In this document: positions 1 through 64,000 of the stretch, piece by piece | Layout of the letters: each line of letters starts with the position of its first letter | Numbering within the stretch: the first letter of the stretch is position 1 | From: Dillenia suffruticosa | Taxonomy: Eukaryota > Streptophyta > Magnoliopsida > Dilleniales > Dilleniaceae | Assembly: GCA_033439265.1 (NCBI GenBank) | Contig: JAVTVX010000011.1 | Coordinates: 11,408,590 to 11,472,589, forward strand | Direction of reading: 5' to 3' | Length of the DNA: 64,000 bases | Made by a program: the position numbers and the translations under genes | The notes under the pieces: generated by a model | Databases searched by the model: none | Seen by the model: the letters and a program-made list of their open reading frames with translations, nothing else | Told to the model about the DNA's origin: nothing

Positions 1-540
1 ATGTCATCGACATATAAAACCAGAAAAATATATTTACTCCCACAGAACTTATGGTATATACATTCATCAACTAAATTTATCTCAAAACCAAACAAATACC
101 ATTGTCGAGATACTTGTTTGAGTCCATAGATGAATTTTTTAACTTTGTAAACCATATTCTTTGGATCTCCCAACACAAAGTTATTTTTTTGGTAGTAACA
201 TATAGATCGTTTTATCAATGCACCATTGAAAAATGCCATTTTTACATCCATTTGATGTAATTCAATGTCAAAATATGTCACTAAAGTCATTATAATCATA
301 AAAGAGTCTTTCGAAAAATATGGAGAGAAAGTCTCTTTATAATCGATATCTTCTTTCTGTGTGAAGCCTTTTGTGACAAGACGAGTTTTATATCTCTCCA
401 CATGGCCTTTCAAATCCCTTTTGGTTTTAAATATCTATTTATAACTAATGAGTTTTGCACCTTCAGGCAATGGGACGAGATCCCAAATGTCATTATCTTT
501 CATGGGCTTCATCTCATCATTCATGACATCGATCCACTTT
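1..540 (-). pseudogene. copia reverse transcriptase, N-terminal part (fossil)
   Basis: The minus-strand translation shows the start of a copia reverse transcriptase, including a stretch like RYKTRLVTKGFTQ followed by QMDVKMAFFNGAL, the family's usual 'lang..DVKTAFLNG' block. The rest lies beyond the window start. Part of the broken copia element. Confidence 0.8.
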
Positions 541-548
541 TGAGAGTT

Positions 549-1508
549 TTAACATTCCATGGCTTGACAGAAGTTGATTGGATTGTCTTCCATCACTTCA
601 ATGTCAACATCACGTTCTTGAAGAAATACAACATATTCATCCGGAATTGCACTTCTTCTTTCTCTAGTGAATCTTTTTAATGGCATAAGTTTTTGAGATG
701 GAAGAGTTTGTTCTTCCGAATTGGAGGGTTCTCCAACATTGTTTAACTCTGTTGTGTTTTGAACAGGATCAGGGATAGAAATCTGATCAAATCCAATAAC
801 ACCTGTGGAAATATCAACATATTCCTCTTGAAAGACAATATCTCTAATCATATCTCCCTCCACAAACCCAATATCCTCAAAGAACTAGGTATTTCCGGAC
901 TCAAAAATGATTTTATTTATGGGATCATAAAATTTGTATCCTTTAGATTTTTCAGAATCTTCTACAAAATAGCAACTAACTGTTTTAGCATCTAGTTTCC
1001 TTTTATTGGGCCTAAAAGGCCTAGCCTCAACTAGATAGCCCCAAACGTGCAGTTGCTTCAGACTAGAACATCTGCCAGTCCAAAGTTCAAAGGGGGTTTT
1101 GGTAGTTATCTTGGTAGGAACCCTATTTAAGATGTATGCTGCAGTCTTGACCGCCTCTCTCCAGAATGGCTCAGGTAAGACAGAATGAGCAATCATGCTT
1201 TTTACCATATCCTGAAGAGTCATGTTTCGTCTTTCAACAACACCATTCATGGCGGGTGATCCAGACATGGTATATTGTAGGATGATACCGCATTTCTCTA
1301 GGAAGTGAGCAAATGGTTTTGGACGTTATTCACCTGATCCATCATTTCTATAGTAGTTTTCTCCACCACGATCACAACTGACTTTCTTAATTCTTTTGCC
1401 GAGTTGGTTTTCAGCTTCAGGTTTATAAATTTTGAATACATCTAGAGATTGAGATTTTTCTGTAAGGAGATAAATGTAGTCATATCTTGAATAATCGTTT
1501 ATGAACAT
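549..1508 (-). pseudogene. copia integrase and integrase-RT linker (fossil)
   Basis: Reading right to left, 1508-1326 gives integrase core (FINDYSRYDYIYLL, SCDRGGEN). 1268-885 gives the core's end with the NGVVERRNMTLQDMVKSM block and the LWTGRCSSLKQLHVWG C-terminal motif. 863-549 gives the poorly conserved linker before the reverse transcriptase. These motifs are characteristic of plant copia integrase. Frame broken in several places. Confidence 0.85.
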
Positions 1509-1621
1509 AATAAAATATCATTGACCATTCCAAGAAACTGAAGGGAATGGTCCTTAGATATCCGTTTGAATCAATTCTAAGATGTTTGAAATCCTTTTGG
1601 CATCATAACTCCTTTTATTAG

Positions 1622-2225
1622 TTATTTTTTCTTTATATAATTTACACAAATGTCAAAGTTTGTGAAATCAAGGGAATCAAGAATTTCTTCTGACATAATT
1701 CTCTCTATTCTCCGTTTGGAGATATGACCCAATCTCTTGTGCCACAACGAGAAGGAATTCTCATTAGTTAATTTGTATTTTACACTTCGAGTACTAATAT
1801 GCAGGGATTCAATAAAACAAGCCACGGTATCAAATAAATAAAGATTACCATATCCTAATAAAGAACCAGAACCAACTATTTTTGAATCAAGAAACAAACC
1901 AACTTTCTCATTTCAGAAAGAACAAGTAAAACAAAATTTGTCAAATACAGAAATAGAATTCAAATTCTGTCTGAAAGACAGTATAATTTCATGTAGATAA
2001 AAAAGAATTCAGACTTTAACAATAATCTAAATCTTCCTATGGCTTCAAATAGAACTTTATTGCTATCGCCCACGTAAATGCATCTTTCACTTTTATTTGA
2101 CGGTCGGTAATTAGGCAACCTTGCATGGACACACTGATGTGAGCGGTTGTAGTGGAATCTAGCCACCAAATGTGTCCTGGTACTAAAATTAAATTAATCT
2201 CAAAACAAACCAAAAATAGAAGCAT
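1622..2225 (-). pseudogene. copia GAG-pre-integrase and protease region (fossil)
   Basis: 1897-1622 carries the zinc-binding pre-integrase block (LWHKRLGHISKRRIERI). 2225-1960 carries the protease neighbourhood (HIWWLDSTTTAHIS, where copia proteases read WxxDSGATxH). Order and spacing fit a copia polyprotein. Broken. Confidence 0.75.
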
Positions 2226-2644
2226 ACCTTTCTTTGCACACTAGGCATAACAATTGGTATACTTCTTCTTTCTATGTTTTTCGGCACCATAAAAGAAACA
2301 TCCTTTCTTTTCCGGTTCGCCCGGTACCTTTTGTTGCTTCTTCTGAGGTGTCATACTTGCAGTATCTTTAGCGGGTTTTCTTTTCTTGTCTTTGGTCGAG
2401 ACTAGGTGAGCATTTTCTGTCCGATCTCTTTCAACCTTTCCTCTTCTTGGACACAGTGAGAGATAAGCTCATTCAGAGACTAAAACTCTTTCTGACAATT
2501 ATAGTTTACTTTAAACTGATTAAACTGTCCTGTAAGAGATATTAAAACCAAATGCACAAGCAAGTCCTCAGAAAGGTCAAGCTTGAGTGCACTTAACTTT
2601 GAAGCGATATGAGACATCTCCATGATATGCTCCCTAATATTGCC

Positions 2645-3040
2645 TTAACCTTTATATTTCAATAACACAAGTTTTGCATCGAGTGTACCAATTTCTGGCT
2701 TTTCAATCTTGACAAATCTTTTTTCAATATCAACAAGGATATCCTTGGATGTAGCAATAGTATCAGATATAGTGCCCCTAAAATTTTCTGGGATGACCTT
2801 CTTTATAATCATGAGACTAATGCGGTTCGACCTCTCCCACCTATCAAACTCCCTCTTTTCATTAGAGGTACTCTTATCTATAATTGGTGGAGGACAGTCC
2901 ATCGTTAGCTCAAAGTCCATATCCATAACCTTGAGAACAATTAGAAGATTTTTTCGCCATGATTTGAAGTTTGAGCCATTCAACATGGGAATGGAGTTGA
3001 GTTGGGCATTGATTTTGGTAGAAATAGTATTAATTGTCAA
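2645..3040 (-). pseudogene. copia gag (UBN2-like) N-terminus (fossil)
   Basis: The translation begins near the gag start and carries SIPMLNGSNFKSWRKNLLI, matching the 'LNGxNYxxWK' opening of copia gag. The helical UBN2-type region follows (FDRWERSNRISLMIIKKVIP). The remainder of gag and the zinc knuckle region continue towards 2240 (lysine-rich, KKQQKVPGEPEKKG-like) in degraded form. Confidence 0.8.
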
Positions 3041-4640
3041 AACAGAGAATGATGATCAATATATACTCAAACGGAACTTTAAAATCAAATAAATTCAAAT
3101 ATGAGAAATTCCTATCTTAAAATACCGATAACTCTATTAATATTTTATCTTTAGATAAAATAATTAACTTGTAAATGGTATCTTGATATAACAATCAAAT
3201 ATTTACAATAAGAGCATGTCAAACAACTATCATCTTTTGGGCTAATAAATTGATCATATGTCAAACCGAAAAATTATCACGTATTTATTACCATAAGGCG
3301 TACATACAATTCCGTCAAATATGGACTTTCCTTTGGACCGATTGGTATCCATATGAATTGCATACACACAACCTTTTTATATTCCAAAAATAAATTGATG
3401 TCTACAAGAGATGTCACTTTGTTGACATGTTATTTCAATTTATTTATTTAGAAATATATACAAAACCATATTTATATTTGAATAATATTCGTAATTGAAA
3501 AAAAATTCAATTTTGTCCTGATGGACTCAATTTCTTGAAAATTGGGCTATTTAAAGCCTAATCTTATAAACTTTAAATTGGGCCTAAAAAAATTTTAGTA
3601 AATTTGTCTCCATCATCTTTCTTTCCATCTTTATACTTTTATTGTCGGCATAAAACCAAAATTTTAACCTTTTGTTGATAACTGATCCAAAACTTGGCCA
3701 ATCCCCGTTCTGTAGTAAAGGACACTGGAAAGTTCCCAGATAGGTGGTGAGTTCAATTTAGAACTGTTAAAGAACCAAACAGTTTTAAACTTATCCCGGT
3801 TTTGTTGACAGAACTTTCCTAAACATGTCATACCATCGCATACTAAAAGAATAATCAGTTTTGAATATAAAAGAAGTATCAAAGAATGACAAGGATGAAA
3901 ATGGGTTCAATTGAATCCAATAAGTTCCAAAACTTTTTATACCCAAAATTGAGTCTATTTGGGTCCAAAATGGCCCATAAAACTTTTTTTTTAAATATTG
4001 ATTTTTTTTGTGATGTGGATTTGCAATAAAAGAAAAAATTTTATTTTGTTGGAATTTAAAAGTTTTCTTTTGAAATTGGTAAGTCATAAAAAAAGGGAAA
4101 TTAAAATAAAAAAATTTCCCCTTTTTTGTTTCCAAATTCTGAAAGTTTCATTGCATATAAAAAAATGTAAGTGTCAAAACAAATGAACTGAAATTTACAT
4201 ATACATATATCATATATATTGAAAATGCCAAAAATCCTTAAAAAAAAAAAGTCAACTTCCTTTTTTTTTAAGTTGCCAAAAAAAGGAAGCTTGATAATAC
4301 AAAATTCTGTGAAGATTTTGCTTGATTTGGTGCTTCCTCCATTCATTTTTTTTTTGAGTTGAAAAGATCCCGGCACAAATATATATATATATATTTAAAA
4401 ACACCGGATGTCGGTTTTAACGAAAAACTGAAAATTGACTTTAACAAAATTGAATGTCGACTTTATGAAAACTTTCCAAATTTTTTTTTATTCAAATCCA
4501 CACCCAAAATTGCCGAATTTTTGAAAATTGAAATATCTATTAAAAAAAGAATGCATATTCTCAAAATTCATATAGTACCAAAATCATAAAAAAAACTTAA
4601 AATATGCATAAAAAACAAATTCCAATGACTCAAGTACGAG
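3041..4640 (-). other. long untranslated leader of the copia element, or inserted filler
   Basis: About 1.6 kb of A/T-rich DNA lies between gag and the primer site. Short open frames on both strands are low in complexity and resemble nothing. It is either an unusually long leader or contains an unrecognised insertion. Confidence 0.45.
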
Positions 4641-4656
4641 TGGCTCTGATAACACT
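4641..4656 (-). other. primer binding site (tRNA-Met type), copia
   Basis: On the minus strand the bases directly after the presumed LTR read TGTTATCAGAGCC, close to the TGGTATCAGAGC complement of initiator tRNA-Met used by most plant LTR elements. Its position beside the TG..CA block at 4657 supports the LTR call. Confidence 0.6.
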
Positions 4657-5065
4657 TGTTGAGAAAAATTAATTTAATGCAAAAGCATATCAAATATCGT
4701 GTGAAATTATTAGAATTAAAAGTTTAATAGACTGAAATTGAAACTTAGAACATATCGAAATTATACATGATTTCATAACTGAAAACTGAATAGAATGAAA
4801 TCTTGATTTGACTTTTGTTTGGGTAGAATCCTTGTCACGGCCTTCCAAGTTAAATGTATTTTCACAGAATCTCTCTATATGATGGGCGTATTAGGGAAAA
4901 GAGTGATGCAATGATCCAGGAACCATAACCTGTATTTATAGTTACATGAATGACTTTTCTTCTAAATTCATAATAGAATTTGTCTATTTAACTTATTCCA
5001 GTTAGCTTACCGAATTCACATGAATTTATGTAACTTTCCTGTTATTTTTAAGTCACCATTCAACA
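4657..5065 (-). repeat. probable 5' LTR of the copia element
   Basis: A 409-bp block begins TGTTGA and ends TCAACA, a perfect 6-bp terminal inverted repeat with TG..CA ends, and abuts the primer site. The partner LTR is off the window, so the right boundary is inferred only from the terminal motif. Confidence 0.55.
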
Positions 5066-5480
5066 TTCCCTATTTAACCCATCATAAATAGTAAATATCT
5101 ATTGATATCTACATATTTATTTATTTTCATATTCTCTGAAATACTTAAATCCAAATTATCAAATTTTTTAAATTTATAGGATCATTTTTATATGAATTTA
5201 TCTTATGGGTTAGACAGTATGTAATATATAATTATTTTAACATATAAGTTTAATATTGGATTAATGATCAAACATAGGAAAATAAAGGAGGACCAGAACA
5301 ACGATAACAAAGTTAGGCCCATATGGTTTCACAAGCAAAATATGATAAAAAAGAAGCACATGGAGATTTAACAATGAAGAGATAAAAAGTTGAGTCTATT
5401 GTAGTCACTTGAAAAGCCTTTGTCCGGTTCCTGTTCTTTAGCCCTTTTAGGTAGACTTCCATATTCTTTTGATTTATTTT
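5066..5480. other. AT-rich intergenic stretch, nothing recognised
   Basis: No convincing frame, RNA gene or repeat seen on either strand. The 61-codon minus-strand frame at 5313-5498 has no recognisable motif. Confidence 0.5.
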
Positions 5481-5486
5481 TGGTGC

Positions 5487-5665
5487 TATACCAATCAATA
5501 TTCGAAATCACACTCCTATTAATTCAATCTGAAATTTATAATGACTCATTTAGAGAGCTATCCTCTCAACGTAGTTTGTTTTATACCTAAATCGCGAGTT
5601 GAACTCGGAATTTTGGTTAAGGGATTTAATGCCACATTCTATTAGATCAACTGACCGTCGATCCG
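5487..5665 (-). repeat. tRNA-derived SINE, copy 1 (minus)
   Basis: On the minus strand it opens with GGTCAGTTGATCTAATAG and contains GAGTTCAACTC, resembling pol III A and B boxes. It is the reverse complement of the element at 5805-5993 over most of its length, with considerable divergence, so both belong to one SINE family. No clear target-site duplication was found for this copy. Confidence 0.65.
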
Positions 5666-5804
5666 TGTTTTTTTGGATTATATGTTTTTGATAAATCTGT
5701 AACTATATCCCGATATTTTTGATCGAAAAAAGTATTAAACCCATCTAGTTCTTGGAGCTTTATATGGTTTCATACTTTTAAGAGCATCAAGAAACTCATT
5801 GTGC

Positions 5805-5993
5805 ATTAACGGTCAGTTGGTTTAGTGAGATATGATACTAAATCTCTTAATCAAGATCTCTAGTTTGACTCCCAATTTATGTATGGAATAGATTACGTTT
5901 GGAGGATAGTCCCTAAATGGGTTACTACAAGTTTCAAATTGGATTAATTAAAATATGATTTCGAATATCGATTAGTATAATATAAGAAAAAAA
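5805..5993 (+). repeat. tRNA-derived SINE, copy 2, with target-site duplication
   Basis: About 190 bp: tRNA-like head (GGTCAGTTGGTTTAGTGAG, later AGTTTGACTCCC as B box), an unrelated body, and a short A-rich tail. It is flanked by AAGAAACTCATTGTGC at 5789-5804 and AAGAAGCTCATTGTGC at 5994-6009, a 16-bp duplication with one mismatch, as expected for LINE-driven insertion. Confidence 0.8.
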
Positions 5994-6159
5994 AAGAAGC
6001 TCATTGTGCGTGACATTTCTACGTAAGCCTGCGACTCAATCCTTGTAAATTCTAGAACGATCACGAATATGAGGCAAGCCAAAAAGGGCTGATGTCGAGC
6101 AAAAAAGGTGACAGAAATGAGAGTAGAATACACCTTGGAGCTAGAAGGGATCAGATTAC

Positions 6160-6830
6160 TGAGACATGTCAGCTAGAGCAACATCCGAGCCTCCTAAATA
6201 TCTCCCTTAAAATTTGGATGAGTGGTCCAGTAGGTTCAAGACGAGAAGGTGAAGCAGAAGTCCTTGCCAAACCAATAGTGATTATTAGCAGATTTATAAC
6301 CGACGCTTCAGGGAAGAGTATTCTCCGTTCTACAATCCCAAGGGTCCTATCCAATATTCGGAGAAATCGACCACCCCATGGTGTTTGGGTTACTAGGTGA
6401 ACATCATTAAAGTCTGCTATCAATATCCAAGGATCCCATCTTAAATGACTCCAGATAGCATCCCTTGTACATCGGGGACTCGCTTAAATAACTGAACAAA
6501 ACCATGGAGCCAAAAAAGGATGAAGACAGATTTCAGCAATACCCCGTTCAAAACTAGTTGGGTCACCTGCGTTCAAACATATTAAGTCTAGACCAGTCCA
6601 GTTATCCCAAATACGAGAGATAGAAAACCATATCCAGTTGAGAAAACTTGCACAATTCCTGCAAGTGCACCACACACATTCCAGAACACGATACAAAATT
6701 AAGGTGGAGTCATGTTCATAGTTACAGAGAACAAGGAAAATCACCAACGAACTCGATAACACTCGGTTTTTGCAAGAATTGAAGTTGAAGGCTGATTGTA
6801 GATCTCTTGGTACGGCTGTCAATCGGGCCC
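6160..6830 (-). mobile_element. L1-type LINE fragment: endonuclease domain
   Basis: The minus strand encodes pieces of an APE-type endonuclease in order: FLAPWFCSVI, then SPRCTRDAIWSHL, WDPWILIADFNDV, RFLRILDRTLGIVERRILFPEA, and a final THPNF-like block. In plant L1 ORF2 these correspond to 'AVYASP..R..LWxxL..PWLxxGDFN' and 'LDRALxNxxWxxxFPEA'. At least two frame changes and an in-frame stop separate the pieces. No reverse transcriptase follows, so this is an internal fragment, not a 5'-truncated full tail. Confidence 0.75.
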
Positions 6831-7965
6831 ATCGCCCATCCTTATTCTGTCATCGACTCGGCATAAATGTTCTAATCGCATTTAAGTGGGATTCATTTTG
6901 GTATTAGCTCAAACAAAATTTTACTTCGATTATATTTCAGTTTTATCAAATTTTCCCTTAATTTGTAATTTCATAAATTAGTTATTAATTTGGTAATTTC
7001 ATAGAAAAAAATATTGGAGCATACCCCATGGGTATCTTTTTCCTCTATAAATCACTTGATCACCCCAAAAATTTTAAAAACACAAAAGAGAAAAATTAAT
7101 AATTTGGACCACATTAATCTATGTTTCATGTAAAAAAAATAAAAAAAAAAATGGATAAGATTTCCCGGTAAAATCAAGTAATTTTTTTTTTTAAAACAGT
7201 TTAAATATGGTTTAATGAAATTCATCAATTAATTAAGTGGAAATGATATTGAAATAAAATAAAATTTGGAGTAAATACTTAAAACTGTTTCCAAATATGT
7301 GATTTAGGTTATGAATCAAAGATTTTCAGGATTATGAGGAGTTAATGGACAATATGGTTAAATTGTAACGGAGAAAATCCAATCTCAACCTGCAATTTAG
7401 AATTTGAGGAAATGATCGACTACAATAAACTTGGGGTTAATTTTTCATAATAACACTATATAATTACATTAAAAAAGGTTTTTGCAATCGGGACCTAATC
7501 ATTATAATTTTTCTCTCTCGGTCTCTTTTTTTGTTTTTATCACCGGTATATGAACTTTATCCGACTAATCCGTTTCGAATACTGTAAGATTCATTTTAAT
7601 GGTTGGTTCTCTCAAATTCTTTTTCGTCATTTTCAAAATTCAAATTCGAGATTTCTGATTAAGGGGGTAAAATGACCGACCACTAAACCCAAAAAAATTT
7701 AGTTCTCTCTCTCTGTACAAACGCACACGGATATCGATGGATGCATATAATATGCATGTGTATACATACTTTTCTACATGGTGTGAGTATACATTTTTAA
7801 ATAATCAAGAACTTCAAATTGCCTATTGTATCATTTTTTTTTATATAGGAAAACTCGAACTTAAGACTTTTGTAAGAGGGAGGGAGAACAGTGACAGTTG
7901 AATTATAACTCTTCAGTACCTAATATCATATTAGGTTTCAATTTTTATGTAATTTTACTTGACTA
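6831..7965. other. AT-rich non-coding DNA upstream of the PSY-like locus
   Basis: No coding frame recognised. A TATA-like CTCTATAAATCA near 7042-7053 could be a promoter element for the PSY-like locus, but no signal-peptide exon could be placed between it and the first motif. Confidence 0.3.
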
Positions 7966-8141
7966 ATGGATCTCCAACTTATTGCACCAAAGGTGAAAAT
8001 GGAATGCATGGTAAGAAATTTTAGGGGAGGTAATTCAATTATTGAAGATTATAGGAGTCAAACAGCAAATCCTTCGCATGACTCCAAAGTACCACCAAAG
8101 GAGGTGATGCGATCGTTGGAGATCATGGGGTCCAATGGCAA
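7966..8141 (+). pseudogene. tandem PSY-like peptide locus, 5' part
   Basis: An open frame contains IIEDYRSQTANPSHDSKVPP; the DY..PP core is at 8047-8097. This matches the plant sulfated-tyrosine peptide PSY1 (DYGDPSANPKHDPGVPPS), whose precursors are secreted and signal through LRR receptor kinases. A second, weaker unit (GGDAIVGDHG) starts at 8101 and is cut at 8141 by the chromovirus. It resumes at 13450 as ANPRHDPEVPPSGED, in a frame that does not run cleanly from the motif's own beginning. No signal peptide is visible upstream in this frame, so a first exon is missing or unrecognised. With the insertion and frame problems this is probably a dead or relic locus. Family assignment is my reading of the motif, not a search. 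Confidence 0.6.
8137..8141 (+). repeat. target-site duplication GGCAA (left)
   Basis: GGCAA precedes the left LTR and recurs at 13445-13449 after the right LTR, defining the chromovirus insertion point within the second PSY-like unit. Confidence 0.85.
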
Positions 8142-8581
8142 TGTCACAGAACTTGTGGTGAGTTGGCTTATGTAAACTTAGCAAGTCGACACTTGTCAAC
8201 CTGTAGATACTTTTACTTGTTTGTGCTGCAATTTATCACACTCGATTGCTAGCAGATGTCTGACGAAGAGCTAGGAAAGGAATTGGAACAGAGTAGAGAG
8301 AAAATGAGGGAGAAAAAGAAGAATGAGAAGAAGAAGAGAAGAAGAAGAAGAAGAAGAAGAAGAAGAAGAAGAAGAAGAAGAAGAAGAAGAAGAAGAGAGA
8401 AAGAAAGTGAAGAAGAAGGACAACTAGTAAGTCTTCAATTATGCCTTATTCATGTCTGATACAATCTATTTATTCATTGTTCATTGTTCTAACCTCCAAA
8501 CTACTTAACTGCATAATTGCTTTCAGTTAAAGCTAACTGTCATTTGTTTTAGTTACATTTCATTTTCCTCTTACTGTGACA
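8142..8581 (-). repeat. left LTR (3' LTR) of chromovirus
   Basis: Begins TGTCACA and ends TGTGACA, a 7-bp inverted terminus. It contains an expanded GAA tract at about 8316-8395 that is much shorter in the right copy. The polypurine tract on the minus strand (AAGGAGGGGAGAT) adjoins it at 8582-8596. Confidence 0.92.
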
Positions 8582-8599
8582 ATATCTCCCCTCCTTGAA

Positions 8600-9226
8600 A
8601 TCCTTGACCTCAAGGACTGAAATCTGGAAATTGAGATTTGATGAAGTTGATATCCTTCCATGTTGATTCATCTGGACTTAAATTCATCCAACTGTTTAAC
8701 CATTGGCTGACTGGTCTATTATTCCTCAGGACCACTCTTCGTTTTAAGATTGCTTCTGGCTAAATTAATGCCTGCCCACTAGCCCCTACCATAGGTAGAT
8801 TGGGCATCAGATTTTGAGTAAGATCTATCTTTTTCTTCAGCAGTGAGACATGAAAGATGGATGTATTTTAGATTCAACTAGTAATTGCAACTTGTATACT
8901 ACTTGACCTACTCTTGCCAAGAGTTGAAAGGGTCCATAATACTTGGAAGACAACTTAAGTTGCTTCCTCAGCTCCACTGACTGTTGCCTGTAAGGCTGTA
9001 GCTTGAGATAGACAAAATCTCCCACTTCCAAATTCCTTTCAGTCCTATTCTTGTTTGCTGCAATCTTCATTCTGTTCTGAGCTTTTGCTAAGTGATTATA
9101 CAGAATTTGTAGCATTGCCTGCCTATTTTGAACAAAGTTTTCTGTAGCTGGTGTAACCGTCTCCAAATATAGTCCAATTGGGATGGATTTAGTTTGATAT
9201 CCATACAAGGCTTCAAAGGGAGTCAT
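8600..9226 (-). pseudogene. chromovirus integrase C-terminus and chromodomain (fossil)
   Basis: 9226-8837 encodes MTPFEALYGYQ, then NRTERNLEVGDFVYLKLQPY and SSKYYGPFQLLARVGQVVYKLQL, the usual integrase C-terminal blocks. Beyond it towards 8640 the translation resembles a degraded chromodomain (NNRPVSQWLNSW). Chromodomains steer integration to marked chromatin. Confidence 0.8.
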
Positions 9227-9277
9227 CTATATGCTGGAGTGATAACTCATATTATACCACCATTTAGCTAGGTTTAA

Positions 9278-9900
9278 TCATTGATACCACTGCCCTGGTT
9301 TGTAAGAAATCATGCATCTCAAATAGCATTCCAGACATTGGTTGAGTCTCTCACTTTGTCCAGCTGTCTGTGGGTGGTAGGCATTACTTAACTTCAGTTG
9401 AGTTCCTACTAACTTGAATAATTCTTGCCAAAACAAGCTGGTGAAGACTTTGTCTCGATCTGTTACTATAGCTTCTGGAAGTCCATGCAGCTTAAACACA
9501 GTCCACGAATACTTGAGCTACTTCATGGCAGTGTAAGGATGTTGCAATGTTATGAAGTGGCTAAATTTGGTGAACTTGTCTATGACCGCTAGGATAATGT
9601 CATATCCTTGAGATTCAGGAAGTCCTTCTATGAAATCCATGCTAATTTGAGCCCATGCTTGGCTTCGTATAGGTAGAGGTTGAAACAATCATGGATAGGC
9701 CACATGCTCCGACTTGTTCCTTTGGCATGTATCACATTCCTGAACATACTTAGTAATATCTGCTCTCATGGAAGGCCAATAGAATGCTAATTTTACCCTC
9801 TACAGAGTTTCATTTTGTCTTGAGTGTCCTCCTACTACAAAATATGCATATGTGAGATTATCCTGGCTCTTAGTTGATATCCTATTCCCACATATATCTT
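9278..9900 (-). pseudogene. chromovirus integrase core and zinc-binding region (fossil)
   Basis: 9499-9278 encodes LPEAIVTDRDKVFTSLFW and YHPQTAGQSERLNQCLECYLR, which hold the second Asp and the Glu of the DDE integrase. The degraded zinc-binding and first-Asp region lies at about 9500-9900 (DTCQRNKS-like, ISMDFIEGLPES-like). Broken. Confidence 0.8.
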
Positions 9901-9959
9901 CTTTCTGAATTTAAGAAGTCCTCCTTGTAATGTGAACTCTGAACTGCTTCCTGGATCCA

Positions 9960-11345
9960 ATGTTAGCTGAGCTATCATGTTATGACAATCCTTATCTTCA
10001 ACATAGCTTTGAACTACCTCTTGGATCCACTAGGGCCTCACCAAGGAAGTGGCCATTAGCAACCTGCTATTTTTATGCTAGTAACTCCTTTCTTGATAGA
10101 GTATCAGCTGCTCATATTTCTGAACCTTTCTTATATTGGATCTCATAATCCAATCCAAGAAGCTTAGTAAGCCATTTATGTTGTAAAGAATTTGTGAGCC
10201 TCTGTTCCAGGAGGTACTTCAGACTCTGATGGTCTATTCTAATGATGAAATGATAGCCTATCAAGTAGTGCTTCATTTTGTAGCTGCCATAACAACAACC
10301 ATTAACTCTTTCCCATGTATAGACATTCTTTGACCCTTAACTCCAAGAGTTTTACCTAGGTAAGCAATAGGTTGTCTTTCTTGCATTAACATAGCCTCCC
10401 AGCCCTTTGCACATGTATCAGTCTCCAATGTAAAGTGCTTGGAGAAATCTAGCAACCTCATCACAGGTGCTGAACACATGACTGATTTAAGTTGCTGAAA
10501 TACTCGATCAGCTTGCTCATTCCATTTGAACCTATCTTTCTTGAGTAAGTCATTGAGAGGTTTGACTATGATTCCATAACCCTTGATGAACCTCATGTAA
10601 TTGCTTGTTAAACCCAAGAAGCCTCTCAGAGCTTTGACAAAAGTTGGAACAGACCAATTCATGATGCAGTCAATTTTTTGTGGGTCCATTTTCACTCCTG
10701 AATCTGTTACTATATGTTCTAGGTACTCCACTTGGGATTGACCAAATGAACATTGGGATAGTTTAGCATACAACTCATGCTGCCTCAATATTAGAAGGAC
10801 CTCTTGTAGATGCTGAATATGGGACTGCAAATTAGGACTGTATACCAAAATATCATCAAAAAAGCCAGCACAAATTTCCTCAGGTAGGGTTGAAGTACTT
10901 AATTCATCAATGATTGAAAAGTAGCATGTGCATTTGTAAGACCAAAAGGCATTACTAGGAACTCAAAAATGCCCATGGTGAGTTTGAAAAGCTGTCTTAA
11001 CTACATCCTTTCTTTAAGATCAATCTTGGAAAATAGATTTGAACCATGTAATTCATCTAGTAATTCATCAATATTGGGGATAGGGTACCTGTCCTTTACT
11101 GTGATGTTGTTAAGCTGCTTGTAATCCACACAAAACCTCTAAGAGTTATCTTTCTTTTTCACCAATAGAACTGGGGAAGCAAATGGGCTGCTACTATCTC
11201 TAACAACTCCTTGGTTGAGCATGTCCTGAACTTGCTTTTCTATTTCAGCTTTTTGAGAATGTGGATGTCTATAAGGTGGTAGCTTGAATGGTTGGGCTCC
11301 AGGTTTAAGTGGCCTTGAATGATCATGGGACCTTTTTGAAGGCAA
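9960..11345 (-). pseudogene. chromovirus reverse transcriptase and RNase H (fossil)
   Basis: 11345-11139 encodes the RT start (GVVRDSSSPFASPVLLVKKKD). The palm follows in degraded form to about 10850. 10848-10273 encodes the RT end (FGQSQVEYLEHIVTDSGV, LRGFLGLTSNYMRFIKGYG) and the RNase H start (TLETDTCAKGWEAMLMQE). Standard Ty3/gypsy layout; broken. Confidence 0.85.
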
Positions 11346-11399
11346 TGAGGTGGGTTGAGAAAAAACATCATTGAATTATTGCAGAAAGTTTGTAATCGA

Positions 11400-11804
11400 C
11401 TAGTGCAGTGGGAATTGATGGTTTTTTGCAAACATGTTAATGTTACCATAGCTATGGATTTGTTGTGTTCTGAATTTCTTGGTATCCTTTCCACGGATTA
11501 GCTTCATTTTTGGATCTTTCACCATTCCTACTAACACCATTTCCCCTTCCTCACCTGATAGTTTGACTTGTAGCATTCTAAAATCAAAAGTTATGGGACT
11601 AAAATTGTACATCCAATCCACACCAAGTATTATATCCCATTCTCCTAAAGTGATAACCTTTAAATCAAATGAGAAGCTATAACCTTGTATGCTCCACTTA
11701 ACTCCCTTGATTTTAGTGTCACTACTTACTTTGCTCCCATCTACTAACATTGCCTGCAGGGGTTCATCCTTTTCTGGTTCCATTTTCAATCTCTCTACCA
11801 ACAT
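11400..11804 (-). pseudogene. chromovirus protease region (fossil)
   Basis: The translation ends the aspartic protease fold with WDIILGVDWMYNFSPITFDF, preceded by VDGSKVSS and VKWSIQGYSFSFDL, matching plant gypsy retropepsins ('LGMDWL..ISPITCDF'). Confidence 0.8.
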
Positions 11805-11881
11805 ACAATTGATGAAACTATTTGAACTCTCTGTATCTATTAGTATAGATATTGTAAATTCCTATAGTGTTCCTTGAAGGA

Positions 11882-12908
11882 TTATAGTTTTCTTCCTAAG
11901 GAATCAGAAAGGGTACAGAGAGATACATCAAGTATCTCACCACTCTTGTCATCTTGCTCTATTACTTCATTACTAACTAATCCATCTTTCTCCTCTACTG
12001 CTATTATTACATTCAAATGTTTGAACTTGCATTGATGGCCATAAGCATACTTTTCTCCACATTTAAAACGCAAATTGTTAGTTCTGCGGTAATGTATCTC
12101 TTGTGGAGATATCTTGGGGAGTCTACTGTTATTATTGGAAGGTGTCGCAGTCCTACTCCTCCTTAATTCTTCACTGTTATCCTAGTTCTTACCCATACCA
12201 ATCCTATTTTGTCTAGTTAATTCAAGAGACTGCTCTTGACGGGATGCAATTTCAAAGACTTGTAGTAGGGTTGTTGGTTTTAGCATCCTTAAAATGGGTT
12301 TAATTTTCTCTTTAATCCCACTAATAAAACTGGAAACAAAGTAGGTCTCTTTAGGATTCACCTGGAGTATGAGTGACCACATTTCTTCAAATCTTTCCTG
12401 GTATTCTACCCTGGTTCCTTATTGAGATAGCTTTTTAGAATCTTCCACAACATCTCGTACCCCTTTTTTCTTCAAATCTTTGACAAAGGAGTTGGGAAAA
12501 TTTTTTCCAATTCACTTCTTGTTTTGATGTCTTCACTCTTTGAAACCATATCTCAGCTTTATCATCCAGGTACATTTCCACTGTGTCCACCCAACTACAG
12601 TTCGGTATCTGGTACATTTTAAAGAATTTAAGGCATTTTCTTACCCATATTCGAGGATTGTCTCCACTGAATATGGGAAGTTCAACCTTTGGTGGATTTG
12701 GCAAATGGTTCTTCCCGTTGGTTTCCTTCCTGGGTTGTGATGTCCCAATATCACCACTAAATCTCTCTTCAGTAGGAGTTGGAAGAATTGGAGTTTTATT
12801 CAATCGATTTGCTTCTGAAATCTCTTCTTTATCTTTATTCATCATTTGCATTATGGTGTTGAATTTTTTCTCCATGTCAATGGCAAGAGCATGAGTTCTT
12901 GCTTCCAA
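11882..12908 (-). pseudogene. chromovirus gag and zinc knuckle (fossil)
   Basis: 12908-12435 and 12382-12182 encode retrotransposon gag (KVELPIFSGDNPRIWVRKCLK, YLDDKAEIWFQ, ETYFVSSFISGIKEKIKP). 12073-11882 begins with a zinc-knuckle-like CGEKYAYGHQCK. Coiled-coil N-terminus at 13048-12851. Broken. Confidence 0.82.
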
Positions 12909-13034
12909 CTGTCGGTACTAGGTCCCAATTCAAAATGGACTTCTTGTATCTTTGTGTCTTGTTTCTTTAATTGTTCTTCAATAGTTTTAAATCTGGTTCC
13001 TTCAGCCATGGTTGTGTTTTTGCCGAGGAAAGGT

Positions 13035-13050
13035 AGCTCTGATACCAAAT
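13035..13050 (-). other. primer binding site (tRNA-Met), chromovirus
   Basis: TTGGTATCAGAGCTACC on the minus strand, two to three bases from the right LTR, complements the 3' end of initiator tRNA-Met. Confidence 0.85.
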
Positions 13051-13052
13051 TT

Positions 13053-13444
13053 TGTCACAGAACTTGTGGTGAGTCAACTTATGTAAACTTAGCACGTCAA
13101 CACTTGTCAACCTGCAGATACTTCTACTTGTTTGTGCCGCAATTTATCACACTCGATTGCTAGCAGATGTCTGACTAAGAGCTGGGAAAGGAATTGGAAC
13201 AGAGTAGAGAGAAAATGAGGGAGAAAAAGGAGAAGAAGAAGAGAAGAAGAAGAAGAAGAGAGAAAGAAAGTGAAGAAGAGTGACAAGAAGTAAGTCTTCA
13301 ATTATGCCTTATTCATGTCTGATACAATCTATTTATTCATTGTTCAATGTTCTAACCTCCTAACTACTTAACTGCATAACTGTTTTCGGTAAAAGCTAAC
13401 TGTCATTTGTTTTGGTTACATTCCATTTTCCTCTTGCTATGATG
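13053..13444 (-). repeat. right LTR (5' LTR) of chromovirus
   Basis: Collinear with 8142-8581 from TGTCACAGAACTTG onward and followed directly by the GGCAA duplication at 13445-13449. Confidence 0.9.
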
Positions 13445-13449
13445 GGCAA

Positions 13450-13835
13450 ATCCTCGGCACGACCCCGAAGTACCTCCATCCGGAGAAGATGTTAATCCTA
13501 GACATCACCCTAAAGGCAAATTCTCAACACGACCCTAAAGTACCTTCTTCAGGAGAAGATGCAATTATTGAAGATTACAAGGGTCCTAAGCCTAATCCTA
13601 GACATCACCCTAAAGTACCTCCATCCGGAAATAATGAAATTGTTGAAGATTACAGGGTCCTAAGGCTAATCCGAGGGCAAATCCTCGACATGACCTAAGT
13701 CACCTCCATCAGGGGAGAGGGCAAACCCTTGGCATGACTCTAAAGTACCTCCATCCATGGATAAGTGAAATTATTGAAAATGACAAAATGGGGGTTGAAT
13801 TCTCAACATTACTCTATGTGACCTCCTCTGTGCAA
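13450..13835 (+). pseudogene. tandem PSY-like peptide locus, 3' part (five or more degenerate units)
   Basis: Resumes the unit cut at 8141: ANPRHDPEVPPSGED at about 13449-13493. Further units follow: VNPRHHPK (13491-13514), ANSQHDPKVPSSGED (about 13515-13559), DYKGPKPNPRHHPKVPPS (13573-13626, exactly 18 codons), EDYRVLRLI then a shifted ANPRHD (13640-13700), a GMTLKYLHP frame equivalent (about 13722-13762), and a very worn unit to about 13830. The best unit is identical to Arabidopsis PSY1 at 11 of 18 positions, including the sulfatable DY, NP, H and VPPS. Unit length is about 75 bp. No single frame stays open through all units, so this looks like a decaying multi-motif precursor, or one whose introns I cannot place. 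Confidence 0.6.
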
Positions 13836-14054
13836 TCACTTTTGAGGGGAACTAACAAAGAAAAACTAATGATTTAGAATGCTTAAATATCATTACACTC
13901 CTAAATTTAATAAAAGTAAAAATTAAAACATGACAACCCACGCGTATTTTATCTTTAAATTGCTATTTCTTGTATTTCTTGTGGGAGAGGAATCAAGTTT
14001 TAAAGGGTGGTATAGAGACACAAGGCATATGAAGTTAGTTTTATCAAATTTGGG
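13836..14054 (+). other. short intergenic stretch with a signal-peptide-like frame
   Basis: The only notable thing is a frame from 13930 starting MTTHAYFIFKLLFLVFLVGEES, with a hydrophobic run followed by a polar stretch. It runs into the SINE at 14070, so as it stands it is not a gene. It could be a relic first exon or chance. Confidence 0.25.
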
Positions 14055-14069
14055 ATCCTCGGTGATAAT

Positions 14070-14257
14070 TTTTTTTTTGTACCTGGACCTTTCGGTATCC
14101 GGGGTTTCACCCCGATTAATCCGAAATCAATCTGATTATTGGGACTCATTTGAGCGGAGATCTCCAACATTGTTTTCTTCGTACCCAATGGAAGTCGAAC
14201 TTCTGACCTGGTTAAGGGATGAATGTGCCCTTTCCACCTACGCCAACACGTGTTGGT
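14070..14257 (-). repeat. tRNA-derived SINE, second family, with target-site duplication
   Basis: Minus strand opens GTTGGCGTAGGTGGAAAG (A-box-like) with AGAAGTTCGACTTCC as a good B box and ends in an A-run (T-run on the plus strand at 14070-14078). The flanks ATCCTCGGTGATAAT (14055-14069) and ATCCTTAGTGATAAT (14258-14272) are a 15-bp duplication with two mismatches. Confidence 0.8.
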
Positions 14258-14274
14258 ATCCTTAGTGATAATGT

Positions 14275-16600
14275 GTAATTCCAACCGACTCTCTCGAATC
14301 AATTATCTCCTTGATTTTTGAAATAGCTTCCATTGTGCCCATAAGTAAACCTATGTTAACATTCTGTCAAGCATTCGAGATTCGACTAATTCCCTGGGTT
14401 TTGATTTCTCTCCTTCAGCATGATTTTTGACCAAATGTCACACCCCAAGTCATAGTTTTGCAAGTATTTCATACTTGCTCTCCGAATTTTCTGAAAGTAA
14501 TTCATTCCCAAGAATAATGAACCCCTAAAACTAGGCAAAGTTAACCTAACAAACATGGAGGAAACAGCATGTTAATCCTGCTTATAATTATCTAGATTCT
14601 TTGTGTCAATTAACTATAACTCAACTGGCACTACCCCTTTATGTACCAAAGAAAAAAAAAATCTAGGCTCTTCGTATTGTCTACAACAAAATGTATATTG
14701 CTGACGATTTGTCCAATTTGATGTTTACCTCACAGAATGAACATACAAAGAGAATAAAAACAACATATGACTCATCTTCAATCCTCTCATTTGAAAACAA
14801 TTTGGGAAATTGAAGGCTACAAGTGTATTTTGCATAAACATGTCTACATATATGGTAAGATTTCATTAAAAGGGAGGCATGGAAAGTGAAGAATCATAGA
14901 GAACCATGTACAAACCTTATATTTACCTCTAAAACAGAGCTCAATTTGTCAATTTGGAGGTCGAATTCAAAATTTTCCATGGAAAGTTGAGAGAGGAGGT
15001 CAATTTTCACATAAAATGGGTATTTGGATATGGAGAAATCAAAAACCCAAAGTTCAGCTAGAATCTGGAGATACTTGCCAGTGATTTGCCAGAGAAAATG
15101 AAAACATGGGCTAAATGTTAATATTATCCGCCTATGAAGTATATTGAAGGCTATTTCAAACTTTTGGGGTATTTATTACAATTTAAAGTATATGGAGCTA
15201 TTTGTAAAATAGTCTAAAAGTTTGTGATTTTGACGAGTCTCAAACTAAATTATTTTCAAATTATAGTCTTCTAAAAGTGTATAAATATGACAAATAATGG
15301 GAATAAAAATCATAGCCTCCTACAAGTAAATACATATGGTAAATATAGGGAACGTTCATTCATAGCTATAATACCACAATTCATGAGCTATTTTTGCCCG
15401 GTATTATTAAGCCATTTTGGTGATTGAACTATGTAACTTGTTATGATTTTCTCTTGCACATTTGGATTCAAATAGACTCCACATAAAACGACAGAACTAA
15501 CAGCATAAACCCTTCTTTCTAAAGATACATTTCAGATTTTAGAATAGAGGCGTTAGGCACAATCATCCTATTTCAAATAGTAAATACTGTTGATGTTTTA
15601 GACTTGTCCAAGGAAATAACTACACCTACAATTATATATCTCAACCGTCGCAAAATAGGTTGAAACATAATAATAAAAAAAGAGATGGAAGGAATTTTTT
15701 TTTGGGGAGGGGGGGATCTTAAGAGAAGAAATTAAAAAGAGTTTACAAGGGAAAAAGCAATGTATCCAGATGAAAAGTAGAAAGAGGTATACCTAAGATG
15801 GAGGAGAGAATGGAATTTAAAAACATTAAAAGCGTATGCAATGAGCTCAATTTTGACAAAGACATTGTTCAGTGCCCAAGTTGCTAGCTTAAAGGGATTC
15901 CCTGTTTGGGGGCACCTTGCATGACACCAGGTGAGGTGCTGGGCTAGCACCTCAAGCCGTTGGAGCATCTAGGCAAGCATGCAGAGTGCCTTTTACAACA
16001 TTGCAATGGGAGAGGTAAATTACCTGCAATTGTGAATCATAGTTTTTCAACTACAAGGACGGGGAAATGTTGACTGCATCAAAGAAGAAAACATGTTGAA
16101 CAAGGATGGAGACCTAGTGCAAGAGTAGCATGTTGTGAGGATGATTTAGGTGAAGTTAGACCAAGTGAAGCATGACAAATTTCCAGCAAAACACAAAGAA
16201 CTTGCATCCATGGAGCTTAATGAAGTGGATTTCAACACAAAATTCACTGAAGTGAATTTCAGTACACAATTCCCCTAGATTTGTGGAAATTTTCCAATAA
16301 CAAGCAAAGAAAAATCTTGTTTTCCCAAATTTTATTTTGTTTTTCCAGAATTTACAACATAAGAAATGATATTAGCAAGAGCTGAGCCAATTACAATCAA
16401 CAAAACATTTAAACTAGTATCCCTCAGTATGCAACTACTCTCATGGTTAACATTATCAAAATGGTGTGAATCTAAGAGTCAACACAAAGAAAAATTCATG
16501 ATGAAGGCTCATTCTCAATATGCCATTGTGTACAGGTGAAACACTTTAAAGTGGCCAAATAATATAACCTCATAAGAACAAAGTAAAAAGGGACCACATA
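14275..16600. other. intergenic DNA between SINE and PPR gene
   Basis: No coding region recognised. A fragment near 15880-15980 (AGGTGAGGTGCTGGGCTAGC and neighbours) resembles a worn copy of a widely dispersed GC-rich plant repeat. The rest is unremarkable. Confidence 0.4.
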
Positions 16601-16603
16601 CAA

Positions 16604-17786
16604 TTAGTTGTCCAAAGTCAGTTGCAGATTACAAGAGACCTTCCCCAGCTCCACAAGCTTCTCTGCCTCTTTAATCTTTGATTCCTTAATCAAGCCATCC
16701 ACGACAAGCTGCAGCAAGGCCTTGTCCATGAGAACTGACTGATTCAAACCATCAATGCACATCTCAAGAGCAAACTCATACTCACCATTCTCACAAAGCA
16801 CTGGAATAAGCACTTTAAAAGTGACCCAATCTGGGGCAAACTTATTCCCGCAAGTCCTTATACCACCTTTTGCTTCCTTCTATGTCATTACAGCCACAGA
16901 AACCCTCAATCAAGTGATTAAAAGTAAACAAATCAGGTTCCAATCCCATCCTCCTCATTTCTTCAAACAACTCCACTGCTTCGGATATTTTAGTTTCTCT
17001 AACCAATCCACGTAACCTCGCATTGTAAGTTCTAATATTAGGAACAATATTGCAACTTAGCATTTTTGCCCAAATCTTCTCCATATCTGAAAAACGACCA
17101 TTCTGATGAAACCCAACAAGAAGCGTATTAAAAGTGATCACATCAGGCTCTAATCCCCACTTTCTAATCTCATCCAGCATTAACTCGGCAGAATCCGGAG
17201 AACCCATTTTACAATATGCCCGCAAAACTATGTTGCAAGCAGTGATATCAGGATCAATAGAAAACTTCGCGGGAAGATTTCGAAAATACTCATGAACCTT
17301 GTCAAACTGTTTGGAAACGAAACAAGCTTGGAGAAGAGCATTAAGTGACTTGACTGTGCGCTTACAATTTCTCTCCGGTAATTCGTCGAGCAACTTGTAA
17401 GCGTGGTCAATCATCCTAGCATTTCCATAAAGAGCAATGAGACGACACGCATAGTCTTCGTCGTAAACACCTTCGCCCATCTTCTTGTTCTGAAATTTCT
17501 CTACCAGGTCTTCAATGAATGGTAATTTATCGATGTACGAAAGGCGACGAGCTAATCTGTAATGGGAATTACCAATATCGTCGTCTTCAGATAATGCTTT
17601 AAACTTGGTACTAATTGCTCCATATAATTTTGGAGTTTTGGATGATGAATTTAAATGGGGTTCTTGGGCTTTGGTTTTTGACTCTGTTTTTGGTTTTGTT
17701 TTGCGTTTTGGGATTTTGGGGGCTTTTGCGGATAGAGAAGTAGAAGCATCGAAAATTCGACGGAGACGGTTGCAGAGAGAACTCAT
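16604..17786 (-). CDS. P-class pentatricopeptide repeat (PPR) protein with an apparent frameshift
   Basis: The start ATG at 17786 opens a 314-codon frame with a basic, Ser/Lys-rich N-terminus (MSSLCNRLRRIFDAS..KAPKIPKRKTKPK) typical of an organelle, probably mitochondrial, transit peptide. It is followed by tandem 35-residue PPR motifs of P class: TACNIVLRAYCKMGSPDSAE, DVITFNTLLVGFHQNGRFSD, NIRTYNARLRGLVRETKI, DLFTFNHLIEGFCGCND. PPR proteins bind organelle RNA. The frame ends at 16842 with KDLRE. The adjacent frame carries on immediately as GNKFAPDWVTFKVLIPVLCENGEYEF and runs to 16604, giving the expected next PPR motif, so one base appears lost or gained near 16845-16855. Expected full product is about 390 residues, like small mitochondrial PPR proteins of the At1g55890/At3g13160 kind (family resemblance from memory). 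Either a recent pseudogene or a sequencing error. Intronless, as most PPR genes are. Confidence 0.88.
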
Positions 17787-18480
17787 TTGATGGGGCTTTT
17801 GAACCGGCCGCCGTATAGGGTTGATTACGGAACGCTCACCTTTACATCACACACGGCAGCCATTTTGTTTTCCAGGGAATTTTGCTATAATCTGAATCCG
17901 CCGAAACTTCTGTTTGGTGCCACCTTTTTTTTTTTAATTTTTTTTTAGCGCTTTTACCTTCGAAATAAATTAATTAATATTTATATATAAGTTTTTATAT
18001 TTTTAAAATTTAATAAATTATTTATTTATTTAATTATAATTTCTATTATTATATTATTTATTTTATAATTAATAATTATATATTTGAATACTTTAAAATT
18101 TTATTATAAAATATAACTATTCTATTATTTTCATAAAATAATTAATATTTATATAAAAATTTTTATATTTCTTTTATATTTATGCATTTCTTCATATTTT
18201 TCTTTTTCATATTTTTATAAAACATAGTTTTTCAGTATCATTTCGTCTCTATTTTTATTTCCATTTTCGTACAATCTTAGGGACGTGGGAGGATGAAACT
18301 GTAAAATAATTTGTGCTGGTTGCCTCAAAATTATTTAAGAGAAATGGGAACATCCTACATTTACAAAACTTATTTTAACAGCAAAGCTTGCTTTCATTGC
18401 TATTAATTGAAATCACTCAAATCTTAGACTTAAAAAAAATCATTATCAAAATTAAAAAGTTTACAAAAATAAAACAAAAC
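17787..18480. other. upstream flank of PPR gene, then A/T-only low-complexity DNA
   Basis: Promoter side of the PPR gene to about 17930, then roughly 300 bases of almost pure A/T. No clear TATA box can be singled out in such composition. Confidence 0.4.
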
Positions 18481-19470
18481 TATTTAAAGTAAAAGAAAAA
18501 AAACAAAAGCACCGAGTACAGACGGATTAGCAAATTACACAAAAAATAATAATGAATACGAAACACAATTATACATGAAAAATGAAAAAATGACAAGCCA
18601 AATAATAAACATAATATTTTATGTTCAACTTTTGTATATAATAAAAATATATATAAAAAAAGTTTTGTTTCGCAAGAATTCAATTCGATTCGAATCTGAT
18701 TTAATTAAGTTTAATATAGTTGTTGAATATCATTGATTTATCCAAGAAAAGGAAAGGATTTCGCAATGAAGCCATAAAGGAGACAATTATTTTACTTCAT
18801 TGGCCAGCTTTTGTCTACAAATCAAACCATAAGAGATCTAAATTTTTTATTATGGAATGAATCGGCACATATAGTAACGACTTCTCCAACCCAAATCTAA
18901 ATATATTTTCCACACCCTCTTATAATTCTTATAAAATGAAAATAAAAGAAAGGGAAAAATTCTCTACACACTCTAAAACAATTTGAGAAGTCTCGATATA
19001 GTATTTACTTCGACTTTAATATCCGATAGAATTTATACAAATTCTAATACAGAATTGTCCTTTTGGCAAATAAAAGGGTGCTTCTAAATAACTAATTTAA
19101 TAATACTCAAATAAGAAAATATGTCCTCTAAAATTTTGGGAGTACTCATAAATATCCCCTTAAAGTTAAAATACCATCAAATAGTTCTATCTACAAACAC
19201 CGGTGAGAATGGGAAGGTAGAAAATGAAATTTGTCTGCAATATGAATTTCAATAAACAGATTTATCAACATAATAGAGAACGAGTTTTGGTCCAATGATA
19301 GAGTTACTCATTTAGTGATTTCAATGTCATGGATTAAAGACGTGAAAATAACCATTTTACAAAAGTACAAGGAAAAGATTACGTATATATCACCTACCCA
19401 TCCCTTACCCCGCATTAAGTTAAGAAATATTTTATTTATGGAACGAGACCTTTTAGATTTATCAACATAA
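18481..19470. other. AT-rich intergenic DNA
   Basis: No gene seen. A block at about 18675-18755 resembles 22838-22915 (GAATTCAATTCGATTCGAAT versus GAGTTCAATTTGATTCGAAT and onward), part of the duplicated-block pattern described below. Confidence 0.4.
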
Positions 19471-19476
19471 TAATTT

Positions 19477-20040
19477 TTACTCTGGAATTATGTTATTGCT
19501 AGAGTCCAAAGTGAAAGAAACCTAAAATTAAATTTTAATTAGCACTCGAAAACTAAGCTTTTTATTCAATTTAAAGGTATCAAATGGTTTACCCTTAAAC
19601 TAACTTTGTAGCTTCGTTGATTGCACAATTGAATTTTATTTAATTTTAAGCACTGTAAGGGTATCCCAATATTTGGAGGATGGCGTGATTTTTAAATACC
19701 GTTAGTTTATATTAAAAACAAAAAAAAAGAAAACGAGTTAACAAATTTTATTTCGAACTTTAATAACTCATCAAGGAAATTTGTGTGATGAATCCTTATA
19801 AAAAAATTATAAGGAGAGGAGCATCATCTTCTTGATAATGCCATATATCACTGCATGTAACTAAATGCATCGGCTTCGGGATGGACACCAAGATTCCTAA
19901 TTTTCAACAAATAATATTAAAAAATATTTTATATCAAATTCAAAATAATTATTAAAAATATTATATATTAAAATAAATTAATAATTAATTTGATTTTTAA
20001 AAAAATTAACTTTCTTTATTTTTATATTTTTATATTTATA
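19477..20040 (+). repeat. duplicated block A (parts repeated at 21.7 and 22.9 kb)
   Basis: 19477-19695 matches 21675-21855, and 19723-20032 matches 22912-23215, both in direct orientation with moderate divergence. In the second copy the two parts lie about 1 kb apart and other DNA separates them. No termini, coding potential or target-site duplication were found, so this is old duplicated or dispersed repeat DNA of unknown type. Confidence 0.6.
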
Positions 20041-20059
20041 ATAATATGGATTCATAATT

Positions 20060-21242
20060 TGGTCGACTTATGAGAAAAAAAACAAGTAGGTGAGTCGACA
20101 ACTCTCAGAAACTAGTCAACTATATTCTAAGATTATCAGAGATCTTGTTGACTATCCCTTCAATTAAGTTAACTGAATGAACAATGATCACTTAGAGTAG
20201 TGAATAGGCATGTAGAACAGGTTGACTAAGTCTTTAAATAGTTAACAATCATATAGCAACGAGAAACAACTCATCAAGTGGGATAATGACACTGTTTAAG
20301 TAATTAAGTTAGATAAGAAATAAAATATTTTAAAATGTTGAAATCCCTTGTCAATTCATTGAATACTAAATACTCAAAAATACATGAGTTTAAAATATTA
20401 AAAATATGAGTATTAAAAATGAGGTTATTTGTTATTCATATATCAATTAAGTTAAAATCTTTTTTTTTTAATTTTTTTAAATTGTTAACCCTCTAAATAA
20501 AAATTATCTAAATTGAATCAGAAAATCAAAATTGAAATTTTAATATTTAAAGGGAAAATTAACTTTTTATACTTAAACAATTAGGTTTTAAAATAATTTT
20601 TGTGGAATCTGAACGAGAGTACTTTCTTATTTATGTGTAATATTTTAAGTAAATGAACATGTAAAAATTTAATCGTAAAAGTTAAGACATTTAGTTAATT
20701 GATATTTACGAAGGAAATAAGGTAAGAACAGTCATGTAAATTCAGAAAGTATACATTCAGCCGACCAACAAAAATATTTTGTCAACCAGCATACTTGGTT
20801 GACAAACAAAGTCGCTTGGTCAACCAACCGAGTATCCTAGTCGACCGGCCACTGCATACTCAAGCTCAAACCATGGTCAATCGACCATTGCACAGTCGAC
20901 TAGCCAAGGCTCTCAGTTGACTGACCAGCCTTTAAAAGCTTCCTTAATCTATTGTCCGAAGTACAAGGTCGACTGACTATCCTTTTGGTTGACCGTTTCA
21001 TCATCCAACTCAATTGGCTCAATATTTAGGAAGATCAAGAGTCAACCAAACACAAATATCAGTCAACCGTTCTGTGATTAAATTGATTGAACATATAAGA
21101 TTGAACATTTTAGGTTAATCAACATTACATTTGAGATTGATAACTTGATTTTAATTGTCTGATCAATACCAATGTCATATTATATAGTCATTTGCTAATG
21201 CATAACTTACGTTGATGTTCAGATGGTCAATAATTGCATACA

Positions 21243-21296
<54 letters not shown>

Positions 21297-21640
21297 TTTC
21301 GGTTGCTTATGGTCGGGTCTTTTTGACAATCAACTCGTGTAACAGACTTTAGAGACTAGGAATGAACGATCGGCTGATTAACAAAACATATCAAGACTTG
21401 TCTATAACTCTCTAAACTTAGTCGATTGATGCTCTTGAACTTTGGTACATAGAATTAATCAAAAAACTTGAGTTAAGCGTGCTTAAAGTGTCTTAAAATC
21501 AGGTTATTAGTGAATTTTTTTTTTAAAACATGTTTGTGCTCAAATGTTCACTTTATACAGTAAAAGTGAATTCTCTTATTGAGTACCTAGAGCAATATAC
21601 AGAAAAGCAAAAAATAAAATGTTTTAATCGGTCGAACAGA
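20060..21640 (+). repeat. dispersed 1.6-kb repeat 'R', copy 1 (5'-truncated)
   Basis: Collinear with 46660-48245 through most of its length, e.g. both carry AACAATGATCACNTAGAATAG-like and ATCAGGTNATTAGTGA blocks. It contains a cluster of GTCGAC/GTTGAC-type motifs at about 20755-21070. Likely part of a long LTR (see copy 2, which begins TGTTGACAT). No coding sequence. Confidence 0.6.
21245..21295 (+). repeat. (TG)n microsatellite
   Basis: About 23 uninterrupted TG units inside repeat R copy 1. Copy 2 has only a short CA-rich stretch (ACACACATACATATATATG) at the matching place, so the array expanded after the copies separated. Confidence 0.95.
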
Positions 21641-21674
21641 GCAACAATTGAGATCATTCAATAAGAAGAGTCAG

Positions 21675-22175
21675 CAATTATGCTATTGCTAGAATCCAAA
21701 GTGAAAGAAACCCAATATTAAATTTTAATTAGCACTCCAGAACTATGCTTTTTATTCAATACAAAGGTATCAAATCGTTTACCCTTAAACTAACTTTGTT
21801 GCTTTTATTTAATTTTAAGCTCTGTAAGGTATCCCAATATTTGGAGAACGTCGTCTCTGGGGAATGATAATGTCCTAATTGAAGTTGTGAAGAAAATCTT
21901 GAAGTTGTTACAAATTTTATGGAGGCCACAAATTTGTAATGTTCGAATTGAGATCTATCACTGGTTTGGAAAATTAATTGATTTTTAAGTTTAATATGCA
22001 ATATTAAATTATTCTTTATACATGTATCGGGAAACATGATGAGGAGTTACATATGTTTTCTTGGGAATTAAAGAAGAAAAAAATAATGACAAAGCATCAA
22101 AAAAGAAAAAGAGAACCATAAGATTCCAACAAGAAACAAGCAACAAGAAACACCAAGAAAGAAAGGTAATTTCGT

Positions 22176-22220
<45 letters not shown>

Positions 22221-23220
22221 ATGGATCCAAAAGTGAAAAATAGTAGGAGACGAAGGCGTTGGAGATGGGGTTTTTTGGTTGAAGATCCTGATGATAATCA
22301 TGATATGATTTTTAAATATTATCAAAGAATCATAGCCAAAAAACCCCAAGTCCAAAGTCTTAGTTCTACTATGTTTTTCTCCAAAGAAAAATATTTATTT
22401 CTGCATTGTACGACCTGTGGGTTCATTTTTATAGGGCTCGATAGAATTCAAGTTTAAGTCAAATTCTAATTCTCACAATTCAGGTTCAAGTGTACCAGTC
22501 TCATTAAATATATGTATATTAAAGAAGAAAAGGAAAATAAATTAAATAACAAATAAAAAAAATCAAGAGATAGCCCAACAAAAAAAATTTAAGGCTCGAG
22601 TCTGGCCGTAGATTTTTATAAATTAAAAAATAATATCTGAATTGAACTAGTGTAAGGTATGTTTTGTATATTAGTATCAAAATTCGTATGCTTTTAACAC
22701 CACAAGAAATTAATTAGTGAAATTTTATGTTTGATTGTTGATGAAAATGAGTTAACACCGATACTAATATTTATTAAATAAAATCTCACATTTGAATTTT
22801 ATATATTAAAGAATAGATGATGGAAAATTTTATTTTTTAAGAGTTCAATTTGATTCGAATTATATTTAGTTAAATTTAACATGATTTTCAAATATTTATA
22901 GTTTATACCAAGAAAAGAAAAATGAGTTAACAAAATTTATTTCCACCTTTAATGACTCATCAAGCAAATTTGTGTGATGAATCCTTACAAAAAATATAAG
23001 GTGAGGAGCATCCGCCTCTTGATAATGCCATATATAACCGCACGTAACTAAATGTATTGGCTTCGGGATCGACACCAAGATTCCTAATTTTCAACATTAA
23101 TATTAGAAAATATTATATACAAAAATTAAATTAATTACTAAAAATATTATAAATTAAAATAAATTATAATTGATTTGATTTTTTTTTTTTAAAATTGACT
23201 TCCTTTATTTTTATATCGTC
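21675..23220 (+). repeat. duplicated block A, second copy in pieces, with AT filler
   Basis: 21675-21855 and 22912-23215 match 19477-20032. 22838-22915 resembles 18675-18755. Between them (21860-22835) lies DNA without a recognised gene, including a (TA)n run at about 22180-22216 that creates spurious Tyr/Ile-repeat frames. Confidence 0.55.
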
Positions 23221-23227
23221 TTATTAG

Positions 23228-23538
23228 TGTAACAAAAAGGATGAGAATTGAAACATAGGTTAGTACCAATCAACTTTCAAACCAACCCAACTTATTATAA
23301 CTGTAACTCATAGGTAGTTAGGTTATTTAGTTTGTTAGTTTGTTAGAAAATTGGTTAAAGCCATTATATAAGAAGAAATCAAAGCAAGAGGAATATTAAA
23401 CTTGGATGTTCTTAAAATTGTTCTATGAAACTCTCCCTCTCCCTCTGTTTCTCTCTTTTTTCTCTCTCTAAACCCCACTCACTCTCTCTCTATTTCTTTC
23501 TTTCTCAATTCTTCTCTCTTTTTCTCTCTCTATCCAAG
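23228..23538 (+). repeat. first LTR of the complex, left part
   Basis: Begins TGTAACAAAAAGGATGAG and matches 34381-34700 (TTTAGTTTGTTAGTTTGTT, pyrimidine-rich CTCTCTC tract). It is cut at 23538 by the chromovirus and resumes at 28820. Confidence 0.75.
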
Positions 23539-23940
23539 TGTCACAACTTTGAAGGGATGTTGACTTAAGGGAAGAAAGTAAGTCAGACTGTTGGTGATCA
23601 GAATGATGAACCTGATTCAGTAGTCTGTCAAAGTAACTCTACAAAGCTGCAGTTGATTGATCTGTAGCAATTTATGAGAGAATACCGAGAAAGCAAATAG
23701 AGAAGAGGGAGAAGAAAGATAGAGAGAGAAGAGACAGAGAGAGAGAACAAGAGAGAAGCAGGAAGAGAAAGGAGCTGAATTGTTCTAAATTTCTTTCATA
23801 CCTCCTCCTTCGCAAGTACAGTACATTTATTTCTTTATTAACTTCTTAACTAATTCCTAATAGCTTGTTAACTGCTTGCTGACTAGATTTTATTCTATAC
23901 ACATTACATGAGCTACATTCTTAAGCTCTATGTCATTATA
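23539..23940 (-). repeat. left LTR (3' LTR) of nested chromovirus
   Basis: Starts TGTCACAA and aligns with 28409-28819 throughout, including the GGGAGAAGAAAGATAGAGAG tract and the AAGCTCTATGTCATTA end. Confidence 0.9.
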
Positions 23941-23982
23941 ATTATCCTCCTCTTTACATTCTCTTTGTCCTCAACGATGAAA

Positions 23983-24210
23983 TTAAGGAAATTGTGCTAT
24001 GATGAAGTCTTTGTTTTCCCATGTTGCTTCTTCAGGACTTAAGTTGATCCATCGAATCAACACTTGAGTAACTAGCCTGTTGTTCCTCATGATCACTTTT
24101 CTTTTCAAAACTGCTTCAGGCTCCACAATTGCTTGTTTGTCTAAACCAAGTAAAGGCAGTGCAAGCATTGTAGTTTGATTAGGACCAAATTTCCTTTTAA
24201 GTAAGGACAC
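23983..24210 (-). pseudogene. chromodomain of nested chromovirus (fossil)
   Basis: Encodes PEAVLKRKVIMRNNRLVTQVLIRW followed by LSPEEATWENKDFIIAQFP, the typical C-terminal chromodomain (RW..LP..EATWE) of plant chromovirus integrases. Confidence 0.85.
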
Positions 24211-24364
24211 ATGAAATTTTGGATTCTTGAGGTAGTTGCAGTTGATAAGCCACCTGTCCCACCTTAGCTATCATTGGAAACGGTCCATAAAATTTGGTTG
24301 AAAGCTTAAGTTGTCTTCTTACCTTTGTAGTGTGTTGCTGGTAAGGTTGTAGCCTCAAATATAC

Positions 24365-25211
24365 TTAGTCTCTTATATTGAATTCCCTTTCTGTTCGATT
24401 GGGATTTGCAAAAACTTTCATCATATTCTGAGCTTTAGTTAGATGGTCATGAAGGATTTGCAACATAGCTTGCCTACTCTTAATGAAGTTGTCAGCTGCT
24501 AGGGTTACTAAATCTAAGTAAGGTCTCAGTGGAATGTGCCTAGGTTGATAACCATAGAGAGCTTTAAAAGGAGTCATTCGAATACTTGTATGGAAATTTG
24601 TATTATACCACCACTCAACCAAACTCAACCACTGATACCAGAGAGCATGTCTGTCTGCAGTCATTCATCTCAAATAACATTTCAAATATTGGTTGAGTCT
24701 CTCACTTTGACCATTCGTTTGAGGATGGTATGCATTACTTAGTTGGATTTGACTCCCTACCATTTTGAACAACTCCTACCAAAATAAACTAATAAAAATC
24801 TTATCTCTACCAGACACTATGGCATCTGGCAGACCATATAGCTTGAACACCTGATCAACAAAAACTTTGGCCACAGTCATACTGAGAAAGGATGTCGCAG
24901 TGCAGCAAAGTGTTCAAACTTTGTGAGCCTATCAACTACTACCAAAGTAGTGTTTTGGCCCTGTGATTTGGTGGTCCTTCAATGAAATCCATGCTAATTT
25001 GTGACCAGGTTTGTGATAAAATGGGTAGAGGCTGCAGTAGACCAAGATATGTCGCATTTTCATATTTATTTTTCTGATACACGTCACATTCCTGCACATA
25101 CTTGACTACAGAGGGCTTAAGGAGTGGCCAATAAAATGTGGATTTAATCCTTCTCAATGTTCCTTGTTGTCCAGAGTATCCTCCCATTGCTGAGTTATGC
25201 ATGGAATGCAA
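24365..25211 (-). pseudogene. integrase of nested chromovirus (fossil)
   Basis: 25211-24939 holds the zinc-binding end (YWPLLKPSVVKYVQECDVYQ) and the first catalytic region (SQISMDFIEGPP). 24664-24365 holds WWYNTNFHTSIRMTPFKALYGYQP. The middle is degraded. Broken. Confidence 0.85.
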
Positions 25212-25480
25212 TGTCTTCCTTCTTAAATTTGAGCTAGTCCCAACATATATCTTTTGTTTGTATCTCAGAATCCCATATTAATATTGCATGTCCGATCTAT
25301 TTTCAGGTTGCAATGTCAGTTGAGCTATTAAATCCTGATATATTTCATCATCCTCATAGCTTTGTACTTCTTCTTCCACCCACTTAGGTTGCACAACAGA
25401 TAAGGCCATCAGTTCTTGTTCTACTGAAGTCTCTTCATCCTTCATTTCTCTCCTGGAAAGAGCATCAATAACTTTATTTT

Positions 25481-26584
25481 TTACCCCTTTCTTATATTGA
25501 ATCTTGTAATATACCCAAGCAATTTAGTGAGACATTTGTACTGTAAAGGACCAGTAAGTCTTTGCTCCAATAGGAATTTAAGGCTTTGGTGATTAGTCCT
25601 TATTATAAAATGGTATTCTAGCAAGTAATGCCTCCATTTACTCATAGCCATTACCACCATCATAAGTTCTTTTTCATATACGGACAGTCCTCTACTCTTG
25701 GATTCTAGAGCTTTACTTAGATAAGCTATTGGCTACCCTTTCTACATCAGTACAACTCCCCAACCCTTTGAACAAGCATTTGTCTCAACAACAAAAGGCT
25801 TATAAAAATTTGGTAGTCTCATCACATAAGCTGAAGTCATTACTTCTTTGAGTTTTCGAAATACTAAATCAGCTTTTGCATTGTATTTGAAACTATTTTT
25901 CTTGAGCAAGTCATTTAGAGGCCTCGCTATGATTCCATTGTGCTTAATAAACCTCCTATAATAATCAGTGAGTCCTAGAAAACCATTCAAGGCTTTGAGA
26001 GATTCAGGTACCGGCCATGCTGTTATACATTCAAATTTCTAATCCTCTATTTTAACTCCATCTCCAGCGACCACATGACCCAAGTATTCAACTTGCTTTT
26101 GCGCAAATATACATTTTGAAAGTTTAGCAAAAAGCTAATTCTGTCTGAGTAGGGAAAGAACTACCTGTAGGTTCTGTATATGAGTTGCTAAATCAATGCT
26201 ATATATTAGGATGTCATCGTAAAACACAAGGACAAACTTCCTAAGTTAGGCTTGAAAGATGTGGTTCATCAGGGACTAAAATGTGGTTGCTGCATTGGTC
26301 AAGCCAAAAGGCATTACAAGGAATTCGAAGTAACCATGATGAGTATGGATAACTGTTTTTGGAGCGTCTTGAGGTCTGACCCTAATTTGGTGGTATCCAG
26401 ACCATAAATTAATTTTTGAAAATATTTTGGATCCATACAATTCATCAATATTAGGAATTGGGTATTTGTCCTTAATGGTTTGGTTGTTCAGCTGTATACA
26501 ATCTATACAAAATCTCCAAGTGTTGTCATTCTTTTTGGGAATGTGGATACCTATATGGTTTAAGTTTAAAGGGTTGGGATTCAT
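25481..26584 (-). pseudogene. reverse transcriptase and RNase H of nested chromovirus (fossil)
   Basis: 26584-26276: [51 protein letters not shown] (RT palm). 25990-25742: FLGLTDYYRRFI, FVVETNACSKGWGVVLM. 25663-25481: RHYLLEYHFIIRTNHQSLKFLLEQ (RNase H). The YxDD region falls in a degraded interval. Broken. Confidence 0.88.
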
Positions 26585-26835
26585 GTTTTAAATCTATGGG
26601 ATGATCATGGTATCTTTCAGGAGGTAAGGAAGTAGGTGCTTGAAAGACATCCTCATATTGTCTCAACAGAATTTTTATCTCTGCAGGTGTTTCTATCCCA
26701 TTTTCCTCGTTATTGAAATCATTGGAAGCACACGCTTGCAACTGCTACTGTCTAAATGTTTTGGTATCCTTTCCTTTCACTAGTTTTATCTTGGGCTATT
26801 GGGCATTACCCTCTAAAACCACTTCTTCTTTCCCT

Positions 26836-27072
26836 CTAAAAAAACATAACCTGTAGTTGTTTGAAATCAAAAGTGATAGGGCTGAAGTAGTACATCCAAT
26901 CTACCCCTAAAATTACATCCCATTTGCCCAAATTAATCATCCTCAGGTTGAATGAGAAGACATAGCCTTGTATTCTCCATTTAACATTCTTAACTTCTGT
27001 GTAGCTAGAAACTACACTGCCATATGCTATAACAGCATGCAAGGGTGTGGATGGTTCAGCCTTCAATTGCAA
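26836..27072 (-). pseudogene. protease of nested chromovirus (fossil)
   Basis: Encodes WDVILGVDWMYYFSPITFDFK, the C-terminal part of the retropepsin, closely matching the same block in the 8142-13444 element. Confidence 0.8.
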
Positions 27073-27303
27073 TTCTTGTACTATTCTTTGATTTAAAAAA
27101 CTGTTCGAACTACCAGTATCTACCAGAACAGCTACAATAGTTGTATTTATTAGCCCTTGTAGTCTATGGTCTTCTTAATTAAGGAATCTAACAATGTACA
27201 GAAGGATATGTCTAAGGACTTACCTACAGTGTCCTTCAACTCCTCCTGTTCTTCCCCCACTTAGTAGACTCCTATTCTATATTCTCTTCTACTAAGAACA
27301 AGT

Positions 27304-28370
27304 TCAATCCTTTGACCTTGCACCGGTGGCCTGGGCTGTATTTTCTCTATATTTATAGCATAATTGGTTGTTTCTTCTACACTGAATTTCTTGAGGAGTT
27401 AGCTTCTGTGGTAGAACTCTTTCCCCAACATTTATGTTCTGACTTCTTTGAAATGCTGTAGTTTGTTTTTTTGCAGAAAAGTTTAATCCTTTTTCCTTGC
27501 TCAAACTTCTTTCATTCGCAGCTCCCATCTTGTTCCAAGAAGTGATTGCTCCGCTTCTTTTAGTCACTTCTAAGGACTGCTCTTGTAACATAGCAACTTC
27601 AAATACTTGCAGCAGGGTGGTAGGTTTCATCAATCTGAGCATAGGTTTAATCTCCTCTTTGAGTCCGCTAATGAAACTGGATACAAAATAGGACTCTAAT
27701 AAACTAGGATTTCTTATCAATATCGGGGACCATAGCTCCTGAAACCTCTCTTGATACTCTATAACTGAACCAGTTTGTTATAATTTATTGAGTTCTTTAA
27801 CCTTATCTTGCAATCCTTTTTTATCAAATCTTTGACACAATAGTTTGGAAAACTCTTCCCACTCCACCATCCCTTTTGCCATTCTTATGCCTTGTTACCA
27901 AATATTAGCTTTGTCCTCCAAATAAAACCCCACAACTTCTATCCATAAATTGCATGGAATATGGTAGATCATGAAAATTTTAAGACATTTTCTGATCCAG
28001 TTTTGAGGTTCTTCACATGAAAATGTAGGTAACTCAATACTTGGATGGTTAGGCACTGAAATCTTAAGATTGTTCTCTTTCCTAGCCATTTCCGCACCAG
28101 TCTTTCTTATGTTCCCCATTGAAGAGGTAGCAAGGAGGGAAGTGGACTCTTATTTGCCTCAGACTCTTCATCTCCATCTTTGCATATCTTTCTTGAAAGG
28201 GAAAGGAATTGAGCTTCCATTTGCATCATGAACAGCTCTATCTTCTTGTCCATTTGTTCCCTGAATTGCTCATGTGCTGCCTGTAATTCTTCAATCTGTA
28301 ACTCCTGTTTTTTGTTATGTTCTTCCATGGTTTTTAATCTTGTTCCTTCTGCCATGGTTGAGTGAGCAGT
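27304..28370 (-). pseudogene. gag of nested chromovirus (fossil)
   Basis: 28406-28107 is an N-terminal coiled-coil region (KTMEEHNKKQELQIEEL). 28119-27895 is SIELPTFSCEEPQNWIRKCLK. 27720-27304 is SYFVSSFISGLKEEIKPMLRL. Same order and spacing as in the 8142-13444 element. Broken. Confidence 0.82.
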
Positions 28371-28408
28371 CGTTAATAGCCAAGGATGTCGATACTCTGA
28401 TACCAATT

Positions 28409-28819
28409 TGTCACAATCTTAAAGGGATGTCGACTTAAGGGAAGAAAGTAAGTCGACTATTGGGGATCATAATGATGAACCTGCTGCAGTAGTCTATCAA
28501 AGTAACTCTACAGAGCTACAATTGACTGATCAGTAGCAAGTTATGAGAGAACATCGAGAGAGTAGATAGAGAAGACGGAGAAGAAAGATAGAGAGAGAAG
28601 AGAAAGAGAGAGAAGAGATAGAGAGAGAGAGAAGAAGAGAGAAGTAGGAAGAGAAAGGAGCTGAATTGTTCTGAATTTCTTTCACACCTTCTCCTTCGCA
28701 AGTGCAGTACATATATCTCTTTATTAACTGCCTAACTAACTCCTAACTACTTGTTAACTGCTTACTGACTATTCTATACACATTACATGAGTTGCATTCT
28801 CAAGCTCTATGTCATTACA
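28409..28819 (-). repeat. right LTR (5' LTR) of nested chromovirus
   Basis: TGTCACAA..TGTCATTACA, followed directly by the CCAAG duplication. Confidence 0.92.
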
Positions 28820-28824
28820 CCAAG

Positions 28825-29004
28825 TACTCCCCATTTCCAACCATTTACCGTGACCCATATCGCCAACCACCGTAACATCTCAATTCACTTTTCCTACACT
28901 TTTCCATACTCTGTTTTGCAATCTCTATGCTCTATTTTTATAATTCCTTTGTCACAGCAACTTAGTAAGCCTTAATTTCTATTTTTGGTTATTGGATTGT
29001 GATA
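28825..29004 (+). repeat. first LTR of the complex, right part
   Basis: Continues the LTR cut at 23538. Matches 34706-34888 (TACTCCCCATTTCCAACCAT versus CACTCCCCATTTCCAACCAT; TTATAATTCCTTTGTCA). The primer-like site TTGGTATTAGAGC follows at 29009-29021. Confidence 0.8.
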
Positions 29005-29756
29005 AAATTGGTATTAGAGCAAAATGATTATTGGTATAGCCGATGGCAAAAGATAATTGGTTTGAGAAATATGAAAAAGAACAAGAGATTCATAGGCAAG
29101 AATATAAGAAAAAATGGGAAGAACGTGACAAAAGGATGGATGCTCTCATGGTCCGCATTGATGACAAATTTCACTACAAAAAAATAAGTTTTTAGCCACA
29201 AATTTAGCGACGAAAATTTAATAAAAATTTGTCGCTAAATTCGTTAGCGACAAAATTAGCGACGAAAAAATTTTCGTCGCTAATTACGCGTCGCAAAAAT
29301 TTAGCAACGAAAAATAAGAAATTCGTCGCTAAATTTAGCGACGAATAATTTTTTGTCGCTAAATCCGTCGCAAATTTAGCGACGAAAATAAATTCGTCGC
29401 TAAATTTAGCGATAGATAATTTTTTGTCGCTAAACTTGTGACGGATTTAGCGACAAAACATTAATCGTCGCTAAATTTAGCGACGAATTTTATAATTTTG
29501 TCACTAAATTTAGCGACGAATTATTAGCGACGAATTTAGCGACAAAAAATTATCCGTCTCTAAATTTAGCGACGAAAATATAAAATTCGTCGCTAAATTT
29601 AGCGACGAATAATTTTTCATCGCTAAATTCGTCGCAAATTTAGCAACGAAAAATTATCTGTCGCTAATTTATGGACAAAAAAAATTTGTCGCTAAATTAA
29701 CGACGGATATAAATTCGTCGCAAAATCCGTCGCTAAATTATGAATGAAAAATAATG

Positions 29757-29845
29757 CAGTCCCGCCTGAACCCGAGCCAGCCCGCCCGCCCGCCCGAGCA
29801 AGCATCCGCCTGCACACCCGCCCGAGCCGGCGTCTACAGTGCCTA
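29757..29845 (+). repeat. GC-rich patch inside CACTA
   Basis: CCCGCCCGCCCGCCCGAGC-type sequence stands out sharply from the surrounding A/T-rich DNA. No open frame of note. Confidence 0.7.
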
Positions 29846-30231
29846 CCTCACTTAATTCTTGAAAATTGCCTTTGCTTTTGCTTCCACCAAGGTTCGAACC
29901 CCTGCGTTTCTATAAACCTTTAAGATCCTGTAACCATCAAGCTAAATGTTAATATCTGTAATAATTTTTTTTTTTTTTACTTATTATCTTTTCTTCACAT
30001 TTTTCTAATAATAATAAAAAAATATAAAATAACAATTTATTATAAAATAATAAAATATTAGTGTAAAATAAAATAATAAAAGATTTAAAAAAATAATAAT
30101 ACTATTTTTTTAAAAGATAAAATAAAAATAAAATATAACATATTACTTAAAAATAATAAATGTGATTAATTTTTTTAAACTTTTTAAAATAAAAATAATA
30201 AATATATATTAATATTTTATTTTATTTAATT

Positions 30232-31950
30232 ATATTTCAAATTTAACGACGAAATCCGGAATTCGTCGCAAAGTTAGCAACAAAAACCGAATTCGTCGTT
30301 ATATTAATTTATTAAATAATAAAATATAAAATTATTAAAGAATAAATATATATTTATATTTTATTTTATTTAATTATATTTTAAATTTAGTGACGAATTC
30401 CCAATTTGTCGCTGAATTCAGCGACGAATTCCGAATTAGTCGCTGAATTCAGCGACAAATTCCGAATTTGTTGCAAAATTAGCCACAAATTCAAATTTGT
30501 CGCTGAATTCGTCGGAAATTAGTGACAAAAACCTAATTCGTCGCTAAATTAATTTATTAAATAATAAAATATAAATTTATTAAATAAATAATATATTTTT
30601 ATATTTTATTTTATTTTATTATATTTCAAATTTAGCGACGAATTCCGGATTTGTCGCAAAAATTGGCAACAAATTCAAATTTGTCGCTGAATTCGTCGCA
30701 AATTAGCGACAAAAACCGAATTCGTCGCTAAATTAATTTATTAAATAATAAAATATAAAATTATTAAATAAAAAATATATATTTATATTTTATTTTATTT
30801 TATTATATTTCAAATTTAGCGACGAATTCCGAATTTGTCGCTGAATTCAGCGACGAATTCCGAATTTGTCGCAAAATTAGCCACAAATTTAAATTTATCG
30901 CTGAATTCGTCGGAAATTAGCGACAAAAACCTAATTCGTCGCTAAATTAATTTATTAAATAATAAAATATAAAATTATTAAATAAAAAATATATTTTTAT
31001 ATTTTATTTTATTTTATTATATTTCAAATTTAGCGACGAATTCCGAATTTGTCGCTGAATTCAGCGACGAATTCCGAATTTGTCGCAAAATTAGCCACAA
31101 ATTCAAATTTATCGCTGAATTCGTCGGAAATTAGCGACAAAAACCTAATTCGTCGCTAAATTAATTTATTAAATAATAAAATATAAAATTATTAAATAAA
31201 AAATATATTTTTATATTTTATTTGATTTTATTATATTTCAAATTTAGCGACGAATTCCGAATTTGTCGCAAAATTAGCCACAAATTCAAAATTTGTCGCT
31301 GAATTCGTCGCATATTAGCGACAAAACGGAATTCGTCGCTAAATTAATTTATTAAATAATAAAATATTAAATTATTAAATAAAAAATATATTTTTATATT
31401 TTATTTTATTTTATTATATTTCAAATTTAGCGACGAATTCCGAATTTGTCGCAAAAATTGGCAACAAATTCAAATTTGTTGCTGAATTCGTCGCAAATTA
31501 GCGACAAAAACCAAATTCGTCGCTAAATTAATTTATTTAATAATAAAATATAAAATTATTAAATAAAAAATATATATTTATATTTTATTTTATTTTATTA
31601 TATTTCAAATTTAGCGACGAATTCCGAATTTGTCGCTGAATTCAGCGACGAATTCCGAATTTGTCGCAAAATTAGCCACAAATTCAAATTTGTCGCTGAA
31701 TTCGTCGCAAATTAGCGACAAAACGGAATTCGTCGCTAAATTAATTTATTAAATAATAAAATATAAAATTATTAAATAAAAAATATATTTTTATATTTTA
31801 TTTTATTTTATTATATTTCAAATTTAGCGACGAATTCCGAATTTGTCGCTGAATTCAGCGACGAATTCCGAATTTGTCGCAAAATTAGCCACAAATTCAA
31901 AATTTGTCACTGAATTCGTCGCAAATGAGCGACAAAAACCGAATTCGTTG
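30232..31950 (+). repeat. tandem array of 184/214-bp units in the CACTA
   Basis: The junction ATATTTCAAATTTAGCGACG recurs at about 30621, 30805, 31019, 31233, 31416, 31600 and 31813, with a worn start at 30232 and 30376. Spacing alternates between about 184 and 214 bp because a 30-bp sub-block (GAATTCAGCGACGAATTCCG region) is present once or twice. Confidence 0.88.
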
Positions 31951-32987
31951 GAAATTAGCGTCGATTATTTTTTCGTTGGAAATTTCGTTGGAAATAGCGA
32001 GTAAACAAGTGTTCGTCGCTAAATTCGTCGCAAAATTGCAACAAAAAAAATTAGTCGCTAAATTTCGTCGCAAAAATGATGTTTTTTTGTAGTGTTTAAC
32101 ATTCTATTAAAAATGTTTGGTATCGATAAGAATATCAAAATCTTGGTCGAAAAAGAACAAGAAAATGAAAAGAAATCAGATAACACCTATGAGTGGGATT
32201 TTGATAAATCCCCATCAAGAGTTTCTAGTCTGTCAATGATCAGCCTAAACCATACGGTAAAGATAGCATCTTGGTTGTCTCTATTGATAAAGAATGTAAA
32301 GATTGTGGAAAAGATGAAATGGGATTGTCTCAAGTTGCAGAGACCAACATGGCCCAACTGAAATTCCAATTTCTGTTCAAGAGATGAAAAGTTTGAGTGA
32401 ATTGGAACTTTATTTTAATAATGGGATTATATTCTTTGATATAATTGATGTCTATGGATCACATACTAATGAAATCCTAGTTGGAAAGGCCATAAAGCAA
32501 TTGCCTAGAGACCACCACAAATTTTGGTATTATAGGAATAGGGCCAACTGGTATGATATTGAAGAGTACTCCACAAATCTGTACTCTCAGCATTAGGAGA
32601 ACTTAAGAAGTTGGTTGAAGAAGGATCATAACATAAGGAGAAATACAAAATAAAAAAGAGTAAAATGAAATACAAAAGGAAGAAGAACAAGAAGACAAAA
32701 AAAGCGAAAAAAAAAACCAGCTACTAAAAACAATTCGGCTGGCTAAAATAACCAGTCGATCTTCAACTCCCCAGTCGATTGGTTATCTCAGCTAGTCGAC
32801 CACCTCATGAGTGACTCACCAAGCAAATCGACTCATCACCCTATCTTCATTGAGATGTAAAATTTTATCTGTTCCACACTATGTTTTTGGACCTGCATGT
32901 GCTGTTCTGTTCAGGGTAGCTGAGAAAGTTCAATTCTCTGTTTTTTTCATCCTTGAGAACAAGGATACTCTTCAAAGGGAGGGAAAT

Positions 32988-33432
32988 TGTAATGAATATA
33001 ATAGAACTTGAATTTAATGGATATGAAACTATTGAGCTCAAATTTTGTTAGTTGATTGAAACAATCAACCCAAACTGTTAGTTGTAGTTAGGACTGTTAG
33101 AATTGGTTAAACAGTTGTATAAAAGCTATAGAATCAAGAAGTAATGGAGGAACTTAGTTGTTGAATCTTCTTCTTTCCCTCTGTTTTTTGCTCTCTATCT
33201 CTGTTTAACCCCTCTCTCTATTTCTCTCTCGCTCAATTCTCTTCTCTTCTCTTTCTTTCTATCTCTATTCTTTCATTTCCAGTCATCTCCTTGAATTTCC
33301 ATTGTGAAAGCCAAACTCACATAGCTTGCCATATTCATACTCTGTTTTTGCTTTCACATGCCTTATTTCCTACTCCAGGAAGAAATTAGCCTTGCCTATT
33401 CAATTCTTTAATTTGATGATTGGATTGTGACA
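32988..33432 (+). repeat. second (middle) LTR of the complex
   Basis: Begins TGTAATGAATATAATAG and ends GATTGTGACA. A polypurine tract (CAAAGGGAGGGAAAT) lies directly upstream. It shares layout and pyrimidine-rich centre with the outer LTRs but is clearly more divergent. Confidence 0.65.
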
Positions 33433-33583
33433 AATTAGAATCAAAGTCTACGTTTCTCGGTGAATCTTAAGAAAATGACAGAGGAAACTGAGTATGAAGC
33501 CATCAAGATCAAAGTAGGTCGTCTCCAATGGGAATGAAGAATGGAGGAACTAGACTGAAAAATAGAATTTATTTTTTGCAAGA

Positions 33584-34219
33584 ATGGATGACAACTTTAT
33601 TGCCATTATAAAGATGGTGTACAAAGATAAGTCTGAAGAATATGAAAAAATGTATAAATCTTCTATCCTATTCACCCCTGTTGATTCAGGACACAGAGGA
33701 AGCAGTCTGCCTACTTCACTACCCGTGAAACCAAAAGTAAGAGTTGATGTTTCGTCCAGTAATATGTTTCCACCAAAAAGTGAACAAGATGCAACTAGCA
33801 CTATTTCACCAACTACTTATCCGAGCATTATGGATATTTCTCCTAGTCGATCTGATGATGCTTCAGTTTCCTTGGACGAGACCATGTCTATTAGTGATTC
33901 TTTGAATAGTCCAGGAGTTGAGTATCTAGATAGTGATGAAATTTCGATTGTCGATTCCATTGAGAAGAAAGCATGTAACAACTTCTTCATTTCTGAAAAT
34001 GAGGAAACAACAGGTAATATCTACAAGAAAGAGATACTTGCAAAATTGGAAACAAGTGATGGTGCTATAAATCTAGATGACGACTTCATGGATACACATT
34101 GTGCAACCATTGCTTGTGACATTCGCAAGCAGCTGCATGCATCTGAGGCAAAGAACATGCCTTCTACTGATTTCATGGAGAGGATTCAGAAAGACATCAA
34201 TGCTAGCATGCGAAGGTAG
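33584..34219 (+). CDS. 211-codon unknown protein frame in non-autonomous LTR element
   Basis: An uninterrupted frame sits between the second and third LTRs. The start (MDDNFIAIIKMVYKDKSEEYEK) parallels the gag-like region of the first internal segment. The middle is Ser/Asp-rich and acidic (SISDSLNSPGVEYLDSDEIS). There is no recognised domain, zinc knuckle or pol motif. It may be a gag-derived structural remnant. Its expression is unknown, and it is treated as part of a fossil element. Confidence 0.4.
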   Translation: MDDNFIAIIKMVYKDKSEEYEKMYKSSILFTPVDSGHRGSSLPTSLPVKPKVRVDVSSSNMFPPKSEQDATSTISPTTYPSIMDISPSRSDDASVSLDETMSISDSLNSPGVEYLDSDEISIVDSIEKKACNNFFISENEETTGNIYKKEILAKLETSDGAINLDDDFMDTHCATIACDIRKQLHASEAKNMPSTDFMERIQKDINASMRR

Positions 34220-34380
34220 CAACTTCAATTACTAGGAGTAGCATGCAAGATGATAGCTATGAAATACAAGAAGAAGAAGTAGAAGAAAAAGACCAAAAAT
34301 AAAAATTACTATAACCAATGACAGTATTTTCAACTTCCTTTTATCCTTGAGGATAAGGATGCCAAAAGGAGGAAGGATAA

Positions 34381-34888
34381 TGTCATGAGGAGGATGAGAG
34401 TTCAAACATAACGGCTAGCACCAACCAATATTCAAATCAACCCAACTGATTGTAACTAGTTGTAACTGTAATTGACAAGTAGTTAGATTGTTTAGTTTGT
34501 TAGTTTGTTGAAAATTTGGTTTAAAGCCATTGTATAAGAAGGAATCAAAGCAAGAGGAATGTCAAATTGGATGTTCATGGATTTGTTCTCTAAAACTCTC
34601 CATCTTCCTTTGTTTCTCTCTTCTCTCACTCTCTCTAAACCCAATTATCTCTCACTCTCTACTTCTTTCGCTCTCAATTCTTCTCTCTTTTTCTCTCTTT
34701 ATCCCAGCACTCCCCATTTCCAACCATTTCTTATAAACCCCATCACCAACTACCGTGACATCTTAGTTCACTTTCCCTATATTTTCCCATGCTCTATTAT
34801 TGTAGTCCCCAAGCTCTGTCTTTATAATTCCTTTGTCATAGCAACTCGGTAAGCCTTAGTTTCTTTTGTTGGTTGTTGGGTTGTGACA
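34381..34888 (+). repeat. third LTR of the complex
   Basis: TGTCATGA..TTGTGACA with a polypurine tract (AAAAGGAGGAAGGATAA) directly upstream. Matches the first LTR through both of its pieces. Confidence 0.8.
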
Positions 34889-34959
34889 ATTTATAATAAT
34901 AATAATTTTTTTTAATAAAACATATCGATTATTTAAACAATATATTATTATATTATTTT

Positions 34960-35036
34960 TGTTGACATATCGATAGATTTTGATAATAAGTAAAACATAA
35001 TGAGAATAATTAAGGTATAAATTTGGATAGAGTTAA
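34960..35036 (+). repeat. repeat 'R' copy 2, left tip, cut by CACTA
   Basis: Begins TGTTGACATATCGATAG, typical of an LTR start, and continues after the CACTA at 46537, the two sides sharing the TAA duplication. Confidence 0.5.
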
Positions 35037-35079
35037 CACTACAAAATTAGAGTGTTGAGGTGACGGAAAAAACCGTCTG

Positions 35080-36590
35080 TATAACTCATCAAATTCGTCA
35101 GTAATACTTTTTCCAACGGAAGCATATTCAGTTGGATATACACCAGTCAGGATAGATATATCGTGACGTTATGGGCTACTGTTGGAGCATGTCACATATG
35201 TATACTGACGGAATGATAGAGTTGGTAAAACTAGTGATGTATCGTCAGTTACCATATGTTATCAGATGGTAAAACTTGTGATGGTTACCATGTGTTACCA
35301 TATGTTACTACCTTTATCTTCAGTTGCGATTGAGATAGAAAATATTAGAAAATGTTGACGGCTAAAAATGAGTTAGAAAATTGTACCAAATATTGACGGT
35401 TACTATTGAGTTACAAAATTATACAAATTGTCAACGGTAGAAAAGTATTAGTGAAATTAGTGGTTTGTATAGTCACTTATCATGCGTTAAGAGATGTTAC
35501 TATTCCATCATTGGTTACCATTGAGTTACAAAATATTGACGGTAGAAAAGTGTTAGTAAAATTAGTGTTGTATGATCGGTTACTATTGAGTTACAAAATT
35601 GTGCAATATGTGGACAGTAGAAAAGTGTTACGAGACGTTACTAATTTTTATTATCGATTACTGTTGAGTGACAAAATGTCACAACATATTGACATTAGAA
35701 AATGTTAGTAGAATTAGTGACTTCACCGTTAGTTACTATATGTTACCATATGTTACCTTATATTACAGTCACCATGTGTTATCACATGATACAAATGTTG
35801 ACGGTACAAAATGTTAGTAAAATTTGTGGTTTTATGGTTGGTTACTATGTGTTACCATATGTTATTAACATTAGCATCGATTGCTATTAAGATAGAAAAT
35901 GTTAGAAAATATTGACACTTACCAATGAGTTACAAAATTGTACTAAATATTGACGGTTACCATTCAATAATGAAATTATACATAATGTCCACGGTAAAAA
36001 AGTGTCAGTCAAATTTGTAATTTTATAGTCACTTATCATGTGTTAGAAGATCTTACTACTTTATCATCAGTTACCACTGAATTACAAAATGGTTGTTGAC
36101 GGTAAAACAGTATTAGTAAAATTTTTTATTTTAACGTCAGTTGTTTTTAAATTACAAAATGTTTTAAAATATTGACGATAGAAAAATATTAGTAAAATTA
36201 GTTTTTTATGATCAGTTACTATTGAGTTACAAAATTGTGCCAAATATTGACGGGTGAAAAGTGTTACAAAATGTAGTTAACATTGAGTGACAAAATACAG
36301 TTACTATGTTTTAGTTTGTGTTACCATACTATATATTACTATGTGTTACGTTGTGTTACTATGTGTTACTACTTTTATGATAGACTATGGTTAGGATAAG
36401 TTACTGATTTTAATATCGCTTACCATGTGTTATTGAATGTTACTACTTTAATTGTCGGGTTACGATTGAGTTGGGAAATGTTATTGATTTATTATCAGTT
36501 ACCATATGTTATAAAATGTTACTACTTTTATCGTCGGTTACTGTCGCTTACCGTGTCTTACTATGTGTTACTATGGGTTACTGGAATTAC
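35080..36590 (+). repeat. left subterminal repeats of large CACTA
   Basis: Degenerate motifs such as ATTGACGGTAGAAAAGTGTT, GAGTTACAAAATTGT and TTACCATGTGTTA recur many times. Clustered subterminal motifs are where En/Spm transposases bind. Confidence 0.7.
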
Positions 36591-36593
36591 TTC

Positions 36594-36905
36594 ATGGACT
36601 GGCGCAAGAAGGGCGCAAGCATACGCCTTACAAGGGTGGACGGGCACAAGAAGGGCTCAGACGGGTGCAAGAAGGGCTCAGACGGGCGCAAGAAGGGCTT
36701 AAGCATATGCCTCACAGGGGCGGATGGGCATAAGAAGGGCTCAAGTATACGCCTCACAGGGGCCGCAAGAAGGGCTCAAGTATACACCTCACAGGGGTGG
36801 ACAGGCACAAGACGGGCTCAAATATACGCCTCACAGGGGCCCTCGCATGATGGATGGGCGTAAGCATATGCCTCACAGGGGCCCATACATGCATGCCGGG
36901 CGTAA
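36594..36905 (+). repeat. GC-rich minisatellite in large CACTA
   Basis: Core TATACGCCTCACAGGGGC alternates with GGCGCAAGAAGGGCTCA-like spacers, about seven copies with 40-65 bp periods. It produces artificial Arg/Ala-rich frames that I do not call genes. Confidence 0.85.
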
Positions 36906-37449
36906 GAAAATACCATGCATATTAGAGCGATTATTTCATTATTTTTTATTTTAAAAATATTATTATTAAAATAAATACATCTTGATTATTATCAAATTAA
37001 ATAATGTAATGATATAAAATTAGTCATCACCACCTCATGATTTAAGTGTGTATAAAAGAATTACAAAAATATTATTAATTTAAACAGAATTGTATTAACA
37101 TACTAAGATTGAGCAACACATTACATTGAGTAATAGATATAAGACTAAGAGGAAAGAAAGATTCCTGATCCATAATAATATGTCTGTCTTGTACTAATAG
37201 TAAGAGGGTAAAACCAAAATGAAACAAAAAATATCTCTTGGTGAAACCCAAAATGAAACAAAAAACGTTCATTCCATCGCAAAAAATATTACCATTACAA
37301 TTTGGAGGTCACAATCCCACCATATTTCCAAACTACGTAAAGCAGTGAGTAACAAATTTATATCAAACTTTCTTTCTCTCAATAAAAAAATGAATAAAAA
37401 AGTAAAGTTAATACAATCATATAGTAACGTTATAAAGAATATAAAGAAT

Positions 37450-37796
37450 GGTTATAAAAAAAATATTACCCGTGGGATTAACTTGGGCATCTTCATTCGT
37501 CATGGCAGCATACGTTATTGTGATTTAATTCGTTCATTTCAACCAGCATACGTTATCCTTTTTCTAAGTCCCAAACATCTAAACAGCGTGTTGCACCTCT
37601 ATATTTCTTCACAACTAGTGAAAAAATAAATATGAGTTGTCAGTTGATACCATGATAATGTCAAATCTCAAATTAAAATAATATCTAGGGTAACATTTTG
37701 GCAAGATTGGGTTTCTTCATATTGAACTTGTTGTTGGGATTGTTGTGATTCTTCATACTGAGTAACAATATTCATCCGCCGTTTAGTTCGTCCCAT
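37450..37796 (-). pseudogene. CACTA transposase (Ptta/En/Spm, Transposase_24-like) exons, remnant
   Basis: Minus strand: a first exon beginning ATG at 37796 (MGRTKRRMNIVTQYEESQQ). After a plausible AG acceptor near 37616 comes VKKYRGATRCLDVWDLEKG followed by VEMNELN. The 'RGPTRxxxLWxL..GKRxxVxxNxxGQ' block is the hallmark of the plant Ptta/En/Spm transposase family. The frame closes soon after and no further domain is found, so the gene is truncated and interrupted by stops. The homologous region of the second CACTA is at 49500-49955. Confidence 0.6.
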
Positions 37797-38779
37797 AGCT
37801 ACGGTGGTTCGTAGAGTAGATGTTTTTAGAGTAAGAGCTTTGAGGAGTTTTGAGGAAAGAAATGTTTCATACTTAATATAATATTTTTGGATTAGAATCC
37901 AATTACAAAGCGCGCCATGTACCGCTCTTTTTTTTCTTCACTCGCCTTTTTTCCGCACTTCTTACCACCTTTTTTAAATTACATTATGTACTGCTCTTTT
38001 TTTTCTTCACCCGCCTTTTTTTCGCACTTCTTACTGGCTTTTTTAAATTAAAATTCTTACCACTGCCTTTTTCTTCTTTCATATATTTCTTTTTTTCATA
38101 TTTTTAAATCGGTAAGATTTGTTGCATATTGATTTTATATAATTTTCAATTTCATGTCAAGAACTTAAAATAGTGAAAAAGTCACTCAATCTAAAATTTA
38201 TTATTAAATTCTTTTTAAATTAGATTTCATCATGACTTAATTGCTACTACTTTATTACCACTGGTTAGTATGTATAATTGCGAATAACAATTAAATAAAA
38301 CTGATAACACATATCTCAAAAATCTTCATCTATTCAAAATATATATTTATGAACCAAATTAAATGAAATTACATGTAAATTAAATTAAAGAAATATATAG
38401 AATATATTTATATCGAGTTGAATGGTATTGAATAATTTTATTAATTAATTAATTAATACACTATCTTTAAAGTAAAAATAAACATCGAGATTGAAATTAA
38501 TATTAATATTATCATTCGTTTAATTTGAAATTTATATAAAATTATATAATGTGAATAAATAATAAGAATTCATACATTTTTCTTTGAAATTTTATTGGTT
38601 CATATAATATTGATGATAAGATATTTTGTTTAAATATTACTCTTATTTATGTAACTTATTATATAAAATCGGTAATAAAAGTGACATGCCAATGTAAGAT
38701 TAAATATATCTATAATAGTCGTATATATTAATAATATAATAGAAATTTATAATAAAATAGTAATTGTAATTAAAAAAAG

Positions 38780-39125
38780 TATTAATATGCTAGAACAAGA
38801 TTATGTAATAAAATAGTAATATACGGGTAATAGTAATATATAGTAATAGATATTAATATATTGACACTCCAACAAATACAACCTAGTATGGTAATGCATA
38901 TTAATATATAATAGTATATAGTAGTATGTAATATTACTATATAATAGTAATAGTTATTTAATACTAAGTATATAGTAATTGTAATTAAAAAATACGCCAT
39001 AGATCGTAATATATAGTAATATATAATAACATATAGTAACGTTGTAATATATAGTAGTATATAGTAACAGATTGTAATAAATTGTAATATATAGTAACAT
39101 ACAGTAATATTAGTAACGTGTGTAT
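38780..39125. repeat. low-complexity ATATAGTAAT-type repeats
   Basis: Motifs of the kind AATATATAGTAAC recur tightly. Non-coding; spurious Tyr/Ile-rich frames arise here. Confidence 0.7.
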
Positions 39126-40578
39126 ATAAAGTTGTCGATTGGTTTACGGTTGATAATTAAGATTCTTTCTTTAATTTTGAAAAAATTTCTGACGGAAATT
39201 AATACTAATTAATATTGTATTATATAATATTCTTAATAAATTATATAATAAATAATATATCATTATCTAAAATAATAGTATATTTAAAATTTCAAGATTT
39301 GATATAATGCAATTTGGGGATTTGGTACCTATAATTTGTTACTATAATTTATCACTTGTTACATGATATCATGCCATCCATAGATTGAATATTTGCCGAT
39401 GCAAATTCAAGAAATGCATTAACCCTGCCAATAGACAGTTAGTGATTAATGAAATAACATATGAAATAAATTGTGATTTTTTATTTGATTTTTTTTGCCT
39501 AAAAAAAAGAAATAGAAAAAGAAGGAAATATAGTGTTGGAGCCAATATTCGCGTCAAGAAGCTTTGTCCATATCAACATATCAGAAAATTAAGATTAAAT
39601 AAGTACAAAGTGTTAGTAAAATAGAGTAATGTTTGGGGTACATTGCAGTTGTCCGATCCAACCCTAATTTCCTCGCTTAACCTTAACATTATCATTATGT
39701 TCATATGGTAGATTAATGATATAGTAATTGTAATTACATAAATATACTTTTATTTAAATATAAAATATAAAATTAAACAGATTATAATATTATATAGATA
39801 TAGTAATTAAATATAGTAAATTGAAACTAAAATATTTGTTTTAGACATTATGCAATTATGCAATAGCAATTGATGGATCAGGTAATTGATGATAATTGAT
39901 AGTTAGTATTAATTGATGGTAAGTCATGGTAACGGATGGTAAGTTAGTGGGCAAAGTATCGACAGTTAGGGTTGGTTGTTGATTATCTTGCTTGATCCAA
40001 TGGCCGGGATTCAAAGTCATCAGAAGAGGAGATATGTCACTCACAAGTCTTTTCAACAATGAGTTCCAAAGGACGCATAGCTCACAACACCAACAAGCAC
40101 AACACCCTATGAACACCATCAACGATAGGCATTTGATCCGGTGAAAGACATTTCATCCAATGGTGGTGAAATAATGGTAATGTCTCCGCATTGCTCAGCA
40201 TTTCTCGGTATTATGTTATCACCATTTTAGTTTTTTCAGCATTTCCTACCATTTCTCCGTGAAATTACTCACTTGGATGGTTTATCGAAATTAAATTTGC
40301 AGAAAAATACTTGTTGCAAGAACTGAGTCAGAGAGAGGGAGAGAACGAGGGACGAGGACGAGAAAGAGAGAACGACGGAGGAGGAGGAGAAAGAGAGAAT
40401 GAGCGAGGAGGAGGAGAAGAAAAAAGTAAGAGGAGTATAGAGTGAAGACTGAAGAGTGAAGATAAGGATATGGCAGAAAAGAAGAATCGAGGACTTTTTT
40501 TCAAAACAGAAAGGCCAAGAGCAGAGGTTTGAAGATATTATTTTTGAATATTTTGAAAATTTCAAACCAGAACTACAA

Positions 40579-41593
40579 ATGGAAGTTTATTCCGACAATG
40601 AGGATTTTGCAGGTTCATCCGCTAATATATTTATTCTTTATTTGAGCTTATTTATGGTTATTGGTTATTAGAGTATTTAGGGATTTTTAGTAATTGATTT
40701 GAAATTTAGTGATTTATGTTATAAATTCTAGAAATTTAATATACGTTATTTACATTTCTAGATACAGAAGAGAAGAAGAAAGGAGTGGCTAAGAACAAGA
40801 AGAAGAGGAGTGCCTTGCATGCGAGTAAGGTAATGAAATCTAACATCATCTGCGTATATTAATAATTTTATTATTATTACTATCAATAATATAAAAATTT
40901 TTGCAAGAATAGAGTCAAAATATTGAAGAATGGACGGAATTAAAGGAAGGGAAGAGGAACAACTACAACAAAGTGAAAAAAACAAAGAAATTACTTACAC
41001 TTAGTAGAGCAATGGCATCACCTGCACCAGCACCGATTCAAACGAGGTGCTCTCCAAAGCTATTAAAGGAGGTAATTCTTTCGCTTAGTAATGAGATGAA
41101 AGAAGAGGTAAAACATATGGGGTTTGGCAATATCTTGAAGCTCAGCTGTGATACATTAAGCCGAAAATTGTGTGAAGAATTGATAATGAGATTCGAACCG
41201 ATGGAAAAACTTCTTTGTGTTCGTCCAAACCAAAACTTTAAGCTGACACCTATGGAAGTAGGACAAATCCTAGGAATCACTTCAACTGGACGTGAAGTTT
41301 TGGGCTCTTCATCTTTGGTTGAGTCTCTATATATCAGAAAGTATTTTTCGAAACTAAAACATACGGAGTTGAAAGAGAACAAGCACATGGAAGATGCCTC
41401 CTCCCCAAAATTTAAACGCTACTTCTTGCTCTTCCTTTTTGGATGCTTTTTATGTCCTACCACAAGTGTCTTCCCTTCTTCCAGACACCTAAAGGTAACC
41501 ATTGATGTGGATAAAGCGGATCTATATAATTGGACTGATTTTATATTAAAATGGTTATGTGATGAGATTTGCCAATTTCAAGCTCTTCCTTAG
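40579..41593 (+). CDS. PMD/DUF1985-like transposon-associated protein, three-exon model
   Basis: Model: exon A 40579-40612 (MEVYSDNEDFA), intron with GT..AG, exon B 40762-40829 (TEEKKKGVAKNKKKRSALHASK), intron, exon C 40913-41593. Phases match (codon GAT spans the first junction), and the second acceptor at 40911-40912 keeps the frame open into SQNIEEWTELKEGK. The main domain in exon C starts RCSPKLLKEVILSL and carries GFGNILKLSCDTLSRKLCEELI, LTPMEVGQILGI, FLFGCFLCPTTS, and DLYNWTDFILKWLCDEI. These match, from memory, the 'plant mobile domain'/DUF1985 proteins often found with Ulp1-like protease genes in plant transposons. The frame ends at 41593, short for the family, so a 3' exon may be missing. 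Exon A's start is the weakest part of the model. Confidence 0.55.
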
Positions 41594-42172
41594 TGAACAC
41601 ACATCACTTTGCACCTTACAAATGCATATGCATTTACTCTTCTTGAGTGCACACACATGAATCTTGCTGACTAAACACTAATGAACACTAATTGCCATAT
41701 TATCAGTCTCTTACTCACTCCTTATTTTATTATCTATACATAGTATTATTATTTGGTAAATAAGAAGAACTTGAATTGGACTACACCAACTCAGGAAGTA
41801 TATATATTTTCTTAATGCATTTCATCATTTTTATTTGAATTGGACTGATATGATTAATTTATGAATTTTCATGGCTGGATGGTTTCAGGAGCTAAATTTT
41901 TTGAGAAAGGAATATTTTTTTGAAACTGTTAATGTCTGAGCATAATAGTGTTCGAAGCGACATTATGGAGAAGATCTCACGACCATCAGCACCGCAAAGC
42001 AAACAAATCAAAGCAAAGCCAAAAAATCGTAAATAGACCTTGAACGGATATAATTGAAATGTATGGAATTTAGATTGTATTGATGAAAAGTATTTAGATG
42101 AAAATTGAAATTACTTATCACTACTTACTACTACTTATCATATTTATCATTACTGCTGATTATTATCGCAAG

Positions 42173-42400
42173 GTTTATGCCCATGACTGGGCGAGGGCAA
42201 CATGAGCACGAGGCTGCGCCCTGTAGGGGTTGCCGGACTTATGCCCATGCCTGGGCGGGGGCAGCATGATCAGGGGGCTGCGCCCGTTAAGGGGTTCCCG
42301 AGTTTATGCCCATACTTGGGCGGGGGCAGTATGAGTAGGAGACTATGCCCGTATGAAAGGAGATTGCACCCGCGAGGGATTCCGGGCTTGTGCACCTCCG
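42173..42400 (+). repeat. 65-bp GC-rich tandem repeat in large CACTA
   Basis: Three units starting near 42173, 42238 and 42303, each with TTATGCCCATGCCTGGGCGG, then GGCAGCATGA and GGCTGCGCCC. GC-rich sequence continues to about 42440. Confidence 0.85.
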
Positions 42401-42689
42401 CCCATGGTGCACGAAAGCATGGCGGCTTGCACGGGTGCTCACCCTGCGACCCATTGCTCAGGTGGCACAGGACTGGAACATTAAAGACATTGGTTTCAAA
42501 CCCAAATGAAAATAAAAAAAAGAGCAAGTATACACATGAAATGGAACCAAAAAACAGAGTATGGTTGGTTTGTGCATTCTGATAGAGTTCATAAGGGCCA
42601 TAGAAGAAAGGTTAGAGATTAAAAGGAAAATTTTAGGAGAGCATAAAGAAGGAGTTGCAGAAATGGAGAAGATGAGAGATAGAGATGAG

Positions 42690-42795
42690 AGATAGAGACA
42701 AGAGATAGAGAGACAGAGAGAAGACTCGGAACAAATTAAGGAATCAATCATTTTTCCCTCGGAACAAATTAAGGAATCAATCATTTTTCCCTCTT
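42690..42795. repeat. 36-bp direct duplication
   Basis: The unit beginning CTCGGAACAAATTAAGGAAT and ending TTTTTCC occurs twice head to tail. The surrounding DNA has a GA-rich tract and a TTTATACA-like box but no recognised element. Confidence 0.8.
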
Positions 42796-43196
42796 TCTTT
42801 TAAAGCTTACCCCTTTTTATACATTTTGTTTAACACTCCTCACTGTCTTAACTGATCTAACAGCTTAGTTGATCAACAAAATTTAACCACGACCAATCTC
42901 ACGTTCTTAATAAACATTACAACTACAACATATCATTATATTAGAAAATTAAAATTCAGATACTTACAAATACAACTAAACATTACATTATAAATCAAAA
43001 TACAATGAGAATAAAAAAATTACAAAACATATCAAAATACAAATAGAAAAATACAAAATAGACATAATTATTAGAATTTTTTAACATTGAAAAACAGAAG
43101 AGATCAACACATCAACATTGAAATACACATGAAAATACAAAATGAACAAAACTACAAATACACATGCAAAAAGCAAGGGAAGGGAAGCAAGTACAC

Positions 43197-44325
43197 ATAA
43201 TTACTTTAAATTGTTATTTTTAACTTTTGGTCTAAATTTTTTGACACTCTTTCTTGTAGCATCTTTCGATTCCGGATTTTTTATTACAGCATTAACAACT
43301 TGCTCAATGGTAAAAGGATTAGGAGTAGTAATAGGGGTAGAAGTGTTACCCCAGGTAGTTGTTGTGGGTGTGTGAGGAGAACCAAATGTTGAAAACGGAT
43401 GCCTAGGGGCAGGATTGTCACGGCTAGGCTGAGTATCAGGAGCACGAGGGTGAGTATCAGGAGCAAGAGAACCAAATGTAGAAGGTGGGTATAAAACAAA
43501 TGGGTGGGCAAAGCCAGAGCGACGTGGTGGTGTAGGAATGGTAGAGGAAGAAGGTTGAGTGGCAGGACTGGGAGATAAAGAAGGCTGAGCAGCAGAGCAT
43601 GAAGGTCGGGCCGGGTTGCCTATCTACAAATGGTCTCTGATGCATTCAAAAGATTTGGAATTTGCCCCAAGGTCTGCTCTGATGTTCAACATTTGACATA
43701 TCATTTTGCGATGTTGCTCTGCATTCTGATATGCAAATTCATATGTATATTGTTGTATTCCAAATAGTCGTCTCTCAATTTCATCCACTTCACTAGTCAG
43801 TCGACCCATTTCTGTTCTCGTTTCTCCCATTTCTATCATATGTTCTCACATTTCCATCCCAAGTCCTCCAACTTGCTCATTAAGCATGCCAATGTCTATT
43901 TTTAGACCATAAATACATTGAAACAAATCATTCCACTTTGTCTCGTCATTGGCATTCCGATGGTAGTCATTCCATCCTCCATCTCCTCCCTCGTTTCCTT
44001 CATTTTCATTCCTATCTCCTCCTTCATTCCCTTGATCTTCTTCTTCTTCTTCTTCAGCTTCGTTACCAATTCCTCCTTCATTCAATTCTTCTTCATTCCT
44101 TGCTTCTTCTTCCCTATCCTCTCTAAGAAATCTATTCTTCGGATGAATCCACACATCATCTTGCAAAATCCATTGTGCTCTTTGTAGTATTCGCAGATTT
44201 ATACTTCTATCCCTCAAACTTGGTTCCACTCTGTTTTCTCTTATTAAACTTATCCCAACACTTTTTAAAATACCAGTGATCATACTACAGAACGACAAAT
44301 TAGACTTCGAAGATCTTGTAGTCAT
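43197..44325 (-). pseudogene. unidentified CACTA-borne gene: acidic, coiled-coil and basic-tail regions
   Basis: Reading from 44325: MTTRSSKSNLSFCSMITGIL, a conserved-looking start of about 70 residues with RDRSINLRILQRAQWILQDD, then an acidic low-complexity run (EEEARNEEELNEGG, EEEEEEDQGNEGG), a heptad-like helical part (IGMLNEQVGGLGMEM, TRTEMGRLTSEVDEIERRL), a Pro/Ser/Thr-rich stretch, and a basic C-terminus (KSVKKFRPKVKNNNLK). One frame covers the whole length but has two in-frame stops (near 43846 and 43624), so it is a pseudogene unless short introns remove them. It resembles the tail-type proteins next to plant transposon ORFs; no domain is identified. It converges with the plus-strand PMD-like gene. 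Confidence 0.5.
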
Positions 44326-44329
44326 AAAA

Positions 44330-46400
44330 AATAATAACTCTCAGAATTGAGTAGAATTTATGAAAACGATATGCTTAAGTAGTGAGTTAAAATAGTCATA
44401 ATGAAAATGTTTTCAAACTGTTTCTAAAACTATGCATATTTACTGACTACAAAAGATAAACATCTGAATTGGGCATAGCTTTTAAAGACTGTATCATATT
44501 TGAATTCGTATCGATATAGAATTCATACAGACAGTTTGGTTAGGTTGATAATGAAAATAGTCATATAGTGACCGTTTTCGAACCGTCCCTCAAACTCCAT
44601 ATAATAGCTCTTACAATTGAATAGAACTTATAAAATTTGTATACTTAAGTAGACAGATAAAAGAAAAATATCGAGACTATTTTTCAAACCGTTCTTAAAA
44701 CTCTGTCATTTTTACTAACCACAAATGATATACGTCAAAATTGAACATATGTATTAAATACTGCACAATATATAAGTTAGTATAGATATAGAATTTATCT
44801 TGATGGTATGGTTAACTAGATTGTAAAAGATGAGTCATATAGAGACATTTTTCAACCCCTCTTTAGAACTCTGTCATATTTACTTATCACAAATAATGAC
44901 AGTCAGAATTAAGTACAACTTATGAAGATAATATGCTTAAATAGCAATAAAAAATAGTCTTATCGAGACATTTTGACATATTTACTAACCATAAAAGATT
45001 AGCGTTTCAATTGAATATAACTTTTAACAACTACATAATATATGAGTTAGGAAATATGAAAAACTTATGCAGATGGTATGGTTAAATAGATAGTAAAGAA
45101 TAGACATATAAAGACAGTTAAATAACAGCCCTTAAAACTCTACTATATCTTCCAACCACAAATAACAACTGTCAGAATTGAATAGAATTTACAAAACTGG
45201 TATGCTTACGTAGACTGTAAAAAAAGTCATATCGAGACTATTTTCAAATCGTCCCTAAAACTCTGCCATATTTACTAACCACAAATGATAAGCGTCAAAA
45301 TTGAACATGTGTTTTAAAGACTGTACAATGTATAAGTTAGCATAGATATACAACTTATGTCCACGATATGGTTAATTAGACAGTAAAAAAGAGTTATTTA
45401 TAGATATTTTTCAAACCGTTTCTAAAACTCTATCATTTTTACTAACCACAAATAATAATCGTCAGATTTAAGTGAAATTTATGAAAACGATATGATTAAG
45501 TAGTGAATAAAAGTAGTCATATCGAGACTGTTTTCAAATCTTTTCTTAAACTCTGTAATATTTACTAACAACAAAAGATGAGCGTTTCAATTGAACATAA
45601 CTTTTAGAGACTGGAAAAAATATGGGTTACGATAGATGAAGAACGTATGCAGACGGGATGGTTAAGTAGATAGTAAATAATAGACATATAGAGACAGTTA
45701 AATAACAGTCCCTAAAACTTTACCATATCTATTGATCATAAATAATAATTGTCAGAATTGAATAGAAGTTACGAAATTGGTATATTTAACTAAACTGTAA
45801 AAAAAGTCAAATCAAAACTGTTTTCAAACTGTCCCTAACACTTTGCCATATTTACTAACTACAAATGATAATCGTCAGAATTGAACATAAGTTTTAAAGA
45901 CTATACAATGAATAAGTTAGCATAGATATACAACTTATATCCACGATATGGTTAACTAGATAGTAAAGAAGAATTACTTAGAGATATTTTTCAAACCGTC
46001 TCTAAAATCTTGTCATATTTACTAACCATAGATAATAATCATCAGATTTGTGTGAAACTTATGAAGACGATATGCTTAACTAGTGAGTAGAAGTATTCAT
46101 ATCGAGACTGTTTTCAAACAATTTCTAAAACTATCCTTATTTACTGACCACAAAAAATAAGTGTCTGAATTGAACATAGTTTTTAAAGACTGTATAATAT
46201 ATGAGTTAGTATAAATGTAGAATTTATATAGACGGTATGGTTAGATAGACAGTAAAAACGGTCATATACTGATTGTTTTCAAATCGTCCCTAAAAGTGTT
46301 ATATTTTCTGACCACAAACAATAATAGTAAAAATTCAATATCGATTTTTACAAACGATTATCTAACCTTTACGGACGATTGCTAAACTTTTCCTAACGAA
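44330..46400 (-). repeat. right subterminal repeats of large CACTA
   Basis: The block TTTACTAACCACAAATGATA occurs about 14 times, one every 110-170 bp, alternating with TCAAACCGTCCCTAAAACTC and GGTATGGTTAAGTAGACAGT. Each full period pairs two slightly different half-units. Confidence 0.85.
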
Positions 46401-46536
46401 TAATATTATACCGTTATAAAATATATATATTTCCTAACGGATTCGTCACAAGTGTTGCTATACGCCATAAAAAATGGTCGTTACATGTCACCGCCTATAA
46501 ATATTACCGTCACCTCAATACTCTAATTTTGTAGTG

Positions 46537-48249
46537 TAAATAAATTTAAAGAGTATTTGACATGTTACTCAGACTAGTCCAGTTAAAACAATAAAAGGAT
46601 AATCTACTCATCATAGAGGTTAGTCGACAAAGATGAGTATGGCTAGTTGACACGATACATAGTACAGTCAACTTATGAGAAAAGAATAAGTAGGGCAGTC
46701 AACAGCTCCCAAAGACTAGTCGACTATATTCTAATATCACTAGAATCCCAATGGACTATCCCTTTGATTAAATCAACTAAATGAACAATGATCACCTAGA
46801 ATAGTTGATAGGCACATAGAACAAGTCGACTAAATCTTTAGATAATCAGTAGTCACTAATAAGGAGAAACAACTAATTACTAATAGTGGGATAATGGTGC
46901 TACTCAAGCAAGTAAATTAGATAAGAAATAAAATACTTTAGAATGCTGAAACCTTGATTAACTTGTCAAAAACTAAGTGCTCGAAAATAAAGGTGTTTAA
47001 AATATTGAGAAAATGTGTATTAAAAATAATGGTATTTGCTTCCCATATATCAATTAGATTAAAACATATTTTTTCTTATTTTTTTCTAAATCGTTAATCC
47101 TCTGAACAAAAATTCATCCAAATTGAATCAGAAAATCAAAACTGAAATTTTATTATTTGAATGGAAAGTTGACTTTTTATTATTAAGAAATTAAGTTTTA
47201 AAACAATTTTTATTGAATCTGCATGGTGGGTAATTCCTTATTTTCGTATAATATTTTAAGTAAATGAACATGTAAAAATTCAAATGCAAAATTTAAGACA
47301 TTTATTTAATTGATATTTACTAAAAAAATAAGGTAAGGGCAATCATGTAAATTCAGAAAGCATGCATTCAGTCGATCGACCAAGTCACTTGGTCTACCGG
47401 CCAAGCACTTGGTCCACCAATTGAGCTCGGTCGACCGGCCATTGCATACTCAAGCTCAAACGGTCGACCAACCATTCATATGGTCGACTGGCTATTGCAG
47501 AGTCGACAGGCTCCTAGTTGACTGACTAGCCCAAGCTTCCTCAATCAACTGTCCGATGCACATGGTTGACTAGACAAAACATGTGATTGATCACTCGACT
47601 TCCTCGGCCGACTGACTATCCTTTAGATCAACCTTTTCATCATCTTATTTGACCAACTTAGTATTTTGGAAGACCAATAATTGACCAAACACAAATATCA
47701 ATCGATCGTCCCTTGATTCAATTGACTGAACACATAAGACTAAACATTTTTAGGTTAATTAACACTACATATAAGATTGATAGCTCGATTCTAATTGCCT
47801 GATCATTGCCAATACCATATTATATAGTTATTTGCCAATGTATAACTCATATGATTTTTCAGTTGGTTAATAATTGCATACATACACACATACATATATA
47901 TGTTCTTGAGTTGCTTGATAATTTTACTTACAAATGGTTGAGTTTTGTTGATAGACAACAGACATTTGAATTAAGGAACTTAGAGACTAGAAATAAACGG
48001 TCGGTTGATTAGGAAAACCAGTCTATAGTTGTCTATAGATCTCTAAACCCAGTCGACTGATAAATTAGTCAGTTGACTCTTAGACTTTGATACACATAGA
48101 TTTAATCAGAAATTACTCAAGTTAAGCCTACTTAAAATGTCCGAAAATCAGGTCATTAGTGATTTTTTTTTAATTATTTTTAAACATGTTTGAGTTTTAA
48201 TATTCACCTTATGTAACAAAAGTAAGTTTTCTTATTGGGTATCCAGAGT
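46537..48249 (+). repeat. dispersed repeat 'R', copy 2
   Basis: Continues the tip at 34960 after the CACTA. Aligns with 20060-21640, including the GTCGAC-rich cluster at about 47365-47640. It is bounded on the right by the second CACTA at 48250. Confidence 0.65.
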
Positions 48250-48429
48250 CACTACAAAACAAGTGACTTATTGTGATGGACTAAAATCGTCTCTTAAATA
48301 TAGTAAAACCGTTGGCAGAACATTTTCCAATGGATAGGATTTTAGTTGGCTATACATCAGTCGGGATAGGTATATTTCGATACTTTTGGTCATCGTTGGA
48401 CCATGTCATATATTTATTTATAATGATGG

Positions 48430-49000
48430 TTAGAAAGTTCGGTAAAATTTTGCCTTTTATCATTAGTTTAAAAAGTATTAGTACAAATTACTATTTTTAT
48501 CATCAGTTACGACTGTTGAGAAATCTTACTACTTTTATCATCGATTACTATGTTGTTACTACCACGTCGGTTATGTTACTACCATGTTATGACATAAGAT
48601 ATGTTTAGAAAGTATCAGTAAAAATTACTATTTTTATCGTCGGTTACGACTGTTGGGAAATTTTGCTATTTTTATTGTCGGTTACCATGTTGTTACTATT
48701 ACCATGTTACAACATATAACATGTTTGGAAATATTATTACTTTTATTTTCGGTTATACAACTGTTAAGGAATGTTACTGTGATTTATGGTCGGTTACCCC
48801 ATATCAATATGTTAAGAAATGTTATAAGTTTTTATCGTTGGGTACCACGCATACAAGTATTAAGAAATGTTACTTTTATCATCACTTATTAGTCAGTTAC
48901 TACTAAAAAATATTACTATGGAACACTGTTAAAACATATTAGTAATGGTTGGTTACCACATTACCACATTACCACATTACCACATATGTTCATATGTGAG
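48430..49000 (+). repeat. left subterminal repeats of second CACTA
   Basis: TTACTACTTTTATCATCGGTTAC-type motifs repeat about every 50-70 bp, and a TTACCACA run lies near 48953-48984. Equivalent to 35080-36590 in the larger copy. Confidence 0.65.
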
Positions 49001-49499
49001 GATCGTTAGTTACTATCGATTACCACATATTATTATAATTAGTTACTATCTTATATCTACAAATGTAAAACAAAAAAACTGGGTTGGGAAATATATTGCA
49101 TATCAAAATATTAGCAAATGTTAGGAAATATTAGAAACTTGAAAAAAAATTAGTAAAATATTATAACCGTAATTCTCGTAAAAAAATGATTGATACAATA
49201 GAATAACAAAAAAAATTACATATCCCACAATCCATATATTCTGAGAGGCTCATACATATACTTCACTTCAAATATCAAAAAGATTACCAGCACAATTTTA
49301 CCTTCATGTCAATCTATTAATTCATAAAAAAAAAAAAAAACAGTGAGATGAATATAATATAATGTTACATGTAAAAAATGGTTATAAATAAAAATATTAC
49401 CTTTAATGGAGTATATCAATCTATTGATAAAATAAAAATAAAATAAAAATAAGTAGTGTGATGAATATAATATAATCGTACATGTTAAAAATGGTAATA

Positions 49500-49955
49500 A
49501 ATAAAAATATTATTTTTTGGGTCAGGCAGTGATAATAATGATTGTTGATTTCTATGCATACTCCCAGTATCTGGTATTCGAGAAAGCTAATAAATACAAA
49601 TAATTTAGATTGTTATTGAAAAGTAAAAATGAAATTAGAAAGATTGTGGTGAAACAGAGAAATAATATTCATACCAGAACACTAGCAATAATCTTTGCTT
49701 CATTAACCATGCATTTTCCTTTTTCTAAATCTAACATGTTGGATCTTTACATTTCTTTACAACTGCTAAAAAAATATTAGAAATAGATAAAAACTACTTA
49801 TCTCATAATAAAATGATTTGTTTTTACACCAAATCTAGCATGGGGTAGCATTTGGGATGATTGGATTTTTTCAAAGTGAAGTTGATCTTGGGATGGCTAT
49901 AATTCTTCATGATCAGCAATAATACTCAACCTTCGTTTAGTTCTTCCTATATTGA
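49500..49955 (-). pseudogene. CACTA transposase exon relic (second copy)
   Basis: Minus strand near 49950 reads GRTKRRLSIIADHEE, homologous to GRTKRRMNIVTQYEE at 37796. The initiator codon is now ATA and a stop follows at once. A second block (VVKKCKDPT) near 49765 matches VVKKYRGAT. Clearly dead. Confidence 0.55.
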
Positions 49956-51809
49956 GCTATAGAATGAAATTTTGGTTAAGTCACAAGGTTTGAGTTTTGA
50001 GAAATGAAAGGTTTTGAAGGGAAAGAAGGTTTATGGGAAATGATTTATAATATATTTGGTTTAGCCACTCAAATAAATTTTTAGACCGTCATTTTTTTCT
50101 GCTTTTTTTTTTATCTTTTTTTTACTTTTTGTGAGTTTAATTTTATCTTATTTTACCGTTTTTTATTATTATATCATCAATTTTATTTCATATTTTTTGT
50201 ATTTTTTATGTTTTTGTTTTTGTTAACATTATTACTATATTGTTACTGCACTTGTTACCAATTATGCCAATTGTACCATTTGTTATAAGCATATCACTTA
50301 TTACTGATTGTTACTATTTATTACCACTTGTTACCATGCATTATATGACTATGGTACACATGATACACTGAATAAAATAGCAGGAAAAAAATATAAATAT
50401 ATAGAATGATTGGATAATGTGTAAACAAAATTACATTTCCTATACTAAAATAAAAAAATTAGGATTTTAATCGGTAAAAAAATATTTTAAAGTTTCTCCT
50501 TGAGACAAACCAAAAACGTTGTAAGAGAATAATATCAAGATTGTGCACAACATTAGACAATAAAATCCATTGATAACATCAATTAACAATAATATTTAAG
50601 AGAATAATCTCAAGTTGTGCTATACTAGCTAGTTGTAATATCCATTAACAACGTCCTTCTCTTTTCTTGTGTGCATTAGTTGTACTGCGCACTAACAGCA
50701 TCCTTATCACCTATTTACAACATCATTATTCTTCTGTGCATAGGTAATGTAATATGATAGGAATAGTAGAAGATAGGTCACTGCTTATTACTCAATTACT
50801 ATCGTTGACATTTAGGCGTCAAGACAAAATTAATGTTGCTAGGGGTTACGATAAAATTTATGTTGCACTAATAGCATTATTCTTGGATAAATATATTAAT
50901 CTAATTAGATGATTATTAAAGTAACAAATCTTAAAAAAATACACTTGTTGTCATGTCACATGTTTAGATTTAATACCTCTTGGTTCATCTTGTTAATCCC
51001 ATTAAATGTAAAGTAGCGTAAAGCAATCTTGGTTCATCCCGCTAATGTAAAGTAGCTTAAATTAATCCAATCTTTTCGCCCCAATTTTGTGAAAGGTAGC
51101 ACATTTTCAATAGTAAGATAGTTTGATTAATTTTGTCAAAGGCACCATATCATCTTGTAATCATATTGTAATGAGACAATGAATTTTATATTTATTTATG
51201 CTAAGGTGGTTTGATTTCGCTAATATAAATATAAGTAAGTTAAATTTAATTTAACGATTTTAGATTGTTTTTGTTTAAATAGAAGCAAGTAAAGAGAGAA
51301 AAAAAGAAAAAAAAAGAAATAGGCAAATAGCAAGTAAGTAACATGATAATGATTATGATTGACATCAAAACTAAATTCTCACTTGAAACAAAAAACAAAT
51401 AAAAAGTTTTTAATGGTACATTGATTTCGAAATAAAATGATAACATGTTTTTTGACATTTTGATAAAATTTGTCGCCAGTTTTTGTAAGAGTTGCTTGAT
51501 TTGAAATACAATGATAAAATATTTTGGTACTTGATCAAATTTGATTGCCAATTTGTGATGTGGCTCCCAAAAAGAGATATTTTTCTAAATTGTCTAAAAA
51601 AATTAAATGTCTTCATATTAATATTAATGTTGTTAGTTATTTTTTTAATTTGTATAAAATTATACATTATATAACACTATATTATCTAATAATAAAAAAT
51701 ATATCATAATACTCCTGCTCGGTTTAGTGTTGAGATCATATTCAGGATGAAGATGGAGATGGAGGAAATAAAGAGAAAAAAAGTTTGAAGGAGAAGGAGA
51801 TGGAGATGG

Positions 51810-52010
51810 CGCGCATGTCGTGCGGGCATGCCCCCACACGCGGTTGCACCCGAGGGTGCGCTCAGGCGCAATCCTGCGATTGCAACCACGGGTGTGCGGT
51901 TGCAACCGCCAGTAGGGGCGTTGGCATGTGCCCTTGCGCGCAGGAGGGCTGGCATGCCCCCGTGCACGCACAGGGCCGTAGCCCTCCTGCATGCAGGGCC
52001 GCTTATGCCT
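51810..52010 (+). repeat. GC-rich patch in second CACTA
   Basis: Inverted and direct short repeats such as CGGTTGCACCCGAGG, GCGGTTGCAACCGCC and GGCATGCCCCCGTGC. It gives spurious Ala/Arg/Cys-rich frames on both strands. Confidence 0.8.
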
Positions 52011-52744
52011 TGTTTTATTTTTTATGCCAAAAAAGCATGTACGCGAATTGAAACCTCTGCTCTGGAAGTGAAAATTTGACAATATCAACCACTATGCCAC
52101 AACTTCCCACATGCCTGTGTTTTTTCTTTTCCTCTCTACCTTCCATAGTTTTTTCTTTTTTTTTCTATCTCACTCTCACCCATAAAAATGAATTATAATG
52201 AATTATTAATATTATATATTTTGGTAAATATTTGTAATTAAATATATAAAATTTTAAATTATTTATATATTATAATTTAAATTAATATTAATAATTATGA
52301 TTTTATATTATCACACTAACATAGTAATATTATTCATTCAACAATAATTCATTCAATAATAATGTAATTGATAATTTATAATAATATATAGTAATATGTA
52401 TATTATTAGAAAGTGCATTTGTATCATAATTATTTTGCAAAGCTTACCCCACGTGGGCATGTGCATGTGCGCCCCTCTGCGAAGTTACCATGATAACGCG
52501 AGCTTACCACTTACCATGAAATTACATGATAACTTACCACTTACCACTTACCACTTACCACGAACTTACTTGATAACGCACGAGCTTAATACTTACTACT
52601 AATGTGATCTCTGGTAACAACCAAAATATAACACTAAACCATCATTCATCCTTTATAATGTTTAAGTATAGAAATTATATAGAGTAGGCCATATTCACAC
52701 ACACTCTCTCTATTCAAATCTTTAACTTTACCTTTTCTTTGATT

Positions 52745-54261
52745 TGTTGAAAAATGCCCACGGGGTATTTTGGTAATTTTAAGATAATAAAGTAACTCTC
52801 ATTATCTCATTAACCTTATCATTAACCAACACCATTAACTCCCAGATATCATCTGCGAGTGACCACCTCTAGCAAGAGTGGCTCTGCTAGAACATAAGTC
52901 ACCCTGATATATGTTCAGGATGAAGTCATCTGTGATATGACAGACATGAAAATATCCATATCCATGTTGCCTGTCAGTAGCCAGATCTGAGATCTCAGAT
53001 ATCCCCTGCGACTTGTGATATTATCTCTAAGATACTCTCTCTGAGATCTCTGGATAAAGTTTTATGCGTAGACTGAGTCCCATACCTGCACAGTGTTAGA
53101 GAAATTTGACATATACCCTTTTGAGAAATGGAGGATAACACTATGGCACGTGTTTCATACCACATGTGATGAGATGACCATGAGATAGTAGGAGTTATTA
53201 TTTGAGATGATAGTATGATCATGATCCTTATTCTCACTATGCGAGACCCGAAATCTATTGGGTGGGATCTTTTGTCCTCTTATTACTTTTGGCTATTTCT
53301 AGAAGTTTTGATTCAATGTTGCTACTTCATTTTGTTTATCTATGACTCGAAAGATAAATTAAACTTTAAGAAAATAGCTGAATTGAGACCGATAGATTCG
53401 ACTTTGGGAAAAGGAAAACCAATTGGTATTATATCATTGTGTTGTATTTATAAGTAGATATGTTATATTAATCTATATTGAAATTTAAACATAATAATGA
53501 ATATATAGTCGAGCAATGATTGGGGATCACTTTCGATGAAGAAAGTGACTCGATAGATGTAACTGCATTGGATTTGGGATACAACAAGTTCTTTTTTATA
53601 CTAACAGTGACTTCTCAATCATTTTAACAAGTGTATCGAGAAATCTTTACTTACAAGTGTATTCGCCGATCGCACAATACTTAATCCTGTATGAAAGTCC
53701 AGTAGGATTATGTAGAAGATCGCATGAGTTATGATCACTGACATATGTAAAATGCTATCGTGTACAAGTGAGAGATGTTAAAAAATGCCCACTAGAGTAT
53801 TTTGGTAATTTTGGGATAATGGGGTAGCTCTCATTATCTTATTAATTATGCCATTAACCAGCACCATTAACTCTCGTAATGTCTCTCTAATTGAATTAAG
53901 GGAATATCCCAATGTGAATGTATTATTCTTCTTCTCCCAAGTATGAGTTTGGGGAATAGAGAATGGAGGCTAAGGTTTGTGAGCACACATCTCTAGAGAG
54001 AGAAAAAAATTAAGGGATGAGAAATTTTCGTGTAGGAAAATTTATCCGGTTATTGGAGATCATCGGACTTAAGGATTGAAACGTAGTGGTACTGTAATGG
54101 TGATTCGATCCCGTGATCACTATCCCGACCGTGCAATCCGTTTGAGAGATTCATGACTTAATTGGATTTTGAAAACCGACCCCATTGAGATATTTATCCC
54201 AAAAATTCTGATCTTTTTATTACACTTTCGTATACGCATATTGTGTTGATTAAATCTAACA
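52745..54261 (+). mobile_element. probable non-autonomous LTR element remnant in second CACTA
   Basis: 52745-52845 and 53776-53870 are direct repeats (TGTTGAAAAATGCCCACGGG and TGTTAAAAAATGCCCACTAG, then TATTTTGGTAATTTT). The right copy extends to TCTAACA at 54261, so TGTTA..TAACA would frame a 486-bp LTR; the left copy is shorter. About 0.9 kb between holds no protein domain. Fossil. Boundaries are tentative. Confidence 0.4.
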
Positions 54262-54782
54262 TTATTGGTTTTACTACTCTATAATTTATTTTTATTATTT
54301 TAGGGCGAAATAAAAAAAAGTTAGATGAGTAAATAAGTTTTATTAACAATAAATAATAATTGTAATTGAATATCATTTTTATAGACGGTATAATATATAA
54401 GTTAGCATAGATAAAATTTACGCAAACGGTATGATCAAGTGCAATTTATGTGTTTCAATAGATGTAGAACGTATGCAAATGGTATTGTGAAGTAGACAAT
54501 AAAAAAGAATTATATAAAAATTGTTTTCAAATCGTACCAAAAGATTATTATATTTACTGATCACCTTAATGACCATTAGAATTGAATATCAGTTTTACAG
54601 TCAGTTATGCTATCTTTACTCACGGTTGGTAAAGCTTTCTTGGCGAACAATTTATCCCATTGAAAAATGTATACATTTCTTGATGGTTTCATTATAAGAC
54701 GTTTTTATAGGCATAAAAAACTGTCCCTAAAAGTCACTAACAATATATGTTACCGTCAGTATAGGTTTTTAATTTTGTAGTG

Positions 54783-55990
54783 TATGTTTTAACTTGGATT
54801 GAAGGTTCTTTCCTGATCTCGGTATATAGTGCATATGTGAAAGTGATGAAAGTTTTTGCTACTTCTTAGTTTTCTATGTTTTTGGAATGATCTAATAAGA
54901 TAGAAATGATGTGAAGTTTTAGTTGTGGTTTGAGCTATAATTTTATTGATGAGTTAAAAATGTGAATAAGATAGATTTCAACTAGAATTTAAGTTGTGGT
55001 ATCGAGCAAACCAACCTAAGAAAGGCAAGTATATGAATGTTCATGTGCTTTTCGTTTTAGATATTATATTTTTCTTATTTGATGTTTTATATTGATGTTT
55101 AGATGATCAAAACATGTGTATTGGTTTAGGTTTAGGTTTAGATAACCAAAACGAGTAACTAATCATCGTGATATTTTGGTTATAGTCAAAATTGGTTTAT
55201 ATGTTTGAGATGTGTCCAACCTATACGTAGTCAGGTTATAACATGCAAATGACGATGTTTTTGCACTATGGCTTTAGGTTGCTTCCGTGAGGATCAAAGT
55301 TTAGAGAGAGAGAAAAATATATATATTTAGGAACCCTTTTCACATGCATTACATTTTTGTTTATTTACATAAACATGATATATTTAGTAGTTATGCTTTA
55401 GTATAGCTAGAGGTGGACCCTTGGATTTAGAGTAGGCTATTAGTTCATTGGGTTAAAAAAAAAAAAAAAAAAAAAAAGGTGAAAACACTAAGGGTCGGCT
55501 TAGTGTTTTGGCTTGATTTTTATTTATCTCTCTAAAAAAGCTAATTTATTTTTTTCAATTTTAAAACTAAACTCATTAATTTTTTTTAATTAATTTAGTT
55601 TACATTTTCTCTCTGTAAACATATTAGTTTAAATTTTCTCTCTCTAAAATTAGCAAATTAATTGTCTATTTAGAGAATTATTAAATTATTTTGAATTTTG
55701 TTACACAAATCATTAATTTTTATCTTTCTCCTTTTCGAGAGGAAAAATTATATACAATGTTTTTGAATTTTGAACCCAAAATTCAATTGGTTCAGGTTAA
55801 TTTTATTACAATTGAAATTGAATTTTTGAACTTCAAAATATTGTCCAATTTTTGAACTTCATTGATGATGTGGCAGTTACGTACCAATGTAATGATACAG
55901 GAAATACAGATGATGTGGATAAGGGTAACCATTTTCATTAGCATGGAATGAGTGTGCATATATGTCTTAAAGAAGGATATTTGGCTAACT
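54783..55990. other. non-coding DNA between CACTA and kinase gene
   Basis: No gene recognised. It holds an A-run at 55457-55478, a small foldback around 55483-55514 (AACACTAAG..CTTAGTGTT), and GTGGTATCGAGCAAACC near 55000, which resembles a retroelement primer site but is unsupported. Confidence 0.35.
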
Positions 55991-55998
55991 CATTTTCA

Positions 55999-56436
55999 CT
56001 AAGAATCTAGTTCCTTCTCCAGCTGTTCTTTGAACAGCACACATTTATCCTCAACCTCTTTAATGATATCCTTGGCCAATTGATTTTGCCCCTCTAGAGC
56101 TGATCTCTCACAAACTACTTGTTTATACTGATTTCCAAGTCTTTTAACTTCTTCCAATGCGTTCATTTTCTTCTGAGAAGTGGAGATCACTGCTGAGGTT
56201 GACCATGAAATCTTCTCGTTTACAGATGCAATCTTCCCTTCTATAGCTTTAAGTTGCTCTTCGTATTCAGCCTTGATCAACTGAAGTTCGGCCAATGATG
56301 CCTTCTCTTCCTTGAGTTCTTCTATCGTGGTTTCCATTGTCTCTTTCCACCTTATTATGTCAAGCTTCATCTTCTTCTCCAACTCAGCCTTGGCCTGAAA
56401 GTTATGCATTATGTGCTGAGCACCTTGGAGTTTCAA
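55999..56436 (-). CDS. coiled-coil frame following the kinase, same reading frame after a stop
   Basis: A 145-codon frame in phase with the kinase. Rich in Glu/Lys with heptad spacing (KAELEKKMKLDIIRWKETME, EELKEEKASLAELQLIKAEYEE, NALEEVKRLGNQYKQVVCER, LFKEQLEKELDS). Upstream of its first Met the frame stays open (KETAPLALKL) back to the TAA at 56458-56460. It is most simply the C-terminus of the kinase gene product, cut off by that one stop codon, or a separate exon if an intron removes the stop. Similar helical tails follow domains of transposon-associated plant proteins. Function unknown. Confidence 0.55.
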   Translation of the reverse strand: MKLQGAQHIMHNFQAKAELEKKMKLDIIRWKETMETTIEELKEEKASLAELQLIKAEYEEQLKAIEGKIASVNEKISWSTSAVISTSQKKMNALEEVKRLGNQYKQVVCERSALEGQNQLAKDIIKEVEDKCVLFKEQLEKELDS

Positions 56437-56457
56437 TGCTAATGGAGCGGTCTCCTT

Positions 56458-57956
56458 TTAAATTTGAAGAATGAGAGATTTGGTGATGGGTGAGACTTCA
56501 ACGTCTGACAAGGTTGATAAGAAGCCAAGTACCCATCTCAGTTGGACAAGGAGGTTAGGATCTAGGCACATTCTGGTGAATCCCTTACCCAGTAGAGTGC
56601 TCAGATCTTTGAAAGCATGTTGAACTTCAGCCATCCTCGAAGAAGACTGCTCAAGGACTTCAATGGCTAGGGGCACAGTTGTTATAAAGTCATCATCCAA
56701 AAGTGCTTCAATATACCTCATTATTTTTTGATCTTCCTTGCTCAAGCCTGTTGCAGGAAGGATGGTGTCATCAAGTAGAGATTGCACATGAACGGTTGTC
56801 TCGGGAGTTGATGTCAAAAAAGGAACATTTGCAGACTCTGTAGCAGTATTGACTATAAAGGAGGTGCCAGGGCCAACAATGTAACTTGCGTAGTTTGAAG
56901 TTGATATACCTGTTTCACTTAAAGACTTAAAAGTATTGGGCCCTGGTGAGCTTAAATACTGAAATGGTTTGGAAGGAACCTTAATTTCTATCCATCCCTC
57001 CAACATCTTCACCACAGTACTCATTGAAGGCCTAGCATCAGGGGAGTCTTGCACACACCAAAATGCCACCATACACATTCTTTCTGCTTTTTGTCTATCC
57101 TTCTCTTCAATTCCACAAGCCAAAATTGTCAAACTAAAATTTCCTTTTTCGTACTCATCCCAAGCATGTTTTGGGAACCAGTGAATGCTATCCGAATCAA
57201 CATCGGTGTTCCTTCGCCTCCTGACAATCTCAAATAGAATCATACCAAAACTGTAAACATCCAATTTATTTGTTATCTCATGGTTGCGAAGCAGAAGCTC
57301 TGGGGCAGAGTAGCCTAGAGTTCCTCTGTAACCTGCAATGGTATCACGGGGCACATCTCTTTTGTGATGCTTGGCAAGCCCAAAGTCACACACTTTGGGA
57401 CAGAAATTGGCGTCCAGAAGAATGTTATGTGGCTTAAGGTCATAATGAGTGATATGTTTGTGGCACTCATGCATGTAAGCAATTGCTTTAGCTACCCTGA
57501 TCGCTATTTCATACAGTTTCACCCATTCCATTACTTGTCTTGTGGCAAACAAATGCATGTCTAGTGATCCCTTTTCCATGTACTCATACACAAGCGCAGC
57601 TAACTTCTTGTCATAGCAAAAACCAATGAGTTTGACTATGTTTATATGGCGCATTCTGACCATTGTGCCAAATTCAGTCATGAATTGTTCTTTAGCTAAT
57701 TCATCTAAAGTTCCATTAAAGACCTTTACAGCAATCCTCATGCCCTCAGGCAGTTGCCCTTTGTAAACCATACCAAAATTTCCACGACCCAGTTTTGTTT
57801 TGAAATTGTTAGTGTAGGTATAAATTTGTTGGGCTGTGAATTTGACAGTACCCTGCTTTGTCATGTCTTGGAGGAACATCTCCATGGTGCGTCCCTCAGC
57901 CCACAACTTGAGAAGTTGCTGTCGAGAGGGCAAATACTTTTGTTGCTTTAGTTTCT
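56458..57956 (-). CDS. receptor-like kinase, non-RD kinase domain (LRK10L/PR5K-like) with C-terminal extension
   Basis: Ser/Thr kinase fragment of about 500 residues encoded by one exon beginning after an AG acceptor at 57957. Counted from the TTG codon at 57933: P-loop GRGNFGMVYKG at 49-59, catalytic Lys70 in IAVKVF, HYDLKPHN at 163-170 (Tyr for Arg of HRD, so a non-RD kinase), DFG 183-185, GTLGYSAPE 204-212, and the C-lobe Arg in DARPSM near 301. The motif set and the 'GxxxMVRxRHxNIVxLxGFC' block fit the LRK10-like/PR5K group of plant receptor kinases, often linked to defence. Residues 320-490 do not belong to a kinase: a Ser/Thr-rich linker, then EDQKIMRYIEALLDDDFIT and QLRWVLGFLSTLSDVE. 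No extracellular domain or transmembrane segment was found upstream, so the gene is partial or has lost them. In-frame continuation past the stop at 56458-56460 is listed separately. Confidence 0.85.
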
Positions 57957-58119
57957 CTGTGGGAGGAGGATAAGTTGTAAATTATTGCATAAGCAGTAGA
58001 CAAAAAATAAAAAATAAACTTCTATTTATTTTTCAAAGCCCTATACTATGTAATTTCCAGATCACTAAGAAAGGCTGAGTACTTACCCGTTGGCGTTTTG
58101 TGACGTTCAGATTGATTTG
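57957..58119 (-). other. intron and small upstream exon of the kinase gene
   Basis: Donor GTAAGT at 58086-58081 and acceptor CCCACAG ending at 57957 bound a 130-bp intron. The exon piece 58119-58087 (ANQSERHKTPT-like) joins in phase to EKLKQQKYLPSRQQ. An in-frame stop lies just upstream of it, so either another acceptor (AAG at 58122-58120) is used or this is the decayed 5' end. Confidence 0.45.
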
Positions 58120-58202
58120 CTTAAGCCATCTGTTTGAGCAATATGTGTGAATCAGTTGCCAAAATTATAAGTACTGAAGATGTATGCGCAGGCATATTAT
58201 AT

Positions 58203-59015
58203 ATGAAAGAGATTATTTGGTTTCTTGGACTTTGTTTTTCTTTTCTGTTTGCTGGTGCTAACAAGGTCCTAAGAACTGAAGAAGCAAGTAAGAGGGTGTG
58301 CTTGGTACGACAAATTCACCCCTAAAATATGTTTCTCACCAGTGTTGGATGGCCAAGGAGATGACTTGGGTTGCAGCACTGGGATTGGAGGGTTGTGCTC
58401 TTTGCGACGAATACACACCCCTAAAATATCTTTCATAAAGATGCTTTTGCTAGGGTCATGGTCACTTTGATGATTGGCATCGCCTCTTTCCATGGGGATA
58501 TCATAGGTGCCGGAAGATCAAGAAAGTGTGATGAGCAAATCACTGAGGAAGAAATGCTTCTCAGCCTAGTCTTGGTGAGGTTAGAGTGGTTGAGACGATG
58601 AGGACAATGCTAGTTTCATGTTAGAAAATGTTATTGAAATCTATGCGGAGATTATAGGCTCCAGTTCAAGTTGGCCTTCCATGCATGGGTGCGAGAAGGA
58701 TTCTGACATTGGATTGAGAGAATCTTCAGAAAGCAAGTAAATCCATGGTGAGTAGATGCCTTCTCTCTAAGATTCCTTATACGAAATGTTTATACTACTT
58801 AATGTTTGCTGTACTTCATATCTAAAATACCGATTGCTAGTTAGGTTGTATAGTGCGGTCCCTTTGAGTTTTCTGCATACATACAGGTGTGATATTCCAG
58901 ATAACAATTATCTTGGAAATCAACTCCCTCATATGTTGTATATGAATGACATGGATGTGTTACCAAATCATTCATTCAATCATTGGATCCCAGAAGTGAA
59001 GTTGTTTGAAGTATA
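58203..59015 (+). other. possible small spliced gene(s), unrecognised
   Basis: A short frame at 58203 starts MKEIIWFLGLCFSFLFAGANK, a good-looking signal peptide, and reaches a GTAAGA donor-like site near 58288. Two later stretches could be exons: NVIEIYAEIIGSSSSWPSMH (about 58625-58737) and CDIPDNNYLGNQLPHMLYMN (from about 58888, after an ACATACAG acceptor-like site). None matches a family I know and no model joins them convincingly. Near-duplicate blocks (CACCCCTAAAATATGTTTCT and CACCCCTAAAATATCTTTCA) lie at 58316 and 58419. Confidence 0.25.
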
Positions 59016-59229
59016 ACAAAACTACTTATCTAATTTGGAGAAAGAAAGACATTAATCTTAGTTTAGAAGACAGTGCTTGTGTTTCTACTGCACTAACCTT
59101 CTCAATTTCTTTTAATGTTTCCTTCTTCCTTGTAATCCGAGCAGCAGTTTATTTCTTCGGAGAGGGAACCACCGCCACAAGTTTCTCTCCGGAGGGTTGT
59201 ACTTATCTTGCCAAAGGAAATGTGTGAGC

Positions 59230-60936
59230 CGAGCAAAGCGTCCAGCTATGTAAAAGTTTTCCTCTCAACTCCAAAACACAATATGTGCAGTGATGACTCT
59301 AACAATTTGTACAGATTATCCTGATGCACAGCTTACCACAAAAGGATTTATTAAAAATATTTTGGGAGCTTATAGATTTATTCAAAAAAAAAAAGATATA
59401 ATTTGATTTACTTCCAAGTCCTTTCACTCATTGCCAAGTTGATGAAGACGGCCATATGAAATTAGCTTAGATGCTCCATTAGTGATTATATTTTAAGATA
59501 AGGGTTTCTCCATGATTGCGACTTAAGTCATGACATGTGGTGGGTAACTAAGGGTTTCTCTGAGCCACACATGGATAGAAGAATGTCAGTTTCGTGGTCA
59601 TGCCTTGTCGGGCAAGGAAATGAGCTGCTTCTTTCATGAGTTTCCTAAATTTCAACACCTAATTCCTTGACTTTGACAATTAGCAATCAGCAATCAGCAA
59701 TCAGCAATCAGCAATCAGCATAGACCCTCTTGATTTTTTCTTGGCAAGAAAATGAATTAGAATTTCGTTAGAAATGCAACACCTCTTCAATGAAATGCCA
59801 TAGACCCTGCTTACGTTGGCGTTCTCCTCTCTTCCTTTCGCTAAAAGGCGTTAGGTATGCACCAACAAAAATTAGCACCACCGGCAAATGGCAGAGACGC
59901 CGAGAGAAATTGTAGAATGGAGGAGAGTGAGAGAGATGAAAAAGTAAGAGAGGGACGAACTCAACAATGAGTGCTTAGAGACGGAAGGTGCTACAAAGTA
60001 AAAGAGGGCCTCCTGTGACCAAGAACCTCTGTGAAACCTCTCCTTTATTGCCTTCTCTTTTGTACTTTAAAATAAAATGTCACGAATTATATGTCAAGAT
60101 TTAGAATTGAATCATCAACTCTTTATTATACGTGGACTTAAAAGCAATCAACTCTTTATTATACGTAGACTTAAAAGCAATCATAAACGGATATGCCTTT
60201 AATTTTCATAATTCAAATACCTTTAGTATGATATATGATTAGGTTTCTTTGAATCCCTCAAACAATAGAAGCTTTGCTTTGTTTTGTTTGAACTGAGAAG
60301 TACGTTCCCTTTCTTTTTTCAAAAAAACAAAGATAACTTCCCATTTCAAAATTCAAGCCAAGGGGAGTTGAAAGTAGTTTTTACAAAAACTACTCACACC
60401 CCTTTTTTTCTTATCACTTCTTAGATTTGAATATTTGAAATGGTGTTGGATCGGGTTAAACCCACATAGACGATCCGACATCCTTTTCAACATCTCCCGC
60501 TTATACATGAGGGTTAAATCTGTATTTAACTTAGTCATTTTTATATACTATTAATTTCATACAAATAAATGGATCATGTAACCAACAAATAGATCAAGAG
60601 TTCAAAACTATACACCAATTAAGGATATATAACAACTCACCATTTAATACAATAAAAATATCAAGTCCCGCTATATCCTAGGCATCTTTCTGTCACTCAC
60701 AAACAACATATCTCTCATCTTTCAAACAATACAAATAAGAGTATACTCGACTGAATACAAATTATGCATTTATAATTATATTTTAAAACACTAAGTTAAA
60801 ACATAACTGACTCAGTTATGAATATAAAACGACGTGTCAGTTATAAGATAGTTTTCTTTTCACACTACTATCTATCTTCTCCATTTAGCTACTTTCTTAG
60901 ATATGCACTGTAAAACCGAATCAATAATATTCTCTT
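59230..60936. other. intergenic DNA with a short CAATCAG repeat
   Basis: No gene recognised. AGCAATC is repeated about six times at 59683-59720, and a 28-bp stretch (ATCAACTCTTTATTATACGT) is duplicated at about 60114 and 60149. Confidence 0.5.
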
Positions 60937-61277
60937 TGTCACGCCCCGAACCGGGATCGTGAACAGCCGCCTGTTGTCCCTGGATGCCGGCTGTATTTTT
61001 ACATAAAATCGGACAGAACCTCCCCATAAATCGGAGGTTTCCCGAGTACAATTTCACCTGTATATCATATTCATCCTAAAAAATAAGTAAATGGCCATCC
61101 CGTTCTCTCCAAAATCAACAAATACCACAGCCAACATCCAGAACAACGCAATGCTATAAGTTTCTAGCAGTCCTAGCAACAGACCTCTACTGTCATATCC
61201 AACTAGAGCATGAGCAGCCGCCATACCGAGCGGACTTAAATTCTACGCATATATAAAATAAATTCCCAAGTTATTTT
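60937..61277 (-). repeat. extra partial copy of the Tekay/Del LTR end
   Basis: TGTCACGCCCCGAACCGGGA and the next 300 bases repeat, with moderate divergence, the end of the LTR that starts at 61278 (shared GGATGCCGGCTGTATTTTTA, CAGACCTCTACTG, GCAGCCGCC). It is a truncated second LTR end placed head to tail. Confidence 0.75.
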
Positions 61278-63831
61278 TGTCACGCCCCGACCCGGGATCG
61301 TGAGCAGCCGCCCGTTACCCTGGATGCCGGCTGTATTTTTACAGAAAATCGGACAGAACCTCCCCATATATCGGAGGTCTCCCATATTAAAATAAACCTG
61401 TTACCTGTCCAAAAGGGGCCATCCCGGCCTCAAAATGCATATATTATCCTCAACAACAAATCAGATCATCCTACTGCACAATCCAGGGCAACGCAAGGCT
61501 AACAAACAATTCTCCACAGTCCTAACCACAGACCTCTACTGCCATGCCCCCGTCAAAGGCATGGACAGCCGCCAGTCGCCCCTCCTGTGATTTAGAGGAG
61601 GCACCGAGCGATCCTAGAGGACAATTCTAAGACATGACACATTCCCAAATACAGACGCAACAAAAAAGAAATGCCTCAATGCAATGTCATGCAGTGACAT
61701 GAGAGTTCCACAATTTAAATGTCCATATTTATACAGTCATCCCAGAATTATAAAAAAAAATGGTTATCTATAGACCTCAGAATACAAATACATCACCAAT
61801 ACAAATTGCAGCGGAAATATACAATAATTCCTCAAGTCCAGGCCTGATCTCCCAAAGAAACTGAGCGTCCTAAAAGCGACACTCCTTGTCAAATACTATC
61901 TCTGAAACAAAAGGGAAATGAGGGGTGAGTACTCGGGAAAGAATACTCAGTGAGTGAGTGGGTCAATGCAATCGTCAAATATAGAGTGTGAAACTGGAGT
62001 GTCAAAACATAAGTATATAAATCATATTTCAAGTCATCATGCTCTTCATTTCAACAATATATCATTTCACGCATTTTCAAGTCAAATATGCATCCAAAGC
62101 ACTGTCATTAAAATCATAGAGCTGCCAGCCGAAAATGTCCTGGCAGAGGTCTACCGCGACCTATGACAGGCGCACCGGGGGTGTTATATGCAATTTTATT
62201 TAAAGTGCTCTCTACCCCGGCGTTGGCGACGAACCTCGTCCAGGTGCTAGACTTGAAGAGGATATCCAATCCAAATCCAAATCCTCCCCCTTTCGGGTTC
62301 AACCTGGCTAGTACCGTGTAGATAATCAAATCACGACAACTCGTGGGATACCCCAGGCCTAGGCATATCCGGACGCCACCAAAGCGCCTCTCACGGTGTC
62401 CTTCGTAGCTACGGAACAATACAATCCAAAGCCCTCAAGGCCAAAACCAATATCATATCAAAATGTGCCGAAATCAGGTTCATAAACCAATGCAACATAT
62501 AGCATAAAATGGCACATTATACATTTCAACTACATGGATGCATAATTTCATAATTCAATACAGTTTTTGGACACTCCAACGGTTCACAAAAGTCAAATTT
62601 TAAAACCAGTCAAAATATTTCCAACATACGACAAATCATGCTCATTATCAAAATGTTGTAAAACAAGATTTACATATTAAACAAAAGCATTGAAATAAAT
62701 CCCACTCACTGTTTTGGGGAAGGTAGCGCACTCCCCAATAACGCCAAAATACGCAAAACAAGACGCCCCTCAATCGAATCACCAAAATAGCCAACCTACT
62801 CAATCATCACGATTTTCATCAGATTTCGACTATTGTCAGGATTTATCGTTCTTCTTAATTTCGTACGAACCCTAAATTCCTCAATTTATAAACAAATCAA
62901 CTAATGCTACCTAATTTGACAAGGTTTATTCAAGGGTTGAAAAGATTTCATTTCTCTCACCTAGGATTCTTCGGATCTCGAATTTAGCTTTCGTTCGCCC
63001 GTTGGTTTGGTCTAAAACCTGAATGTTTCCAAATTTGAAACCATTGCGAACAATTTAAGTCCAATTACTAAAGAGATTCGAAACCCAAGTGCGAAAAATC
63101 GAAACTTAGAGTCATTTACCTTCGCAGAGGCTCATGGACTGCCACGGGCCGTCGCGGGCCGTGGGCCGCGGGCTGGCGGGCTGATGGGCTGGCGGGCCTG
63201 GTGGGCCGGCGGGCCTGATGGGTCTGCGGCCTGGTGGGCCTGCGGCCTGGCAAGCCGGATCACGCGCTGGAGCGCGCTCGCGCTCGTGCTGGCGCTGGCT
63301 CACGCGCTGAAGCGCACTCGTAAGCTGGATCGTGCACTGCTCGCGCTGGGGGTCGCACGCTGGAGTGCTCGTGCTCGTGCTGGGGCGTGCTGAGGCGCGC
63401 TGGGGTCGCGCGCTGGGGATCGCGACTGCTCGCGCGCTGCTCGAGCGCTGCTCGCGCGCTGCTCGCGCGCGGTTCGCGCGCTGCTCGCGCTTAGGCTGGG
63501 TCGCGCTGCAGCGCTCGCGCGCTCACGCGGAAGACTGCGCGGTGGTGCTAGCGCTCGCGCGGAGATGATCGCGCGGCTGTGCTCGCGCTCGCTGAGGACT
63601 GGAGATCGCGCTGCAGTCGCGCGCTCGCAGAGGGTTGGAGCAGCGACGGCCACGGCGCACTCGTGGGAGGAAGATCGTGCGGCTGATTCGGGCGGTCGCT
63701 CGCGGCGGAGGATGGCAGCGGGAGGGGAAGAGACACGGCGGCGGGGAGAAGGGAAAAAGAGAGAAGAAAAAGGGAGAGAAGAAGAGAGAAGAGAGGGGGA
63801 AAGAGAGAGAGAAAATTGGGCTTTAAGCCCT

Positions 63832-63872
<41 letters not shown>

Positions 63873-63888
63873 TTAATTGGGTGTTACA
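61278..63888 (-). repeat. long LTR of a Tekay/Del-type chromovirus
   Basis: On the minus strand the 2.6-kb LTR runs from TGTAACACCC (63888) to GGGGCGTGACA (61278). A polypurine tract (TTTTAGGGGGTTAGAAAA) lies just outside at 63889-63906. Large LTRs beginning this way are typical of Tekay/Del chromoviruses. It contains a GC-rich region at 63120-63660, a purine-rich block at 63715-63815 and a 37-base T run at 63835-63871. Fossil status of the whole element cannot be judged from this end. Confidence 0.75.
63120..63660. repeat. GC-rich low-complexity region of the LTR
   Basis: GGCGGGCCTGGTGGGCCGGC-type sequence, then GCGCGCTGCTCGCGC repeats. All long frames here (Ala/Arg/Pro-rich, on both strands) are composition artefacts. 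Confidence 0.8.
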
Positions 63889-63924
63889 TTTTCTAACCCC
63901 CTAAAAACAAGTCTCGTCCTCGAG

Positions 63925-64000
63925 ACTAAAAGAAAACTATACAGAAAATAGATGGGAGTACTGTTTCCTCATGGCTTCCTCAGGCTCCCAAGTTTGTTCC
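63925..64000 (-). pseudogene. chromodomain end of Tekay/Del-type polyprotein, cut by window edge
   Basis: The minus strand reads EQTWEPEEAMRKQYSHLFSV and then stops, the C-terminal end of a chromovirus chromodomain. The rest of the element lies past the window end. Confidence 0.8.

Follow-up and report, generated by a model that had tools for sequence, protein, structure and literature searches.

Among the features that define the PSY family of plant peptides, the passages of PMC7913133 on the subject give the motif DYX4[AP]NX2HXP, an N-terminal signal peptide and a precursor of 60–200 aa with the motif in its second half, together with similarity to the PSY1 precursor in BLAST (E up to 20), tyrosine sulfation and PSY-receptor activity. 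A preliminary description of the DNA studied here started from the premise that PSY precursors carry one motif each. This does not hold, since a multi-copy precursor has already been published: according to the Figure 3 legend in Tost et al., rice OsPSY7 (B9FKV0) has four PSY-type units in one predicted protein. Among the literature passages on PSY peptides consulted here (main text, not by named plant), that legend is the only place where a multi-copy PSY appears. Several related mature peptides per secreted precursor are also seen in the two-domain CEP precursors of soybean (GmXAP6a-c and GmCEP-XSP1, in the parts of PMC9369194 concerned with them), although these belong to another peptide family and have another motif, for example DFKPTDPGHSPGVGH.

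Here we describe an array of PSY-like units in the window, by which we mean the whole 64-kb stretch of DNA analysed, and its paralogues on a contig of the same genome, C1. As far as the rice legend goes, the multi-peptide PSY precursor is a kind already known, of which the present genome would add a second example. The likeness to OsPSY7, known here from that legend alone, is that a single predicted precursor holds several units of PSY type; the differences are that the window copy, in the reading we prefer, is a pseudogene split by a transposon, and that most units of its paralogues are without a motif residue. With the single-motif precursors covered in these sources (AtPSY1-9 and the soybean xylem-sap PSYs of PMC9369194) the units share the spacing of DY, [AP]N, H and P, and the array genes on C1 resemble them further in a hydrophobic N-terminus and, for the fullest copy, a modelled length within 60–200 aa. 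A second multi-copy PSY, represented in a single genome by open as well as broken copies, would bear on the question of whether such precursors yield several ligands. The array family could also show how units homogenise or vanish, and whether PSY receptors still accept the altered ones.

Organisation of the array

The array lies on the plus strand in two blocks, 8047–8097 and 13446–13768 (Table 1). The unit size of about 75 bp that had been proposed was borne out by repeat detection in the window, which gave this period and, over 13532–13672, 1.9 copies with 85% matches; a 38-nt core is present as five copies. All four motifs quoted in the preliminary description were located, and a count by eye agrees that DYKGPKPNPRHHPKVPPS has 11 of 18 residues in common with the PSY1 sequence quoted there. 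Its figure of 'six or seven' units is a fair count, given the decayed units at 13491–13514, 13648–13714 and 13721–13768. The range claimed for the array, 7966–13835, does contain it but is too long at the 3′ end: the TGA that ends the last unit (13766–13768) is matched in the alignment by the stop codon of the gene at C1 8.025 Mb, so that 13769–13835 lies past the stop.

Table 1. Coordinates of the array units, the inserted element and the flanking remnants in the window
Feature	Position	Strand	Remarks
Remnant of intron end / 5′ flank of array exon	7484–7965	+	piecewise alignment with C1 8.025 Mb
Unit 1, DYRSQTANPSHDSKVPP	8047–8097	+	DY, N and H kept; S replaces last P of motif
Unit 2, first half	8101–8141	+	frame-shifted; GDH where DY expected
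TSD GGCAA	left 8137–8141, right 13445–13449	+	
LTR retrotransposon in array	8142–13444	-	LTRs 8142–8581 and 13053–13444; 5-bp TSD
Unit 2 core, ANPRHDPEVPPSGED	13446–13490	+	
Truncated unit VNPRHHPK, then frame change	13491–13514	+	
Unit core, ANSQHDPKVPSSGED	13516–13560	+	
Best unit, DYKGPKPNPRHHPKVPPS	13573–13626	+	sole complete DYX4[AP]NX2HXP in window
Decayed unit	13648–13714	+	DY present, then frame-shifted and partly duplicated (ANPRHDL, in-frame stop)
Last unit, ANPWHDSKVPPSMDK, and stop	13721–13768	+	stop aligns with that of C1 8.025-Mb paralogue
3′ untranslated remnant	13769–13967	+	resembles both C1 paralogues

Similarity to PSY peptides

A PSY profile was built from 13 mature PSY peptides without any array sequence, and its top score in ten simulated 264-kb sets was 11.4 bits. 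In the window the top score was that of the frame 13393–13695 (22.4 bits, E 5.6e-5), and two other pieces at the 3′ end reached 14.9 and 13.0 bits; the frame of unit 1 alone gave 9.4 bits, less than the best simulation. The PSY-like character first ascribed to the array is thus supported by an independent profile. The published motif has one match in the six frames of the window, at 13573, and none in 60 first-order Markov simulations. Matches with at least five of the six conserved positions number two in the window, the incomplete one (five of six) being at 8047, against a mean of 0.1 and a maximum of 1 in the simulations. Between the unit cores the differences at codon positions 1, 2 and 3 were 34/110, 7/110 and 34/110, fewest at position 2. 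Searches with four window pieces against Pfam and NCBIfam, with two spliced models against Pfam and with one piece against PDB returned no family.

Distribution in the genome

Three array loci with convincing scores were found in the 596-Mb genome, the window and two on contig C1 (at 7.852 and 8.025 Mb), although the genome repeat counts are lower bounds by the search tool's own statement. With two convincing loci besides the window, both on one contig, the array is not a satellite; a non-coding satellite found elsewhere in the genome was one of the two outcomes that the preliminary description had named as refuting its proposal. The broader suspicion that the 75-bp repeats are non-coding, as a tandem repeat or a piece of a mobile element, and resemble PSY by chance when translated, could draw on the different frames of the window units and on the retrotransposon inside the array. 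We regard it as barely credible: besides the small number of loci, the profile score lies far over the simulations, the paralogues have open frames and signal-peptide-like exons, and the retrotransposon, bounded by a TSD, was inserted separately inside the array. Satellite or chance origin was accordingly rejected by the genome searches and simulations.

Five single-motif PSY-like places of the DYPGTGANNHHDPKTP type occur in the same genome, each with one motif against the four to five tandem units of the C1 arrays. Two further weak hits were taken as chance matches, C10 14.785 Mb (E 4.3) and C24 7.869 Mb (E 0.5, with two internal stops). Promoter and exon-1 fragments were present at C11 3.375 Mb and C12 19.597 Mb, and no array was found in the five loci examined around such fragments. 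When the window was compared with 200 kb of C1, the matches listed included many outside the array; no block of conserved gene order was seen among them, and most look like dispersed repeats.

The paralogues on contig C1

The fullest copy is that at C1 8.025 Mb, for which we model a TATA-like box, a signal-peptide-like exon, a second exon and four in-frame PSY-like units. The C1 splice sites are our own models, made from sequence alone; exon 1 (67 nt) and exon 2 (53 nt) join the array exon in phase to give a modelled precursor of 155 aa, in which the units begin near residues 60, 85, 110 and 135. This model agrees with the length of 60–200 aa and, for three of the four units, the second-half position described for PSY precursors. 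Its frame scored 37.4 bits with the PSY profile (E 9.3e-10, four stretches listed). Only the last unit holds the complete motif, so that there is one such motif in the fullest paralogue as in the window; in the other units NY replaces DY in two and the Asn is lost in one. Differences at codon positions 1, 2 and 3 were 25/66, 17/66 and 35/66, a weaker pattern than that of the window.

The array at C1 7.852 Mb consists of five in-frame units, in all of which Gln replaces the PSY His. None contains the complete motif, and the PSY profile did not list the array at E up to 50. The position-2 pattern is absent here (4/110, 12/110 and 14/110 at codon positions 1, 2 and 3). Both copies have a hydrophobic N-terminal core in modelled exon 1, with a Kyte-Doolittle mean of about 2.4 over 11 residues. 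The other outcome named as refuting, orthologues that show an unrelated repeat protein without a signal peptide, was checked on paralogues of the same genome, and these have a hydrophobic N-terminal exon, a possible signal peptide, in modelled splice forms.

The two C1 copies are 87% identical over the 70 bases before the ATG, 93% in exon 1 and 87% in exon 2, the last barely above intron 1 (85%); the second intron is at 80%. Gaps between the copies are multiples of three in 3/3 cases in the array, against 4/21 in the introns and 3′UTR. Exons 1 and 2, with a dN of 0.127 and a dS of 0.039, give no sign of purifying selection, and it could be that the C1 copies are themselves decaying or changing role. 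Several observations would suit a secreted proline-rich repeat protein, derived from PSY and no longer cut into hormones, whose array is kept or drifting outside the cell in a structural or decoy role or with no function: complete units amount to 1/4 at one locus and 0/5 at the other, 11 of the 12 differing sites in exons 1 and 2 are non-synonymous, and the arrays are mutually only 61% identical, less alike than the introns. However, the 8.025-Mb array still scores as PSY in four stretches and the array frames, of 124 and 125 residues, are still open, and we judge such a protein rather unlikely. It is possible, and we suggest it tentatively, that the lineage has its own tandem multi-ligand PSY family in the course of diversifying. 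On that account the 8.025-Mb gene would still encode PSY-type ligands among altered units and the 7.852-Mb gene would have been homogenised into a different sulfatable peptide (VEDYVGPKPNPPQNNKVPP) without the PSY His; new ligands would arise by duplication of units inside one precursor, and spare copies like that of the window would die.

The window copy

The segment 8142–13444 had been set apart as an insert, and the LTR at each end together with the TSD shows it to be genuine. Its minus strand carries retroelement ORFs, and the parts of gag, protease and RT/RNase H among them suggest an element of the Ty3 type, although the gag match is under the Pfam cut-off (21.2 versus 24.1 bits). The LTR pair has a K80 of 0.0785.

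The window units are spread over three frames and form no continuous precursor. Exons 1 and 2 of the paralogues gave only short chance-level matches in the 64-kb window (best E 0.41), the signal-peptide exon not being found, and on the plus strand between 2992 and 8100 no start codon is accompanied by a hydrophobic stretch (mean >2.0). Nor was an exact copy of the 14-base TATA-box stretch seen in the C1 genes found on the plus strand of the window. The copy looks dead, its units lying in three frames with no signal-peptide exon found in 64 kb, and it presumably makes no PSY-type ligands. One might still imagine an active locus, for example one whose frame 13393–13695 yields a one-unit peptide with DYKGPKPNPRHHPKVPPS, as a complete unit does lie within a stop-free stretch of 101 residues; but this stretch begins in the right LTR of the retrotransposon, and with exons 1 and 2 and the TATA-box stretch not found we consider activity very unlikely.

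We think it probable that the window locus is a 5′-truncated, frame-broken, transposon-split pseudogene copy of a small gene family with a signal-peptide-like N-terminus, a short second segment and four or five PSY-like units of 24–25 residues. The broken frames of the window, taken with a paralogue whose model joins a signal-peptide-like exon to four units in frame, lend good support to the earlier phrase 'multi-peptide precursor, now decaying'. In this gene family the ancestral precursor would have entered the secretory pathway, and tyrosylprotein sulfotransferase would sulfate the Tyr of (E)DY in each unit still having it. Proteases would cleave within the linkers that separate the units (...VPPSGE / xIIE-DY...), so that one translation product would give rise to several PSY-type ligands of 17–18 residues. 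Splicing, secretion, sulfation, cleavage, expression and receptor binding are all predicted here, on the strength of the DNA sequence.

Flanks of the array

Upstream of unit 1 the window aligns with C1 8.025 Mb at 86% identity over 7484–7526, 76% over 7751–7818 and 83% over 7928–8092; in the first 20 kb of the window no further alignment to that locus was found upstream of 7484 (E up to 1e-3). Directly 3′ of the stop, inside 13769–13967, there is what appears to be an older decayed unit.

Resemblance to PSY peptides

The explanation that we favour, and regard as probable from the sequence comparisons, is that the window copy represents a pseudogene of a small family of multi-unit PSY-like precursors. 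The complete published motif DYX4[AP]NX2HXP occurs once in the six frames of the window and in none of 60 Markov simulations, and two places in the window match at least five of the six motif positions, whereas the simulations averaged 0.1 such matches and never gave more than 1. A profile was also built from 13 mature PSYs, namely PSY1 as quoted in the preliminary description, seven soybean xylem-sap PSYs (PMC9369194, Table 1, without the CIF-type XAP3) and five PSY-like peptides from the same genome, and searched against every stop-free piece of 15 residues or more in the window and 200 kb of contig C1. The top match was the array at C1 8.025 Mb (37.4 bits, E 9.3e-10), followed by that of the window (22.4 bits, E 5.6e-5) and two further pieces of the latter (14.9 and 13.0 bits). 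Since the maximum in simulated sequence was 11.4 bits (ten simulations, 264 kb), the matches after these four, including two more window pieces at 9.6 and 9.4 bits, the second of which contains unit 1, do not individually exceed chance.

Features of the window (G000:C11:11408590-11472589; genome of 596 Mb in 37 contigs) and of the C1 7.852-Mb paralogue
Feature	Position	Strand	Basis
PSY-like unit	8047-8097	+	motif reading
PSY-like units, remainder of array	13446 to stop at 13766-13768	+	motif reading
LTR retrotransposon between PSY-like units	8142-13444	coding pieces -	LTRs and TSD GGCAA
Pentatricopeptide-repeat protein segment	16842-17846	-	
Protein kinase gene segment	56458-57981	-	kinase domain residues 60-325 of 507-residue frame
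Array of L006 (C1 7.852-Mb paralogue), five similar VEDYVGPKPNPPQNNKVPPQENI-type units behind signal-peptide-like exon	C1 7851911-7852285	-	

State of the window copy

Alignment of the window with the C1 8.025-Mb gene begins only at about 7484; neither exon 1 nor exon 2 of the C1 genes was found in the 64-kb window, nor was their exact 14-base TATA stretch found on its plus strand. The units are spread over three frames, with indels, one truncated unit and one partly duplicated unit, and we take this to be a dead copy. Among five of its unit cores, differences number 34, 7 and 34 of 110 comparisons at codon positions 1, 2 and 3, and this conservation of position 2 is as would be expected of former coding sequence. 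The pattern is weaker at the C1 genes: the counts are 25, 17 and 35 of 66 at 8.025 Mb, and at 7.852 Mb they are 4, 12 and 14 of 110, with the lowest count no longer at position 2.

The interrupting retrotransposon has LTRs of ~440 and 392 bases, running from TGTCACAG... to ...CTGTGACA, with the right LTR end worn to CTATGATG; its minus strand carries gag, protease and RT/RNase H pieces, the gag match lying below the Pfam cut-off. Divergence between the LTRs is K80 0.0785 (392 sites). Assuming 1.3e-8 substitutions per site per year, the insertion would be about 3 million years old, a rough and plant-dependent age.

The C1 paralogues and the nature of the proposed precursor

Both C1 genes have a TATA-bearing stretch before the ATG (61/70 bases identical), a 67-nt exon 1 encoding MASQH(S/R)TP(M/I)LLLF(L/V)PLF(A/T)SFLLG (signal peptides were assessed by hydrophobicity only), a 53-nt exon 2, a long intron 2 and a 3'UTR. 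At 8.025 Mb three acceptors are in phase, the first giving a model of 155 residues whose four units are, in order, ENYRGSTANPSHDSK, DYWGLRAIPWHDPEVP, ENYGGSRANLRHDSKVPP and DYKGAKPNPLHQPNVPTSGDK-stop. The 7.852-Mb gene has five in-frame 24-residue units, although its model is uncertain because six acceptors are in phase. Gap lengths between the two arrays are divisible by three in 3/3 cases, against 0/3 in intron 1, 4/16 in intron 2 and 0/2 in the 3'UTR.

The criteria by which PMC7913133 recognises a PSY are a DY start, a length of 60-200 aa, a motif located within the second half and a predicted signal peptide; the C1 8.025-Mb model conforms or nearly conforms to these, whereas the window copy does not. 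The preliminary description held that known PSY precursors carry one motif each, which is contradicted by the legend of Figure 3 in Tost et al., 2021 (PMC7913133), where rice OsPSY7 has four PSY copies; a multi-copy PSY precursor is therefore of a known kind. The parts consulted of the work on wheat and tobacco PSYs (PMC11641228, PMC12153210) mention no such precursor, and we met no description of the present array family in literature searches not aimed at the plant by name. PSYs are sulfated at DY, processed by subtilase-type enzymes and linked to LRR receptor kinases, in the portions consulted of four sources (PMC7913133, PMC11534595, PMC10629525, PMC11641228). Gene anatomy and this biology together suggest that a secreted precursor would give rise to several sulfated peptides.

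Several observations tell against such a multi-peptide precursor. Key residues are lost in three of the four units at C1 8.025 Mb, and the PSY histidine is absent from 5/5 units at C1 7.852 Mb, whose frame was not among the profile matches at E up to 50. Likeness between the C1 arrays is low, at 61% (136/222) compared with 85% in intron 1 and 80% in intron 2, and 11 of the 12 differences in exons 1 and 2 are non-synonymous (dN 0.127, dS 0.039), which would fit relaxed or changing constraint. The repeats could on this evidence belong to a secreted protein of PSY descent that is no longer processed to hormones, a reading we consider rather unlikely beside that of a pseudogene from a multi-unit precursor family. 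L006, the 7.852-Mb copy, is read as a PSY-derived array from which the conserved histidine has gone, and could encode a different peptide. The introns of L006 and its 8.025-Mb sister, L007, differ by 15-20%.

Family members and other features

In DNA and protein searches of the 596-Mb genome the array scored convincingly in the window and at two places on C1, 8.025 Mb and 7.852 Mb (genome repeat counts are lower bounds), and a 3'UTR query also matched at all three loci. Weak protein matches on C10 (E 4.3) and on C24 (E 0.5, containing two stops) were read as chance. Promoter and exon-1 fragments of the family lie at C11 3.375 Mb (L037) and C12 19.597 Mb (L038/L039, split by ~1.1 kb of other DNA), with no array in the surrounding DNA examined. 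Five further PSY-like places (L043-L047, on C35, C13, C9, C26 and C15) carry one motif each within 3 kb and matched a 19-residue query at E 6e-5 to 1.07; the places on C35 and C13, and likewise those on C9 and C15, appear to be duplicates of each other.

Elsewhere in the window, the kinase is presumably similar to brassinosteroid-signalling kinases. Together with the PSY-like genes, the PPR and kinase genes point to a plant as the source of the DNA. The ~2.6 kb at 61278-63856 are 91% identical to C1 7950215-7952822 and are probably a dispersed repeat.
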